Origin: an uncultured Metabacillus sp. | GTDB lineage: Bacteria; Bacillota; Bacilli; Bacillales; Bacillaceae | Assembly: GCF_947503125.1 (NCBI RefSeq) | Contig: NZ_CANNCR010000006.1 | Span: 1-64,000, forward strand | DNA: 64,000 nt | Direction of reading: 5' to 3' | Shown: piece after piece, positions 1-64,000 of the stretch | Position numbering within the stretch: the stretch's first letter is position 1 | How the letters are laid out: each line of letters starts with the position of its first letter | Notes under the pieces: model-generated | Databases searched by the model: none | What the model was told of the DNA's origin: nothing | Seen by the model: the letters and a program-made list of their open reading frames with translations, nothing else | Made by a program: the position numbers and the translations under genes

Positions 1-1049
<1,049 letters not shown>

Positions 1050-1179
1050 GAGTTGATATAGCTCATAATAAATGTACTATTTTAGTACGTTGTTTGTTAA
1101 TCGAAATTAACGTTGGCACGCTTGGTTTTGTTTAGTTTTCAAAGAACTTTTATCACTTTCTTCTAAAAGCGACTTCTTT

Positions 1180-1209
1180 AATATAACACATCGTGAATAT
1201 TAAAGTCAA
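1180..1209 (-). promoter_or_regulatory. rRNA operon promoter P2
   Basis: On the minus strand there is TTGACT (1204-1209), a 17-18 bp spacer and a TTATAT/TATATT -10 (1180-1186). It lies about 135 bp before the 16S 5' end. With P1 it forms the tandem promoter pair typical of Bacillus rrn operons. Confidence 0.75.
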
Positions 1210-1264
1210 CAAAAATTTTTAAAATCTTTCTTAAAGCATTCGCTCTGTTTTGCTGACTTAAAGA

Positions 1265-1293
1265 ATTATACCAGCAACATTGTCACTAGTCAA
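1265..1293 (-). promoter_or_regulatory. rRNA operon promoter P1
   Basis: The minus strand reads TTGACT (1288-1293), exactly 17 bp, then TATAAT (1265-1270). This is a near-consensus sigma-A promoter upstream of P2 and of the 16S gene. No ORF was seen in 1050-1382; the stretch holds this promoter pair and the rRNA leader. Confidence 0.85.
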
Positions 1294-1382
1294 CATAATT
1301 AAAGCATTCTTTTAAAAAATTTCTTGTATATAAAGCTCCTTTTTATCCTTTAAAGAGGTAATATCCCCGTTTTTTTCAATTT

Positions 1383-2405
1383 TCACAATTGGTTTGTTGG
1401 AAATTGTTCATCTACAAAAACAATTTCAGCCTTTAATCCATTAGAAAGTTTGACCTTTGTACCTGCAGAGAATTTAATGACCGCTTTTTTTAACTCATTA
1501 ACAGCATTAAGCTCGAATCTTCCAAAGTCATGTTGCATAATTTGCTCTAAAACTTTAAAAGGGGATTGTTTACTGCGATATGGACGTTCTGACACCATTG
1601 CTTGGTATGTATCAGCTAAAGCGACAATTTTACTGTACGGATGAGCCTGGTCTCCTTTTACACCTAAGGGATAACCGCTGCCATCCATTCTTTCGTGATG
1701 CTGAAGCACTCCCATTTTAACTCCTTCTTTTAATGACATGATCGATTTCAATAAATTATAGCTATGTACTGGGTGTTGTTTTAAATCTAGATATTCCCGC
1801 TCAGTTAATGTCACTTTTTTTGTTAAAATTACCGGGCTTATTCTCGCCATTCCACAATCACATAATAATCCCGTTATAGCAATCTGGTTGATCTCTCCTT
1901 GGTCATAGCCTAATCTTTTCGCTAAAAATGCACTTAACAAAGCAACAGAAACAGAATGATGGGATAGATAGTCTTCTTTTTTACAGTATTGATAAAGCTT
2001 TAAAATTTCCCCTTCTTGATGTTTCAACTCGGAAATTAACGGAAGAATAATTTGTCTAACTTTAGCTATTTCGATCTGTGTGCCGGATTGCCAGCCTGTA
2101 AATAATTGCTTCAGTTCCATAACAGCATGAATATAAAGTTGATGAAACGTTTTTACAGGGGTTAATTCTATCTTTTCTTTCTCCTCATTTGAAGCTTCTT
2201 TCTGAATACCTCCTGATGGCAGAAACCCCCTTCCATCTTCTAAGAGGTTTTCTACATGTACCTCATTAACTAAAAAAGCTTTTAACGCATGTTTTATATG
2301 CTCGGTAACAATTGTTTTTTTGTATGCTAATACTTTATTTGATGCAGATAAAATATCCTTAGCTAAAATACATCCTTCTTCTAACTGATCAATATGAATT
2401 TTCAA
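1383..2405 (-). CDS. HD-GYP domain protein (degenerate HD site)
   Basis: The protein is about 340 aa. I chose a TTG start at 2405 because a GAGGGGGG ribosome-binding site lies about 7 nt upstream; a longer frame to 2516 has no such site. The N-terminal ~60 residues resemble the short regulatory segment often seen before HD-GYP domains. The HD-GYP domain covers about residues 140-300 and contains HHERMDGSGYP (236-246), the GYP signature of cyclic-di-GMP phosphodiesterases. The metal-binding 'HD' pair reads Cys182-Asp183 in this protein, so catalysis is doubtful and a sensory or c-di-GMP-binding role is possible. It lies between gyrA and the rRNA operon. B. subtilis has no gene here; other Bacillus species do, from memory. 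Confidence 0.85.
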   Translation of the reverse strand: MKIHIDQLEEGCILAKDILSASNKVLAYKKTIVTEHIKHALKAFLVNEVHVENLLEDGRGFLPSGGIQKEASNEEKEKIELTPVKTFHQLYIHAVMELKQLFTGWQSGTQIEIAKVRQIILPLISELKHQEGEILKLYQYCKKEDYLSHHSVSVALLSAFLAKRLGYDQGEINQIAITGLLCDCGMARISPVILTKKVTLTEREYLDLKQHPVHSYNLLKSIMSLKEGVKMGVLQHHERMDGSGYPLGVKGDQAHPYSKIVALADTYQAMVSERPYRSKQSPFKVLEQIMQHDFGRFELNAVNELKKAVIKFSAGTKVKLSNGLKAEIVFVDEQFPTNQL

Positions 2406-2518
2406 CGGTATCCCCCCTCTTTCTATTATATATAAAAATAGGATAAAATGCTTATTTTTCCCTCTGAGAGTGAGGGTATTTTTCACTACCATAATCTTTT
2501 TTTGGTATTTACTCATAT

Positions 2519-2551
2519 AAAAAAGACTAACTCACATAAAATGAGCTAGTC
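2519..2551 (-). terminator. gyrA terminator
   Basis: On the minus strand a 10-bp stem (arms 2542-2551 and 2525-2534, one G-U pair, 7-nt loop) is followed by six T. It lies just after the gyrA stop. Confidence 0.85.
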
Positions 2552-2563
2552 TATAGAAAATTT

Positions 2564-5050
2564 TTATTCTTCTACTTGAGCTTCTGTTATTTCTCCTTCT
2601 TCAACTGTTTCTGTTTCAGATTCCTCTTTTTCAACAAGTGCTACTGTAGATACTACTACATTTTCATCTAATTTAATTAATTTAACACCTTGTGTGTTTC
2701 TTCCCATAGTAGAAATGGTTCCGACGTCCATACGAATAATGACACCGCTCGCGGTTATAAGCATTAAATCTTCTTCTCCGGTAGCAGCTTTAACAGAAAC
2801 CACACGACCATTTTTCTCAGTAATATTACATGTTTTTAAGCCTTTACCGCCACGACTTTGAATTCTGTATTCCTCAGATGGGGTCCGTTTTCCATATCCA
2901 TTGCTAGTAACAATTAATACGTCAACACCTTCATCAAGGATTTCCATTCCTACTACCTCGTCGTCCTCATCTAATGAGATCCCTTTTACACCAGTGGCAG
3001 TACGTCCCATAGAACGAACATCTGACTCTGGGAAACGGATCAGCATTCCATTTTTTGTTCCAATAATAATATCCTTCGAACCATCTGTTAGTTTAACAGA
3101 AATAAGCTCATCTGCTTCACGTAAGCTAACAGCAATTAAACCATTATTTCGAATGTTGGCAAATTGTGATAATGGTGAACGTTTAGAGACCCCTTCTTTT
3201 GTTGTAAAGAATAGGAACCAATCATCTACAAATTCAGAAACAGGGATAATTGCATTGACCCATTCATCCTTTTCAACACTTAAAAGATTAATAATCGGGA
3301 GTCCTTTTGCTGTTCTGCTGAATTCAGGAATTTCGTAGCCTTTTGCGCGATATACTTTTCCCTTATTTGTAAAGAACAGAATCGTATCATGAGTCGAAGT
3401 CGTTAATAGTTGTTCAACGAAATCATCTTCATTGGTACCCATTCCTTGGATACCTCTACCACCGCGCTTTTGCGTGCGATAGGTTGATACTGGAAGACGT
3501 TTAATATATCCATTATGAGTTAATGTGATAACAATATTCTCTACTGGAATTAAATCCTCATCTTCGATATTTTCAAGCCCTCCAGCGACAATTTCAGTAC
3601 GGCGTTCATCGTTGAATCGCTCTTTTAATTCAAGAAGCTCTTCACGAATAATGGCTAGTACTTTTTCTTCATCTGCTAGAATTGCTTTTAATTCTGCAAT
3701 AAGTTTAATAAGTGATTGATATTCTTCTTCAATTTTTTCTCTTTCTAATCCAGTTAATCTTTGAAGCCTCATATCTAGTATCGCTTGCGCTTGTTTTTCA
3801 CTTAATGAAAATTGCTCCATTAATCCATTCCGGGCAATATCAGTTGTTTGTGAATTACGAATAAGAGTTATCACTTCATCTAAGTGATCCAATGCTATTC
3901 TTAAGCCTTCAAGAATATGAGCACGTGCCTCAGCCTTTCTTAATTCAAAAGCTGTTCTGCGCTTAATAACAACCTTTTGATGCTCTAAATAATGATGGAG
4001 CATTTGCTTAATGTTTAGTACCTTTGGATGGCCGTTAACTAACGCGAGCATATTAATTCCAAAGCTTGTTTGTAATGCCGTTTGTTTATAAAGGTTGTTT
4101 AAGAGAACATTTGCGTTTGCATCCTTACGAACCTCGATCACAACCCGCATACCGGTTCGGTCAGATTCATCGCGTAAATCTGTTATTCCATCAATTTTTT
4201 TATCCCGGACAAGCTCGGCTATTTTCTCAACCAGCTTTGCTTTATTAACTTGATAAGGGATTTCTTTTACAATAATGACTTGTTTACCTGACGGCTTTTC
4301 CTCAATTTCCACCTTCGCGCGCAGTGTAATCGATCCGCGTCCAGTTTCATAAGCCTTGCGGATTCCGCTTCTTCCGATAATTTGTCCAGCAGTAGGAAAG
4401 TCTGGGCCAGGGATAATTTCCATCAATTCGGGAATGGTAATATCAGGATCTTTACTAATGGCAAGTACACCATCAATGATTTCACCTAACTGATGCGGAG
4501 GTATATTTGTAGCCATACCAACAGCAATTCCAGTAGCACCATTGACTAAAAGGTTAGGGAATCTTGCCGGAAGCACAACAGGTTCTCTTTCAGAACCATC
4601 ATAGTTATCCTGATAGTCAATCGTATCCTTGTTAATATCACGGATGAGTTCCATTGAAATTTTAGACATCCGTGCCTCTGTATAACGCATTGCCGCTGCC
4701 GAATCACCATCAACAGAGCCGAAGTTTCCATGTCCGTCTACTAACATGTATCGAAAGTTGAAATCTTGAGCCATACGGACCATTGTTTCATAAACAGCAG
4801 AGTCGCCATGAGGGTGGTATTTACCTATTACTTCACCAACGATACGTGCTGATTTTTTAAATGGCTTATCCGAGGTCATCCCTAAATCATTCATCGCATA
4901 TAAAATACGGCGATGTACAGGTTTCAACCCATCTCGAACATCTGGTAAAGCACGTGAAACAATAACACTCATTGCATAGCCTAAAAAGGACTCACGCATT
5001 TCATTACTAATATTTCTTTCAATTACTTGCGAATTTTGATTTTCCGACAT
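2564..5050 (-). CDS. gyrA: DNA gyrase subunit A
   Basis: The 828-residue protein is the breakage-reunion subunit of the GyrA2GyrB2 type II topoisomerase, which introduces negative supercoils. The start at 5050 (MSENQNSQ) follows a GGGAGG site; an in-frame ATG 30 nt upstream lacks one. The catalytic tyrosine is Tyr123, in RYTEARMSK. Quinolone-determining positions are Ser84 and Glu88, the usual sensitive residues. The GyrA box appears as QKRGGRG near residue 560, and C-terminal beta-pinwheel repeats follow. The acidic tail (about the last 25 residues) is typical of Bacillus. gyrB lies upstream on the same strand, 220 bp away, with its own terminator, so gyrA probably has a separate promoter. 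Confidence 0.99.
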
Positions 5051-5233
5051 CCTAAAATAACCTCCCTTTGTTCTTTTCATATTTTAAATTGGGAGAGCCA
5101 AATAAATGTTTTAAAAAAATAATCTATACCGCCCAATTAATTGCCTATTCTCCATTATATCAATGTTAGTGAAAGATTACACATTAATTTCGTAGAATAA
5201 TATTCGTTTATACAATTCTTGGGGATTTATTAT

Positions 5234-5268
5234 CAAAAAACACCTCACCGAAAATGAGGAGTTTTTTG
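5234..5268 (-). terminator. gyrB terminator
   Basis: A 14-bp stem with one mismatch (5234-5247 with 5255-5268) has A/T-rich arms, so it could work in both directions. It begins directly after the gyrB stop on the minus strand. Confidence 0.8.
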
Positions 5269-5270
5269 AT

Positions 5271-7205
<1,935 letters not shown>

Positions 7206-7249
7206 TCACCTACACTTTTCCTAAAGCATTCTTTGAATGAATATCTCTA

Positions 7250-7498
7250 TTAATGATCTATGTCAAAAGCGATTTGCGCTCGTTTTTTTAATGTGCTTGA
7301 CGACAACGGGGAAAAATAAATATTATCCAGCGTTATAATAATTGATTTTGCTTCACCATTTGCAAGCTGAACCATTTTATCTTTTTGTTTTTCCAAAAAT
7401 TCAGCAACGATCGTAGAAGCCTTTGATGATTGACGATCTAATATCATAACAACTTCTTTGGAAGGGACAACAAAATTGTCACCTAGATGAATATACAT
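7250..7498 (-). CDS. remB: Extracellular matrix regulator RemB (YaaB)
   Basis: This 82-aa protein (MYIHLGDNFVVPSKEV...) aligns along its length with the B. subtilis YaaB/RemB that I remember, including the invariant SPLSSSTLKKRAQ near the C-terminus. The start at 7498 gives the family's usual N-terminus, and a GAGGTGATTACC ribosome-binding site lies just upstream. It sits between recF and gyrB, the conserved position. RemB helps activate biofilm matrix genes in B. subtilis; the mechanism is not visible in the sequence. Confidence 0.93.
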   Translation of the reverse strand: MYIHLGDNFVVPSKEVVMILDRQSSKASTIVAEFLEKQKDKMVQLANGEAKSIIITLDNIYFSPLSSSTLKKRAQIAFDIDH

Positions 7499-7511
7499 GG
7501 TAATCACCTCG

Positions 7512-8627
7512 TTAATCGTCTGAAAGCTTTCCTGCATGTACATGGAAAGTAGCTGCTTCTTTTAATGTTTGGTGGTCAATGCCTTCAACACTGGTCGTTG
7601 TTACAAAAGTTTGCACCTTTCCTTGAATCGTATTTAATAAATGGGATTGCCTATAATCATCAAGCTCAGACAATACGTCATCAAGTAAAAGGATTGGATA
7701 TTCTCCAATCTCATTATGAATCAAATCTATTTCTGCAAGTTTTAAGGATAGAGCAGTTGTTCGTTGTTGACCTTGAGATCCGTACGTTTGAACATCATGT
7801 CCATTCACATTAAAAATCATATCATCGCGATGAGGTCCGGCAAGTGTTGTCCCTCGTTCAATTTCTTTCTCTCTTATTTTAGCAAATTTTTGTTCATACG
7901 CATCTATCATTTTCGTCAATTCATTGTCTTCTGATACCTCTACAGACGGTTTATATTTAATATCTAACGTTTCTAACCCTCTGCTAATTCCCGAATGAAT
8001 CGGCTGTGCCCATTTTTGCAACTCATTGATAAATTGCAATCGCTTATGAATAATCTTCGCAGCTGCTTCACATAATTGAGCAGTTAACACATCCAGCATG
8101 GTTTGATCTGTTTGTTTTTTTATTTGCAGCAGCTTTAAATAATGATTTCTTTGTTGCATGATTTTCTGATAACGGCTCAAATCATGAAGATAGACGGCTG
8201 ACACTTGACCAATTTCCATATCTATAAATCTTCTTCTCACAGCAGGGCTGCCTTTCACTAAATTTAAATCTTCCGGTGCAAACATTATGACATTCATTGC
8301 CCCGACATATTGGCTCAATTTTTCTTGCTCAAGATGATTTAATTTAGCCTTTTTCCCTTTTTTTGAAATGATTAACTGAAGTTCTGTTGAACGATTATAT
8401 TTTTCTACGCTACCTTCTATTTTAGCATACTCTTTATCCCAACGAATTAATTCTTTATCATTTGACGTTCGATGTGATTTCGCCATGGCAAGAACAAAAA
8501 TAGATTCCATTACATTTGTTTTCCCTTGAGCATTTTCTCCAAGGATCACATTGACTCTATTTTCAAACTGGATTAGTAAATCTTCGTAATTTCGGTAATT
8601 TTTTAGTTTTAACTCTTTTATATACAA
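7512..8627 (-). CDS. recF: DNA replication/repair protein RecF
   Basis: A 371-aa SMC-like ATPase that helps load RecA at ssDNA gaps with RecO and RecR. The Walker A motif is GENAQGKTN (about residue 30). The signature region reads [19 protein letters not shown] (about 300), followed by Walker [14 protein letters not shown]. The start is a TTG at 8627, giving MYIKELKL, which matches the family N-terminus. It follows yaaA by 15 bp and precedes remB by 13 bp, forming a compact dnaN-yaaA-recF-remB-gyrB order. Confidence 0.98.
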
Positions 8628-8642
8628 ATTTTGTACACCAAC

Positions 8643-8858
8643 TTAATTTTTTACAATATATGTGCCAAAATTAGGAATATAAACTACATCGCCATCTCTT
8701 AATTTTTTTCCTCGGCGATTTTCCGGTTCATTATTTACAAATATTTCATATTCCCCTAAAAACCATTTTGCCATCCCGCCCGATTGAATGACATCAGCCA
8801 GTTTTAAAAATTGTCCTAGTGTAATAAACTCTGTTTCAATATTTACTTGTTTTGCCAT
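8643..8858 (-). CDS. yaaA: S4-domain protein YaaA/RlbA
   Basis: A 71-aa S4 RNA-binding domain protein (ITLGQFLKLADVIQSGGMAK, then NNEPENRRGKKLRDGDVV). In B. subtilis this small protein has been linked to 50S ribosome assembly. The start at 8858 gives MAKQVNIE and the usual family length; the upstream sequence AAGGATGGTGG supplies the ribosome-binding site. An in-frame ATG 12 nt upstream overlaps that site and is unlikely. It lies between dnaN and recF, the conserved location. Confidence 0.95.
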   Translation of the reverse strand: MAKQVNIETEFITLGQFLKLADVIQSGGMAKWFLGEYEIFVNNEPENRRGKKLRDGDVVYIPNFGTYIVKN

Positions 8859-9034
8859 GTGAACCACCATCCTTCAGGAGTCTCTAACTTTATATTTTAC
8901 TAAATATATAAAGAAAAATACAACCTCACTAGTACTTTCGTTCCTCGTGTCCATTCCAGATAAACAAATCAAAGGATTAAATAAAGAGGTTGGTTCTAAA
9001 TACCTATACCTCTCCATTTTCAAAAAATAGAAAA

Positions 9035-9060
9035 GAGGCTGACACTTGAGCCAGTCCCCT
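9035..9060 (-). terminator. dnaN terminator (probable)
   Basis: An imperfect hairpin built from GAGGCTGAC (9035-9043) and GCCAGTCCCC (9050-9059), with U-rich flanks on both strands. It lies just after the dnaN stop (9081). The other part of the dnaN-yaaA gap (8880-9030) shows nothing else I recognise. Confidence 0.55.
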
Positions 9061-9080
9061 TTTTTTCGTGAAATTTTCTC

Positions 9081-10217
9081 TTAATAAGTTCTTACCGGTA
9101 GAATTAATTGCAGCATTGAGTCATCATCTGTTGTTTTTATAACAAATGGTCTCATTGCACCAGTAAAATTAACATTTATTTCTGTGCCTTCAAGTGCTTT
9201 TAAGGCATCCATGACATATTTCGCACTAAATGAAATTTTTAATTCTTCACCTTGAATCTCGGATGTCTGAATTTCTTCACTTACTTTACCGATCTCTGGT
9301 GAATTTGAAGAGATTTCAATCATTCCATCTGTCAGTGTTGAAAGCTTAACAACATTATTTCTCGCTTCCTTTGCAAGTAATGATGCACGATCGATAGCTT
9401 GTAAAAATTCCTTTGAGTGAATTGTCATGTTTGTTTTGCTATCAGAAGGAATTAAGCGTGATGTGTCTGGGTAGTTTCCATCTAGCAATCTAGAGAAAAA
9501 TAATAGGTTTTTTGCTTTAAATAAAACTTGGTTTTCTGTAATAACAATTTCGATTAAGTCACTTGTATCATCTAAAATTTTACTAAGCTCACTTAAGCTT
9601 TTACCAGGAATAACAACATTGTAGGAGCTTTGGTTTTCATTAGCGATTGCTGCTTTTCTTAAAGCAAGACGATGACTATCTGTTGCAATACAGATAAGTT
9701 CTCCATTTTCCAGCTTCCAGTTTACCCCTGTCAAAATAGGTCTGGTTTCAGATGTAGAAACAGCAAATACGGTTTGACGGATCATTGCTTTTAACAAATC
9801 AGTAGGAATTTTGAAGATATTTTCTTCTTCAACCTGTGGTAACTGAGGATATTCTTCGGCATCTAAACCATTTAAACTAAATTCTGCTTTTCCTGAACGA
9901 ATAACTGTTGAATGGTGATTTCCTACTTCAATTTCGACAATATCCATTGGTAGTTTTTTAACAATTTCACTAAAAAATCTGGCTTGTAAAACAATGCTTC
10001 CGCTTTGAATAATTTCGACAATTTCCTGTCCATTTTCCTCAACAGGAATAAATGATTCTATTGAGATGTCAGAGTCGCTTCCTGTTAAAGTGACTCCTTC
10101 AGAATTTGCGACAATTTTTATACCTGTCAAAATGGGTATGGTTGTTCTTGAAGATACAGCCTTCATGACATCCTGAACACTTTGCACCAAATGGTCTCGT
10201 TGGATAATGAATTTCAT
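9081..10217 (-). CDS. dnaN: DNA polymerase III beta clamp
   Basis: A 378-aa sliding clamp with three topologically similar domains. It ends with the typical LPVRTY tail (QLILPVRTY), part of the protein-binding pocket. The start at 10217 (MKFIIQRDHL) follows a strong AAAGGAGGAG site. Downstream of dnaA with the oriC unwinding region in between, as in B. subtilis. The clamp tethers PolC and DnaE, and in B. subtilis also recruits YabA, which restrains DnaA. Confidence 0.99.
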   Translation of the reverse strand: MKFIIQRDHLVQSVQDVMKAVSSRTTIPILTGIKIVANSEGVTLTGSDSDISIESFIPVEENGQEIVEIIQSGSIVLQARFFSEIVKKLPMDIVEIEVGNHHSTVIRSGKAEFSLNGLDAEEYPQLPQVEEENIFKIPTDLLKAMIRQTVFAVSTSETRPILTGVNWKLENGELICIATDSHRLALRKAAIANENQSSYNVVIPGKSLSELSKILDDTSDLIEIVITENQVLFKAKNLLFFSRLLDGNYPDTSRLIPSDSKTNMTIHSKEFLQAIDRASLLAKEARNNVVKLSTLTDGMIEISSNSPEIGKVSEEIQTSEIQGEELKISFSAKYVMDALKALEGTEINVNFTGAMRPFVIKTTDDDSMLQLILPVRTY

Positions 10218-10256
10218 GAAATAACTCCTCCTTTTTTGGGCGAAATTTAGAATTTA

Positions 10257-10395
10257 GGTATATATTTATTATTTAAAAATATAGTAGAAGTACTAGTAGG
10301 GACTGTGGAAATGTGGATAACTAAGGTGAACGAAAGGAAACACAGCCTATCCACATGTGGAAAGACTGTGTATATATCCGTATTAGTTATTCACA
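10257..10395. other. oriC unwinding module: AT-rich DUE, DnaA-trios, DnaA boxes
   Basis: An AT-rich stretch (about 10257-10281) is followed by a run of trinucleotides TAG-TAG-AAG-TAC-TAG-TAG (10282-10299). This matches the DnaA-trio element of the Bacillus basal unwinding system. Two abutting DnaA boxes come next: 10303-10311 (TGTGGAAAT, imperfect) and 10312-10320 (TGTGGATAA, perfect). Further boxes are 10347-10355 (CTATCCACA) and 10387-10395 (TTATTCACA), each with one mismatch. The trio-box order and polarity, and the position between dnaA and dnaN, match the site where B. subtilis origin melting occurs. DnaA on the boxes is expected to extend a filament along the trios. Confidence 0.88.
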
Positions 10396-10484
10396 ATGTT
10401 CAGATTGATTTTTTCTTTTTAATCAAGAATAATCACTTTTTTACTTAGCTTTTAATGCCAGGAAGTAAAAGGCGCTTGCGCTTT

Positions 10485-10660
10485 TCTTATAATATCAGAA
10501 TTTATATATTTTCTTAACATAGCTTGCGTTTCTGAATCTAGCTCCAGGCGCCATCGGCTCGAGGTCATAAGTCAAACAGGAATTGAAGGTAAAGTACACC
10601 TTCTATTCCTGTTCGCCTTATGCTTGTCGCCGATAGGCAGGCGCCTTGCGCTTTTTTTAT
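10485..10660 (+). repeat. Intergenic palindromic repeat, family A copy 1 (inside oriC)
   Basis: This ~175-bp element is nearly identical to 23419-23589 and related to 29969-30135. It contains an inner hairpin (CAGGAATTGAAGGT with ACCTTCTATTCCTG, one mismatch) nested inside longer imperfect arms built around GGCGCC and TCATAAG/CTTATG. It ends with a CGCTTTTTTT tail on the plus strand. It lies between the unwinding module and dnaA and overlaps the last codon and stop of dnaA (10657). The preceding GGCGCTTGCGCTTTT at 10471 is a related fragment. Confidence 0.85.
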
Positions 10661-12009
10661 AAGCCCTTAAGAAGCCCCGTAATTTCCTTCAATTGTTTTT
10701 GGAGCTGCTCGTCATTTTGGAGCATTTTTGAAATTTTTTCGTGAGCATGGATGACGGTTGTATGGTCACGCCCTCCGAATTCTTCACCTATTTTAGGAAG
10801 AGAAGAATCTGTTAATTCCCTTGATAAATACATCGCAATTTGTCGTGGAAATGCGACAGATTTCGTTCGTTTTTTTGCTTTAAAATCCTCTAATTTAACC
10901 TGGAATTCTTGACCTACTATACGTTGAATATCACTGATCGAAATGATTTTCGGCTTGGAATTTGGAATGATATCTTTTAATGCTTCTGCTGCTAAATCAG
11001 CATTGATATCTTTATTTATAAGGGATGAATAGGCAACAACTCGAATCAGTGCCCCTTCTAATTCGCGAATGTTTGAGTCAATTTGGTTGGCAATATAAAG
11101 CATGACCTCATTCGGAATATCGAGGCCTTCTGCTTTTGCCTTTTTTCGTAAAATAGCTATTCTTGTTTCCAGATCCGGCGGGGTAATATCTGTGATTAAG
11201 CCCCATTCAAAACGCGAACGCAGCCTGTCCTCAAGAGTTGGGATCTCCTTAGGCGGACGGTCACTTGAGATAACAATTTGCTTGCTTTCTTCATGCAATG
11301 TGTTAAATGTATGGAAAAATTCCTCTTGGGTTTGTTCTTTTCCAGCAAGGAATTGAATATCATCAATTAATAAAACATCAACACTTCTGTATTTATTTCT
11401 AAAATCAACAGCTTTGTTGTCACGGATTGAATTGATAAATTCATTAGTAAATTTTTCAGAGGACAAATAAACGACCTTTGCTGAAGGTTTGTGATCAATA
11501 ACATAATGTCCGATGGCATGCATCAAGTGAGTTTTACCTAATCCTACGCCTCCATAGATAAATAAAGGATTATAGGCTTTGGCGGGTGCTTCAGCAACTG
11601 CTAATGATGCGGCATGTGCAAATCGGTTACCAGATCCAATAACAAACGTATCAAAAGTATATTTCGGATTCAGCATATTTTGAGGCAGCTCAGTATGTTC
11701 TGCTTCCGCTTTATTTACTTGTTTTATAGGTGAATTAGGTAAAAATTCATCATCCATTTGGTTTTGAGGAATAATAAATTTAATAGCAAATTCTTCACCT
11801 GTTAATTGGTAGATTGTATCGGCAATTAAATGTAAGTACCTAGATTCCAGCCAATCTCTCGCAAACTCATTCGGAGCGGTTATGGTTAGCGTATCACCCT
11901 GAATCTCATGGGCCTTCGTCGATTTTAGCCATGTTTCAAAGCTAGGCTTACTTATCTTCTTTTCGATCTCACCTAAAGCTTTACTCCAAAGTTCGGATAT
12001 ATTCTCCAA
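10657..12009 (-). CDS. dnaA: Chromosomal replication initiator DnaA
   Basis: The 450-aa AAA+ initiator. I chose the TTG start at 12009 (read as MENISELW) because AAAGGAGGG lies 9 nt upstream and this matches the B. subtilis N-terminus; the frame is open further upstream but without family similarity. Domain I is at about 1-85, followed by a linker. The AAA+ core has Walker [11 protein letters not shown] and Walker B VLLIDDIQ. The C-terminal domain IV carries the DnaA-box-binding motif [15 protein letters not shown]. Boxes just upstream (12200-12220) suggest autoregulation. Confidence 0.99.
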
Positions 12010-12156
12010 AGTGGTTTGTCCCTCCTTTACCCAAGTATCATCTTTGTACAACCTTTGTACAATATGCGAATAGTCATGTATAAACATACAAATAAGGAAA
12101 ATGTGAATAAATATATAATATAGTAGAAAAACGACTTTTCGACAAAACGACAAATT

Positions 12157-12419
12157 TGTGGACAACATTTTACACAAGGTGTTTAAATTTTTCCACATTT
12201 TATCCACAGACTGTGGATAAAGATAAATATAGCATTCTATATTAAGAGTGAAAACACAAATATAATATCAGAATAAAACTAGAGATGCAATGGTTTTTAC
12301 AAACTTATCCACATAACTATCCGATTGTTGAGGGAATTTGTCCACATGGGTGCAAGTTGTGAAAAACTTGTCGATAACTGATGTGGATAGTGAAGAATTA
12401 TGTCGGATTATTATCCACA
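12157..12419. other. oriC DnaA-box cluster (dnaA-rpmH side)
   Basis: Seven DnaA boxes lie in 263 bp. Four are perfect TTATCCACA on either strand: 12200-12208 (+), 12212-12220 (-), 12305-12313 (+) and 12411-12419 (+). Three have one mismatch: 12157-12165 (-), 12338-12346 (+) and 12382-12390 (-). This is the second half of a bipartite Bacillus-type oriC, flanking dnaA on the side opposite the unwinding module. No real gene lies here; a minus-strand frame at 12268-12495 is a by-product of the boxes. Confidence 0.92.
12226..12254 (-). promoter_or_regulatory. Candidate dnaA promoter
   Basis: On the minus strand, TTTTCA (12249-12254), 17 bp, then TATATT (12226-12231). The -35 is poor. Two perfect DnaA boxes lie directly downstream (12200-12220), which would let DnaA repress its own gene, as known in B. 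subtilis. Confidence 0.4.
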
Positions 12420-12471
12420 AGAGGTGAGCGTGTCGAAGAAGATATTTCCTGATGAAATATTTGAGGGAAGG

Positions 12472-12501
12472 TTGACAATTTATAGGATCGGTCACTATAA
12501 T
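12472..12501 (+). promoter_or_regulatory. rpmH promoter
   Basis: TTGACA (12472-12477), 18 bp, TATAAT (12496-12501): consensus sigma-A hexamers about 45 bp upstream of rpmH. Confidence 0.88.
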
Positions 12502-12546
12502 TAATAAGACTGTCTTTAACTGTTATTCCTCAGGGAGGTGTCATAT

Positions 12547-12681
12547 ATGAAACGTACTTATCAACCAAATAAACGTAAACGTAGTAAAGTTCATGGTTTC
12601 CGTAGCCGCATGAGCACAGCTAATGGACGTAAAGTTCTTGCTCGCCGTCGTCGCAGAGGAAGAAAAGTATTATCAGCATAG
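12547..12681 (+). CDS. rpmH: 50S ribosomal protein L34
   Basis: A 44-aa, very basic protein ([20 protein letters not shown] ... GRKVLSA), full length for L34. The ribosome-binding site AGGGAGGTG lies 6-8 nt before ATG. It has its own consensus promoter and a terminator right after the stop. It begins the plus-strand arm leaving oriC, as in all Bacillus. Confidence 0.98.
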
Positions 12682-12709
12682 GCCACTGAAGAATCAGTGG
12701 TCTTTTTTT
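12682..12709 (+). terminator. rpmH terminator
   Basis: An 8-bp stem GCCACTGA/TCAGTGGT with a 4-nt loop, then CTTTTTTT. It starts at the last base of the rpmH stop. Confidence 0.88.
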
Positions 12710-12900
12710 GCAAGTAAGATGAGTATCAATCATTACGGATCTTTATAATGGAAATGGATCGTTGTGTAAAGAGGAAGAAGAAACGATTTTTTCGCCTGGC
12801 AAAAGATTGGTTTGTTTAAATCGTTTCTATTTCAGCTATAATGATGGTGAGAATTCTGCCTTAAGAGGATTGCAAGCAGAACATACCGGAGTGAAACAAA

Positions 12901-13245
12901 ATGAGAAGAAAATATCGAATAAAAAAAAATGAAGATTTTCAAGCTGTTTTTAAACATGGAAAATCGATTGCAAATCGACAATTTGTTATTTACATAATGC
13001 AAAATCCTGAAGAAAAAGAGTTTCGAATTGGGTTATCTGTGAGTAAGAAAATTGGCAATGCAGTGACAAGAAATAGAATAAAGCGCTTAATTCGACAAGT
13101 TTTTTTAGAAGATAAGCATAAAATAGCAAATGGTAAGGAATACATTGTCATTGCCAGAAAGCCAGCAGCTGACATGGGGTATCATGAGGTAAAAAGCAGT
13201 TTAAACCACTTGTTTCGCAAGGCAAAAATCTATCAGTCTAAATGA
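12901..13245 (+). CDS. rnpA: Ribonuclease P protein component
   Basis: A 114-aa basic protein that binds RNase P RNA and helps mature the 5' ends of tRNAs. The family signature is [20 protein letters not shown] (about residues 48-67). The start ATG at 12901 follows CGGAG by about 8 nt. It is slightly short at the C-terminus compared with B. subtilis (about 116 aa). It sits between rpmH and spoIIIJ, the conserved place. Confidence 0.97.
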
Positions 13246-13440
13246 TTGTCGGAAAAGAAGAAAGCGGCAGTGCTCTTTGGCGCCCTAGCTTGTTAGCTAA
13301 ATAGATGGAAAAATTATTTTTCTTTACTTTTTAAAAAGGAAAAATCATGATAAAAATGATAAGATATGAATGATGTGAAACTTTTTCATTTCATTAACGT
13401 ACGGATAGGTATCTATTTTTTGATTAGGAGGAAATAAGGT

Positions 13441-14208
13441 TTGAAGAGGCGCATACTTTTAATAACTGGCTTTTTAAGTGTATTAACCCTTTTAACTGGA
13501 TGTACGGAGGTAAATCAACCAATTACATCTGAAAGTGAAGGATTTTGGAATTCGTATATTGTGTATCCCTTATCACAACTTATTACATATTTTGCAGAAT
13601 TAAGTGGCGATAATTATGGAATATCAATTGTTTTAGTTACCATTATCATTCGCTTAGCTATATTACCATTAATGATGAAACAGATGAAAAGCTCGAAGGC
13701 AATGCAAGCCATACAACCAGAAATGCAGAAATTAAGAGAAAAATATAGCTCAAAAGATCAACAAACACAACAAAAGCTTCAGCAGGAAACGATGGCGTTA
13801 TTTCAAAAGCATGGTGTAAATCCACTTGCCGGCTGTTTCCCATTAATCATTCAAATGCCAATCTTAATTGGTTTCTATCATGCGATTATGAGAACAGAAG
13901 CAATTGCAGAACATACATTCCTATGGTTTGATCTTGGGGAAAAGGATCCGTACTTTATTCTGCCGCTAATTGCCGGGGTAACAACATTTGTTCAGCAGAA
14001 AATGATGATGGCTGGAACAGCAAATCAAAATCCGCAAATGGCGATGATGTTATGGCTGATGCCGATTATGATTGTGATCTTTGCCATCAGCTTCCCTGCA
14101 GCACTTTCCTTGTACTGGGTAGTAGGTAACTTATTTATGATTGTACAAACGTATTTTGTAAAAGGACCTGAACTTAAGGCAAGCAAAGATGGAGGAACTA
14201 AAAAGTGA
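13441..14208 (+). CDS. spoIIIJ: Membrane insertase YidC1 / SpoIIIJ
   Basis: A 255-aa YidC/Oxa1 family insertase. The TTG start at 13441 follows AGGAGG. The N-terminus is a lipoprotein signal with lipobox LLTGC (Cys21), and five transmembrane segments follow. The cytoplasmic loop after the first of these ([21 protein letters not shown]) is the usual YidC substrate-binding groove region. It inserts membrane proteins; in B. subtilis SpoIIIJ also acts with SpoIIIAE during engulfment to activate sigma-G. Its 3' end overlaps jag by 4 nt, which indicates coupled translation. Confidence 0.97.
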
Positions 14209-14840
14209 AAGAGATAACTGCTAATGGACAGACCGTCAATGAAGCAGTGGAAGAAGCATTAAGCCAATTAAAAGCAACTAGAGATGAAGTCGAGATTACG
14301 ATTTTAGATGAAGGTAAAAAAGGTATCTTCGGAATCTTCGGGAAAAAGCCCGCAAATGTCAGAGTAAAATTGATACAAGACCCGGTAAAAGAAGCACATG
14401 CGTTTCTTTCAAACGTGATAAAGAAAATGGGAATAGATGCCGAGATTGAAATAAAACAGTCTGGCAAGGTAGTTAATTTTCAGCTTACCGGAGATAAGAT
14501 GGCTCTTTTAATTGGTAAACGGGGACAAACGTTGAATTCTCTCCAGTATTTAACACAATTAGTAGCGAATCGATATTCAACCTACTATATTCAGATTATT
14601 ATTGACGCTGAGAATTATCGAGAACGCAGAAAAGAGACGTTAATTCAATTGGCGTCCCGTTTAGCGCAGCAGGTTATTCGAACATCAAAAACTGTTTCAT
14701 TAGAACCGATGCCTTCATATGAACGAAAAATTATTCATGCTGCTTTATCTGAATTTCATGAAATAAAAACATATTCTGTTGGTGAAGAACCCAATCGTCA
14801 TTTGGTTATTTCACTAAAAGCAAAAGCCGGCTCAAAATAG
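14205..14840 (+). CDS. jag: RNA-binding protein Jag (KhpB/EloR)
   Basis: A 211-aa protein with three parts: a Jag_N domain (residues 1-50, ending in [15 protein letters not shown]), a KH domain (about 75-140; [15 protein letters not shown] is the GXXG loop region) and an R3H domain (about 145-205, with [16 protein letters not shown]). The GTG start overlaps the spoIIIJ stop. Homologues (KhpB/EloR) bind RNA with KhpA and affect cell elongation in other Firmicutes. A terminator overlaps its stop codon. Confidence 0.96.
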
Positions 14841-14853
14841 AGCCGGTTTTTGT
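14827..14853 (+). terminator. jag terminator
   Basis: A 7-bp GC-rich stem (CCGGCTC/GAGCCGG) is followed by TTTTTGTTTT; the loop includes most of the jag stop codon. Confidence 0.9.
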
Positions 14854-15177
14854 TTTGCTAAAAGTTTAAGATTAAGAATATCAAATTTTCTATACAAATA
14901 TAGAATTAGAAAAGTCGAATTTTGACGATTAAGAGAAAAGAAAGATTCTGTTGATAATGGATAAAGTATTCTGTGGTGAAGAGCAAATATTGTTATTAAC
15001 ATGTGGATAAGTTAAAATAAGTAGAGGAATAGTTAGAAAAGGGATAACTGTGGATAAAATAAAGAAGTATTTAGCTTTTGTATAAATGTGAAATATGCTA
15101 TCTTTAAATTTTGGTCAATGCATATAAAAGGATGTCATGATATAGATGAAAGAAACTAAAGAGAGGTGATCGTAGAA
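14854..15177. other. Intergenic region with two DnaA boxes upstream of mnmE
   Basis: This ~320-bp gap has no ORF worth calling. It contains two perfect DnaA boxes in the same orientation, TGTGGATAA at 15002-15010 and 15049-15057. From memory, DnaA binding upstream of trmE (mnmE) is reported in B. subtilis, so this is probably a conserved origin-proximal DnaA site. Confidence 0.7.
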
Positions 15178-16563
15178 ATGGAGTTAGATACAATCGCTGC
15201 GATATCAACGCCTTTAGGAGAAGGGGCTATTGCCATTGTGAGATTGAGCGGTGAGGAAGCAATCGCTATTGCTGACAAACTATTCAAATCCCCGACAAAT
15301 AAAAGGCTAAAAGAGGTAGACTCCCATACGATCCATTACGGGCATTTAATTGACCCGGCAACTGGCAATGTTGTTGAAGAGGTTATGGTTTCCATAATGA
15401 AGGGTCCAAAAACATTTACAAGGGAAGATGTTGTTGAAATAAATTGTCATGGCGGATTAGTGACAGTTAATCGGGTACTGCAATTGGTCGTTCAACATGG
15501 TGCACGAATAGCAGAACCAGGTGAATTTACAAAACGTGCCTTCCTAAATGGCCGAATTGATTTATCTCAGGCTGAAGCAGTAATGGATTTAATTCGAGCG
15601 AAAACAGACAGGGCAATGAATGTAGCCTTAGGTCAAATGGAAGGAAGATTATCAAGGCTGATTCAAAAGCTAAGACAAGAGATTTTAGAAACGTTGGCAC
15701 ATGTTGAGGTAAATATTGATTATCCTGAGTATGATGATGTAGAAGAAATGACTCATAACATGCTGGTTGAAAAAGCGACATATGTCAAAAATGAAATTAG
15801 CAAGCTTTTGCAAACATCCAGCCAAGGGAAAATATTAAGAGAGGGCTTATCAACAGTTATAATTGGAAGACCGAATGTTGGAAAGTCATCTTTGCTAAAT
15901 AGTCTTGTTCATGAAAATAAAGCAATTGTCACCGATATCCCCGGAACGACGAGAGATGTCATCGAAGAATATGTAAATGTAAGAGGTGTTCCACTTCGCT
16001 TAGTGGATACAGCAGGAATTCGCGAAACGGAAGATATTGTTGAACGGATTGGTGTAGAGAAATCGAGAAAGGTCTTAAAAGAGGCAGATCTCATTCTGCT
16101 TGTCTTAAATTATCATGAAGAACTGTCACATGAAGATATCCAGCTTTTTGAAGCCGTTAAAGGGATGGATGTAATCGTAATTGTAAATAAAACAGATTTA
16201 GAACAACGGATTGACCTTCAAAAAGTAAAGGAACTGGCAGCTGGGCGCCCTGTTGTTACGACCTCTTTATTAGAGGAAAAGGGGATAGATGAATTAGAAG
16301 AAGCCATCGGTGCTTTATTCTTTCAAGGAAATGTACAGAGCCAGGATTTGACCTATGTTTCAAATTCCCGCCATATTGCCTTATTAACTGCCGCACAAAC
16401 ATCAATAAATGAGGCATTAAATGGGATTGAGGAAGGGATACCGATTGACATGATACAGATCGACTTAACACGGTGCTGGGAGCAGCTCGGCGAAATTATT
16501 GGTGATGCAGTCCACGAAAGTTTAATTGATCAACTCTTTTCTCAATTTTGTTTAGGAAAATAG
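15178..16563 (+). CDS. mnmE: tRNA modification GTPase MnmE (TrmE)
   Basis: A 461-aa GTPase that with MnmG makes the cmnm5 group on U34 of several tRNAs. It has an N-terminal folate-binding domain (1-120), a helical domain, and an inserted G domain with [12 protein letters not shown] (G1), DIPGTTRD (G2/G3) and NKTD (G4). It ends with the FCLGK C-terminus, whose Cys is catalytic. I chose ATG 15178 (MELDTIA); a GTG four codons upstream lies inside the GAGAGGTGA ribosome-binding site. Confidence 0.98.
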
Positions 16564-16606
16564 AAAAGCGGAAATAAATTTAGATTTTAAATAAGGAGGA
16601 TATTCT

Positions 16607-18496
16607 ATGTCCTATCATGCCGGAGATTTTGATGTGATTGTCGTTGGTGCCGGTCATGCAGGTGTTGAAGCTGCACTTGCTTCAGCAAGAATCGGTGCCA
16701 AAACGCTTGTTATCACAATTAACTTAGACATGGTTGCATTTATGCCATGTAACCCATCTGTTGGCGGACCTGCAAAAGGCATTGTAGTTCGGGAAATCGA
16801 TGCTTTAGGCGGAGAAATGGGTAGAAATATTGATAAAACACATATACAAATGAGAATGTTGAACACAGGTAAAGGTCCTGCTGTTAGAGCGCTACGTGCA
16901 CAAGCAGATAAATTTGCTTATCAGCATGAAATGAAAAAAACATTGGAAAATGAAAAGAATATTACTTTGCTTCAAGGTATGGTTGACCGTTTAATCGTTG
17001 AAGATGGTGTTTGTAAGGGAATTGTCACCCAAACAGGTGCAGAGTATTCGGCAAAGTCTGTTGTTTTAACAACAGGTACGTTCCTAAGAGGAGAAATCAT
17101 TTTAGGGGAATTAAAATACTCTAGCGGCCCGAATAATCAGCAGCCATCGATTAAGCTTTCAGAGCACTTACAGGAGCTGGGCTTTGATTTGGTACGCTTT
17201 AAAACAGGAACACCGCCACGTGTAAACAGTCATTCTATTGATTACAGCAAAACGGAAATCCAGCCAGGTGATGAAGTTCCGCGTGCCTTTTCATATGAAA
17301 CAACAAAATACATTACAGATCAGCTTCCATGCTGGTTAACCTATACAAGTGAAGAGACACATAAAATCATCGATAATAACCTACATCGTTCACCTATGTA
17401 TTCAGGAATGATCAAAGGAACTGGTCCTCGCTATTGTCCTTCAATTGAAGACAAGGTGGTTCGTTTTAATGACAAACCTCGCCATCAGATTTTCCTAGAA
17501 CCGGAAGGGCGAAATACGCAAGAGGTATATGTACAAGGACTATCAACAAGCCTGCCAGAGGACGTTCAGCAGCAAATGTTAAAAACAATCCCTGGCCTTG
17601 AAAAGGTACAAATGATGCGTGCAGGCTATGCAATCGAATACGATGCGATTGTTCCAACTCAGCTTTGGCCGACATTAGAAACGAAAAAGATTTCTTCATT
17701 ATTTACTGCCGGACAAATAAATGGTACCTCAGGCTATGAAGAAGCCGCTGGACAAGGGATTATGGCAGGAATTAATGCTGCCCAAAAAGCGTTAGGTAGA
17801 GAAGAAGTCATTTTAAGCAGATCTGAAGCTTATATTGGTGTCCTTATTGACGATTTAGTCACTAAAGGAACAAATGAGCCATATCGTTTACTTACTTCAA
17901 GAGCAGAATACCGCTTGCTGCTTCGTCATGATAATGCTGATTTGCGCTTGACAGAAATCGGGAAAAAGCTTGGACTGATTTCCGATGAACGCTTTGAAAG
18001 ATTCTTAAATAAAAAGCAAGCCATCGAAGAAGAAAAGAAACGCTTAGTTTCCACTATTATTAAACCTAACGAAAAAACACAGAAACTAATTCTTTCTGTT
18101 GGAGGAAGCGAACTGAAAGATGGCATTAGAGCTTCGGATTTATTAAAACGTCCAGAAATGACGTATGACCATATTAAGCAACTTGTTCCGTCTGAAATAG
18201 ATCTGGATCCAGAAGTAGAAGAACAGGTTGAAATTCAAATAAAATATGAAGGCTATATTGAGAAATCGTTGCAGCAGGTAGAAAGACTGAAAAAGATGGA
18301 AAACAAAAAAATCCCTGAAAATATTGATTATGATGCCATTAATGGCTTAGCAACCGAAGCTCGTCAAAAGCTAAAACAAGTTCGACCATTATCCGTTGCT
18401 CAGGCATCACGTATATCAGGAGTAAATCCAGCAGATATTTCCATTCTATTGATATACCTTGAACAAGGCCGTATTGCAAGAGTTTCAAATCAATAA
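16607..18496 (+). CDS. mnmG: tRNA U34 modification enzyme MnmG (GidA)
   Basis: A 629-aa FAD protein and partner of MnmE. The N-terminal dinucleotide-binding motif is [15 protein letters not shown] (about residues 10-24). The GidA signatures include [10 protein letters not shown] (about 45) and [16 protein letters not shown] (about 370). A C-terminal helical domain binds MnmE. Full length for the family. AAGGAGG precedes the ATG. It is separated from mnmE by 43 bp and probably co-transcribed. Confidence 0.98.
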
Positions 18497-18783
18497 AGCG
18501 AGACTACCATCAGTTGGAGGTTTTTCCAACTGATGGTTAGCGAGACTTATCGGATCTTTACGGACAGTTTCCCTAGCTATCTAAATTACATGCAAAGTAC
18601 GGTAGTGGGAATTACTGACCGTTAAGATGGGATAAAGCGAGACTACCATCAGTTGGAGGTTTTTCCAACTGATGGTTAGCGAGACTTATCGGATCTTTAC
18701 GGACAGTTTCCCTAGCTATCTAAATTACATGCAAAGTACGGTAGTGGGAATTACTGACCGTTAAGATGGGATAAAGCGAGACT
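18493..18783 (+). repeat. Perfect 139-bp tandem duplication
   Basis: Two back-to-back 139-bp copies (18493-18631 and 18632-18770) are identical by eye. The first 13 nt of a third copy follow (18771-18783). Each unit carries a perfect 12-bp hairpin (CCATCAGTTGGA/TCCAACTGATGG) and a second, imperfect inverted repeat (ACGGACAGTTTCCC with GGGAATTACTGACCGT). The first copy starts inside the mnmG stop region, so the array fills the mnmG-rsmG gap. No ORF was seen in it. Confidence 0.95.
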
Positions 18784-18810
18784 TATGGGATAAACAGAAA
18801 GGGTTTGGGT

Positions 18811-19527
18811 ATGGATACAGAATTATTTCAGTCAAGTCTAGCGGAGAAGGGAATTGTCCTTTCTCCGCAGCAATTAGAACAATTTGAGTTATACTTCAAC
18901 TTATTGGTTGAGTGGAACGAGAAGATGAACTTGACATCAATCACAGACAAAAAAGAGGTCTATTTAAAGCATTTTTATGATTCAATATCGGCTGCATTTT
19001 ACTTTGATTTCTCAAAGCCGCTTTCTATTTGTGACGTTGGTGCAGGTGCGGGCTTTCCGAGTTTACCGATTAAGATTTGTTTTCCTGATCTTCAAGTTTC
19101 GATTGTGGATTCCTTGCAAAAAAGAATTAATTTCTTAACACACCTGACAAATGAATTGGGCTTAAAAAATGTTCAATTGTTCCATGATCGTGCGGAAACA
19201 TTTGGTCAAGATAAAAGCAAAAGAGAATCGTTTGACGTTGTGACAGCCAGGGCTGTTGCAAGACTTTCGGTTCTAAGTGAACTATGTCTGCCCTTAGTAA
19301 AAAAGAACGGTAACTTTATTGCAATGAAGGCGGCAGCCGCAAAAGAAGAACTTGATGCTGGTAAAAAAGCACTAAATGTACTAGGCGGTAAGGTAAAAGA
19401 CATTCACTCATTTGATCTCCCTTTAGAAAAAAGTGAGAGAACAATCTTATTGATTGAAAAAATAAAAGAAACACCTAAAAAATATCCTAGAAAACCTGGA
19501 ACGCCAAATAAGCTTCCAATTGAGTAA
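18811..19527 (+). CDS. rsmG: 16S rRNA m7G527 methyltransferase RsmG (GidB)
   Basis: A 238-aa SAM-dependent methyltransferase that methylates G527 of 16S rRNA. The SAM-binding motif I is [17 protein letters not shown] (about 70-86). The C-terminus [16 protein letters not shown] is typical. ATG 18811 is preferred, with AAAGGG 7 nt upstream; a TTG two codons earlier (18805) is possible. Loss of RsmG gives low-level streptomycin resistance in other bacteria. It lies downstream of the tandem duplication. Confidence 0.97.
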
Positions 19528-19547
19528 GTGTTTCATTTGAAACACTT
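19526..19547. other. Palindrome between rsmG and noc
   Basis: 10-bp perfect arms (AAGTGTTTCA/TGAAACACTT) with a TT centre start at the last base of the rsmG sense codons. The inner TGTTTCATTTGAAACA differs from parS only at the two central bases. It may be a hairpin terminator for rsmG, though no T tract follows. Confidence 0.6.
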
Positions 19548-19632
19548 ACTGGAACTTTTAAATATTTTGCAGGAAATAATTAAAGAAAAAGAGAATATTA
19601 AAAATGGTAGTTTTTAAAGGTGGTGTAGGTTC

Positions 19633-20514
19633 ATGAAGCATCCATTTTCTCGTTTTTTCGGTTTGGGAGAAAAAGAGGCAGAACAAGTCGTCGTTGATGA
19701 AATAGAACAAGAACAAGAACAAGAAGCAACAGAGGAAGAACAACACAAGGAAGAGGTTAAGAAAATCCTTATTCAGGATATTGTTCCTAATCGCTTCCAG
19801 CCACGTACCGTTTTTTCAGATGAAAAGATTGAAGAATTAGCGTTAACCATTCGTACACATGGAATTATACAGCCAATCGTTGTTCGTGAAATAGATGGGA
19901 AATATGAAATTATTGCTGGTGAGAGACGCTGGCGTGCTGTGCAAACCCTTGGTTGGGAAGAGATTCCCGCAATTGTAAAAGATTTTAATGATACCGAAAC
20001 AGCAAGCGTAGCCTTAATTGAAAACCTGCAAAGGGAAGAATTATCTTCAATTGAGGAAGCAGTTGCTTATGCAAAGCTGCTTGAATTGCATAATCTTACC
20101 CAAGAGGCATTAGCGCAACGTCTTGGAAAAGGCCAATCGACAATTGCGAATAAGCTTCGCTTGTTAAAGCTACCGCAGGATGTACAGGATGCCCTTTTAC
20201 AAAAGCTTATCACTGAGCGGCATGCACGAGCGCTTATTCCTTTAAAAGATCCGGAAGCGCAAACGAAGCTATTAACGGAAATCATCGATAAGCAGCTAAA
20301 TGTAAAACAAACAGAAGATCGAGTAGTTAGGCTACTAGAAAAAAAGAATGTAAAACCAAAACCGAAACGAAAAGCATTTAGTAGAGATACTAGAATTGCC
20401 ATGAATACAATACGCCAGTCGCTAACAATGGTAGCTGATAGTGGTGTAAAGCTGAATACGGAAGAAGAAGAGTTTGATGAGTATATTCAGTTTACGATAA
20501 AAATTCCTAAATAA
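19633..20514 (+). CDS. noc: Nucleoid occlusion protein Noc
   Basis: A 293-aa ParB-like CTPase that prevents FtsZ assembly over the nucleoid. The N-terminus [12 protein letters not shown] is the short amphipathic membrane-binding helix of Noc. An acidic low-complexity linker (Glu/Gln-rich, about 20-45) follows. The CTP-binding ParB/Srx domain includes GERRWRAVQ (about 96) and [14 protein letters not shown] (about 123). The HTH contains [14 protein letters not shown]. It was chosen as Noc, not ParB, because of the N-terminal helix and because spo0J follows separately. Confidence 0.96.
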
Positions 20515-20562
20515 CCTTTTGTTATTTTTATAGATAAATAGAAACGAAAAATTTCAATATAA

Positions 20563-20606
20563 CACACGAGGACTGGTTGCCTGACCAGCCCTTTTTTCTC
20601 GTGTAG
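20563..20606 (+). terminator. noc terminator
   Basis: A CTGGT/ACCAG stem followed by CTTTTTTC, enclosed in an outer CACACGAG/CTCGTGTA pairing. It is in the noc-soj gap. B. subtilis has yyaB in this gap; here there is no such gene. Confidence 0.75.
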
Positions 20607-20795
20607 GAAACAATCTTTTTAATAAGGAAAATCATCAAAAAGTAGTGTTGAAAACGTGATTTTCTCTATGTAGAAAATACTATTATCGAAGAAATCCAAA
20701 AAAAGACAGACCTTTCGATAAATTTCATGATAAAATAATAAAATGGTAACTAAAAGCTATTCTATTGTTTATTCGTGATGAAAGCAGGTGACATC

Positions 20796-21557
20796 GTGGG
20801 AAAAATTATTGCCATTGCAAACCAAAAAGGGGGAGTCGGAAAGACAACGACTTCTGTAAATTTAGGTGCTTGCTTAGCATACATCGGTAAACGAGTGCTT
20901 CTCGTCGATGTTGACCCACAAGGTAATGCAACAAGCGGTATAGGGATTGAAAAAGCCGATGTTGAACATTGCATTTATGATATTTTAGTAGATGACGTAG
21001 ATGTAAAAGATGTTATTAAACAAACAGCAGTAGAAAACTTAGATATTATTCCAGCTACTATACAATTAGCAGGAGCAGAAATAGAGCTTGTGCCAACTAT
21101 TTCCCGAGAAGTGAGATTAAAGAGGGCAATTGAATCAGTTAAACACCATTATGATTATATGATCATTGATTGCCCACCTTCATTAGGATTGCTAACAATT
21201 AATGCACTGACCGCATCAGATGCCGTTTTAATACCGGTTCAATGTGAATATTACGCATTAGAAGGATTAAGCCAGTTATTGAATACTGTTCGACTCGTCC
21301 AGAAGCATTTAAATACAGAGTTAATGATTGAAGGTGTTCTATTAACCATGCTTGACGCAAGAACGAATTTAGGTATTCAGGTCATCGAAGAAGTGAAAAA
21401 GTATTTCCAAGATAAGGTTTACAAGACGATTATTCCTAGAAATATTCGTTTAAGTGAAGCACCAAGTCATGGTCAACCAATTATCATTTATGACCCAAGA
21501 TCCAGAGGAGCAGAAGTTTACTTAGATTTGGCAAAGGAAGTGGTTGTTAGTGGCTAA
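20796..21557 (+). CDS. soj: Chromosome partition ATPase Soj (ParA)
   Basis: A 253-aa ParA/MinD ATPase. It has a deviant Walker A KGGVGKTTT (about residue 11), VDVDPQGNATSG, and DCPPSLGLLT (Walker B region). GTG 20796 is the chosen start (MGKIIAIANQ), with AGCAGGTG 5 nt upstream; ATGs at 20775 and 20778 would add seven residues not found in B. subtilis. Soj regulates DnaA and works with Spo0J in origin segregation. Its stop overlaps the spo0J start. Confidence 0.97.
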   Translation: MGKIIAIANQKGGVGKTTTSVNLGACLAYIGKRVLLVDVDPQGNATSGIGIEKADVEHCIYDILVDDVDVKDVIKQTAVENLDIIPATIQLAGAEIELVPTISREVRLKRAIESVKHHYDYMIIDCPPSLGLLTINALTASDAVLIPVQCEYYALEGLSQLLNTVRLVQKHLNTELMIEGVLLTMLDARTNLGIQVIEEVKKYFQDKVYKTIIPRNIRLSEAPSHGQPIIIYDPRSRGAEVYLDLAKEVVVSG

Positions 21558-22401
21558 AGGCTTAGGTAAAGGGATAAATGCTTTATTTACTCATATTGAG
21601 GCTGGACAAGATGAAACAGTGCAAGATTTAAAGTTAAAAGAAATTCGCCCAAATCCTTATCAACCACGTAAGGTTTTTGATCAGGAAGCAATCAACGAGT
21701 TAAAAGAATCAATTTTGCAGCATGGCATCTTACAGCCGATTGTTGTTCGCAGGAGCATTAAAGGGTTTGAAATTGTCGTTGGAGAAAGACGCTTTCGTGC
21801 AGCAAAAGAAGCTAAGCTGACGGTCATACCAGCTGTAATTAGAGACTTTTCAGAACAGCAAATGATGGAATTGGCTCTATTAGAGAACTTGCAGCGTGAA
21901 GACTTAACACCAATTGAAGAAGCTCAGGCTTACCAAGCGTTAATGGAAAAGCTTAATCTTACACAAGAGGTGCTCGCAAAACGTCTAGGGAAAAGTAGAC
22001 CTCATATTGCCAACCATATTCGCTTACTATCCTTGCCTGAGAAGATTCAACAGCTTATTTCAGAAGGAAAACTGTCAATGGGACATGGTCGTACACTTCT
22101 TGGTTTGAAGAATAAAGAAAAGCTGAATCTATTAGTAGAAAAAATAATTCGAGAACAGTTAAATGTTCGTCAAGTGGAATTGCTTGTCCAACAGTTAAAT
22201 AATGTTCCACGTGAAACTAAGAAGAAAAAGCCTGAAAAGGATGTTTTTATTAGAGAGCGTGAAACGTACTTACAGGAGTATTTTGGGACATCTGTTACAA
22301 TTAAAAAGCAAAAGAAAAAAGGGAAAATAGAAATTGAGTTCTTTTCTCAAGATGATTTAGAACGTATCTTAGAATTATTGCAATCACAACAATCATCCTA
22401 A
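21550..22401 (+). CDS. spo0J: Chromosome partition protein Spo0J (ParB)
   Basis: A 283-aa ParB CTPase clamp that loads at parS, spreads, and recruits SMC. The CTPase fold has GERRFRAAKEA (about 76-86) and LENLQREDLTPIEEA (about 113). The HTH has GKSRPHIANHIRLL. GTG 21550 (MAKGLGKGINALF) overlaps the soj stop by 8 nt, as expected of the coupled operon. A parS lies inside its own coding sequence near the 3' end. Confidence 0.98.
   Translation: MAKGLGKGINALFTHIEAGQDETVQDLKLKEIRPNPYQPRKVFDQEAINELKESILQHGILQPIVVRRSIKGFEIVVGERRFRAAKEAKLTVIPAVIRDFSEQQMMELALLENLQREDLTPIEEAQAYQALMEKLNLTQEVLAKRLGKSRPHIANHIRLLSLPEKIQQLISEGKLSMGHGRTLLGLKNKEKLNLLVEKIIREQLNVRQVELLVQQLNNVPRETKKKKPEKDVFIRERETYLQEYFGTSVTIKKQKKKGKIEIEFFSQDDLERILELLQSQQSS
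22203..22218. other. parS site within spo0J
   Basis: TGTTCCACGTGAAACT, one base from the parS consensus TGTTNCACGTGAAACA, with the CACGTG core intact. B. subtilis also has a parS at this place in spo0J. Confidence 0.9.
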
Positions 22402-22425
22402 GCTTAATAACTAGTTCAGAAACTG

Positions 22426-22454
22426 CTGGCTCTTCGTCGAGTCAGTATTTTTTA
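22426..22454 (+). terminator. spo0J terminator
   Basis: A 7-bp stem CTGGCTC/GAGTCAG (one G-U) with loop TTCGTC, followed by TATTTTTTAT. Confidence 0.8.
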
Positions 22455-22553
22455 TGCAAGAAATGTTTAATAAGCAAAGTATGATACTTTTTCTGCCAAT
22501 TTTAGAAAGACAATCACAAAATATATAGCAGTCATCAGAAAGGTGGAAAATAA

Positions 22554-23255
22554 TTGGTTTTATTTGGAAGTATTATGAACGCAATAGGCATAATCGCTGG
22601 AACCATGCTTGGTTTATTCCTTAGAAGAATACCAGAGCAAATGAAACAAACGGTCATGATAGCAATTGGCCTTTCGGTTGTTATTCTTGGAATTGATATG
22701 GCATTAAAAAGTGATAATTTTTTTATAGTCATTGTTAGTTTAGTAGTAGGTACAGTAATCGGCGAATGGCTGCGAATAGAAGATCATTTGCACCATGTTG
22801 GAAATGTCCTTGAACGTAAATTAGGGAAATCAGAAAGCGGTAATATTGCTCAAGGGTTTGTAACGGCAACCTTAATTTTTGTTGTTGGAGCAATGGCAAT
22901 AGTTGGAGCACTTGATAGTGGTCTTAGACAGGACCATGCCGTGCTTTTAACAAAATCAATGATCGACAGCTTTACAAGTATTGTATTAGCAAGCACTCTT
23001 GGGATAGGAGTCTTATTTTCAGCGATTCCAGTCTTTATTTATCAGGGTGGCATTTCATTATTTGCAAATGTGATTCATCAGTTTCTATCAGATTCACTCT
23101 TAAATATTTTAATAGCTGAGCTAACAGCAACTGGAGGAGTACTTATCTTTGCAATTGGCATTAATATGCTTGGAATTAAACAAATCAGAGTTGCAAATCT
23201 TCTGCCGAGTATTTTAATTGTCACGATAATAGTTTTATTACAATATTATTATTGA
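22554..23255 (+). CDS. DUF554 membrane protein
   Basis: A 233-aa integral membrane protein. The N-terminus GSIMNAIGIIAGTMLGLFL and later VGTVIGEWLRIED and DSFTSIVLASTLGIGVLFSA are recognisable DUF554 (YdfK/YqgA type) segments. About seven hydrophobic stretches are visible. The start is TTG 22554, with AAAGGTGG about 10 nt upstream. The function is not established; transport has been proposed for the family. It stands alone between two terminators. Confidence 0.85.
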   Translation: MVLFGSIMNAIGIIAGTMLGLFLRRIPEQMKQTVMIAIGLSVVILGIDMALKSDNFFIVIVSLVVGTVIGEWLRIEDHLHHVGNVLERKLGKSESGNIAQGFVTATLIFVVGAMAIVGALDSGLRQDHAVLLTKSMIDSFTSIVLASTLGIGVLFSAIPVFIYQGGISLFANVIHQFLSDSLLNILIAELTATGGVLIFAIGINMLGIKQIRVANLLPSILIVTIIVLLQYYY

Positions 23256-23260
23256 CATCT

Positions 23261-23289
23261 ACACTGTATATAAAATGCAGTGTTTTTTT
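23261..23289 (+). terminator. Terminator of the DUF554 gene
   Basis: ACACTG/CAGTGT stem with an 11-nt A/T loop and a run of T immediately after. Confidence 0.75.
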
Positions 23290-23418
23290 ATACGTTAAGA
23301 AAGCATAAATTTGCAGCGCAGGAGAAAATTCGACGCAGTGGCAAATTTTAAGAATTAAGTATAAGTGCAACTAGGCAGTCGCACTGCGCCAAAGGCTTGG
23401 CGCCAGCAAAGTTTTCTT
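23290..23418. repeat. Intergenic repeat, family B copy 1
   Basis: This begins TATACGTTAAGAAAGCATAAA and ends near GTTTTCTTT, sharing both ends and several internal blocks (TCGAC, GGC-CAATTTTAA type, TGCAACTA) with 36514-36650. The centre differs. It abuts family A copy 2, making a 300-bp block without genes. Confidence 0.7.
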
Positions 23419-23589
23419 TATAATATCAGAATATATATTTTCTTAACATAGCTTGCGTTTCTGAATCTAGCTCCAGGCGCCATCGGCTCGAGGTCATAAG
23501 TCAAACAGGAATTGAAGGTAAAGTACACCTTCTATTCCTGTTCGCCTTATGCTTGTCGCCGATAGGCAGGCGCCTTGCGCTTTTTTTAT
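23419..23589 (+). repeat. Intergenic palindromic repeat, family A copy 2
   Basis: This is nearly identical to 10485-10660; I see only a 2-base length difference in an AT run near the start. It has the same nested hairpins and CGCTTTTTTTAT end. It lies directly downstream of yyaC (minus strand), so it may serve as a 3' structure for that gene. Confidence 0.9.
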
Positions 23590-23600
23590 GTTGGTTTGAA

Positions 23601-24224
23601 TTAGTTAATAATAGAATTTTGTTCAGTAAACAGGCTGTCCTGGATTGTACGCCGTTTTTCTACATATCTTTTTTCAGCTTCAATTAAGCCTTTAGAAATG
23701 ACCTTAGCCATGCTCATAACAAGATGTAATCGTGTGTTTTGTAAGACGAAAAATTCCATAAATCCGCTGACATTTACAATGCCTGTGATATGCATATTTC
23801 CAACAGCTGGAAGATCTTTATTTACTCCAGCACCAGGTTTAATTGAGCCTTCAGCAACTTGAACGAAGCCAACACTGCTTAAGCGACCCAAACATGCATC
23901 AATTGCAATGATAAATGGATTTTTATGTTTATCTTTAATAAATTCCAATGTTTCTTTTAAATTAACAGCATGTACAGGATCCTTCAGGGTACCGTAGACA
24001 TGGAAATGTGATAATGCTTGTTGAATGTTATAGCCTATTAACGGACCTAAACAATCTCCAGTTGACCGATCTGTTCCAATACAGACGATCACTATGGGCT
24101 TTATTGTGAGCTTTGGCAAATGCTCATTAATATGATTTGATATGAGTTCGATCGCGTGCTGATCTTCATAATAAATTCGATCTTGTTTTTTTTCAGATTG
24201 AAAAAGTCCGGTTTTTAGATTCAT
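23601..24224 (-). CDS. yyaC: Spore protease-like protein YyaC
   Basis: A 207-aa DUF1256 protein related to the germination protease GPR. Conserved parts are IVIVCIGTDRSTGDCLGPL (about 43-61), IAIDACLGR (about 105) and GNMHITGIVNVSGFMEF (about 142). ATG 24224 (MNLKTGLFQ) has a GGGAGTGA site; an in-frame ATG 60 nt upstream lacks one. In B. subtilis yyaC is next to spo0J and is expressed in the forespore. It is divergent from the next gene. Confidence 0.92.
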   Translation of the reverse strand: MNLKTGLFQSEKKQDRIYYEDQHAIELISNHINEHLPKLTIKPIVIVCIGTDRSTGDCLGPLIGYNIQQALSHFHVYGTLKDPVHAVNLKETLEFIKDKHKNPFIIAIDACLGRLSSVGFVQVAEGSIKPGAGVNKDLPAVGNMHITGIVNVSGFMEFFVLQNTRLHLVMSMAKVISKGLIEAEKRYVEKRRTIQDSLFTEQNSIIN

Positions 24225-24323
24225 AGAATTCACTCCCACATCATAGTAGTAACAGTATACGGAAGAATGTTCATTTCTATACATCTTCGTTTCAATTTGG
24301 ACAGCCTTAAGAGGTGAGAGAAA

Positions 24324-25337
24324 ATGAAGTCAGGGTTTAAATGGATGTTTTTAATTTTAGGAACGATTATTGGCGCAGGGTATGCCTCTGGCCGGGAAAT
24401 ATGGCAGTTTTTTGGGTTTGAAAGCGGACTTGCCATTTGTATTTTTACTGTTATTTTCATCATCGCTGTGTATGTCATTATGAAAATAAGTTATGAAGAG
24501 AGATCCAATCACTTTTTTCCGGTATTAGAAAGATTAGTAGGTAGAAAGCTTTCCTATGTTTATGATGTCTTGATTGTGGTGTATCTTTTTAGTACGACCA
24601 TTGTTATGATCGCTGGAGGCGGTGCTACACTTGAAGCCTTTTTTGTTCCCTATTGGGGGGGAATCCTGTTTTTTTCAGTCTTATTAGTCCTTCTCTTCCT
24701 AAGTAATATAAATGGGATTATTCGACTCAATGTTTTCATTATTCCAATGCTGGTACTGGGATTGATTTATGCATTACTAACATTCAATTTTTCAAACCAC
24801 CATTCTTGGATGCTGGATTTAACAAAACAATATAATTGGCCTTCAGCCTTTACGTTTACCTCACTTAACATATTGCCATTAATTGCCGTATTATCTGCAA
24901 TCGGCAAGGAAATGAAAGACCTTAAGGAAGCGAAAATAGCGAGTATCGGGAGCGGTATTGTCTTAGGTGTGATTTCATTTATTTACAATGAAACATTGGT
25001 GCAAATGGCGGATTATTTAGCAGAATATGAAATTCCTTTATTTGCTATTTTAAATGGTTCGCCATTTGCTGTGTTTCTCTTTATGTCGATTATGCTTTGG
25101 CTTGCCATTTATACAACAGCAGTTTCAGGTATTTTTGGACTTGCTTCGAGATTTAAGGAGATCTCTAATTTGCCATATTGGGTAATGGCTTTTGTCTTTG
25201 TCTTGCTGATGATTCCATTTACCAGCTTTGGATTTTCCAATCTTGTTGCTATTTTATACCCGTTATACGGGTTAATTAATCTTTATCTCCTTGTATCCAT
25301 CTTACTATATCCAATCATGGGCCGCTATCGTACGTGA
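24324..25337 (+). CDS. YkvI-type multispanning membrane protein
   Basis: A 337-aa protein with about ten hydrophobic helices. The first helix ends in GTIIGAGYASGREIWQFF, the glycine-rich break seen in YkvI and in APC-fold transporters (inference from the motif). ATG 24324 has a GAGGTGAGAG site. Substrate unknown. It is divergent from yyaC, with a 99-bp gap that must hold both promoters. A strong terminator follows. Confidence 0.82.
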   Translation: MKSGFKWMFLILGTIIGAGYASGREIWQFFGFESGLAICIFTVIFIIAVYVIMKISYEERSNHFFPVLERLVGRKLSYVYDVLIVVYLFSTTIVMIAGGGATLEAFFVPYWGGILFFSVLLVLLFLSNINGIIRLNVFIIPMLVLGLIYALLTFNFSNHHSWMLDLTKQYNWPSAFTFTSLNILPLIAVLSAIGKEMKDLKEAKIASIGSGIVLGVISFIYNETLVQMADYLAEYEIPLFAILNGSPFAVFLFMSIMLWLAIYTTAVSGIFGLASRFKEISNLPYWVMAFVFVLLMIPFTSFGFSNLVAILYPLYGLINLYLLVSILLYPIMGRYRT

Positions 25338-25358
25338 AGAAGTTTAAAAAATAGGAAA

Positions 25359-25418
25359 GACTGACTCATAGATTATCAATTTTGGATGGATAATCTTTGC
25401 CTGAGTCAGTCTTTTTTT
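25359..25418 (+). terminator. Terminator of the YkvI-type gene
   Basis: GACTGACTCA pairs with TGAGTCAGTC (10 bp), with an inner GATTATC/GATAATC stem and a final TTTTTTT. Confidence 0.92.
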
Positions 25419-25587
25419 GGTATAAAATAAGCAAGTACATGAATGTAATGGTAATATTTTTCGTGCTGCTTTATGAAAGTTCCTTTTTTAAACGAGTGTT
25501 ATGATAGAGTATAATAAGCTATGAAAATAATGTTTATTCCAGCATGGCAGCCATTTTAAAAATAGATTAGTGAAAAGGGTGATAAGG

Positions 25588-26457
25588 TTGAATATCATTG
25601 AGGATTTGTGGAAGGACTTTTATCAATACATTACAGATGCACAACTATGGGTGAACATAGGACAAGGGTTATTAAAGATTGTTTTGGTTCTAGTCATTTC
25701 ATCTGTTTTTATTCGAATCGGAAAACTTGCCATTGGCAAGATCTTTTTATTCCGCGGGAAATCACCAATCCGTATTTCTGAACGAAGAGAAAATACACTT
25801 ACAAAACAATTGGAAAACATTTTGACATATGTTGTTTATTTCGTTGCCATCATTATGGTGCTGGAGACATTAACGATAAATGTTGGGGCTTTGCTTGCTG
25901 GAGCAGGTATTGTTGGACTTGCTGTAGGTTTTGGCGCACAAAGTCTTGTAAAGGATATTATTACAGGTTTCTTTATTATTTTTGAGGATCAATTTTCTGT
26001 TGGCGACCATATTCGTGTTGCAAACTTTGAGGGAACTGTAGAAGAAATTGGACTAAGAACAACAAAAATTAAAAATTGGACTGGAGAACTCCATATTTTA
26101 CCAAATGGGAGTATTGTAGAGGTTACAAATTTTTCTATTCATAATAGTATGGCTGTTGTTGATGTCAGCATAGCATATGAAACGGACATACCTATGGCTG
26201 AACGTGTAATCCAGGAATTATTAGATGAAGTTCCAGAGAAATATGAAGGGGTTGTGAAACCGCCTGAACTGCTTGGTATCCAAACTTTAGGAGCTTCAGA
26301 GGTGATTATGCGCGTTGTCTGTGAAGTGGAGCCAATGCGTCATTTTGCCATCGCGAGAATGCTGCGCAAAGATATTAAATTGCGTTTAGATGAACACGGA
26401 ATTGAAATTCCATATCCTAAAATGGTTATGTATAACAAAAAAGAACAAGTTGGTTAA
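25588..26457 (+). CDS. MscS-family mechanosensitive channel
   Basis: A 289-aa small-conductance mechanosensitive channel. The N-terminal helices end in the pore helix ALLAGAGIVGLAVGFGAQSLVKDIITGFFII (residues about 110-140; Gly/Ala pattern of MscS TM3). The beta domain begins FEDQFSVGDHIRV, and ILPNGSI follows. TTG 25588 is preferred, with AAGGGTGA 9 nt upstream; a GTG six codons earlier (25570) is the alternative. It releases solutes on hypo-osmotic shock. A DUF951 gene follows after 16 bp. Confidence 0.93.
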   Translation: MNIIEDLWKDFYQYITDAQLWVNIGQGLLKIVLVLVISSVFIRIGKLAIGKIFLFRGKSPIRISERRENTLTKQLENILTYVVYFVAIIMVLETLTINVGALLAGAGIVGLAVGFGAQSLVKDIITGFFIIFEDQFSVGDHIRVANFEGTVEEIGLRTTKIKNWTGELHILPNGSIVEVTNFSIHNSMAVVDVSIAYETDIPMAERVIQELLDEVPEKYEGVVKPPELLGIQTLGASEVIMRVVCEVEPMRHFAIARMLRKDIKLRLDEHGIEIPYPKMVMYNKKEQVG

Positions 26458-26473
26458 GAGCGGAGGGGAAAAT

Positions 26474-26680
26474 ATGATGGAAAAGGAATTTGGACTAAAT
26501 GATATTGTCGAAATGAAGAAGCAGCACCCATGTGGGACAAATCGCTGGAAAGTGATCCGGTTAGGGATGGATATTCGCATTAAATGCGAAGGCTGCGGCC
26601 ATAGTGTCCTCATTCCTCGAAAAGAGTTCACACGAAAGATGAAAAAGGTACTTGTCAAACACGAAGAAACGAATGGGTAG
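26474..26680 (+). CDS. DUF951 small protein
   Basis: A 68-aa protein (MMEKEFGLNDIVEMKKQHPCG...). It matches DUF951: KKQHPCGTNRWKVIRLGMDIRIKCEGCGHSVLIPR. Three cysteines in CG and CEGCG could bind metal or nucleic acid (inference). The start ATG 26474 (or 26477) follows GGAGGGG. It is conserved beside the MscS gene and yyaE/ychF in Bacillus. Function unknown. Confidence 0.9.
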   Translation: MMEKEFGLNDIVEMKKQHPCGTNRWKVIRLGMDIRIKCEGCGHSVLIPRKEFTRKMKKVLVKHEETNG

Positions 26681-26698
26681 GGTGAAGGGATAGAGGCA

Positions 26699-28708
26699 AT
26701 GAAACAAGTATTTAAGTCATCCTGTCCGTTAAACTGCTGGGATAGCTGCGGCTTTGAAGTAACAGTTGAGGATGGAAAAGTAACAAAGGTTGAAGGAGAT
26801 AAGGAGCATCCGATTACCCAAGGGAAAATTTGCGGCAGAGGAAGAATGCTGGAGGCGAAGACAAATTCCTCGGAACGATTAACAACCCCATTAAAAAAGG
26901 TGAATGGGAGATTTATTGAGATCTCTTGGGAACAAGCGTTGGACGAAGTTGCTGGAAAAATGAGAGAAATTAAAAAGATCCATGGTCCAACAGCGATTTT
27001 GCATAGCCATGATTATGCTAATAATGGGCTGTTAATTAACCTTGATAAGCGCTTCTTTCATTGCTTTGGCGGTGTAACGGAGTTAGTCGGCAGCATCTGC
27101 TGGGGATCGGGTATTGAAGCTCAAACATGGGATTTCGGCAGTTCATTTAGCCATGCTCCGGATGACATTTTTCATAGCAAGCATGTTGTGATTTGGGGTA
27201 GAAATGTAGCAAGAACGAATATGCATTTATTTCACTATTTACAGGAAGCGAAAAAGCGGGGAGCAAGCATTACCGTTATAGACCCGATTTTTAATGCAAC
27301 GGCGAAAATCGCCGATCGTTATCTATCCATCAAACCTGGAATGGATGGATTAGCTGCAATCGGTGTTATGAAATATTTGATTGCAGAAAATAAGCAGGAT
27401 CAAACATTTATTGATCACCATACCATAGGCTATCATGACCTTTTAGCATTATTAGATAGCATAAAGATGGATGACATTTTAGCTCAGGCTGAGATGACCT
27501 TTGATGATATAAAATATTTAGCCTCCTTATATGCGGATGGACCGACCTCGACATATATAGGGTTAGGTATGCAAAGATACGCAAATGGCGGCAATACAAT
27601 CAGATTAATTGATGCATTAGTTGCAGTTAGCGGGAATATTGGAATTCCTGGGGGTGGTGCTAATTTTGGCAACCTGCAGGTAGGCAGAAGCTTTCAAATG
27701 GACGGGCTTACATTGCCACATAAAAAAGCAGCTTCAAGACAATTTCCTATGATGAACCAGGCAGAAGCAATTTTATCAGCCAAAAATCCAGAAATTAAAA
27801 TGATCTTTGTAACATGTGGTAATCCGCTTGCCCAGGTTCCTAATTCCACTAAGGTTAAACAGGCATTTGAATCTGTTGAGACTCTTGTAGTTGTCGATCA
27901 TTTTTTAACAGATACAGCCGAACTTGCTGATTATGTATTGCCAACAACAACTGTTTTTGAGGAAGAAGATATCTATTATTCTTCTATGTATCATCATTTT
28001 GTCAATTATGGGGAGAAGCTTGTGGAACCGCCTGGAGAGGCCAAATCAGATTTGTGGATTTGGACACAATTAGCGGAGCGTTTAGGGTTTGGAGAGGCGT
28101 TTCATATGTCGCGGACAGAGTTTTTAGAAATAGGACTTTTCGATTTAAACAAGCATGGCATCACATTGGAAAGGTTAAAAAAAGAAAAACGGCTGCCGCT
28201 CCCTGTTCAACACGTTCCATGGGAAACAAAAGAATTTTTAACGCCTACTGGAAAATTTGAATTCACCTCTTCCCTTGCAGAAGTAAAGGGTTATGAAGGG
28301 AAACCGGTTTATCTCCCGCCAAAGGAGTCAAGTATAACCAATTCTGCATTGGCTAGGAAGTACCCGTATCAGCTTTTATCGATCCACCCTTCACGGTCAA
28401 ACCATTCACAGCACTATATCTTAATTAAGGCATTACAGATGGTTAAAATTGAAATCTCAGAGGATATTGCTAGTGAAAAGCAAATAGAAGATGGTGATTC
28501 TGTCACCATCTATAATGATCGAGGAAGGCTATCAGGGATCGCCAAGATCATGAAGCAGGCTCATCCTCGAACGATTAATGTCGATGAAGGACAATGGCAT
28601 AAATTTGGCGGCTCTGTCAATTTACTTACGTCAGACGGTCTTTCAGATAATGGCTTAGGCAGTGTGTTATATGATTGTTTAGTTAATATCAAAAAATCAA
28701 TTGGATAA
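26699..28708 (+). CDS. yyaE: Molybdopterin oxidoreductase YyaE
   Basis: A 669-aa molybdopterin-guanine-dinucleotide oxidoreductase. The N-terminal Fe4S4 motif is Cys9-x3-Cys13-x3-Cys17 with a fourth Cys in KICGRG (about 45). Further signs are GSICWGSGIE (about 133), IWGRNVARTNMH and the C-terminal Mo-bis-MGD domain (NDRGRLSG, about 605). There is no Tat signal, so it is likely cytoplasmic. B. subtilis YyaE has the same length and place. The electron acceptor and substrate are unknown. Confidence 0.93.
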   Translation: MKQVFKSSCPLNCWDSCGFEVTVEDGKVTKVEGDKEHPITQGKICGRGRMLEAKTNSSERLTTPLKKVNGRFIEISWEQALDEVAGKMREIKKIHGPTAILHSHDYANNGLLINLDKRFFHCFGGVTELVGSICWGSGIEAQTWDFGSSFSHAPDDIFHSKHVVIWGRNVARTNMHLFHYLQEAKKRGASITVIDPIFNATAKIADRYLSIKPGMDGLAAIGVMKYLIAENKQDQTFIDHHTIGYHDLLALLDSIKMDDILAQAEMTFDDIKYLASLYADGPTSTYIGLGMQRYANGGNTIRLIDALVAVSGNIGIPGGGANFGNLQVGRSFQMDGLTLPHKKAASRQFPMMNQAEAILSAKNPEIKMIFVTCGNPLAQVPNSTKVKQAFESVETLVVVDHFLTDTAELADYVLPTTTVFEEEDIYYSSMYHHFVNYGEKLVEPPGEAKSDLWIWTQLAERLGFGEAFHMSRTEFLEIGLFDLNKHGITLERLKKEKRLPLPVQHVPWETKEFLTPTGKFEFTSSLAEVKGYEGKPVYLPPKESSITNSALARKYPYQLLSIHPSRSNHSQHYILIKALQMVKIEISEDIASEKQIEDGDSVTIYNDRGRLSGIAKIMKQAHPRTINVDEGQWHKFGGSVNLLTSDGLSDNGLGSVLYDCLVNIKKSIG

Positions 28709-28724
28709 AGAATGCTGTTTAAAT

Positions 28725-28760
28725 AGGGTCAGTTCCCAAAACGGGGGACTGTCCCCTTTA
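28725..28760 (+). terminator. yyaE terminator
   Basis: AGGGTCAGTTCCC pairs with GGGACTGTCCCCT imperfectly around a short loop, followed by TTTATTT. Confidence 0.75.
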
Positions 28761-28854
28761 TTTGCTTGTTTTTTATCCATTTACTATCTATAATTGTTGA
28801 AGATTGATTAGAATTCGGACAAATTTTTTTGTTTCATAATAGAGGAGTGGGAAT

Positions 28855-29955
28855 ATGGCATTAACTGCTGGTATTGTAGGTCTTCCTAATGTTGGAAAAT
28901 CAACATTATTTAACGCGATTACACAAGCTGGTGCTGAATCAGCAAACTATCCATTTTGTACAATAGATCCTAATGTTGGGATTGTAGAAGTGCCTGATGA
29001 GCGTCTGCAAAAGCTAACAGAGCTTGTAAACCCTAAAAAGACGGTGCCTACTGCGTTTGAATTTACTGATATTGCTGGGATTGTTAAAGGTGCCAGCAAA
29101 GGAGAAGGATTAGGGAATAAATTCCTTTCCCATATTCGCCAAGTGGATGCAATTTGTCATGTTGTACGTTGTTTTGCCGATGAAAATATCACCCATGTTT
29201 CTGGTAAGGTTGATCCAATTTCTGATATCGAAACGATTAATCTTGAGCTGATTTTAGCTGATTTAGAAACGGTTGATAAGAGAATTGACCGCGTAGCAAA
29301 ACTTGCAAAGCAAAAAGAAAAAACAGCTGTTTTTGAGCATGAGATTTTAGTAAAGCTTAAAGAAGCGTTTGAAAATGAAAAGCCTGCTCGTTCTGTAGAG
29401 TTTAACGAAGAGCAATTGAAATATGTAAAGCAATTGCATTTATTAACCATTAAACCTGTATTATATGTAGCAAATGTTAGTGAGGATGAAGTAGCGGATG
29501 CTTCAGAAAATCCATATGTCAAACAGGTTCGTGAGTTTGCTGCTGGTGAAAATGCAGAAGTAATTGTTGTCTGTGCAAAAATTGAATCTGAGATTGCTGA
29601 GCTTGAAGGGGAAGAAAAGGAAATGTTCCTTGAAGAGCTTGGAATTGAAGAGTCTGGGCTTGACCAGCTAATTAAAGCTTCCTACCATCTTCTTGGATTG
29701 GCAACATACTTTACAGCAGGCGAACAAGAGGTTCGTGCTTGGACGTTTAAAAAAGGCATGAAAGCCCCGCAATGTGCAGGAATTATTCATACAGACTTTG
29801 AAAGAGGATTTATCCGTGCTGAAACAGTTTCATATAATGACCTGTTAGCTGCAAAGTCAATGGGTGCTGCGCGTGAGGCAGGTAAAGTCCGTTTAGAAGG
29901 AAAAGAATATATTGTCCAAGATGGAGATGTTATTCACTTCCGATTTAATGTGTAA
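28855..29955 (+). CDS. ychF: Ribosome-binding ATPase YchF
   Basis: A 366-aa Obg-family P-loop NTPase that hydrolyses ATP. G1 is [12 protein letters not shown] (about 9-20), G3 is [10 protein letters not shown], and the C-terminal TGS domain ends [13 protein letters not shown]. It is full length. ATG 28855 follows AGAGGAGTGGG. This is yyaF of B. subtilis, in the same location before rpsF. A family A repeat follows. Confidence 0.97.
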
Positions 29956-29968
29956 GATCGGGTAAATA

Positions 29969-30135
29969 AGGCGCTTACGCTTGTAATGTTTGAGAATAAA
30001 ACCATTCTACTTAGTTTTGGTGTCCAGCTCCAGCTCCAGCGCCTAGCCCCTCGAGGTCATAAGCCAATTTAGAATTGAAGGCAAAGAGCGCCTTCTATTA
30101 TTTGCCCAAGGCTGAACGAGGCGCTTGCGCTTTTG
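29969..30135 (+). repeat. Intergenic palindromic repeat, family A copy 3 (diverged)
   Basis: This shares CTCCAGCGCC, CTCGAGGTCATAAG, AGAATTGAAGG, CGCCTTCTATT and the terminal GGCGCTTGCGCTTTT with copies 1 and 2 but is clearly diverged. It fills most of the ychF-rpsF gap. Confidence 0.75.
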
Positions 30136-30227
30136 TTCTTTTTTTGTTAAAATACCTAATTGTGAGTAATTTATTTTAATTGCTCCTTGCCCATAATTGG
30201 GCCGTTTAGTCCAGAAGGAGGTGTAAG

Positions 30228-30518
30228 ATGATGAAAAAGTATGAAGTTATGTACATCATCCGTCCAAATATTGAAGATGAAGCTAAGAAAGCTTTAGTTG
30301 AGCGTTTCAACAACGTTTTATCTGAAAATGGTGCGGAAGTAGCTGAAGCAAAAGAGTGGGGAAAACGTCGCCTAGCATACGAAATCAATGATTTCCGTGA
30401 TGGCTACTATATGCTTCTTCAAGTTAACTCTGAAGCTGCTGCGGTTCAAGAATTTGACCGTTTAGCGAAAATTAACGAAGATATCATTCGTCACATCGTT
30501 GTTAAAAAAGAAGACTAA
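30228..30518 (+). CDS. rpsF: 30S ribosomal protein S6
   Basis: A 96-aa protein, [19 protein letters not shown]..., full length for S6. AGAAGGAGGTG lies before the first ATG (30228); a second ATG follows at once. First gene of rpsF-ssb-rpsR; in B. subtilis the operon has a DNA-damage-inducible promoter. Confidence 0.98.
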
Positions 30519-30560
30519 TTTATAAATAATAGAAAAGATATTCAAAAAAGGATGGTTCTG

Positions 30561-31079
30561 ATGTTGAATCGAGTCGTACTAGTCGGAAGACTAACAAAAG
30601 ATCCAGATCTGCGTTACACACCAAGCGGAGTAGCTGTTGCGACATTTACTTTAGCGGTAAACCGTACGTTTACGAACCAACAAGGTGAAAGAGAAGCTGA
30701 CTTTCTTAACTGTGTGATTTGGCGCAAGCAAGCCGAAAATGTTGCAAACTTCCTTAAAAAAGGTAGTTTAGCAGGTGTTGACGGCCGGCTGCAATCACGT
30801 AGTTATGAAGATCAAACAGGCAAACGCGTTTATGTAACAGAGGTTGTTGCAGAAAGTGTCCAATTCTTGGAGCCTAGAAGTGCAAGCGGCGGAGGCGGCA
30901 ACAATAACTACAACAATAATAATAATAATTTTGGTGGGTATCCTGGCAATTCTGGAAATCAAAATCCGTTCGGTTCAGATCAAAATCAACGTAATCAAGG
31001 GCGTACAAGCTTTGATGACGATCCATTTGCAAACGATGGAAAACCTATTGATATATCTGATGACGACTTACCGTTTTAA
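30561..31079 (+). CDS. ssb: Single-stranded DNA-binding protein
   Basis: A 172-aa SSB. The OB fold covers residues 1-105 ([20 protein letters not shown]). A Gly/Asn-rich linker follows, including a run of Asn from AAT/AAC repeats around 30900-30930. The acidic tail DISDDDLPF is the docking peptide for replication and repair partners. ATG 30561 has AAAGGATGG; an upstream ATG at 30552 lies inside this site. It lies between rpsF and rpsR. Confidence 0.98.
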
Positions 31080-31104
31080 GTTTAAACATATATTCTAATC
31101 ATAG

Positions 31105-31365
<261 letters not shown>

Positions 31366-31370
31366 GTATA

Positions 31371-31409
31371 AAGCACAGATTGGACTTTTTCCGATCTGTG
31401 CTTTTTTAT
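31371..31409 (+). terminator. rpsF-ssb-rpsR terminator
   Basis: AGCACAGATTGG pairs with CCGATCTGTGCT (12 bp, one G-U), followed by TTTTTTA. Confidence 0.92.
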
Positions 31410-31595
31410 ACATTTGTAGATACATATTCCACGGTTTATAATTAGACATAATATTTCTCTTTTTACGATATACTAACACTATTTTAAGAGTAAATATGTA
31501 AGAAGGTATGTTGCTATTGTTTGTTGTGCCAGATGTTTGATTACAAGTGGAAGGTAGTCTAAAATAAAGCTTGATCCCCTTAAAGAAGAGGTGAA

Positions 31596-32540
31596 ATGAT
31601 GAGGCGGATTCATGTGATTACAGAAGGCGCCATTTTATTGGCTCTTTTCCTGGTTTTAATGCTCTTTTCGCTTTATGCACCATTTATAGGTACTGTCCTG
31701 CTGTTTGTCCTTCCTTTGCCATTTATTATCTTTACGATAAGACATGGTTTAGGTGTTTCATTGATGATGTTATTTGCTGGAAGTCTGCTGTCTATCCTAT
31801 TTGGTTCCATGACAAACATTCTGTTAGCATTCATGTTTGGATTAAGTGGATTAACAATGGGTATCTTTTATAAAAGAAAGCAATCAATAGGTGCTCTAAT
31901 TGGAGGAAGCTTAGCTTATACAATCGGCTTGGTTGTGATCTATATAGGAACCATTCTTATTCTTCAAATTGATATGATTAAAGACTCCATCTCTTTATTA
32001 GAGCAGTCAATCGAGCAATCAAAATCGATGTATTCATCACTAAATCCAGATGCTAATGTTGAGGAGCAATTTGAACAGCTTAAACAGGGATTAGATCTTA
32101 TACATATTTTAACTCCTACAATATTCGCGGCAACAGGAATGATGTTCGCTGTCATTAGCCATATCATCGCCGTACCTGTTCTTAAACGGTTGAAGGTTGG
32201 AGTTGCTCCATTAAAGCCATTCAGGTATTTGCGGCTCCCTCAAAGTTTATTCTGGTATTATTTAATTGTCTCCCTGCTAATTATGGTAAACATAGATCCA
32301 GACAGCTTCTATTATATGGCGCTGATGAATTTATATTTTATTCTGCAATTTTTCGTCCTGATTCAAGGATTCTCATTTGTATTTTACTATTCCTATCTGA
32401 AAGGCCTATCCAAGGCTGTGCCGATTATCGTTTTGACTGCATCATTACTTATACCAATCCTGCTTTATCTTGTTAGAATCTTAGGTATAATTGATTTATG
32501 CTTCCCTCTCCGTGGTAAAATAACAAAAAAAGTAAGATAG
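31596..32540 (+). CDS. yybS: DUF2232 membrane protein YybS
   Basis: A 314-aa protein with about eight hydrophobic helices and a polar stretch at about 130-165. The segments LLFVLPLPFIIFTIRHGLGV and GLSGLTMGIFYKRK match the YybS/DUF2232 family. ATG 31596 follows AGAGGTGAA. It sits directly upstream of gdpP, as in B. subtilis. Function unknown; it may be co-expressed with gdpP. Confidence 0.9.
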   Translation: MMRRIHVITEGAILLALFLVLMLFSLYAPFIGTVLLFVLPLPFIIFTIRHGLGVSLMMLFAGSLLSILFGSMTNILLAFMFGLSGLTMGIFYKRKQSIGALIGGSLAYTIGLVVIYIGTILILQIDMIKDSISLLEQSIEQSKSMYSSLNPDANVEEQFEQLKQGLDLIHILTPTIFAATGMMFAVISHIIAVPVLKRLKVGVAPLKPFRYLRLPQSLFWYYLIVSLLIMVNIDPDSFYYMALMNLYFILQFFVLIQGFSFVFYYSYLKGLSKAVPIIVLTASLLIPILLYLVRILGIIDLCFPLRGKITKKVR

Positions 32541-32574
32541 GATTCAGTGCCTAAAGAGGAGTTGATGAGAGCGG

Positions 32575-34548
32575 ATGCCGAGTTTGTATGAAAAACCATT
32601 AGTCCGATACCCGATTTATGTGTTAATTGCCGTAACAGTCATTTCTGTGCTGTTTCTCTATTTTTTTAATTGGATGATTGGTCTCCTTGTAACGGTTCTT
32701 CTAGGTGCTGCCCTTCTTTATTTGAGAAAAGCTGTGGTTGACTTTCAAACTGAAATCGAAGGGTATATCACAACGCTTTCTTATCGATTGAAAAAAGTCG
32801 GCGAAGAGGCCTTAATGGAAATGCCGATTGGAATTATGTTATATAATGATCAGTATGTTATTGAGTGGACTAATCCTTTTTTAACATCTTGTTTTGATGA
32901 AGATACATTAGTGGGACGATCATTATATGATGTTGCAGATTCTTTAGTGCCGTTAATTAAACAAGAAATCAATTCTGAAACCATTACCTTGCATGATCGA
33001 AAATTTAAAGTGATTATAAAACGCGATGATCGTTTATTATATTTCTTTGATGTAACAGAGCAAATAGAAATTGAGCAGCAATATGAGAATGAACGGACTG
33101 CATTGGCCTTAATCTTTTTAGATAATTATGATGAAGTAACACAAGGAATGGACGATCAGACAAGAAGTGCGATTAATAGTGAGGTTACAGCTTTATTAAA
33201 CAAGTGGGCGAAGGATTATGGAATCTTTTTAAAAAGAATTTCGTCTGAACGTTTTTTAGGTGTGCTAAATGAAAATATTTTAATAAAACTGGAAAAAACA
33301 AAATTCTCGATTTTAGATGAAGTAAGAGAAAAAACGACGGTCCATAATGTATCGTTAACATTAAGTATCGGAATTGGTACAGGTGTCTCATCATTACAAG
33401 AGCTTGGCGATTTGGCCCAATCGAGTCTTGATTTAGCTCTAGGCCGTGGTGGAGATCAGGTTGCTATAAAGCAAACGAGCGGCAAGGTCAAATTCTATGG
33501 CGGAAAAACAAATCCAATGGAAAAACGGACACGAGTACGCGCCCGTGTCATCTCACATGCTTTAAAAGAAATTGTATTAGAAAGTGATAAAGTAGTGATT
33601 ATGGGACATAAGTTCCCGGATATGGATGCAATTGGTTCGGCGATTGGGATATTAAAAGTGGCTCAAGTCAATGAAAAAGAGGGGTTTATTGTTTTAGATC
33701 CAAATGCCCTTGATTCAGGTGTTGAACAATTACTTGCTGAAGTGAAACAAAATCCAGAGCTATGGTCAAGATTTATTAAACCAGAGGAAGCGCTTGAAAT
33801 TATGACAGATGAAACATTGCTAATTGTTGTCGATACTCACCGGCCATCCTTAGTCATTGATGAAAGGCTGCTTGCAAAAAGTGAGCATGTGATTGTCATT
33901 GACCATCATAGACGTGGTGAGGAGTTTATTAAAGACCCAATCCTCGTTTACATGGAGCCATATGCCTCATCAACAGCTGAACTTGTGACAGAGCTGTTAG
34001 AGTATCAACCTAAGAGTCAGAAAATGAATATGATAGAGGCTACTGCCTTATTAGCAGGCATTATCGTTGATACGAAAAGCTTTACTCTTCGTACGGGATC
34101 CCGTACATTTGATGCTGCTTCTTATTTGAGAGCGAAAGGCGCTGATACCGTTTTAGTTCAGAAATTCATGAAGGAAGATATCGAAAATTATGTAAAGCGG
34201 GCAAAACTGATCCAAAATGCCTCTATTTATCGAGAAGGGATTGCGATTACCAGTGCTGAGGAAAATCAGTATTTTGAACAGGTCATTATAGCGCAAACAG
34301 CTGATACGCTTTTAACAATGAATGGAGTTGTGGCTTCATTTGTCATAGCGAAACGCAGCGAGGGGTGTATAAGCATAAGTGCCCGCTCATTAGGTGATAT
34401 CAATGTCCAGGTGATCATGGAAGCTCTTGATGGCGGAGGTCATTTAACAAATGCGGCTGCCCAGATGTATGATGACACGCTTCAGGAAGCAGAAGAAAGA
34501 CTAAAAGCAATCATAGATGATTATCTAGAAGGAGGAGAAGAATCATGA
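32575..34548 (+). CDS. gdpP: Cyclic-di-AMP phosphodiesterase GdpP
   Basis: A 657-aa membrane enzyme that hydrolyses c-di-AMP to pApA. Two N-terminal transmembrane helices (about 12-50) are followed by a PAS-like domain, a degenerate GGDEF domain (about 175-300) and a DHH/DHHA1 phosphodiesterase. Catalytic motifs are [14 protein letters not shown] (about 345), VDTHRP and VIDHHRRG (DHH, about 440). The C-terminus [12 protein letters not shown] is the DHHA1 motif. It overlaps rplI by 4 nt. Confidence 0.97.
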
Positions 34549-34991
34549 AGGTTATATTTTTAAAAGATGTAAAAGGAAAAGGGAAAAAAGGCGAAATCAA
34601 AAATGTTGCTGATGGTTATGCCCACAACTTTTTGATTAAGCAGGGCCTTGCAATTGAAGCAACAAATGCAAATGTAAGTTCTTTAAATGCACAAAAGAAA
34701 AAGCAAGAAAAAGAAGCGATTGAAGAATTAGAGCAAATGCAGCATCTTAAAAAGGTATTAGATGAATTAACAGTTGAATTAAAAGCAAAATCTGGTGAGG
34801 GCGGACGTCTATTTGGTTCCATTACAAGTAAGCAAATAGCAGATGAGCTTAAAAAGAGCCATAATATCAAGCTTGATAAACGTAAAATAGACCTTCCAGA
34901 TGCAATTCGTGCATTAGGTTATACAAATGTACCAGTTAAGCTGCATCCTGAAGTAACAGCAACAGTAAAGGTGCATGTAACGGAACAGTAA
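34545..34991 (+). CDS. rplI: 50S ribosomal protein L9
   Basis: A 148-aa protein ([20 protein letters not shown]...[10 protein letters not shown]) with N- and C-terminal globular domains joined by a long helix. The ATGA overlap with gdpP and the GGAGGAG site support coupled translation. Confidence 0.98.
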
Positions 34992-35005
34992 TTATTGGAA
35001 GCAGA

Positions 35006-35059
35006 TGTGGTTTTGTGGAAAGAGTGAAATTGTTCTTGAAGCGAAGCCACATTTTTTTT
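35006..35059 (+). terminator. rplI terminator
   Basis: TGTGGTTTTG pairs with CGAAGCCACA (with G-U pairs) across a 29-nt loop, followed by TTTTTTTT. Confidence 0.7.
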
Positions 35060-35117
35060 ATCCTTAATACTTAGGGAGATTTACATTTTCATAGCTTACT
35101 AATTAACATAAAGGACG

Positions 35118-36488
35118 GTGATCATCATAAACGAGTTAATTGGTGATCGTATTCCACCACAAAATATAGAAGCGGAACAGGCAGTATTAGGTGCAATCTT
35201 TTTGCAGCCGGCATCGTTAACTTTAGCATCAGAGCTATTAATTCCTGATGATTTTTATCGGGCATCACATCAACGAATATATAATGCGATGCTTGAATTG
35301 TCCGATAAAGGGGAACCAGTCGATCTTGTAACCGTAACTTCTGAGCTGGCGGATGCAAATCTTTTAGAAGATGTAGGAGGAGTTTCTTACTTAAGTGATT
35401 TAGCAAACTCTGTTCCTACTGCAGCGAATATTGAATATTATGCAAAAATTGTCGAAGAGAAATCGATCTTACGACGCTTAATCCGCACGGCAACGACCAT
35501 TGCACAAGACGGCTATAGTCGTGAAGATGAGGTGGAAGTGCTTCTCAATGAAGCTGAAAAGACCATCATGGAGGTTGCTCAACGGAAAAATGCAGGGGCT
35601 TTCCAGAACATTAAAGATGTTCTTGTTCAAACATACGATAATATTGAATTGCTTCATGACCGCAAAGGTGACATAACTGGAATCCCGACAGGCTTTACAG
35701 AGCTTGATAAAATGACAGCCGGTTTTCAGCGAAACGACTTAATTATCGTTGCAGCCCGTCCATCTGTTGGTAAAACAGCTTTTGCCTTAAATATTGCACA
35801 AAACGTAGCAACAAAAACAGATGAAAATGTAGCAATCTTCAGTCTGGAGATGGGTGCAGACCAGCTTGTTATGAGGATGCTTTGTGCAGAAGGAAATATT
35901 GATGCCCAAAGGCTCAGAACAGGTACATTAACCCCTGAGGATTGGGGAAAGCTGACAATGGCAATGGGAAGTCTATCAAATTCAGGAATATATATTGATG
36001 ACACACCAGGTATTCGTGTTAGTGAAATTCGGGCAAAATGCCGAAGATTAAAGCAGGAAAGCGGCTTAGGGATGGTCTTGATCGATTACCTGCAGCTGAT
36101 CCAAGGCAGCGGACGAACCGATAACCGTCAGCAAGAGGTATCAGAAATCTCCCGTACCCTTAAGGAATTAGCCCGTGAATTGAAGGTACCTGTCATTGCC
36201 TTATCACAGCTGTCCCGTGGTGTTGAACAGCGTCAAGATAAGCGTCCAATGATGTCAGATATCCGTGAATCTGGAAGTATTGAGCAGGACGCAGATATCG
36301 TTGCCTTCTTATATCGTGATGATTATTATGATAAAGAATCAGAGAATAAAAATATCATCGAAATCATTATTGCAAAACAGCGTAATGGTCCTGTTGGGAC
36401 GGTTTCACTAGCATTTGTTAAAGAATATAATAAATTCGTCAATTTGGAACGGCGTTTTGATGATTCCGGTGTTCCACAAGGCGCTTAA
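35118..36488 (+). CDS. dnaC: Replicative DNA helicase DnaC (DnaB family)
   Basis: A ~453-456-aa hexameric helicase. An N-terminal helical domain (1-150) is followed by a RecA-like domain with ARPSVGKTAFALN (Walker A, about 213) and LIDYLQLIQG (Walker B). The start is unclear. The only standard start in frame nearby is GTG 35118, which lies only 2 nt after AAAGGA and inside a GGTGATC anti-SD match. Alignment with B. subtilis DnaC (MTDLLNDR) puts residue 1 at the ATA codon 35127, whose spacing to the ribosome-binding site is good. Coordinates keep the GTG. Confidence 0.96.
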   Translation: MIIINELIGDRIPPQNIEAEQAVLGAIFLQPASLTLASELLIPDDFYRASHQRIYNAMLELSDKGEPVDLVTVTSELADANLLEDVGGVSYLSDLANSVPTAANIEYYAKIVEEKSILRRLIRTATTIAQDGYSREDEVEVLLNEAEKTIMEVAQRKNAGAFQNIKDVLVQTYDNIELLHDRKGDITGIPTGFTELDKMTAGFQRNDLIIVAARPSVGKTAFALNIAQNVATKTDENVAIFSLEMGADQLVMRMLCAEGNIDAQRLRTGTLTPEDWGKLTMAMGSLSNSGIYIDDTPGIRVSEIRAKCRRLKQESGLGMVLIDYLQLIQGSGRTDNRQQEVSEISRTLKELARELKVPVIALSQLSRGVEQRQDKRPMMSDIRESGSIEQDADIVAFLYRDDYYDKESENKNIIEIIIAKQRNGPVGTVSLAFVKEYNKFVNLERRFDDSGVPQGA

Positions 36489-36516
36489 GGAGGTCGCAGA
36501 TGCGGTCTTCTTTTTT
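36489..36516 (+). terminator. dnaC terminator
   Basis: A 9-bp stem GGAGGTCGC/GCGGTCTTC (three G-U pairs) followed by TTTTTTAT. It begins right after the dnaC stop. Confidence 0.72.
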
Positions 36517-36650
36517 ATACGTTAAGAAAGCATAAATTGGCAGCGGAGAAGTAAATCGACGTAGAGGCCAATTTTAAATGTGAAGTATCAATGCAACTAC
36601 TCCTCTGTCTTCACCTTTCAGGCTCGCCAGTTGGTGAGTTTTCTTTGTTT
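36514..36650. repeat. Intergenic repeat, family B copy 2
   Basis: TATACGTTAAGAAAGCATAAA at the start and GAGTTTTCTTT at the end, with shared internal blocks (GCAGCG, TCGACG, CCAATTTTAA, AATGCAACTA), match 23290-23418. Divergent in the centre. No gene in this stretch. Confidence 0.7.
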
Positions 36651-36756
36651 TTTAGAGAGTGATCTGTTTATATTAGGATAAAATAATAACGTATGTGGTT
36701 TTTTAATTAAGAAGGGTTAAGAAAGATAACGTTATTATTTTAAGGAATAATGATGA

Positions 36757-36801
36757 ATTTACGAACGAATAATCCATTATTATTTATAAATGTTCGTGCT
36801 T
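36757..36801. promoter_or_regulatory. Candidate PurR operator (inverted PurBoxes)
   Basis: TTTACGAACGAAT (core CGAAC 36762-36766) and the inverted partner AAATGTTCGTGCT (core GTTCG 36792-36796) lie just upstream of the purA -35. This arrangement resembles the paired PurBoxes of the B. subtilis pur regulon; the spacing (25 nt between cores) is about 2 nt longer than usual. Confidence 0.6.
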
Positions 36802-36804
36802 TCA

Positions 36805-36833
36805 TTGACTTTCCTATTCCTCACTGATAAAAT
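36805..36833 (+). promoter_or_regulatory. purA promoter
   Basis: TTGACT (36805-36810), 17 bp, TAAAAT (36828-36833), 40 bp upstream of the purA start. Confidence 0.8.
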
Positions 36834-36849
36834 AAACATGTTTGATTAG

Positions 36850-38160
<1,311 letters not shown>

Positions 38161-38169
38161 TCACTTTTA

Positions 38170-38200
38170 GGGAATCGGCAGCGATCTGATTCCCTTTTTA
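38170..38200 (+). terminator. purA terminator
   Basis: GGGAATC/GATTCCC with an 11-nt loop and a TTTTTAT tail. Confidence 0.85.
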
Positions 38201-38330
38201 TATGCTTTTAAAAAAAATAAAAAAATGTATTGTTTTATGATGATAGTGTGTGATATTATAGAAAACGTCCTGTTAAAAGGATAAACAATAGATAGCTATT
38301 AAACATAATAGTATTACTCATTAAAAAATT

Positions 38331-38355
38331 AGCCATTAGCTCAGTTGGTAGAGCA
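38331..38355 (+). pseudogene. Truncated tRNA-Lys 5' fragment
   Basis: 25 nt identical to the first part (through the D-arm) of the intact tRNA-Lys at 38479. After GAGCA it continues into unrelated sequence with no anticodon or T-arm. The ~30 nt upstream of both copies also match (38300-38330 and 38449-38479), so this is a partial duplication of the tRNA and its leader. The ~90 nt between the copies match nothing I recognise. Confidence 0.85.
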
Positions 38356-38478
38356 CGATCGAATAAGCTGCGAAGCATTGACATCAGCGCACAAATCGAA
38401 TTGCTTCTTGAATAATCCTTCTGAGATTTGGGCGTCAGAAACAAGTGGTAAACAGAATAGTACTACTCATTTAAAAAT

Positions 38479-38554
38479 GAGCCATTAGCTCAGTTGGTAG
38501 AGCATCTGACTTTTAATCAGAGGGTCGAAGGTTCGAGTCCTTCATGGCTCACCA
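38479..38554 (+). tRNA. tRNA-Lys (TTT)
   Basis: A 76-nt cloverleaf. The acceptor GAGCCAT pairs with ATGGCTC and CCA is encoded. Anticodon stem-loop CTGACTTTTAATCAG gives anticodon TTT; the T-loop is GGTTCGAGTCC. First complete member of a Lys-Glu-Asp-Phe cluster. Confidence 0.97.
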
Positions 38555-38576
38555 TTTTACTTTTTTGTGTTGCAAT

Positions 38577-38648
38577 GGCCCGTTGGTCAAGCGGTTAAGA
38601 CACCGCCCTTTCACGGCGGTAACACGGGTTCGAATCCCGTACGGGTCA
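38577..38648 (+). tRNA. tRNA-Glu (TTC)
   Basis: A 72-nt cloverleaf. Acceptor GGCCCGT/ACGGGTC, anticodon stem CCGCC/GGCGG with loop CTTTCAC (anticodon TTC), T-arm CGGGTTCGAATCCCG. CCA not encoded. Confidence 0.96.
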
Positions 38649-38678
38649 CTTGTTTTATAGCTTATAGATTTCTATTTT

Positions 38679-38755
38679 GGTCCGGTAGTTCAGTTGGTTA
38701 GAATGCCTGCCTGTCACGCAGGAGGTCGCGGGTTCGAGTCCCGTCCGGACCGCCA
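38679..38755 (+). tRNA. tRNA-Asp (GTC)
   Basis: Acceptor GGTCCGG/CCGGACC, anticodon region CCTGCCTGTCACGCAGG (GTC), T-arm CGGGTTCGAGTCCCG, discriminator G with encoded CCA. Confidence 0.96.
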
Positions 38756-38824
38756 TTTACATATTTGATAAATACTTCTTCTCCAAGAAGAACAATATTT
38801 CAAATCAAACTACATACTAATTAT

Positions 38825-38897
38825 GGCTCGGTAGCTCAGTCGGTAGAGCAATGGACTGAAAATCCATGTGTCGGCGGTTCGATTCCGTCCCGAGCCA
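38825..38897 (+). tRNA. tRNA-Phe (GAA)
   Basis: Acceptor GGCTCGG/CCGAGCC, anticodon stem TGGA/TCCA with loop CTGAAAA (GAA), T-arm GCGGTTCGATTCCGT. CCA not encoded. Last tRNA of the cluster; a terminator follows at once. Confidence 0.96.
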
Positions 38898-38902
38898 CTT
38901 AA

Positions 38903-38937
38903 AAAGCATGATCCAAATGGATTCATGCTTTTTTTCT
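38903..38937 (+). terminator. tRNA cluster terminator
   Basis: AAGCATGATCC pairs with GGATTCATGCTT (one bulge), followed by TTTTTTT. Confidence 0.85.
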
Positions 38938-39022
38938 ATTTAAGAAAAAAAATACCCCTTTGGCAACGTTTTCCTCTTAAATCAACAATATATGACAAAG
39001 TTAACCAAAATCTGTATGTAAT

Positions 39023-39039
39023 GATACAATCCTATTACA
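39023..39039 (-). promoter_or_regulatory. Candidate WalR box
   Basis: The minus strand reads TGTAAT-AGGAT-TGTATC, one mismatch from TGTWAH-N5-TGTWAH. It lies 145 bp upstream of a cell-wall hydrolase gene and 1.9 kb from walR. No promoter was firmly identified nearby. Confidence 0.4.
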
Positions 39040-39183
39040 ATTTATCGATATTTAAGGCAGTTGCAAGATTCTATGATAAATTAGTAGGGTGTAGAATAAC
39101 GGGAATTTTGTCGACTAAGATTATATCCCTATGGAAGAAGCTTCCTGAGTTTCTTGTACTATTAATTTAGGAGGAAAATGTCA

Positions 39184-40632
39184 GTGTGTAAGCGTTTTAA
39201 TTGTTTGATAGAAAAGAATATTCAAGGAAAATACTCCTTTTTTAAAAAGTTAATATTGCTTGCTGCTTTAACAGCTTCCTTTACATTAGGAGCAGTTAGT
39301 GTCTCGGCAGAAACATCCTTATCAACGGTCTACCACGTATACATAGGTGATCAATATATTGGTACAGTTGATAATAAAGAGCTGATTGATCAGGTGTCAG
39401 CGTCAAAAATAGAGAAGCAAAAAGCGAGCTATTCAGATTTACCTTTAACGATTGAAGATATGGAAGTCATTCCAGAAGAAATGTTCCGACCTATTTTTAA
39501 TAACGATGAGACTTTATTAAAGCTGGATCAGGAGCTTGATGTTGTTGTTGAAGCAACTGAACTAATAATTGACGGTAAAGCAGTTGCTCATTTTAAAAGT
39601 AAAGAGGATGCAGAAGCAGCTTTAAAGGCATATAAGCTTCAATATGTATCTGAATCCGCTTTGAATGACCTGGAAGCGAGTAAAACAGCTGACCAGCCTT
39701 TAGAAACATTAAAGGAAGGACAGTCTCGTCTATTAGACGTGGCTTTTTCTAAAAAGGTTTCACTAGAAGCAAAAAAAATTTCACCAGACAAAGTCATTAG
39801 CATCGATCAAGGGATCAATCTATTAAAGAAGGGGACATTAGAAGAATCAACATATATTGTCCAGGCGCAAGATGTTTTAAGTGAGATTGCCTCCAAGCAT
39901 CAATTATCTCTTGAGCAATTACTAGAATTAAATCCTGGTCTTGAAGAAGACTCATTAATAAAGCCTGGTGATGAACTGAACGTAACGGTTTTAAAGCCAT
40001 TTGTTAAAGTGAATGTAAAGCAGGAAATGCTAAAAAAAGAAAGCATTCCGTTTGAAACAGAAGTAAAAGAAGATTCTTCACTGCCAAAAGGCGAAGAAAA
40101 AACGCTTCAAGAAGGACAAGTTGGTGAAAGACTTGTAAACTATGTCATCCAGCTTGAAAATGGCTCTGAAATTAAGCGTGAAGATGTAAAAGAAGAGATC
40201 ATCAATGAACCAGTCAAAGAAATTATTGTTAAAGGGACGAAGGTTATCCCATCTAGAGGGACAGGAAATTTTGCATGGCCGGCAGTAGGCGGTTATATTT
40301 CTAGTAAACAAGGGCAGAGATGGGGGAAACTGCACAAAGGAATTGATATTGCAAGACCAAGTGCACGGACTATTAAGGCTGCTGATAACGGTACAGTGGT
40401 TTCAGCAGGTTACAGTGGCGGTTACGGAAATAAAGTGGTGATTAACCATAATAACGGATTAAAAACTGTTTATGCGCATCTGGAGTCCATTTCAGTGTCT
40501 GTAGGACAGGTGGTATCACAAGGGCAAAAGCTTGGAATCATGGGTTCAACGGGTAATTCAACAGGAGTACATCTTCATTTTGAAGTTTACGAAAATGGCA
40601 GCTTAAAAAATCCAATGGATTATTTACAATAA
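39184..40632 (+). CDS. LysM-G5-M23 peptidoglycan endopeptidase
   Basis: A ~482-aa secreted protein. The positive N-terminus and hydrophobic segment LILLAALTASFTLGAVSVSAE form a signal peptide (cleavage likely after SVSA). A long N-terminal region is followed by a LysM domain (about 220-265, YIVQAQDVLSEIASKHQLS), a G5 domain (about 285-355) and a C-terminal M23 peptidase with HKGIDIA (zinc site) and HLHFEVY. It probably cuts peptide cross-links. GTG 39184 is preferred, 9 nt after AGGAGG; ATG 39178 is only 3 nt away. Its place beside walRK and a WalR-like box suggest WalR control. Confidence 0.93.
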   Translation: MCKRFNCLIEKNIQGKYSFFKKLILLAALTASFTLGAVSVSAETSLSTVYHVYIGDQYIGTVDNKELIDQVSASKIEKQKASYSDLPLTIEDMEVIPEEMFRPIFNNDETLLKLDQELDVVVEATELIIDGKAVAHFKSKEDAEAALKAYKLQYVSESALNDLEASKTADQPLETLKEGQSRLLDVAFSKKVSLEAKKISPDKVISIDQGINLLKKGTLEESTYIVQAQDVLSEIASKHQLSLEQLLELNPGLEEDSLIKPGDELNVTVLKPFVKVNVKQEMLKKESIPFETEVKEDSSLPKGEEKTLQEGQVGERLVNYVIQLENGSEIKREDVKEEIINEPVKEIIVKGTKVIPSRGTGNFAWPAVGGYISSKQGQRWGKLHKGIDIARPSARTIKAADNGTVVSAGYSGGYGNKVVINHNNGLKTVYAHLESISVSVGQVVSQGQKLGIMGSTGNSTGVHLHFEVYENGSLKNPMDYLQ

Positions 40633-40640
40633 GTTTGTTT

Positions 40641-40680
40641 AAGGTCTGACACTGAATTATGTGTCAGACCTTATTTTATT
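40641..40680 (+). terminator. Terminator of the M23 gene
   Basis: A perfect 12-bp stem AAGGTCTGACAC/GTGTCAGACCTT with an 8-nt loop; T-rich tail. Confidence 0.9.
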
Positions 40681-40825
40681 GTATAGTAAATTTTAGAACT
40701 TCCTACAGGGGTATGCATCTATTTTTTTGAGGTTATTTAAGACGTTTACGTTAAAATTTTAGTTATTTCCTACCATGTAAAAATAGTTCATTTTTACGTA
40801 TTTATTTATAATGAAACATTTTTTC

Positions 40826-40855
40826 TTGAATTTTGTTTGATCCTATCATTAGAAT
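40826..40855 (+). promoter_or_regulatory. Candidate walR operon promoter
   Basis: TTGAAT (40826-40831), 18 bp, TAGAAT (40850-40855), about 105 bp upstream of walR. The rest of 40681-40961 is AT-rich with nothing else I can name. Confidence 0.45.
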
Positions 40856-40961
40856 AAATAACTCTCTATTTATTGGTAATCACTTAAAAAAGGTGAATCT
40901 CATCTGTGAAAATGTTACATTTAATAATAGGGTTTATACGTAAATAAAAGGGGCGAGAGCT

Positions 40962-41669
40962 TTGGAGAAGAAGATTTTAGTTGTGGATGATGAAAAACCA
41001 ATTGCAGATATATTACAATTTAATTTAAAAAAAGAAGGTTATACCGTTTATTGTGCCTATGATGGAAATCAGGCTTTAGAAATGGTGGAGGACATTACTC
41101 CTGACCTGATTTTATTAGATATTATGCTTCCAAATCGTGATGGTATGGAGGTATGCAGAGAGGTTCGAAAGAAATATGACATGCCAATCATTATGCTGAC
41201 AGCTAAGGATTCAGAAATCGATAAGGTTCTGGGCCTTGAGCTTGGTGCGGATGATTATGTAACAAAGCCGTTCAGCACACGGGAGCTGCTAGCCCGCGTA
41301 AAAGCAAACCTGCGCCGTCAGCAAACGATTGATAATAATGAACCAAAGGCAGCAACAAATGAAATTAAAATTGGCTCACTTGTGATTCATCCTGATGCAT
41401 ATGTCGTGTCTAAACGTGGAGAAACGATTGAATTAACCCACCGTGAATTTGAACTTCTACATTATTTATCACAGCATATTGGACAAGTCATGACGCGGGA
41501 GCATTTGCTGCAAACTGTATGGGGGTATGATTATTTCGGAGATGTTCGAACAGTAGACGTAACAGTTAGACGTTTACGAGAGAAAATAGAAGATAATCCA
41601 AGTCACCCAACATGGATCGTAACAAGACGTGGGGTGGGATATTATTTAAGGAACTCCGAACAGGAGTAA
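40962..41669 (+). CDS. walR: Essential response regulator WalR (YycF)
   Basis: A 235-aa OmpR/PhoB-type regulator. Receiver: VVDDEKP (about 6-12), phosphoacceptor Asp in LLDIML (about 53), MLTAKD, TKPFS. The C-terminal winged helix ends [15 protein letters not shown] 40962 start with AAAAGGGG upstream. It is nearly identical to the B. subtilis protein. It controls autolysins and wall synthesis. First gene of walRKHIJ-htrC. Confidence 0.98.
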
Positions 41670-41673
41670 TGTG

Positions 41674-43521
41674 ATGAATAAGGTAAGTTTTTTTCGTTCA
41701 ATTCATTTTAAATTTGTCATGGTTTACGTGCTCCTCATTATGCTTGCGATGCAGATTATTGGCATTTATTTTGTTAAGGAGCTTGAGACGTCATTAAAAG
41801 AAAACTTTAATGCCTCCTTATCTAAACGAGTCAGTTTGCTTGTTTATAATATTGAACAAGAAATGACCCGTAATACGAACGAAGATGAGGATGAGGATGG
41901 AGAAAAAGCAAACGATGAAATAACGACGATTATTAGTGACTTTGAGACAGATGAAATTCTTGAAGTCCGAGTTATTGATTCCAATAAAACGGTTATTGCA
42001 ACCTCAAGCATCGACCAGGATATTGTTGGTAAAAAAACGACTGAGGCAATGGTCCTTCGAACATTAGTTGGTCTTGAGGACAGTAACAGCAATTATTTCA
42101 TCCATCAAGAGACTGGTCAACGTGTAATGGTGATGACCCAACCAATAAAAGAAAACAATTTCAGTGATAAAACAGTTGGTGCCGTTTATATCATAGCCTC
42201 AGTAGAGGAAGTATTTTCTCAAATGCAAATCATCAATCGAATTTTTGCTACCGGTACAGGATTATCACTCTGTATAACAGCAGCACTAGGTATTTTCCTT
42301 GCTAGAACGATTACAAGACCCATGTCAGATATGAGAAAGCAGGCCATTGAGCTAGCCAAAGGAAACTATTCTCGCAAGGTTAAAGTATATGGAGAAGATG
42401 AAATCGGCCAATTAGCTGTGACCTTCAATGATTTAACAGAAAAACTTGAAGAAGCTCAGGCAATGACAGAGGGAGAAAAGAAAAAGCTTGCATCGGTTAT
42501 TGCTCACATGACTGATGGAGTTATCGCAACCAACCGCAATGGGAAAGTCATTCTTATCAACAACCCTGCCTTAGATATGTTGAATGTTTCACGTGGAACG
42601 TTAAAAGATGTTCATATTACTGAATTATTGGGGATTGAAGATGGTAATACCTTTGAAAGCCTTATTGATGAACAGGAATCACTTATTTTAGATTTCAGTA
42701 CGAAAGAAGAACCATTAATTATAAGGGTAAGCTTTTCTGCGATTCAAAAGGAATCAGGTAAAATTGATGGGTTAATTGCTGTTTTATATGATATTACCGA
42801 GCAAGAAAGAATTGAACAGGAAAGAAGGGAATTTGTTGCGAATGTATCACACGAGCTGCGGACGCCTTTAACAACAATGCGGAGCTATCTGGAAGCTTTG
42901 GCAGATGGTGCATGGAGGGATAATGAGATTGCGCCGCAGTTTTTAAACGTTACTCAGACTGAAACAGAACGAATGATTCGCTTAGTAAATGACCTGCTGC
43001 AATTATCAAAGCTTGATCGAACTGAATATAAGTTGAATAAGGATTTTATCAATTTTACCGATTACTTTAACAAAATTATTGATCGTTTTGAAATGACGAA
43101 ATCAGAGCATGTGTCGTTTGTAAGAAATATTCCTAAAGATCCCCTTTATGTTGACATGGATACAGATAAAATTACACAGGTTTTGGATAATATCATTTCG
43201 AATGCACTAAAGTATTCACCTGAAGGAGGAAAGGTTACCTTCAGCATTGATGTCTTGCCTGCAGAGATTCAAATACGTGTTCAGGATGAGGGTGTAGGAA
43301 TTCCAAAGGGAAGTGTAAATAAGATCTTTGATCGATTTTATCGGGTAGATAAAGCGAGGACTCGCAAGCTTGGAGGTACTGGTTTAGGATTGGCTATTGC
43401 TAAGGAAATGGTCCTTGCTCATGGCGGGGATATTTGGGCGCAAAGCCAAGAAGGTAAAGGAACGACGGTTTACTTTACGTTGCCATATAACCCGGAACAA
43501 GAGGATGAATGGGATGAATAA
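41674..43521 (+). CDS. walK: Sensor histidine kinase WalK (YycG)
   Basis: A 615-aa membrane kinase. TM1 (about 14-34), an extracellular PAS-like domain with an acidic insert (NEDEDEDGEKA, about 68-78), TM2 (about 183-203), HAMP, intracellular PAS, then the HisKA H-box FVANVSHELRTPL (about 386-398), N-box DNIISNALKYSPEGG and G boxes (DEGVGIP, GGTGLGLAI). ATG 41674 is preferred over GTG 41671 by AGGAG spacing. Its 3' end overlaps walH by 8 nt. Confidence 0.98.
   Translation: MNKVSFFRSIHFKFVMVYVLLIMLAMQIIGIYFVKELETSLKENFNASLSKRVSLLVYNIEQEMTRNTNEDEDEDGEKANDEITTIISDFETDEILEVRVIDSNKTVIATSSIDQDIVGKKTTEAMVLRTLVGLEDSNSNYFIHQETGQRVMVMTQPIKENNFSDKTVGAVYIIASVEEVFSQMQIINRIFATGTGLSLCITAALGIFLARTITRPMSDMRKQAIELAKGNYSRKVKVYGEDEIGQLAVTFNDLTEKLEEAQAMTEGEKKKLASVIAHMTDGVIATNRNGKVILINNPALDMLNVSRGTLKDVHITELLGIEDGNTFESLIDEQESLILDFSTKEEPLIIRVSFSAIQKESGKIDGLIAVLYDITEQERIEQERREFVANVSHELRTPLTTMRSYLEALADGAWRDNEIAPQFLNVTQTETERMIRLVNDLLQLSKLDRTEYKLNKDFINFTDYFNKIIDRFEMTKSEHVSFVRNIPKDPLYVDMDTDKITQVLDNIISNALKYSPEGGKVTFSIDVLPAEIQIRVQDEGVGIPKGSVNKIFDRFYRVDKARTRKLGGTGLGLAIAKEMVLAHGGDIWAQSQEGKGTTVYFTLPYNPEQEDEWDE
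42585..42600. other. Candidate degenerate parS in walK
   Basis: TGTTTCACGTGGAACG keeps the CACGTG core and a perfect left half; two right-half bases differ from parS (A to G twice). Binding by Spo0J is uncertain. Confidence 0.45.
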
Positions 43522-44851
43522 AGAATCCATCAAAAGCGCCATTTTAGTCATATTAGTCGTTATCAGCTTATTTTTTACATGGAACATGTGGAGTCTTGAG
43601 CCAACCTATGAGAAGTTTGAAGGGGAAATGCTTTTTGAAAGTGTTCCAATTGATGAAGATGCCCAAAGAAAGATGTATGAAGTGATCACACCACAGCAGA
43701 TATTTATTCATTCGGGTGATAAACACTATAGTTCAATAAAAGATAGTTATGCAAAAAGTTTATGGAAGGAAATGCAAAATTGGGAGTATAGCAATCAACA
43801 GGGCTTATCGAAACAGGACTTTGAAGAGATAGTTAGTGGAACAAATATTGCAAGACTCGAACTGCGGTTTTTTGATGAAATCCCAATAGAAACCTTTCAA
43901 TCTATGATAAAATGGAAGGATGAGACAAGCAGTCTTTTTGCTTTTGATCGAATTTATTTGCGAGTGGTAAAGCAGAATGAAATTCAAAAGGTTTACTTTG
44001 TTTCAGCTTCTGAAAAGGAAATTGTTGAAGCCTCTGTAAATAATTTAGATGCAAATGTTTTTGTTTCAGACCTGTTTAGCAAGCGGGAACAGTTTCAGCC
44101 TTACTTTGCTTTTCAAGCCGGAGAAGATCAGGAAATTTTGCTTCCTGAAAATCAATTGGAAGTTGATAATTTTCAATATTTTACGGAAGTTATCGACGAT
44201 GAGAAGTTTAAAAATGCTTTGTTTAGTAGGCCGAGAATTGTAAAACAGGATGTAAATTCAACTAGAAATAGGTACACAGATGCAACAAGGGAATTAAATA
44301 TTTATCAAGCTCAGCATTTGGTGAAGTTTGCTAATCCAACGTTAAGGATTAGTAATTCGGTAGATGCATACACCTTGTTTGAACAAAGCTACAATTATTT
44401 AAATGATCATGGCGGATGGACAGATAAGTATGTATTATTTGATATTGCAGAAAGTGAACAGGAAGTATCGATGATTATGTCTATTGAATCTATTCCAGTG
44501 ATTAATTCAATGGAATCTCCGTATGGTCCGACAAAGATCACGCAAACATGGGGACAAAATGAAATCGCGATTTATCAACGTCCTTCCTATCAGCTTATGC
44601 ATCCTCCGCTTACTAATAACTCTACTACACTCATGTCAGGCAGGAAGGTAGTAGAAATCATTCAAAATAATCAGCTGATTGATGCATCGCAAATTTATAA
44701 TATTTTTATTGCATATGAGCTTGGAAGCTCTGATAAAGAGCAAATTGTAACGGTTTCTCCAGTTTGGTGTATCAAAATGAAGAATGGAGAGCTAATGAAG
44801 GTGAGAGAGATACTCGAACAGACTGTGGGGGATGAAAATGGAGTGGAGTAA
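43514..44851 (+). CDS. walH: WalK regulator WalH (YycH)
   Basis: A 445-aa protein with a short cytoplasmic tail, one transmembrane helix (SAILVILVVISLFFTWNMW, about 7-25) and a large outside domain. In B. subtilis YycH and YycI together restrain WalK through their membrane helices. ATG 43514 is chosen, with AAGAGG 9 nt upstream; it overlaps the walK stop. Conserved order WalK-WalH-WalI. Confidence 0.95.
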   Translation: MNKESIKSAILVILVVISLFFTWNMWSLEPTYEKFEGEMLFESVPIDEDAQRKMYEVITPQQIFIHSGDKHYSSIKDSYAKSLWKEMQNWEYSNQQGLSKQDFEEIVSGTNIARLELRFFDEIPIETFQSMIKWKDETSSLFAFDRIYLRVVKQNEIQKVYFVSASEKEIVEASVNNLDANVFVSDLFSKREQFQPYFAFQAGEDQEILLPENQLEVDNFQYFTEVIDDEKFKNALFSRPRIVKQDVNSTRNRYTDATRELNIYQAQHLVKFANPTLRISNSVDAYTLFEQSYNYLNDHGGWTDKYVLFDIAESEQEVSMIMSIESIPVINSMESPYGPTKITQTWGQNEIAIYQRPSYQLMHPPLTNNSTTLMSGRKVVEIIQNNQLIDASQIYNIFIAYELGSSDKEQIVTVSPVWCIKMKNGELMKVREILEQTVGDENGVE

Positions 44852-45653
44852 AACAAAAACCATTTTTATACTCGCATTTCTTATCTTAGATATCTTTTTG
44901 GCGATTGAATTTTTTGAATTACGAGGAGAAAGTGATTTTGCTATTATTCAGGAAGCACAAATAGAGGAGCAATTAGCGACTGAAGGCATTGATTATGGTA
45001 ACTTGCCTAATGATATTGGGAAAAGTTCTTATATCACGTCTAAAAGCCGAGATTTCACCCTGGAAGATATTAGCAAGCTAAAAAATCAATCTTTGGTTGT
45101 AACAAGTACTGACAATATTGAAAAATCATTTCGAAAATTAAACATGCAGCTTAATGAACCATTTCCATTACCAGAGGTGAATACAAAAAGTAAAATCAAT
45201 CAGTTTTTAAAGGATAATATCATATCTGGGGAGCTTTATCACTTCTGGTATCGAGATGAGCAATTAAATGCGATTATTTGTGTTCAAAAATACAATAATC
45301 GATATATCTTTCAAAACAAAGAAGAACATATCGGAATGGTTATTTTATATTTGAATGATGATAATGAAATTTTCGCTTATGAGCAGTCAATGCTGGAAGA
45401 TATAAAAGAGGTAGAGGACAAAGAGCAGGCAGTTTCTGCTTTAAAGGCAATTGAGGCGCTATATAACAAACGATATTTGAAAACGAATAGTGAAATAAAG
45501 CAAATTCAATTTGGGTATTACACACATATTCCGCTTTCAAATCAGCAAATTTTAGCACCAACTTGGCATATTGTTGTGGAAACGGAAGAAGAAGTGAGAG
45601 AAGAGTATTACGTTCATGCCTTAGAGGGAGACGTTTTACAATCGCCGCAATAG
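44838..45653 (+). CDS. walI: WalK regulator WalI (YycI)
   Basis: A 271-aa bitopic membrane protein. It begins MEWSKTKTIFILAFLILDIFLAI, matching YycI (WSKTKTIF is invariant in my memory of B. subtilis). Extracellular YycI domain after residue 30. ATG 44838 has GGGGG 7 nt upstream. It overlaps walH by 14 nt, suggesting coupled translation of interacting partners. Confidence 0.95.
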   Translation: MEWSKTKTIFILAFLILDIFLAIEFFELRGESDFAIIQEAQIEEQLATEGIDYGNLPNDIGKSSYITSKSRDFTLEDISKLKNQSLVVTSTDNIEKSFRKLNMQLNEPFPLPEVNTKSKINQFLKDNIISGELYHFWYRDEQLNAIICVQKYNNRYIFQNKEEHIGMVILYLNDDNEIFAYEQSMLEDIKEVEDKEQAVSALKAIEALYNKRYLKTNSEIKQIQFGYYTHIPLSNQQILAPTWHIVVETEEEVREEYYVHALEGDVLQSPQ

Positions 45654-45675
45654 GGAAAAAGAGGAGTGAATACTT

Positions 45676-46470
45676 ATGGGCTTGCAGTTTAGTGTGCTTG
45701 CAAGCGGAAGTACGGGGAATGCCATCTATGTTGAATCAGAAAACCAATCATTTTTAGTCGATGCCGGCTTAAGCGGAAAGCAAATGCAGCATTTATTTGA
45801 GCAGATCGGAAGAGATATCAAATCGCTTTCAGGTATTTTAGTTACACATGAGCATAGTGATCATATAAAAGGGCTCGGTGTCCTTGCTAGAAAATATAAG
45901 CTGCCGATTTATGCAAATGAAAAAACATGGCAGGCGATGGAAGGCTTAATCGGAGATGTTGCAACAGAGCAAAAATTTGTTTTTCAGACAGGTACTGTGA
46001 AAACTTTTGGTTCATTGGATATTGAATCCTTTGGCGTATCACATGACGCTGCGGAACCAATGTTTTTTGCTTTTCACCATGAAGGGAAAAAGCTTGCATT
46101 AATCACGGATACTGGCTATGTAAGTGATAAAATGAAGGGAACCATCCGAAATGCTGATGCGTTTGTTTTTGAAAGCAATCATGATGTCTCCATGCTGCAA
46201 ATGGGGCATTATCCGTGGAGCATTAAACGACGCATTTTAAGTGATGTCGGCCATGTTTCGAATGAAGATGCGGCCATTGCGATGATGGATGTCATCGGAG
46301 ATGCAACAAAACGTATTTATTTAGCTCATTTAAGTAAAGATAACAACATGAAGGATTTGGCTAGAATGTCTGTACAGCAAACATTAGCAAGCAAAGGCTT
46401 TATCACAGGCGAGCAATTTGATTTATATGACACAGACCCAGTTACCCCAACACCGCTCGTAGCGATTTAG
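45676..46470 (+). CDS. walJ: Metallo-beta-lactamase-fold exonuclease WalJ (YycJ)
   Basis: A 264-aa MBL-fold protein. The metal motif is [11 protein letters not shown] (about 56-66, HxHxDH), and later DTGYVSD (about 140) and LSKDNNMKD. YycJ homologues act as 5'-3' DNA exonucleases in mismatch repair; the reason for linkage to walRK is unclear. The start at 45676 gives [12 protein letters not shown]. Confidence 0.96.
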
Positions 46471-46482
46471 AAAGACTTTTTA

Positions 46483-46520
46483 GCGTCTATTATAAAAGAT
46501 AGACGTACATAGGATTTTTT
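46483..46520 (+). terminator. Possible walJ terminator
   Basis: CGTCTAT/ATAGACG (7 bp) with a T run about 9 nt downstream. Weak because the T tract is displaced. Confidence 0.45.
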
Positions 46521-46651
46521 TTAGTGTTCTCTGTCTTAATTTTCAGCATCAATGATAAACAAGCATGGTTAATATTAAGCAGACTAGAGAATAATGTTGA
46601 TTAGATATAACACTATTCATACTTGAGTTTAGAAAGGGATGGTGACAAGTA

Positions 46652-47884
46652 GTGGGCTATTATGATCAAGATTATGAAAACTATGATGCGAGAAAGCAAA
46701 AAGGAAACCGCGGAGGCTGGTTTTTAGCAGGTTTGGTTGGAGCTGTTATCGGCGTGCTCATTATGTTATTTGCATTTCCTGCTATATCAAATTTTTTACC
46801 TTATAATATGGATTTAGGTGGAGAGGCTACGGAACAGGATGAGACAGGAGAATCAACCGGCCCGGTAAAAAACGTTTCTGTCAATGTGAATACCGCAATA
46901 ACAGACATTGTCAATGAGGTATCAGATGCTGTTGTCGGAGTTGTCAATCTTCAGGAGGCCGGTTTTTGGAATGAGTCCGGACAAACAGAAGAAGCGGAGG
47001 CAGGAACAGGTTCAGGCGTTATTTATAAAAAAGAGGGTAAAAACGCCTTTATTGTTACAAATCACCATGTTATTGCCGGGGCCACACAGATAGAAATCAG
47101 TTTAAGCGACGGAACGAGAATCCCTGCTGAAATTCTGGGCAGTGATGAGTTAACTGATTTAGCGGTTCTTCGTGTAGAAAGTGATAAAATTAAAAAGGTC
47201 GCGCAATTTGGCGACTCTGATCAAGTAAAGCCTGGTGAGCCTGTCATTGCGATTGGTAACCCATTAGGCTTGCAATTTTCAGGATCTGTAACACAAGGGA
47301 TCATCTCAGGGACAGAAAGGGCTGTTCCAATTGATGAAAACGGTGATGGACAGGTAGATTGGAATGCAGAGGTTTTACAAACAGATGCAGCCATTAACCC
47401 TGGAAATAGCGGTGGAGCACTGATTAATATGGATGGGAAAGTAATCGGCATTAATTCCATGAAAATTGCTCAAGAAGCTGTCGAAGGAATTGGTTTAGCG
47501 ATCCCAGCTAACCACGCAATCCCGATTATTGAGGATCTTGAAAAATACAGTGAGGTTAGACGCCCTTATATGGGAATTTCAATGCAATCATTGAATGAGG
47601 TATCTTCTTATCATAAACAGCAAACTTTAAAGCTATCTGATGACATTACAACAGGAATTGTTGTTATGAGCGTTGCTCCAATGTCACCTGCTGCTCAAGC
47701 AGGGCTTCAAGAGCTCGATGTCATTACTGAATTTGCTGGCGAAGAACTAAAAGACGTTATCGAATTAAGGAAAATCCTATATAAGCAAGAAATTGGTGAG
47801 ACCGTCGAGTTCACGTATTATCGTGGAGGAGAAAAGAAAACAGGAAAAATGAGATTAGGCGAACAAGATATGTTAGGGGGCTGA
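46652..47884 (+). CDS. htrC: HtrA-like serine protease HtrC
   Basis: A 410-aa DegP/HtrA protease anchored by one N-terminal transmembrane helix (about 22-44). The trypsin-like domain shows the triad TNHHVI (His about 129), TDLAVL (Asp about 160) and GNSGGAL (Ser about 251). A C-terminal PDZ domain follows (about 300-400). GTG 46652 start; GGTGA lies 6 nt upstream. This is the yyxA/htrC position in B. subtilis. Confidence 0.96.
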   Translation: MGYYDQDYENYDARKQKGNRGGWFLAGLVGAVIGVLIMLFAFPAISNFLPYNMDLGGEATEQDETGESTGPVKNVSVNVNTAITDIVNEVSDAVVGVVNLQEAGFWNESGQTEEAEAGTGSGVIYKKEGKNAFIVTNHHVIAGATQIEISLSDGTRIPAEILGSDELTDLAVLRVESDKIKKVAQFGDSDQVKPGEPVIAIGNPLGLQFSGSVTQGIISGTERAVPIDENGDGQVDWNAEVLQTDAAINPGNSGGALINMDGKVIGINSMKIAQEAVEGIGLAIPANHAIPIIEDLEKYSEVRRPYMGISMQSLNEVSSYHKQQTLKLSDDITTGIVVMSVAPMSPAAQAGLQELDVITEFAGEELKDVIELRKILYKQEIGETVEFTYYRGGEKKTGKMRLGEQDMLGG

Positions 47885-47918
47885 TGAATCAGCTCTCTTT
47901 TTTTGAATTAAAAAAGGT

Positions 47919-48223
47919 TGTGGATAAAACATCCAAGACAGTTAGAAGAAGGTTTGTGGATAAATAAAAAACATGGTAAAACTATAAAGGGACATCCACA
48001 TGTGGATAAAGGAGGAAGTTAAATGTACTGCTGTGAAGAACATATAGAATTAGCGATTGATATGTACGTTGATGAAAAAGAATTAGCACCTGAGATCAAA
48101 AAATTGGATAAGGATAGCAACTTATCCACAAGTTGTGAATTATGCCAAAACCCTGCAATATACATAGTGGGAAGCTAATTTCCTGCTACTAAATGTGGAT
48201 AAAATAAATGGTTTTGTGGATAA
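47919..48223. other. DnaA-box cluster upstream of rlmH
   Basis: Six perfect 9-mers in 305 bp: TGTGGATAA at 47919-47927, 47955-47963, 48001-48009, 48194-48202 and 48215-48223, and TTATCCACA at 48122-48130. As many perfect boxes as in oriC, but with no unwinding element. From memory, B. subtilis has a DnaA-binding cluster at yydA (rlmH) that helps limit initiation by titrating DnaA. The cluster overlaps the CxxH/CxxC gene. Confidence 0.93.
48023..48178 (+). CDS. CxxH/CxxC mini-protein
   Basis: A 51-aa protein starting MYCCEEHIELAIDMYVDEKE and ending with CELCQNPAIYIVGS. Cys-x2-His near the N-terminus and Cys-x2-Cys near the C-terminus match the CxxH/CxxC family (BA_5709 type), which lies between htrA and rlmH in many Bacillus. 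Likely a small zinc-binding protein (inference). Good ribosome-binding site GGAGG 8 nt upstream. A DnaA box lies inside its coding sequence (48122-48130). Confidence 0.9.
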   Translation: MYCCEEHIELAIDMYVDEKELAPEIKKLDKDSNLSTSCELCQNPAIYIVGS

Positions 48224-48247
48224 CTTTGTTTGAAATGGGGAAGCAGT

Positions 48248-48727
48248 GTGAATATCTCAATTGTGACAATTGGCAAACTAAAAGAAAAATACTTAAAGCA
48301 AGGAATTGATGAATACTTAAAACGCCTTTCAACCTATGCAAAAGTCGATATCATCGAATTGCCTGACGAAAAGGCTCCAGAAAACTTAAGTGAAACAGAA
48401 ATGGAGATCGTAAAGGAAAAAGAAGGAGAACGTATCCTAAATAAAATCAGCGATGACACCCATGTCATTGCCCTTGCGATCGAAGGAAAAATGAAATCCT
48501 CAGAACAGCTCGCAAAAGACCTCGACCAGCTAGCTACATATGGAAAAAGCAAAATAGCGTTTGTCATTGGCGGCTCACTAGGACTAAGCCCCGCTGTTAT
48601 GAAACGAGCAAATGACACCCTTTCGTTTTCTAAGATGACTTTTCCTCATCAATTGATGAGGTTGATTTTATTGGAACAGGTTTATCGGGCGTTTCGGATT
48701 ATTCGGGGGGAACCGTACCATAAATAA
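48248..48727 (+). CDS. rlmH: 23S rRNA m3-pseudouridine-1915 methyltransferase RlmH
   Basis: A 159-aa SPOUT methyltransferase ([18 protein letters not shown] ... FVIGGSLGL ... [11 protein letters not shown]). GTG 48248 gives the family N-terminus. The 3' end encoding EPYHK is intact. It is the B. subtilis yydA and the homologue of staphylococcal orfX, the SCC target. Everything to the right is foreign. The opposite-strand recombinase overlaps its last 60 nt. Confidence 0.97.
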
Positions 48728-50383
48728 AGGTAAACTATTAAGGGACTCAAGCATGTCCCTTTTATATTTACCGTATGATATGGAGCTTGTTGACCAGGTA
48801 TCTAGCTGCTGTTCAAGGTCTGGATAAATCTTTTGCAACAATTCATAGCTATCGGCCATAGCATCGATGGTGAAATCAAAGAAAAGGTTAATCTTTGTAA
48901 TATGACGACCTATCCCACGCTTTGCGTCTAAGCTTATCTGAATATCTTTAATGATGGAGCGGAGCAGTATCTTTTGTTCTTCTGGTTCAACCCGTGAGAG
49001 TAAAACATGAAAATCCCCTAATAATCGTTGTACTGTATCATAATCAATAGGTGAAGTATCGGCTTCGGTTATTTCCGTATTTAACGCTTTCAGGCGTTCC
49101 TCTAGCTGCTTTTTTTGTTCCTGGGAGGAGACTAGCTTTGGTTTAACAATTTCTTGTGGCAGTTCCTCGTCAAGTAGAGCATTCATTAGTTTATCTATAT
49201 GGCCTGTGATTTTATTAACCTTAGACTTTAACAGCCTTATTTCCTCTTGAATGGGCTCCACTGAATGACTTCTCTGCTTATTGGTTTCTGCAATGATTTT
49301 CTTTAATGCTGCTGGGTGTGAGGCAATACTTGATAACTCTTCAAATACATGTTGTTCGGCTTTGTCCGCACGTATTGAATTTGGTCTACATGCTTCTTTG
49401 CCTTTATTATGGTATTGACCACAAGTATAGTAACGATAAGTCTGACCTGCAGCTCCTTTTGAACGGCTCGGAACCATCCCGTGACCGCATACAGGGCATT
49501 TTAATAAGCCACTGAGAATATATGGCTCTTGAGAGCGGGATGGCTTGATAGACCTTTTTTGGCGGATACTCTGCACCTTATCCCATTGTTCTTGAGTAAT
49601 AATTGGTTCATGCTCGCCATCTGCAAGAATAAAGTTCTCATTTTTACCTCTGCGGCGTTTTTCATTCCAATCCTCAACTTGATTGAAGCGTATTTTACCA
49701 ATGTACATTGGATTATCTAATATTTGTTTAATTGCATTAGTAGAGAAAAGTTTATTCCTTTTTGATTTAAACCCTTTTTCATTTATACGATGTGTTATAG
49801 CCTTCAATCCTAATCCTTGTTCAGCAAGATTAAAAATCTCTTTCACGATAATAGCTTCAGTATCATTTATGACCAACTGTTTGTTGACACTATCGTATCC
49901 TAAGCAAAGTCCTCCGTTGAATTTCCCTTGCTTTGCTCGTTCTGTCATCCCCATTTTGACACGGACAACAATCGTGTTACGTTCTAATTCAGCAAACGAG
50001 CTTATCATTTGAAACACCATTTTACCCATAGGAGTCGTCGTATCAAAGTTTTCATTTAAACTCATCAATTGAACATTATTGCGTTCCAGTTCATCGCTAA
50101 TTTCCAAAGCATCCTTCAGTTTTCTTGAAACACGGTCTAATTTATAAACCAGAACGATATCAAATTTTCTATGACGCGCATCAGCTAATAGTTTCTTCAT
50201 TTCAGGACGTCCAGCGATGCTCTTACCACTTACGCCCTCATCAATGTACTCATTAATAACTTCCATGTTCAACAGTTCTGCTTGTCTGTATAGTTCGGAT
50301 AACTGAGCTTTAATGCTGAATCCTTCGGTTGCTTGTTCCTCTGTACTTACACGAGCATATATTACTGCCTTTTTAGTGTTCAT
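48668..50383 (-). CDS. Large serine recombinase (island integrase)
   Basis: A 571-aa large serine recombinase. The catalytic domain begins with YARVSTEEQ (nucleophile Ser13) and has YKLDRVSR and the family helix LERNTI. The recombinase domain spans about 160-280, the zinc ribbon about 295-340 (CPVCGHG ... [12 protein letters not shown]), then a coiled coil (about 375-440). It integrates DNA site-specifically. The last ~20 residues (from about LFMVRF) are read from the antisense strand of rlmH, so the attachment junction lies at or near the gene's 3' end. It is preceded by a coupled 57-aa ORF. Confidence 0.95.
48740..48764 (+). terminator. Hairpin after rlmH
   Basis: AAGGGAC/GTCCCTT with an 8-nt loop, then TTTATATT. 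It lies within the 3' coding end of the recombinase on the other strand. Confidence 0.7.
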
Positions 50384-50553
50384 TCTTTTCCCTCCGTTTC
50401 TATGTGCGTTTTATAATCCTTGTATTTAACACGGTTAATTGCTTGGGAAACCGCGGCTATAAATATTTGTTTGTTATGCTTATCATTGTGTGATTCAATA
50501 GGTAAGCTTTTAAGTCCATTATAAAAAGGTTTTGTTTTCTGCCACATATTCAT
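50380..50553 (-). CDS. 57-aa ORF coupled to the recombinase
   Basis: It begins MNMWQKTKPFYNGLKSLPIE and ends THIETEGKE. Its stop overlaps the recombinase start as ATGA. AAAAGGATG lies about 10 nt upstream of its ATG. The end of the ORF (ACGGAGGGAAAAG) supplies the recombinase's ribosome-binding site. No family recognised. It could help or direct recombination, or simply couple translation; this is inference from position. Confidence 0.6.
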   Translation of the reverse strand: MNMWQKTKPFYNGLKSLPIESHNDKHNKQIFIAAVSQAINRVKYKDYKTHIETEGKE

Positions 50554-50583
50554 AATTTACACATCCTTTTAAAACTTACTTTC

Positions 50584-51141
50584 TTAAGAACTTAACTCTT
50601 TAATATATCTGTTTATATCTTCATTAACTTTAAGACTCCCTTTTAATTCACAAGCGATACTTATAGGTTCTAAGAGCCTTTGGAGGAAGGTATATACTGT
50701 TCCTTGATTTGAGGATGCTGAAATTGCTGTAAGTAGATTAATTTTTTCTTCAACAGAAAACTGATTTGAATCATTAAACAAAGCTGTAGCAATTTTAAAA
50801 GCAGCATCACTAATTTTACTTTCGTCTGTTCCAAGGGGTTGCATCGGTAAATTAGATTTGACCCACTCTTCATACGGAATCCGAATATTATTTTCATGAC
50901 ATGTTTTAACTAAGTCCATTAAAGACTGTCTTAACTGTGCCTGGTACGTTTCGATGATGATATCTTTAATATCCAATTCCAGTGCCTTAGCTAATTTTAA
51001 TGATGCTTCAAATGAAGGAGGATGTTTTTCCTTCTCTATATCGGATATGTGTGCGTGCGAAATACCGGTTTTTTCTGATAGTTGACGGAGACTAAGTCCT
51101 AAATCTGAACGTTTTCTCTTAACTTTTTGCGAAAATGTCAT
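50584..51141 (-). CDS. XRE-family transcriptional regulator
   Basis: A 185-aa protein. The N-terminal HTH_3 domain (about 8-62) reads KRSDLGLSLRQLSEKTGISH-AHISDIEKEKHPPS. The C-terminal ~110 residues are unassigned and helical by appearance. AGAGGTGATT precedes the ATG. It lies between the integrase and the divergent replication-like gene, the usual place of an element repressor. A palindrome at 51241-51256 could be its operator. Confidence 0.9.
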   Translation of the reverse strand: MTFSQKVKRKRSDLGLSLRQLSEKTGISHAHISDIEKEKHPPSFEASLKLAKALELDIKDIIIETYQAQLRQSLMDLVKTCHENNIRIPYEEWVKSNLPMQPLGTDESKISDAAFKIATALFNDSNQFSVEEKINLLTAISASSNQGTVYTFLQRLLEPISIACELKGSLKVNEDINRYIKELSS

Positions 51142-51477
51142 TGTTAATCACCTCTATTCTATTATAAGTGTAAGATTTGTTATTTACAACTATAACACGA
51201 TGTAATAATATATTATTTAGATATTGTAAGATATCTCATTAACAACATGTGTTGTTTGCTATAACATAAGGTATTAGCTGCAATTTAAAATAAGCTGTAT
51301 ACAAGATATCTAGTTTAATCAGGTTTGGAACAAGCTTGTAAGCCAGGAACTAGTTAAGGTCGGTGTGATAAGGTTGCCACTCCTCTAACCGCATACCAAT
51401 AGAGACCTTGAGGAGTAAACTTATATCTTAAGTTAATATAATGCTCCTCTGGTTTTACCAGCTTAGGGGAATTAGCA
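51142..51477. promoter_or_regulatory. Divergent control region of the island
   Basis: 336 bp without an ORF. A perfect inverted repeat AACAACA-TG-TGTTGTT lies at 51241-51256, a likely repressor site. Further right, GAGGAGT (51411-51417) and GCTCCTC (51443-51449) form a long-loop inverted repeat before the next gene. It could also contain the element's origin (inference). Confidence 0.6.
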
Positions 51478-52389
51478 TTGAAATTATCAAAGGCTTGGAA
51501 CACTAAGGTGCAACAATTGCCGCCGTCTGTTGCTATAACGCATTACTATTTGTTTGAACAACACAATGAGATAGGCGATTGCCCGATTGATGGAATCGAG
51601 GTATTGACAGATTCATCTTTAGCGGCAGGATTTTATGAAATTGAGTCTCTCTTTACAAAACAATATATTAAAGCAAACGAGAAGCAGCCATATAAGGTCA
51701 GTTATTCTTTAGGTTGTGTAACAGTTATGCTTGAACCAATATTTACGTGTGTCCCTCCAGTCAAAATAAAGATTAATCCGTCCAAAGGAGGGCTTTCTCC
51801 AAAACAGTTATATGAATGGTGTAAATTTTTAGTAACTGACGTGAAACGAATATTTGTAAAAAAGGTAGATACAAAGTTAGATTTCTTTGGTCTTGACCCA
51901 TATGAGTGCATGAACATAATATAGTGGTGTTCGGATTTTAGAAAGATTGATGAAGAGTATTTTAATAAAGGTACCCTTTATCTAGGAAGTGCTCATAGCA
52001 AAGTAAGGATTCGTATATATGACAAAGGGAAAGAGCAGGGGCAAAGCATTGTTTGGACAAGGGTAGAGACTACACGGTCATATGATAAAGAAGAACAGAT
52101 GACTTTAATTTCTTTTTTAAATGGAGTATCGGAAATTAAGCTATTTGAAGATGTTATCATTGTGAATGCTGCAACAAAAGATATAAATGATATCCTAAGA
52201 CAGTATAATGTTCAAGTAATTAACAATGGTAAGTATTCAATGATAATGACATTAAAACAGTTAGATGTTCGTAAAAGAAACCGAGTAATACGTATTTTAG
52301 ATAATTTAGGTTTCGTTAATTCCTTATTACCACAATATCAAGATGCCATATTAAAATGGAGAAGGCAGGACAACGAAACTTTTTTATAA
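51478..52389 (+). pseudogene. Rep_trans-like initiator/relaxase with in-frame amber stop
   Basis: The 303-codon frame is open from TTG 51478 (AGGGGA upstream) to 52389 except for one TAG at 51922-51924 (codon 149). The part after the stop, starting WCSDFRKID, contains YLGSAHSKVRIRIYDKGK and WTRVETTRS, the pattern of Rep_trans initiators and of NicK-type relaxases of ICEs. Both halves fit one protein, and codon 149 is probably a mutated CAG. So the gene is likely broken, or read through. The 3' half has an internal ATG at 52099. Confidence 0.82.
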
Positions 52390-52653
52390 TAGGTGTTACA
52401 AAACCAACATTTTCATAGGATTATATATAGATGTAATGACTTTAATATAACAGTAAGTGAATAAAAAGTGGGCGAAATCAAGGATAAACGTAGATGTAAA
52501 GGGGAGCTATCAATAAATATTAACTATACAACCAATTAGATGAAATTGACAATTCTACTGTCTTTTACAAATCTACCAGATAGTGAGATGTAGTAATAGA
52601 ATCCCTTTTAGTTCCATATAATGTATTATCATATGCTAGGAGGGGCTATTATT

Positions 52654-52875
52654 ATGTTAAAGGTTGGACAAACTGTTAGGCATAGAATGGAAGGTTATAA
52701 GGGGAAAATCGATATTATCTATGATTCGAACGAATATGAAAGTAATAAGGTACATAAAGATATTTGCGTGGTTAGAGTTCCAGGAGAAATTCTTCCTAAG
52801 CATGTCCATTCTAGTGAATTGATGCACGATGGAAGGACTCCAAGATGTCATAGTAAGAAATGCAGAAAATTGTAA
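52654..52875 (+). CDS. Uncharacterised 73-aa protein
   Basis: Starts MLKVGQTVRHRMEGYKGKID and ends with a basic Cys/His tail, RCHSKKCRKL. AGGAGGGG lies 8 nt before ATG 52654. The VGQTVRH...GYKGKI...VVRVPGE pattern could be a small beta-barrel (SH3/KOW-like), which is inference only. A TATAAT lies at 52617-52622. The preceding gap 52390-52653 has no other feature I recognise. Confidence 0.6.
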   Translation: MLKVGQTVRHRMEGYKGKIDIIYDSNEYESNKVHKDICVVRVPGEILPKHVHSSELMHDGRTPRCHSKKCRKL

Positions 52876-52947
52876 AAGGTACTTATAATTATAAAAGGAT
52901 AGGGACCAACAATAAGTCAGTCCCCATTTTAACCCTTTCTTAAAATT

Positions 52948-53553
52948 TTATAGGTATCCTTTTTCTTTTAAACTAATATATTTTTCATGTCCAATTATTA
53001 GGTGGTCAAGAATTTCGATGCCCACAACCTTTCCAACTTCGGCAAGACGTTTGGTAACCTCTATATCTTCACGACTTGGTTCAGGTTGCCCACTTGGATG
53101 ATTATGAGCCACTATGGCACTGGCACAACTGCGACGAATTAAACATTTGAACGTCTCGCGGGGATGCACAATCGAAGCATTTAAAGAACCGACAAAGACC
53201 GTTTCGCGAAACAGTACCTCATTTTTCGTATTAAGGCCTAAGCAAACGAATTCTTCCCTATTTAGGTATTGCATGTCTTTTAAATAGCGATAACCATCTT
53301 CAGGGCTTCTAATTGCAAAACGAGTCTCCATTGGAGTTGGATTCATACGAGCTAGTTTTAAGGCGGATATAATTTGTTGGGCTTTAACCTTGCCAATCCC
53401 TTTGATTTGCATGAGTTCTTCTTCTGTTACTTCAAGTAATTCCTGAATGGACGGAAAGCGGCTGAAAATCTCATTTACAACATATCCATCTTCTTTTTCT
53501 CTGATTGTAGCAGCCAGTAAAATTTTAAATGTGTATTTATCAAAAGTATTCAT
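52948..53553 (-). CDS. RadC family JAB-domain protein
   Basis: A 201-aa protein. A helix-hairpin-helix region (about 45-75, TEEELMQIKGIGKVKAQQI) is followed by the JAB1/MPN domain with the complete JAMM motif HNHPSGQPEPSRED (about 148-161; His-x-His-x10-Asp). ATG 53553 is preferred, with GGAGGAAT upstream. Island copies of RadC-like proteins are common in mobile elements; their function is not settled. It is distinct from the chromosomal radC, which lies near mreB in Bacillus. Confidence 0.9.
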   Translation of the reverse strand: MNTFDKYTFKILLAATIREKEDGYVVNEIFSRFPSIQELLEVTEEELMQIKGIGKVKAQQIISALKLARMNPTPMETRFAIRSPEDGYRYLKDMQYLNREEFVCLGLNTKNEVLFRETVFVGSLNASIVHPRETFKCLIRRSCASAIVAHNHPSGQPEPSREDIEVTKRLAEVGKVVGIEILDHLIIGHEKYISLKEKGYL

Positions 53554-53735
53554 ATAATATTCCTCCAGTTTTTTGAAATAAAAAAGGAGAGACAAATGTC
53601 CCTCCAATTGATTGAAATAGATTTTTTCTGTATGATGTTTATAAGGTGATTATTGGTGAGTTCGTAAATTGAGCTCATCTTTTTTTGTGCATTAAAAAAG
53701 CCCCTAGAATGCTGGTTGCACTCAAAGAGCTTCAT
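53550..53735 (-). CDS. Possible 61-aa ORF before the RadC-like gene
   Basis: It begins MKLFECNQHSRGFFNAQKKM. Its stop overlaps the RadC-like start as ATGA. Its own start overlaps the stop of a 9-codon ORF (53735 region) that follows a perfect AAGGAGGTGA site. This could be a translation-coupled chain, or chance. No family recognised. Confidence 0.3.
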   Translation of the reverse strand: MKLFECNQHSRGFFNAQKKMSSIYELTNNHLINIIQKKSISINWRDICLSFFISKNWRNII

Positions 53736-53774
53736 GGGTTAGTTTTATAGCTAATGTTCATTTGATTCACCTCC

Positions 53775-54500
53775 TTAGGGCTGTTCCTTAAGTAGCAATA
53801 GGTCCTGGATAAAAGATGATGCTTGTTGTTTTGTTAGCATTGTACTATGCTCCACGTTGTATTGCATCCTCATTAGTTCCCTTGCAACCTCAGGAAGCAT
53901 GTTGATTTCTTTAACTGTTCTAAAAATCATTTGTAGCTGCCTTTCAGTGACTGGTTCATCACCTCCTTTAATTGAGGCTGACTTTGGTAAGTCCTCAATA
54001 TCCTGTGTAAATATCCCACTAGCTCTAGTTGCTGATAGTACTGCATCAATTAATGCACGTTTCTTTGCCATCTTTAGAAGTGTATTGATTACGCTGAATG
54101 GGTCTTGGTTAATATACGCTTTCTCTTTGTTGTTACATGTTCCGATTCCTTCAGCCTCCATTAGACCTGTTTGCTTACTAATAAGAGTGACCTTTACCTC
54201 ATATGCAAATATCCCTTTCTCCCAGTTCTCAATACGATTTATGATGCTTACTTGTTTGGAGAAACCAAATATGTCACATAACTTTTCTGCCCCAGGTTTA
54301 AGTAATGTTGGCTTATCAAAGCCCTCAATCTGCCCATAGTCAATTCCTTCTGTCATGAATTCTTTTACAAATTGTTCTAGCATGTTGATTCTAACTTTCG
54401 CTTCTTGTAATGAGATTGCTAGACTAGGAACAATTGCGATTTGCTCATTTTTCCCTGACATTGGAATTACATTGCGAAGTTTTCCTATTGTATCCTTCAC
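53775..54500 (-). CDS. Phage/ICE-type protein, possible ssDNA recombination role
   Basis: A 241-aa protein. Conserved-looking segments are FMTEGIDYGQIEGFDKPTLL (about 49-68), KPGAEKLCDIFGF and NTLLKMAKKRALIDAVLSAT (about 140-160). I remember this pattern from phage and integrative element proteins near recombination genes but cannot name a family with certainty. GTG 54500 start with AAAAGGAGTG. It follows a small, apparently frameshifted gene by 21 bp on the same strand and precedes the RadC-like gene. Confidence 0.65.
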   Translation of the reverse strand: MKDTIGKLRNVIPMSGKNEQIAIVPSLAISLQEAKVRINMLEQFVKEFMTEGIDYGQIEGFDKPTLLKPGAEKLCDIFGFSKQVSIINRIENWEKGIFAYEVKVTLISKQTGLMEAEGIGTCNNKEKAYINQDPFSVINTLLKMAKKRALIDAVLSATRASGIFTQDIEDLPKSASIKGGDEPVTERQLQMIFRTVKEINMLPEVARELMRMQYNVEHSTMLTKQQASSFIQDLLLLKEQP

Positions 54501-54521
54501 TATTGCTTCACTCCTTTTTAA

Positions 54522-54772
54522 TTACGATTCTCGTAAGTTACTGCTTCTTTCAAAAAATGAGACTGGAATTTCCAGTTCATCATCACGACAGTAGTATTTA
54601 AACCTCTCAAGTTTTATTTCAAGCTCTTCTAAACTTCGAATTGTACATTTAATACCAAGGCACCATAGACCTTTGATATGGGTATCTTTTACCGGCATTG
54701 AGCCAAGAACCCTGACCATTCACCTCTTTCAGTAATGACATTTTCCACTGTGTCCTTGTGCAGTTGTCTCAT
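54522..54772 (-). pseudogene. Small gene split by a frameshift (probable)
   Basis: A frame starting at ATG 54772 behind a perfect AAAGGAGGTGA site reads MRQLHKDTVENVITERGEWS-GFLAQCR and stops at 54689. A second frame (to 54522) reads on as GSMPVKDTHIKGLWCLGIKC, TIRSLEELEIKLERFKYY. Joined around 54695-54705 they give one ~83-aa protein of a kind I recall from phage and ICEs. The downstream frame lacks a well-spaced ribosome-binding site of its own. So one gene with a single-base deletion is likely. Confidence 0.6.
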
Positions 54773-55143
54773 TTTTTTCACCTCCTTTGTTTTTGGATGC
54801 CTCTCACCATCCTAGTCATCCCTGTAGTACAAAAAGACCTAATCCATATTGGAAGAGGTCAATTAAAAAGGGGTGGGGCACCGAACGGGAACAAAAACAA
54901 TTATAGTTATGCCTAGCACCCCAAGAAATTTTATATCATTTTTTTCGAGTTTATAGGTTCATGACAATTACGCGAAGCGCGGATATGCTAATATTGAGAG
55001 GAAATATTTGGTCTTTCTAAAGGGATTTACAAGACAGTTGTCGAATTTTTGTTTAGGTATTTTGAAATCCAGACAAATAATTATGTTTTTAAATCAAATA
55101 AAAGGTAAAAAGCTCATGGCTATTTTTATATGGAGGTAATAAA
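54773..55143. other. Island intergenic region with hairpin
   Basis: 371 bp without an ORF, separating the minus-strand genes from the Gabija pair. On the minus strand 54826-54856 forms GACCTCTTCC/GGATTAGGTC followed by TTTTTG, a terminator-like hairpin in the leader of the small gene (possible attenuator). GGGGTGC...GCACC pairing lies near 54880-54930. No clear sigma-A promoter for the next gene was found. Confidence 0.5.
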
Positions 55144-57072
55144 ATGTTTTTGAAAGAAGTAAGTATTAATAATTTTAGAAGCCTAAAAAAAGTTGTCCTA
55201 CCGCTATCGAAAAATACAATATTAATCGGGGAAAATAACTCTGGAAAAACTGCATTTTTAGATGCAATCAAATTAGGCCTTGGACGTTCAAACCGTCGGA
55301 TTTCTCCTTTTAATGAATACGACTATTTTGTAGATAATGAGAAAGATACACCACAAAATTCTGAAGGTATTACTATTGAGTTTAAGTTTATGGAAGATAA
55401 ACCAAATCAATGGGGGGAAAAAATCCCACAAATATTAGGTGAAATAGTACAACCAATGATGTGGGAGGAAGACCCAGAGGAAGCAATTAATATGATTTGG
55501 TTAAGAGTATGCTCAAAATATAGTGAAGAACAAAATGATTATATAATTGAAACACAGTTTTTAAACATTAATGGGGAACCTCTTTCTGCAAGAGCTTCTA
55601 ATAGTAAATATAATGATTTTTTACAATTAACACCGGTATTTTATTTGCAAGCCCTTCGTGATATACAGGACTCTTTTAGTGCAAACTCACCATTTTGGGG
55701 TAGATTTTTAAAAAAAATAAATATACCGAAGGAAAAACTGGAACAAATTCAAGAAAGTTTATCAAACATAAATGAAGAATTAATCAAAAGCGACTCTAAT
55801 CTAGAAGGAATGATAAAGTCGCTTGAAAATATACATAATGTCCTATCCATGAACAGCAAGGAAGTTGTTTCAATTAATGCACTTCCAATGAAGACATGGG
55901 ATATTCTTTCAAAAGCTCAGGTGGTTATGAAAGGAAAGGGAAGTAATGCAAATTTTCCTTTAGATAGACATGGGCAAGGAACTCAAAGCTTAGCCACTTT
56001 ATTTTTGTTTCAAGCTTATATAGAGGTTTTATTAGAAACAACATTCTCTAAGGAGACAGAAGCAATATTAACTTTAGAAGAACCAGAAGCTCATTTACAT
56101 CCCCAGGCTAGTCGGTCATTATTTAAAAAGATTAAAAATATTGATTGTCAAAAAATTATCTCTACACATTCTCCTTATTTTGTTCAAAATATGGATTTAA
56201 TGGATTTAAGATTATTTCGGAAAAAAGGTGCAGAAACCACTGTTCACTTTTTAAGAGATTCCGTAACTGCTAGAGTGCTGGCAAATGGTAGTTTACAGAA
56301 ATTTGTTGCTTCTAAAGGTGGGAAATTTAGTTATGATGAGTCTACAAGCAAGTTGGTGGCGTATGAGCCTATAAATGAAAATGAACAAAGAGGCCTTTTA
56401 GGAATGTACAGGGATTCGGACTTTAGTGAAATTATTGAAAAGTTTATTGAGGATTCTCAATTAATTATAACTGATAAAGAAAGAAAAGATTTAAATACAT
56501 TTGTTCAAAGAACTCGTGGAGAATTGTTTTTTGCTAGGGGCTGGTTATTAGCTGAGGGACAAACAGAGTACATATTGATGCAGTATTTTGCAGAAGTAAT
56601 AGGACTTCCTCTAGATGACTATGGTATAAGTATAATTGATTTTCAAAATAATGGTTCACCAGGTGCATTTATTAAATTGGCCAAGTTACTAGAGTTTCCT
56701 TGGTATTTAATCTCGGATAATGATGACCAAGGGAAAAGTACAATATCTCAAATAGAAAAGATAGGTTTTAGTAAGGAAAAAATTAATGAATTAGTGGCTT
56801 TGTTGCCTCGAGTTGATTTTGAAACATATCTAGCATATGAAGGGTTTTTAGAAGAGTATGAAATAATAGCAACTGAAAATGGATATAATATACCTAAAGA
56901 CCAGTTAGGTATCATAGACAGGGACGAATTAGCAGAAATTATTAAGAAAGATAAAGTTGGAAATGCCTACAGGTTAGTTGAACTACTAAAAGAGAGGGAT
57001 TTCAATAAGGAAAGAGTACCTGAACTAATCAAGGAGCTTATTGAAAGGTGTGTGAGTGTATCAAATGAATAA
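55144..57072 (+). CDS. gajA: OLD-family ATPase-nuclease, GajA-like
   Basis: A 642-aa protein with an N-terminal ABC-type ATPase and a C-terminal TOPRIM nuclease. Walker A is GENNSGKTAFLDA (about 29-41); DRHGQGTQSLATL serves as signature (about 275-290); Walker B is LTLEEPEAHLHPQ (about 310); the H-loop is STHSPYF. TOPRIM motifs are LLAEGQTEYI (about 475) and LISDNDDQGK (about 525). Paired with a UvrD-like helicase, this is the Gabija defence architecture. It is longer than the GajA I remember from B. cereus (578 aa). GGAGGTAA precedes the ATG. Confidence 0.88.
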   Translation: MFLKEVSINNFRSLKKVVLPLSKNTILIGENNSGKTAFLDAIKLGLGRSNRRISPFNEYDYFVDNEKDTPQNSEGITIEFKFMEDKPNQWGEKIPQILGEIVQPMMWEEDPEEAINMIWLRVCSKYSEEQNDYIIETQFLNINGEPLSARASNSKYNDFLQLTPVFYLQALRDIQDSFSANSPFWGRFLKKINIPKEKLEQIQESLSNINEELIKSDSNLEGMIKSLENIHNVLSMNSKEVVSINALPMKTWDILSKAQVVMKGKGSNANFPLDRHGQGTQSLATLFLFQAYIEVLLETTFSKETEAILTLEEPEAHLHPQASRSLFKKIKNIDCQKIISTHSPYFVQNMDLMDLRLFRKKGAETTVHFLRDSVTARVLANGSLQKFVASKGGKFSYDESTSKLVAYEPINENEQRGLLGMYRDSDFSEIIEKFIEDSQLIITDKERKDLNTFVQRTRGELFFARGWLLAEGQTEYILMQYFAEVIGLPLDDYGISIIDFQNNGSPGAFIKLAKLLEFPWYLISDNDDQGKSTISQIEKIGFSKEKINELVALLPRVDFETYLAYEGFLEEYEIIATENGYNIPKDQLGIIDRDELAEIIKKDKVGNAYRLVELLKERDFNKERVPELIKELIERCVSVSNE

Positions 57073-58984
57073 TGAAATTCAAAGTGAGTTCAACCGATTA
57101 ACATTAATACAGAAACAAGCCGTTGATTGGGATAAAGGACCTTTAGTAGTTATAGCAGGCCCTGGTTCAGGTAAAACTAAGGTATTAACTTTAAGGATTG
57201 CAAGACTATTAGAACAATCCATGGAAGAGAGTTATAGAATATTAGGATTAACTTTTACTAATAAAGCTGCTGATGAAATGAGAGCTCGGATAAAAGAATT
57301 AGTTACAGATGTGGACAATAGATTATTTTTAGGGACATTCCACAGTTTTTGTGCAGAAGTGCTTAGAAACCATGGTTCACACGTAGGTGTTAATCCAGAT
57401 TTTACAATTTACTCTGATACAAAGGATTTAAATGAAATACTTACCGAAGTAAAATCCAGGCTTGAAAAAGATAATATTATTGAACCTATAGGGGTAACTA
57501 ATCTTTTACCTATAATACAATATTTACAAAGGAATCTTCTTGAGCCAAACCAATCTCTTAATACACTCATTAAGAATACAAATTTAAGAAATGCGGTTGA
57601 ACATATATATGTAGACTATTGGGAGAAGCTGAAGGAACTAAATGCCCTTGATTTTGATTCATTAATTTTTAAGACATATATGTTATTTAAGAAGTTTCCT
57701 TTTATTGCAAAACATTATCGAACGATTTACCCTTATATCTCAATAGATGAATTTCAAGACACAAATTTTGCACAGTATCAAATGATTAAGCAACTTACTA
57801 AAGATAAACACAATAATTTGTTTATCGTAGCAGACGATGACCAACTTATTTACCAATGGAATGGTGCAAGTCATAAAAGGCTTCAAGAATTTAAAGAGGA
57901 CTATGGAGCAGATTTAATACAACTCACCGATAATTTTAGGTGTCCATCTATAGTTGTGGAAGTAGCAAATAACCTAATTAAACATAATAAAGGACGCTTA
58001 AACAGTAAAGAGCCTATACGTGCTACAAAAGATGTTGAAGAAAATTCAGATGTATTACGATTAGAGAGCTTTTATACCTTTGAAGATGAAGTTGAATGGA
58101 TAGTGAATGATATTAAGGAACGAAAGGCAGCTAACCAAGAAGGTACATCATATTCAGTGATAGCTCGTTCCAATAAGCTATTAAATGCAGTCTATGAAAA
58201 ATTAAAAAGTAACGAAGTACCTGTGGTTATATCAAAAAGAAAAAATGAATTTGAGAGTCCTCTATTGTATTGGATGCATAGTTTACTACGACTAGCCAAT
58301 AAGAGAAATGATACAAGATATTTAAATGAAGTGGTGAGCTCCTTTGAATTTTTCACAAAATTTCACATTGATATTGAGGAAATTATAGCTTGGAGTGATT
58401 CAAGGGATGGAGACTATCTAAAGGGATTTTATAACTGTATAACACCCTTTGATATAGAAAAACAATTTTTAGAGACCTTTAGACTAGATTTAGTTGAGGG
58501 GAAGAGCTTTATTGATTTTATCGAACAATCAATGAACTGGCTAGAAAAACGAATTGATAATACTGACGAGGAACTTAAACTTCTATATGATGAAGAACGT
58601 GAAGTATGGAATCAATTTATGGGGAACTTTTATTATAAGTATGGAAACACCCCTGTTACTTTAAGCACATTTTTACAAGAATTAGATTTATCTTCTAAAC
58701 AGAAAGAGCCTGATTTAAGTTATGTACAATGTTTAACCATTCATTCGGCTAAGGGTAAGGAATTTAATCATGTTTATTTATTAGGTTTAGTTGAAGATGA
58801 ACTTCCATCATATATGAGTAAGAAAAAGGGGAATAACAGTCTAGAAATTGAAGAAGAAAGACGTGGCTGTTTTGTAGCTATTACAAGAACAGTTGAGACT
58901 CTCACATTAACTTTTTCTGAAAGATACAATGGTTGGTCAAAAGAACCATCAAGATTTTTAAAAGAAATGGGTGTTTTAAAATAG
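57056..58984 (+). CDS. gajB: UvrD/PcrA-like helicase, GajB-like
   Basis: A 642-aa superfamily 1A helicase. Motif I is VVIAGPGSGKTKVL, Ia is LTFTNKAADEMRARI, II is DEFQDTNFAQY, III is ADDDQLIYQWNGA, IV is DNFRCP, V is TIHSAKGKEFNHVYL and VI is VAITRTVETL. GTG 57056 fits AAAGGTG 5 nt away and overlaps gajA by 17 nt. In Gabija, GajB is proposed to sense DNA ends and activate GajA. It is longer than the B. cereus GajB (494 aa, from memory). A terminator overlaps its stop. Confidence 0.88.
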   Translation: MYQMNNEIQSEFNRLTLIQKQAVDWDKGPLVVIAGPGSGKTKVLTLRIARLLEQSMEESYRILGLTFTNKAADEMRARIKELVTDVDNRLFLGTFHSFCAEVLRNHGSHVGVNPDFTIYSDTKDLNEILTEVKSRLEKDNIIEPIGVTNLLPIIQYLQRNLLEPNQSLNTLIKNTNLRNAVEHIYVDYWEKLKELNALDFDSLIFKTYMLFKKFPFIAKHYRTIYPYISIDEFQDTNFAQYQMIKQLTKDKHNNLFIVADDDQLIYQWNGASHKRLQEFKEDYGADLIQLTDNFRCPSIVVEVANNLIKHNKGRLNSKEPIRATKDVEENSDVLRLESFYTFEDEVEWIVNDIKERKAANQEGTSYSVIARSNKLLNAVYEKLKSNEVPVVISKRKNEFESPLLYWMHSLLRLANKRNDTRYLNEVVSSFEFFTKFHIDIEEIIAWSDSRDGDYLKGFYNCITPFDIEKQFLETFRLDLVEGKSFIDFIEQSMNWLEKRIDNTDEELKLLYDEEREVWNQFMGNFYYKYGNTPVTLSTFLQELDLSSKQKEPDLSYVQCLTIHSAKGKEFNHVYLLGLVEDELPSYMSKKKGNNSLEIEEERRGCFVAITRTVETLTLTFSERYNGWSKEPSRFLKEMGVLK

Positions 58985-59012
58985 GTAGTCATTACTTGCT
59001 GCCTATTTTTTT
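58979..59012 (+). terminator. gajAB terminator
   Basis: ATAGGTAG/CTGCCTAT (8 bp, one G-U) with a 10-nt loop, then TTTTTTT. Overlaps the gajB stop. Confidence 0.85.
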
Positions 59013-59038
59013 GGTATATAAATTCCAATTGAGCCCAT

Positions 59039-59068
59039 TTACTTATATAATCTAATTAACAGTATAAT
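59039..59068 (+). promoter_or_regulatory. Candidate hsd operon promoter
   Basis: TTACTT (59039-59044), 18 bp, TATAAT (59063-59068), about 38 bp upstream of hsdR. Confidence 0.5.
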
Positions 59069-59106
59069 GTTGTGGGTTTATTTTTTTCGAATGGGGTGAT
59101 GAACTA

Positions 59107-61458
59107 ATGAATAAGAGAGAGTTATCAGAACGTGATATATGTTCAAAATATATTACGCCTGCTCTAACTGAAGCGGGATGGGACCTTCAAAAACAAATTA
59201 GAGAAGAAGTTACATTTACAGATGGTAGAATTATTGTTCGAAAGAAAATGGTCACAAGAGGAGAACGGAAAAGGGCCGATTACATCTTATATTATAAGCC
59301 TAATTTACCTATTGCAATTATTGAGGCAAAAGATAACAAACACAGTATTGGTTCGGGAATGCAACAGGCATTAAACTATGCTGAGATTTTAGATATCCCA
59401 TTTGTATTCTCCTCTAATGGTGATGGCTTCCTTGAACATGATAGAACAAAAGATTCAGGCAAAATAGAGCAAGAACTTTCCCTAGCAGAGTTCCCTTCAC
59501 CTGAAGAGTTATGGAAACGGTATAAACAATGGAAAGGTATAGACCAAGGAGCCGAAGAAACAATTACTCAGGATTATTACTTTGACCAAGGTGGAAAAAG
59601 TCCACGTTATTATCAACGCATCGCTATAAATAGAACTGTAGAGGCAATTGCTACTGGTCAAGATAGAATATTATTGGTTATGGCGACTGGAACTGGAAAG
59701 ACATATACTGCTTTTCAAATTATATATAGACTATGGAAGTCCAAATCTAAGCGACGAATTTTATTCCTTGCTGATAGAAATATATTGGTTGACCAAACAA
59801 TGGCAAATGATTTCAAACATTTTGGCGATAAAATGACAAAGATAAAAAATAGAAATATTGATAAAGCACATGAGATTTATTTAGCCTTATACCAAGGGAT
59901 ATCAGGAAAAGAAGAACTGAAAAATGTGTATAAAGAGTTTTCTAGGGATTTTTTTGACCTTATTGTAGTAGACGAGTGTCACCGTGGAAGTGCCAAAGAG
60001 GAATCGGCTTGGCGTGAAATTTTAGAATACTTTAAGCCTGCAACTCAAATAGGGCTAACTGCTACACCAAAAGAGACAAAAGAAGTTTCTAATATAGAGT
60101 ATTTTGGTGACCCATTATATACTTATTCATTGAAGCAAGGCATAGAGGATGGTTTTTTGGCCCCATATAAAGTCATCAGAGTATCGATTGATAAGGATAT
60201 AGACGGATATAGGCCAACAAAAGGGAAAACCGATAAACATGGGCAGATAATTGAGGATAGGGAATATAACATTAAAGATTATGATAAAAATCTTGTTTTA
60301 GAAAAAAGAACAGAGCTTGTTGCTAAAGTTGTTTCTGATTACTTGAAAAAGAATAAAAGTCGTTTTGCTAAAACAATATTCTTCTGTGTAGATATTGACC
60401 ATGCAGAGCGTATGAGACAGGCATTAGTAAACGAAAATGCTGATTTAGTATCAAGTAATCCTAAATATGTTATGCGAATTACGGGTGACAATGAAGAAGG
60501 AAAAGCAGAATTAGATAATTTCATTGACCCTGCTTCTACCTATCCTGTTTTAGTTACAACAAGTAAGTTAATGACAACGGGTGTAGATGCACAAACATGC
60601 CAGTATATCGTCTTGGATTCTAATATTTCAAGTATGATTGAATTTAAGCAAATTGTTGGTCGTGGTACTCGTATTAGAGAGGATTACGGAAAACAGTATT
60701 TCACAATTATTGATTTTAGAGGAGTTACTAAATTATTTGCTGATAAAGAGTTCGATGGGGAACCTGAAAATATTAAAACAACAGGCGGAAATATACCACC
60801 AGAAGATGATGAAAATCCTGGTGGAGATGAAGGTAGTGATGATGGAGGAACCACTGGTGGAGGAACAGGAACTGGTGGAGGAGTAATTATAGAGCCAAGG
60901 GCAAAGTATTACATTAATGATGTTGAAGTAAAAGTTCTTAATCAGAGAGTACAGTATTATGATAAGGATGGTAAATTAATTACGGAATCCCTGGTAGACT
61001 ATACTAAGAAAAACGTAAAAAAAGAGTTTACTACCTTGGATAGTTTTTTAAATCGGTGGAATTCCGCGGAAAAGAAAGAAGCCTTATTAACAGAACTTCA
61101 GGAACAGGGCATACTCTTTGAAGAATTAAAAGAAGAGGTCGGAAAAGATTTAGACCCATTTGATTTAATATGCCATATTGCATTTGATATGCCTGCTCTT
61201 ACTAGAAAAGAAAGAGCAAATAATGTAAAAAAGCGTAATTACTTTACTAAATATGGTGAAGGAGCTAGAACTGTACTAGAGACATTACTTGCAAAGTATG
61301 CTGATGAAGGTTTAGAAAACTTAGAAAGTCTTGAAGTATTAAAGCTTCCAGATTTACAAAAGTACGGTTCACCACTTGAGATAGTTAAGAAGTTTGGTGG
61401 AAAAAAGCAATTTTTACAAGCGATTAAAGAACTAGAAAATGAAATTTATACTGCCTAG
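59107..61458 (+). CDS. hsdR: Type I restriction enzyme, R subunit
   Basis: A 783-aa translocase-nuclease. The N-terminal PD-(D/E)xK nuclease has RADYILYY and AIIEAKDNK (about 58-78). The SF2 ATPase has [12 protein letters not shown] (about 190), VVDECHRGS (about 297), GLTATPKET and [12 protein letters not shown] (about 520). A Gly/Asp/Thr-rich linker (about 570-595) separates a C-terminal domain that binds HsdM. It resembles the EcoEI group. First gene of hsdR-hsdM-hsdS. Confidence 0.96.
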
Positions 61459-61479
61459 AATTGAGAGGAGAAATATGAT

Positions 61480-62907
61480 ATGTCTATATCATCTGTAATT
61501 AAGTCAGTACAAGATATTATGAGGAAAGATGCTGGTGTTGATGGTGACGCACAGCGGATTTCCCAGTTAGTTTGGATGGTGTTCTTAAAAGTATTTGATG
61601 CTAAAGAGGAAGAATGGGAGCTACTGTATGACGATTATGAGCCAATTGTTCCAGAGGACTTAAAATGGAGAAATTGGGCTGCAAATGAAGAAGGGATTAC
61701 TGGGGATGAGTTACTAGACTTTGTAAATAACAAACTCTTTAAGGAACTTAAAGAAATGGAACTCGATGAGAATAGTAGTCCAAAAGCATTTATCGTTAGG
61801 GCAGTTTTTGAGGACTCATATAATTACATGAAATCTGGTACTCTTATGAGACAAGTAATAAATAAATTAAATGAAATAGATTTTACCTCACAAAAAGACA
61901 GGCATATGTTTAATGATATATATGAAACTATATTGAAGGACCTTCAAAGTGCTGGGAATTCAGGGGAATATTACACTCCACGACCAGTTACACAGTTCAT
62001 TGTTGATATGGTAAACCCTCAACTTGGTGAAAAAGTTTTAGATTTTGCCTGTGGCACAGGAGGATATCTAACAAGCTCATTGGAACATTTAAGAAAACAG
62101 ATTAAAAGTGTTGAAGATAATCGTATACTACAAGAAACAATTATGGGGATTGAGAAAAAACAGTTACCTCATCTCCTAGCAGTAACTAATATGATTCTTC
62201 ATGATATAGATGTTCCAAACATAAGGCATGATAATTCATTAACAAAGAATGTTAGGGATTACAAGCCTTCAGAAAAAGTCGATGTTATTGTTACCAATCC
62301 TCCATTTGGTGGAATAGAAGAAGATGGTATTGAAATAAATTTTCCACAACAATTCAGAACTAAAGAAACAGCTGACCTTTTTATTGTATTACTTATGTAT
62401 CTATTAAAAGAAAATGGTAGAGCAGGAATTGTTCTTCCTGATGGATTTTTGTTTAGTGAGGGTATCAAAACTACAATAAAGCAAAAGCTTTTAGAAGAAT
62501 TTAATTTGCACACTATCGTTAGACTACCAAAAGGAGTTTTCTCTCCTTATACAGACATCAATACCAACTTACTATTTTTAGAAAAAGGTAAATCAACTAC
62601 TGAAACCTGGTTCTTTGAGCACCCACTACCAAAAGGATATAAAAATTATACGAAGACCAAACCAATAAGATATGAAGAGTTTGCGTTAGAAAAAGAGTGG
62701 TGGAAAAAGAGAGAAGAAAATGAATTTGCATGGAAAGTCTCAATTGATGAAATAAAGAAAAATAATTATAACTTAGATTTTAAACATCCAAATAAACAAG
62801 ATGATGAAGAAATAAAAGATACTAAAGAATTATTTATGGATTTATTAAAGCTGCAAAAACAGTCGCTTGGACTTTTAGAAGATATGCAAAAGGATTTAGG
62901 ATTATGA
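61480..62907 (+). CDS. hsdM: Type I restriction system methylase, M subunit
   Basis: A 475-aa N6-adenine methyltransferase. An N-terminal helical domain (1-140) is followed by the SAM motif DFACGTGGYL (about 187-196) and the catalytic NPPFG (motif IV, about 271). It starts 21 bp after hsdR (GAGAGGAG site) and overlaps hsdS as ATGA. Methylates the host target to protect it and forms M2S with HsdS. Confidence 0.97.
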   Translation: MSISSVIKSVQDIMRKDAGVDGDAQRISQLVWMVFLKVFDAKEEEWELLYDDYEPIVPEDLKWRNWAANEEGITGDELLDFVNNKLFKELKEMELDENSSPKAFIVRAVFEDSYNYMKSGTLMRQVINKLNEIDFTSQKDRHMFNDIYETILKDLQSAGNSGEYYTPRPVTQFIVDMVNPQLGEKVLDFACGTGGYLTSSLEHLRKQIKSVEDNRILQETIMGIEKKQLPHLLAVTNMILHDIDVPNIRHDNSLTKNVRDYKPSEKVDVIVTNPPFGGIEEDGIEINFPQQFRTKETADLFIVLLMYLLKENGRAGIVLPDGFLFSEGIKTTIKQKLLEEFNLHTIVRLPKGVFSPYTDINTNLLFLEKGKSTTETWFFEHPLPKGYKNYTKTKPIRYEEFALEKEWWKKREENEFAWKVSIDEIKKNNYNLDFKHPNKQDDEEIKDTKELFMDLLKLQKQSLGLLEDMQKDLGL

Positions 62908-64000
62908 GAAAATTTTTAATTGGAGATATTTTAACAAGGGTGAAAGATGTTGTATTAATTGAAGATGATAAGCAGTATAAAAGGGTAACAATAAGATTAT
63001 ATCATCAAGGTGTAAATTTACGAGATATTGAAAAAGGTGAAAATATAGGTACAAAGAGGCAATACTTGGTAAAACCAGGTCAATTTATAATGTCGAGAAT
63101 TGATGCTCGAAATGGGGCTTTTGGAATTATACCAGAAGAGCTAAATGATGCAATAATAACAAATGATTTTTTGACTTTTAAGGTAAATAGTGAAGTTGTT
63201 AATATTGAATATTTTAACCTACTTTCCAAAACAAAAGATTTTCTTTCTTATTGTATAAATGGTAGTACAGGAACTACTAATCGAAAAAGATTAAAGGAAG
63301 ATTTATTTCTTAATTTTGAGATTGAGCTACCAAGTAAAGAAGAGCAAGATTCCATCATTCACAAATATAATAATATAAGTACTAAACATAGATTACTTAG
63401 TGAAAACTTCAGGGAACAAAAAATATTACTGGAGAGACTAAGAACAAGTTATAAAATAGACGCTATAAATGGTAAGTATACTAAAAAAGGTGAAAGCCAT
63501 GAATCCTCGATAGGTCTTCTAGAAGAGATTAAGAAAGAAAAAAATAGATTAATTGAGAGTGGAACAATAAAAAAGGAAAAACCTCTTCTACCAATTGAAA
63601 TCAGTGAGCAAGAATATGACCTACCAGAAGGATGGACTTATGCAAGATTAGGTGATTTATTAAACCCTATTAATGGTAAGGCTTTTAAGCCCTCTGATTG
63701 GTCTGAAGAAGGATTGCCAATAATTAGAATACAAAATTTAAATAATCCAGATGCACCTTTTAACAGATGTAATTTTTCAGTGGATTCCAAGTATCATGTT
63801 AAGAAGGGTGATTTATTAATAGGATGGTCTGGAACACCAGGTACATCATTTGGTGCATTTATCTGGGATAGGGAAGATGCTCTATTAAATCAGCATATAT
63901 TTAAAGGTGTTATATATGGTGATTTAGTTGACAAATACTTTATGCAATATGCAATAAATTCAAAGTTAAATGAGATGATATCTAAAGCTCATGGTGGAGT
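62904..64000 (+). CDS. hsdS: Type I restriction system specificity subunit (partial)
   Basis: At least 365 codons, open through the window end. The first target recognition domain (about 1-155; TRVKDVV, PGQFIMSRIDARNGAFG) and a coiled-coil conserved region (about 160-235, EEQDSIIHKYN) are followed by a second domain starting LPEGWTYARLGDLLNPINGK. The ATG overlaps the hsdM stop. The 3' end is missing because of the window edge. Recognises the two halves of a bipartite DNA target. Confidence 0.93.
   Translation, partial: MRKFLIGDILTRVKDVVLIEDDKQYKRVTIRLYHQGVNLRDIEKGENIGTKRQYLVKPGQFIMSRIDARNGAFGIIPEELNDAIITNDFLTFKVNSEVVNIEYFNLLSKTKDFLSYCINGSTGTTNRKRLKEDLFLNFEIELPSKEEQDSIIHKYNNISTKHRLLSENFREQKILLERLRTSYKIDAINGKYTKKGESHESSIGLLEEIKKEKNRLIESGTIKKEKPLLPIEISEQEYDLPEGWTYARLGDLLNPINGKAFKPSDWSEEGLPIIRIQNLNNPDAPFNRCNFSVDSKYHVKKGDLLIGWSGTPGTSFGAFIWDREDALLNQHIFKGVIYGDLVDKYFMQYAINSKLNEMISKAHGG

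Follow-up and report, generated by a model that had tools for sequence, protein, structure and literature searches.

In an uncultured Metabacillus, the 3' end of rlmH borders on a run of recombinase, phage-type and defense genes, which raises the question of whether this stretch is a mobile cassette comparable to the staphylococcal SCC elements and how such a cassette would use the rlmH end. The window analyzed here spans positions 1 to 64,000 of contig C6, which is 176,515 bases long, in a draft genome of 5.44 Mb and 244 contigs; positions beyond 64,000 refer to the same contig. We consider it highly probable that the stretch is a site-specific mobile cassette of 15,585 bp (15.6 kb, from one central GA to the other) related to the staphylococcal SCC elements. 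The nucleotide sequence reveals two GA-centered sites that bound it at the rlmH end, a backbone shared across genera, and predicted Gabija and type I restriction-modification (R-M) systems as exchangeable cargo. The family to which it belongs would represent cassette chromosomes outside staphylococci that exchange anti-phage systems on a fairly constant backbone.

Boundaries and gene content of the proposed cassette

An initial annotation of this DNA had proposed a mobile, defense-carrying, SCC-like island at the rlmH 3' end, and the repeat at the far end together with the variable presence of the island in relatives bears this out at the sequence level. All the genes described there are present, namely a recombinase gene tail-to-tail with rlmH, an XRE regulator, a Rep gene, phage-type genes, a Gabija pair and a type I R-M operon (Table 1). 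The second attachment site, predicted as a repeat of the EPYHK codons, was also found: the 14-mer GAACCGTACCATAA at the rlmH end (48710–48723) recurs in the same direction at contig position 64295, where it begins 95 bases beyond the end of hsdS, outside the window. No further site was detected on either strand between 47,001 and 90,000 that matches the 18-base core with at most four mismatches.

Table 1. Features of the putative cassette and its target gene (L007, Cytobacillus sp. NCCP-133; L005 and L006, further relatives)
Feature	Position	Strand	Evidence or remarks
rlmH (23S rRNA pseudouridine methyltransferase), target gene	48230..48727	+	PF02590, E 9.2e-60
Large serine recombinase, Ccr-related, 571 residues	48668..50383	-	Resolvase, Recombinase and Zn_ribbon_recom domains
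attL	48682..48739	+	Left half rlmH (attB); center GA 48710-48711; right half attP arm
Terminator-like hairpin for rlmH, inside recombinase coding end	48740..48761	+	Weak evidence
XRE-type regulator	50584..51141	-	PF01381, E 7.8e-12; 98% identical in L007
Rep_trans-type replication initiator/relaxase gene, broken	51478..52389	+	In-frame TAG 51922-51924
Small conserved ORF	52621..52875	+	94% identical in L007; 53% over part in L005
RadC-family protein	52948..53607	-	PF04002, E 7.1e-43; 70-93% in clade A relatives
Phage-type backbone protein	53775..54500	-	PHROG 10048
GajA (Gabija ATPase/TOPRIM nuclease)	55144..57072	+	PADLOC 733 bits; AAA_15, OLD-like TOPRIM
GajB (Gabija UvrD-like helicase)	57056..58984	+	PADLOC 829 bits
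HsdR, type I restriction subunit (EcoAI type)	59107..61458	+	NCBIfam NF046051, 1224 bits, cut-off 550
HsdM, type I methyltransferase subunit	61480..62907	+	PADLOC 709 bits; N6_Mtase, HsdM_N
HsdS, specificity subunit	62904..64000 in window; gene ends at contig 64199	+	
attR	Contig 64267-64324		Center GA 64295-64296; left half attP arm, right half predicted displaced rlmH end

The predicted Gabija system consists of adjacent gajA and gajB, whose ORFs overlap by 17 bp, and the predicted type I R-M system has hsdR, hsdM and hsdS together. The pieces of the broken Rep gene have no Pfam match; intact homologs in L007 and L006 match Rep_trans with 27.5 and 33.0 bits, respectively (cut-off 29.6). For the small conserved ORF, neither Pfam nor PHROG gave a match, and for the 53775 protein they gave nothing beyond PHROG 10048. 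Among 397 genomes of the order, 22 encode the latter protein (E 1e-30), and 10 of these also encode a clade A recombinase (see below). The recombinase gene overlaps rlmH by 60 bp on the opposite strand, and its coding end contains a candidate rlmH terminator hairpin, one of three such sites found versus 1.9 expected from shuffled sequences, which is conserved in relatives L005, L006, L007, L010, L012 and L013.

In the mechanism that we propose, the Ccr-related recombinase would recombine the attP of the circular form with the final rlmH codons (attB), the GA dinucleotide being the point of joining. If the crossover takes place at GA, the last rlmH codons would be replaced by the element's own copy of EPYHK and stop, so that the attP right arm would rebuild the gene end and leave rlmH intact, and the original end would be displaced to form the right half of attR. 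rlmH is single-copy in the source genome, and its last codons would be those supplied by the element, with EPYHK retained. The Rep_trans protein, broken in the window copy, would replicate or mobilize the circle, and the defense genes would be the benefit that keeps the cassette.

The attachment arms could be compared across the recombinase clade to which the window element belongs (clade A; see below), in which right ends were located for six of 17 elements, the window's included; for the other 11, none was found within the 10.6–19.6 kb examined. In all six, the attR left arm reads AACGTTACGGT and then GAACC. The circular site would thus present two mirrored arms around the GA, each with ACCGTA, about ten bases and a GGTAAA-type motif. 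With 28 bases taken per arm, which is a chosen extent and not a measured site, the attP arms of the six elements mirror each other at 14–21 positions, compared with 7.5–8.2 for random 28-mers of the same element, and the attB arms in rlmH do so at only 5–10. The central GA is reported to be essential for CcrAB in the available text of PMC10581047.

Within this set, the window element is the least regular. Its attP arms are alike at 14 of 28 positions, those of the other five at 18–21, and its left arm, which deviates from the family motif AGGGTAAA, is the weakest of the six, being equaled by 23 of 2000 random 28-mers. That the element has become an immobile relic in the source strain is a tentative but serious possibility, to which this arm and the stop codon in the Rep gene lend weight; on the other side, the recombinase ORF is intact and 91–95% identical to its two nearest relatives, and both GA centers and the inner arms are intact as well. 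Because of the broken Rep gene and the weakened attP arm, this copy of what we take to be a mobile cassette may be on its way to losing mobility.

A recombinase distantly related to Ccr

The best NCBIfam models for the window recombinase are CcrB (372 bits) and CcrC (316 bits), both with cut-offs of 900, and the protein is 34.7% identical to a staphylococcal recombinase over residues 1–487. It is thus a distant relative of staphylococcal Ccr, homologous to these enzymes and outside the named allotypes. Relatives were gathered from nine loci found in a scan of named genomes and then from searches of 21 genomes of the genus, 80 of the family and 397 of the order, which are overlapping sets; clade A is represented in 12 of the 397 at the cut-off used. 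In a tree of 54 recombinases, which included these Bacillales relatives, the window's protein belongs to clade A, a group of 16 rows with support 100/99; clade B, with 22 rows and 100/100, lies next to it.

The rlmH end had been suggested in the initial annotation to be a target used independently by different recombinases, a suggestion that the data do not support. It is unlikely that unrelated serine recombinases chose rlmH independently: clades A and B do differ in backbone, in arm motif (GGTAAA versus GGCAAA) and in recombinase number, with clade B elements often having a second recombinase behind the first, but they share the GA center and similar ACCGT inner arms, and a 99/96 branch separates clades A, B and C, together with Staphylococcus epidermidis CcrB, from the phage and plasmid recombinases used. 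Independent recruitment was rejected on this branch, although not conclusively, the tree being midpoint-rooted with several long branches, that of CcrB included. Under the same reservation, common descent of the rlmH specificity would be the simpler reading.

Comparison with known cassettes

In its inferred workings, the element is best described as SCC-like: it occupies the rlmH 3' end between direct repeats, its attP is by sequence a dyad with a GA center (the GA as in the accessible part of PMC10581047), and it combines a Ccr-related recombinase with R-M cargo and with tandem insertions in relatives. It would not qualify as an SCC in the narrow sense: the recombinase, which scores below the CcrA, CcrB and CcrC cut-offs and so leaves the element without an assignable ccrA, ccrB or ccrC, is joined by no SCC-type helicase, and among the Pfam matches of the element proteins there is no such family, NCBIfam covering part of these proteins. 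A helicase core locus (cch/COG3378/DUF927, Pol/SSB) was not seen, and a Rep_trans gene is present instead. The recombinase gene also differs in its position at the very edge of the element, with an ORF that runs through the att site. The single recombinase without a ccrA/ccrB pair, emphasized in the initial annotation, is indeed what the window element has, but single-recombinase staphylococcal SCCs with CcrC are known (PMC10061031, as excerpted), and congeners G015 and G003 each have an adjacent recombinase pair at rlmH.

Islands at the rlmH end that have large serine recombinases, occur in tandem and carry R-M genes have already been published outside staphylococci, as judged from the available portions of PMC10061031, PMC6222049 and PMC10581047. 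The Enterococcus cassette chromosome (ECC) is likewise inserted at rlmH by large serine recombinases, contains inverted repeats both in attR and in the circular site, and varies in its cargo; it differs in having a ccrAB pair, and only those two genes are conserved (PMC6222049, accessible text). The Bacillales rlmH-end islands described in the excerpts of PMC10061031 have one or two large serine recombinases and resemble the window element in that their second end was found through the last ~12 bp of rlmH, in their composite tandem arrangement and in their R-M cargo, but they are defined by Pol-SSB-helicase genes, which were not found in the window element. Those excerpts make no mention of a recombinase ORF running through the att site or of an element-borne rlmH.

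It is very improbable that the element is a defective prophage, a phage satellite or an ICE remnant. XRE, RadC, Rep_trans and the PHROG protein occur in phages and ICEs, and phage integrases of the same superfamily exist, but no structural, packaging or conjugation gene was recognized among the 11 genes of the element with Pfam, PADLOC, NCBIfam and PHROG, the recombinase is less distant from Ccr than from the phage recombinases compared, and the attachment site is the rlmH end with a GA center.

The rlmH end in congeners

We examined 15.8–40 kb downstream of rlmH in 20 congeners. The XRE regulator, the Rep pieces, the 52621 and 53775 proteins, GajA, GajB, HsdR, HsdM and HsdS were found beside rlmH in none of them (threshold E 1e-8, with 40% or more of the length covered). 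RadC-like matches of about 55% lie near rlmH in G008 and G011, recombinase relatives of 27–44% identity are present in G003, G008, G011, G013, G015 and G017, and there is a further partial one in G006. That the genes are instead a fixed, ordinary chromosomal region, core in the genus and flanked by a chance repeat, is hardly tenable: its GC content (about 0.30–0.39) is only slightly below that of the neighboring core (0.35–0.40), but the cargo is missing beside rlmH in 20 of 20 congeners, on which ground a fixed core region was rejected, the 14-mer repeat would arise by chance about 6e-5 times on a single 17.2-kb strand, on which ground a chance repeat was rejected, the same arm stands at the right ends of five other elements, and in L007 the backbone is 84–98% identical although RlmH is only 81% identical.

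The comparison with relatives called for in the initial annotation supports a mobile cassette through this absence of the cargo and its variable presence in relatives; a clean empty rlmH site, also anticipated there, was not found in the 20 congeners. In G016, the closest congener (RlmH 96% identical), the order SDR-MQO-68949-DUF421-AhpF-AhpC resumes 7–16 kb after rlmH, several kb of other DNA following rlmH in that genome, and in the contig analyzed here the same order lies at 66.6–73 kb; the intervening block of about 2.1 kb to the right of attR (64.4–66.6 kb), however, is beside rlmH in no congener examined. A search of the whole congener genomes located a homolog of its first gene elsewhere in G016 and G014.

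A degenerate pattern of the core yielded 20 extra copies beyond rlmH, in 10 of the 20 congeners (709,885 bases), all on the rlmH strand; the opposite strand had none, nor did ten first-order Markov simulations produce any. From these counts, the congeners appear to contain composite islands like those of staphylococci.

A family with a fairly constant backbone and exchangeable cargo

Most clade A elements share the recombinase, the XRE regulator, Rep_trans, RadC and the 53775 protein; G413 is without the last two, and XRE or Rep was undetected in some others. L007 has an SNF2-type protein in place of the window's Gabija. PADLOC, run on 26 of the 44 listed ORFs of seven clade A relatives (G149 and G216 without a located right end), identified R-M proteins in the cargo of all seven: type I in G261, G142, G137 and G149, type II in G180, type III in G216 and type IIG-like in G278. 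The window's cassette, with Gabija and type I R-M, would be moved by a single recombinase, and this enzyme should be simple to study.

A recombinase ORF that runs through its own attachment site

The antisense strand of the attP right arm and core encodes the end of the recombinase up to LPLFMVRF; the codon that follows is already past the crossover. In the integrated form, the frame enters antisense rlmH and stops there; in the circle, it would run through the other attP arm and end there or just beyond. Of 38 recombinases, 36 have an ORF that extends across the crossover point (14 of 16 in clade A and 22 of 22 in clade B), the exceptions being G278, in which an in-frame stop comes earlier, and G151, which is out of frame. 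In clade B elements G084, G109 and G190, the gene behind the core is not rlmH. These counts omit partial or cut recombinases (L010, L012, L013, G006, G032 and G162), the class C rows G076 and G013, whose ORFs pass through the site in a different frame, the second member of each recombinase pair, and the internal type.

In clade A, antisense rlmH adds 2 to 62 residues to the recombinase. In five of six clade A elements, the tail predicted for the circular form is TVTL(D/N/V)RV(N/K) and terminates where the arm ends on its outer side (the G261 tail being derived from its attR arm alone); in the window element it is TVTLDRVEKSNFLEI. Examples from clade B give a predicted TVVI or SVLF and then a stop; other clade B pairings (G084, and G006 with a more distant core) give other tails and may be wrong pairings. 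Thus, the recombinase stop codon would sit in the far attP arm, so that insertion would remove it and exchange the stop and the C-terminal tail for antisense rlmH.

In the accessible text of PMC5495485, the archaeal pTN3 integrase is comparable in that attP lies inside the integrase gene and integration rewrites the recombinase gene; pTN3, however, uses a tyrosine recombinase and its gene is disrupted, whereas the window enzyme changes only its last residues and keeps its domains. For large serine recombinases, we found no description of an ORF crossing attP in the titles and abstract openings of the open-access literature.

Several observations bear on whether the tail is under selection. The same frame is used in two clades, which speaks for it; against it speak the free variation of tail length in the chromosome, the constraint on the arms as DNA, so that their conservation is no proof of selection on the tail, and a pLDDT below 50 for residues 524–571 in an AlphaFold2 model (22 sequences; mean 72.7, pTM 0.40). 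The low pLDDT weakly argues against a folded role. We regard as rather doubtful the scenario in which the circular and integrated tails form a built-in sensor of integration state that would lower recombination after insertion, while in a sister subclade the element's own rlmH would take over the host function. The passage of the ORF through attP allows a direct test of whether the C-terminal tail of a serine recombinase reports integration state.

A subclade with its own rlmH

Six clade A elements (G451, G261, G236, G151, L008 from Paraliobacillus and L011 from Cytobacillus kochii) carry a second rlmH. They form one branch of the tree (100/99), which points to one evolutionary event rather than six. 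A literature search yielded no report of a second, element-borne rlmH. The nearest parallel is the ccrDE island SbCI of Staphylococcus brunensis, in which a homolog of the target gene may complement the truncated copy; there, the target is rimL and the recombinase pair is ccrDE (PMC10581047, available text), and no second rlmH is present in the window element. The subclade offers a natural test of whether damage to the target gene and its replacement stabilize a cassette.

The element-borne gene lies between the left-end genes and RadC, is 57–61% identical to the window's rlmH, and ends in EPYHK. The host rlmH end is altered to EPYIF or EPYLV types in five of the six, and in G151 the host gene is broken; the equivalent residues of Escherichia coli RlmH, Y152, H153 and R154, are described as essential in the accessible part of PMC5430550. 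All 28 other elements with enough sequence (11 from clade A, 16 from clade B and one of class C) have kept EPYHK or EPYHR, and a second rlmH is present in none of them.

Elements carrying their own rlmH

Six elements related to the cassette carry their own rlmH gene, which ends in EPYHK and lies 3.3-5.1 kb from the recombinase end: L119 (G451), L120 (G261), L121 (G236), L147 (G151), L008 (Paraliobacillus) and L011 (Cytobacillus kochii). In the host rlmH beside these elements, the catalytic end is changed from EPYHK to EPYIF or EPYLV types, and in G151, the host rlmH is a broken gene. At L034 of the congener G003, a frameshift was found immediately upstream of EPYHK at the rlmH 3' end; it may be genuine or may reflect an error in the draft assembly.

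Tandem att cores and the cassette backbone

Downstream of rlmH, we identified 20 tandem extra copies of the att core in 10 of the 20 congener genomes, all in the rlmH strand. In six of these 10 genomes, no relative of the recombinase was found at E 1e-40, and hence, the cassettes in these genomes were possibly mobilized in trans or have decayed. In the window itself, the Rep_trans gene is interrupted by an in-frame TAG at 51922-51924; unbroken copies are present in relatives.

Urease cluster to the right of the element and tandem att cores in congeners
Feature	Coordinates	Setting
Urease cluster	L002 13566-18523 (contig 73566-78523)	Right of element, between AhpC and SNF2-type gene
Tandem att cores (examples)		Downstream of rlmH; L037 (G001), L036 (G014), L039 (G007), L052 (G004)

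Flanking and additional loci

UreA and UreC had no match in any of the sequence read downstream of rlmH in the 20 congeners. In the closest of these, G016, AhpC and SNF2 are both present downstream of rlmH, yet neither urease subunit is matched there.

In Bacillus sp. V3-13 (L012), a recombinase end 87% identical to that of the window, belonging to a partial gene cut by the contig end, continues beyond the att core into non-rlmH sequence, an arrangement resembling a tandem array or circle-like junction. At L140 (G109), two oppositely oriented genes for large serine recombinases lie about 5 kb from rlmH. Their ends adjoin, and one of the two genes terminates at an att core.
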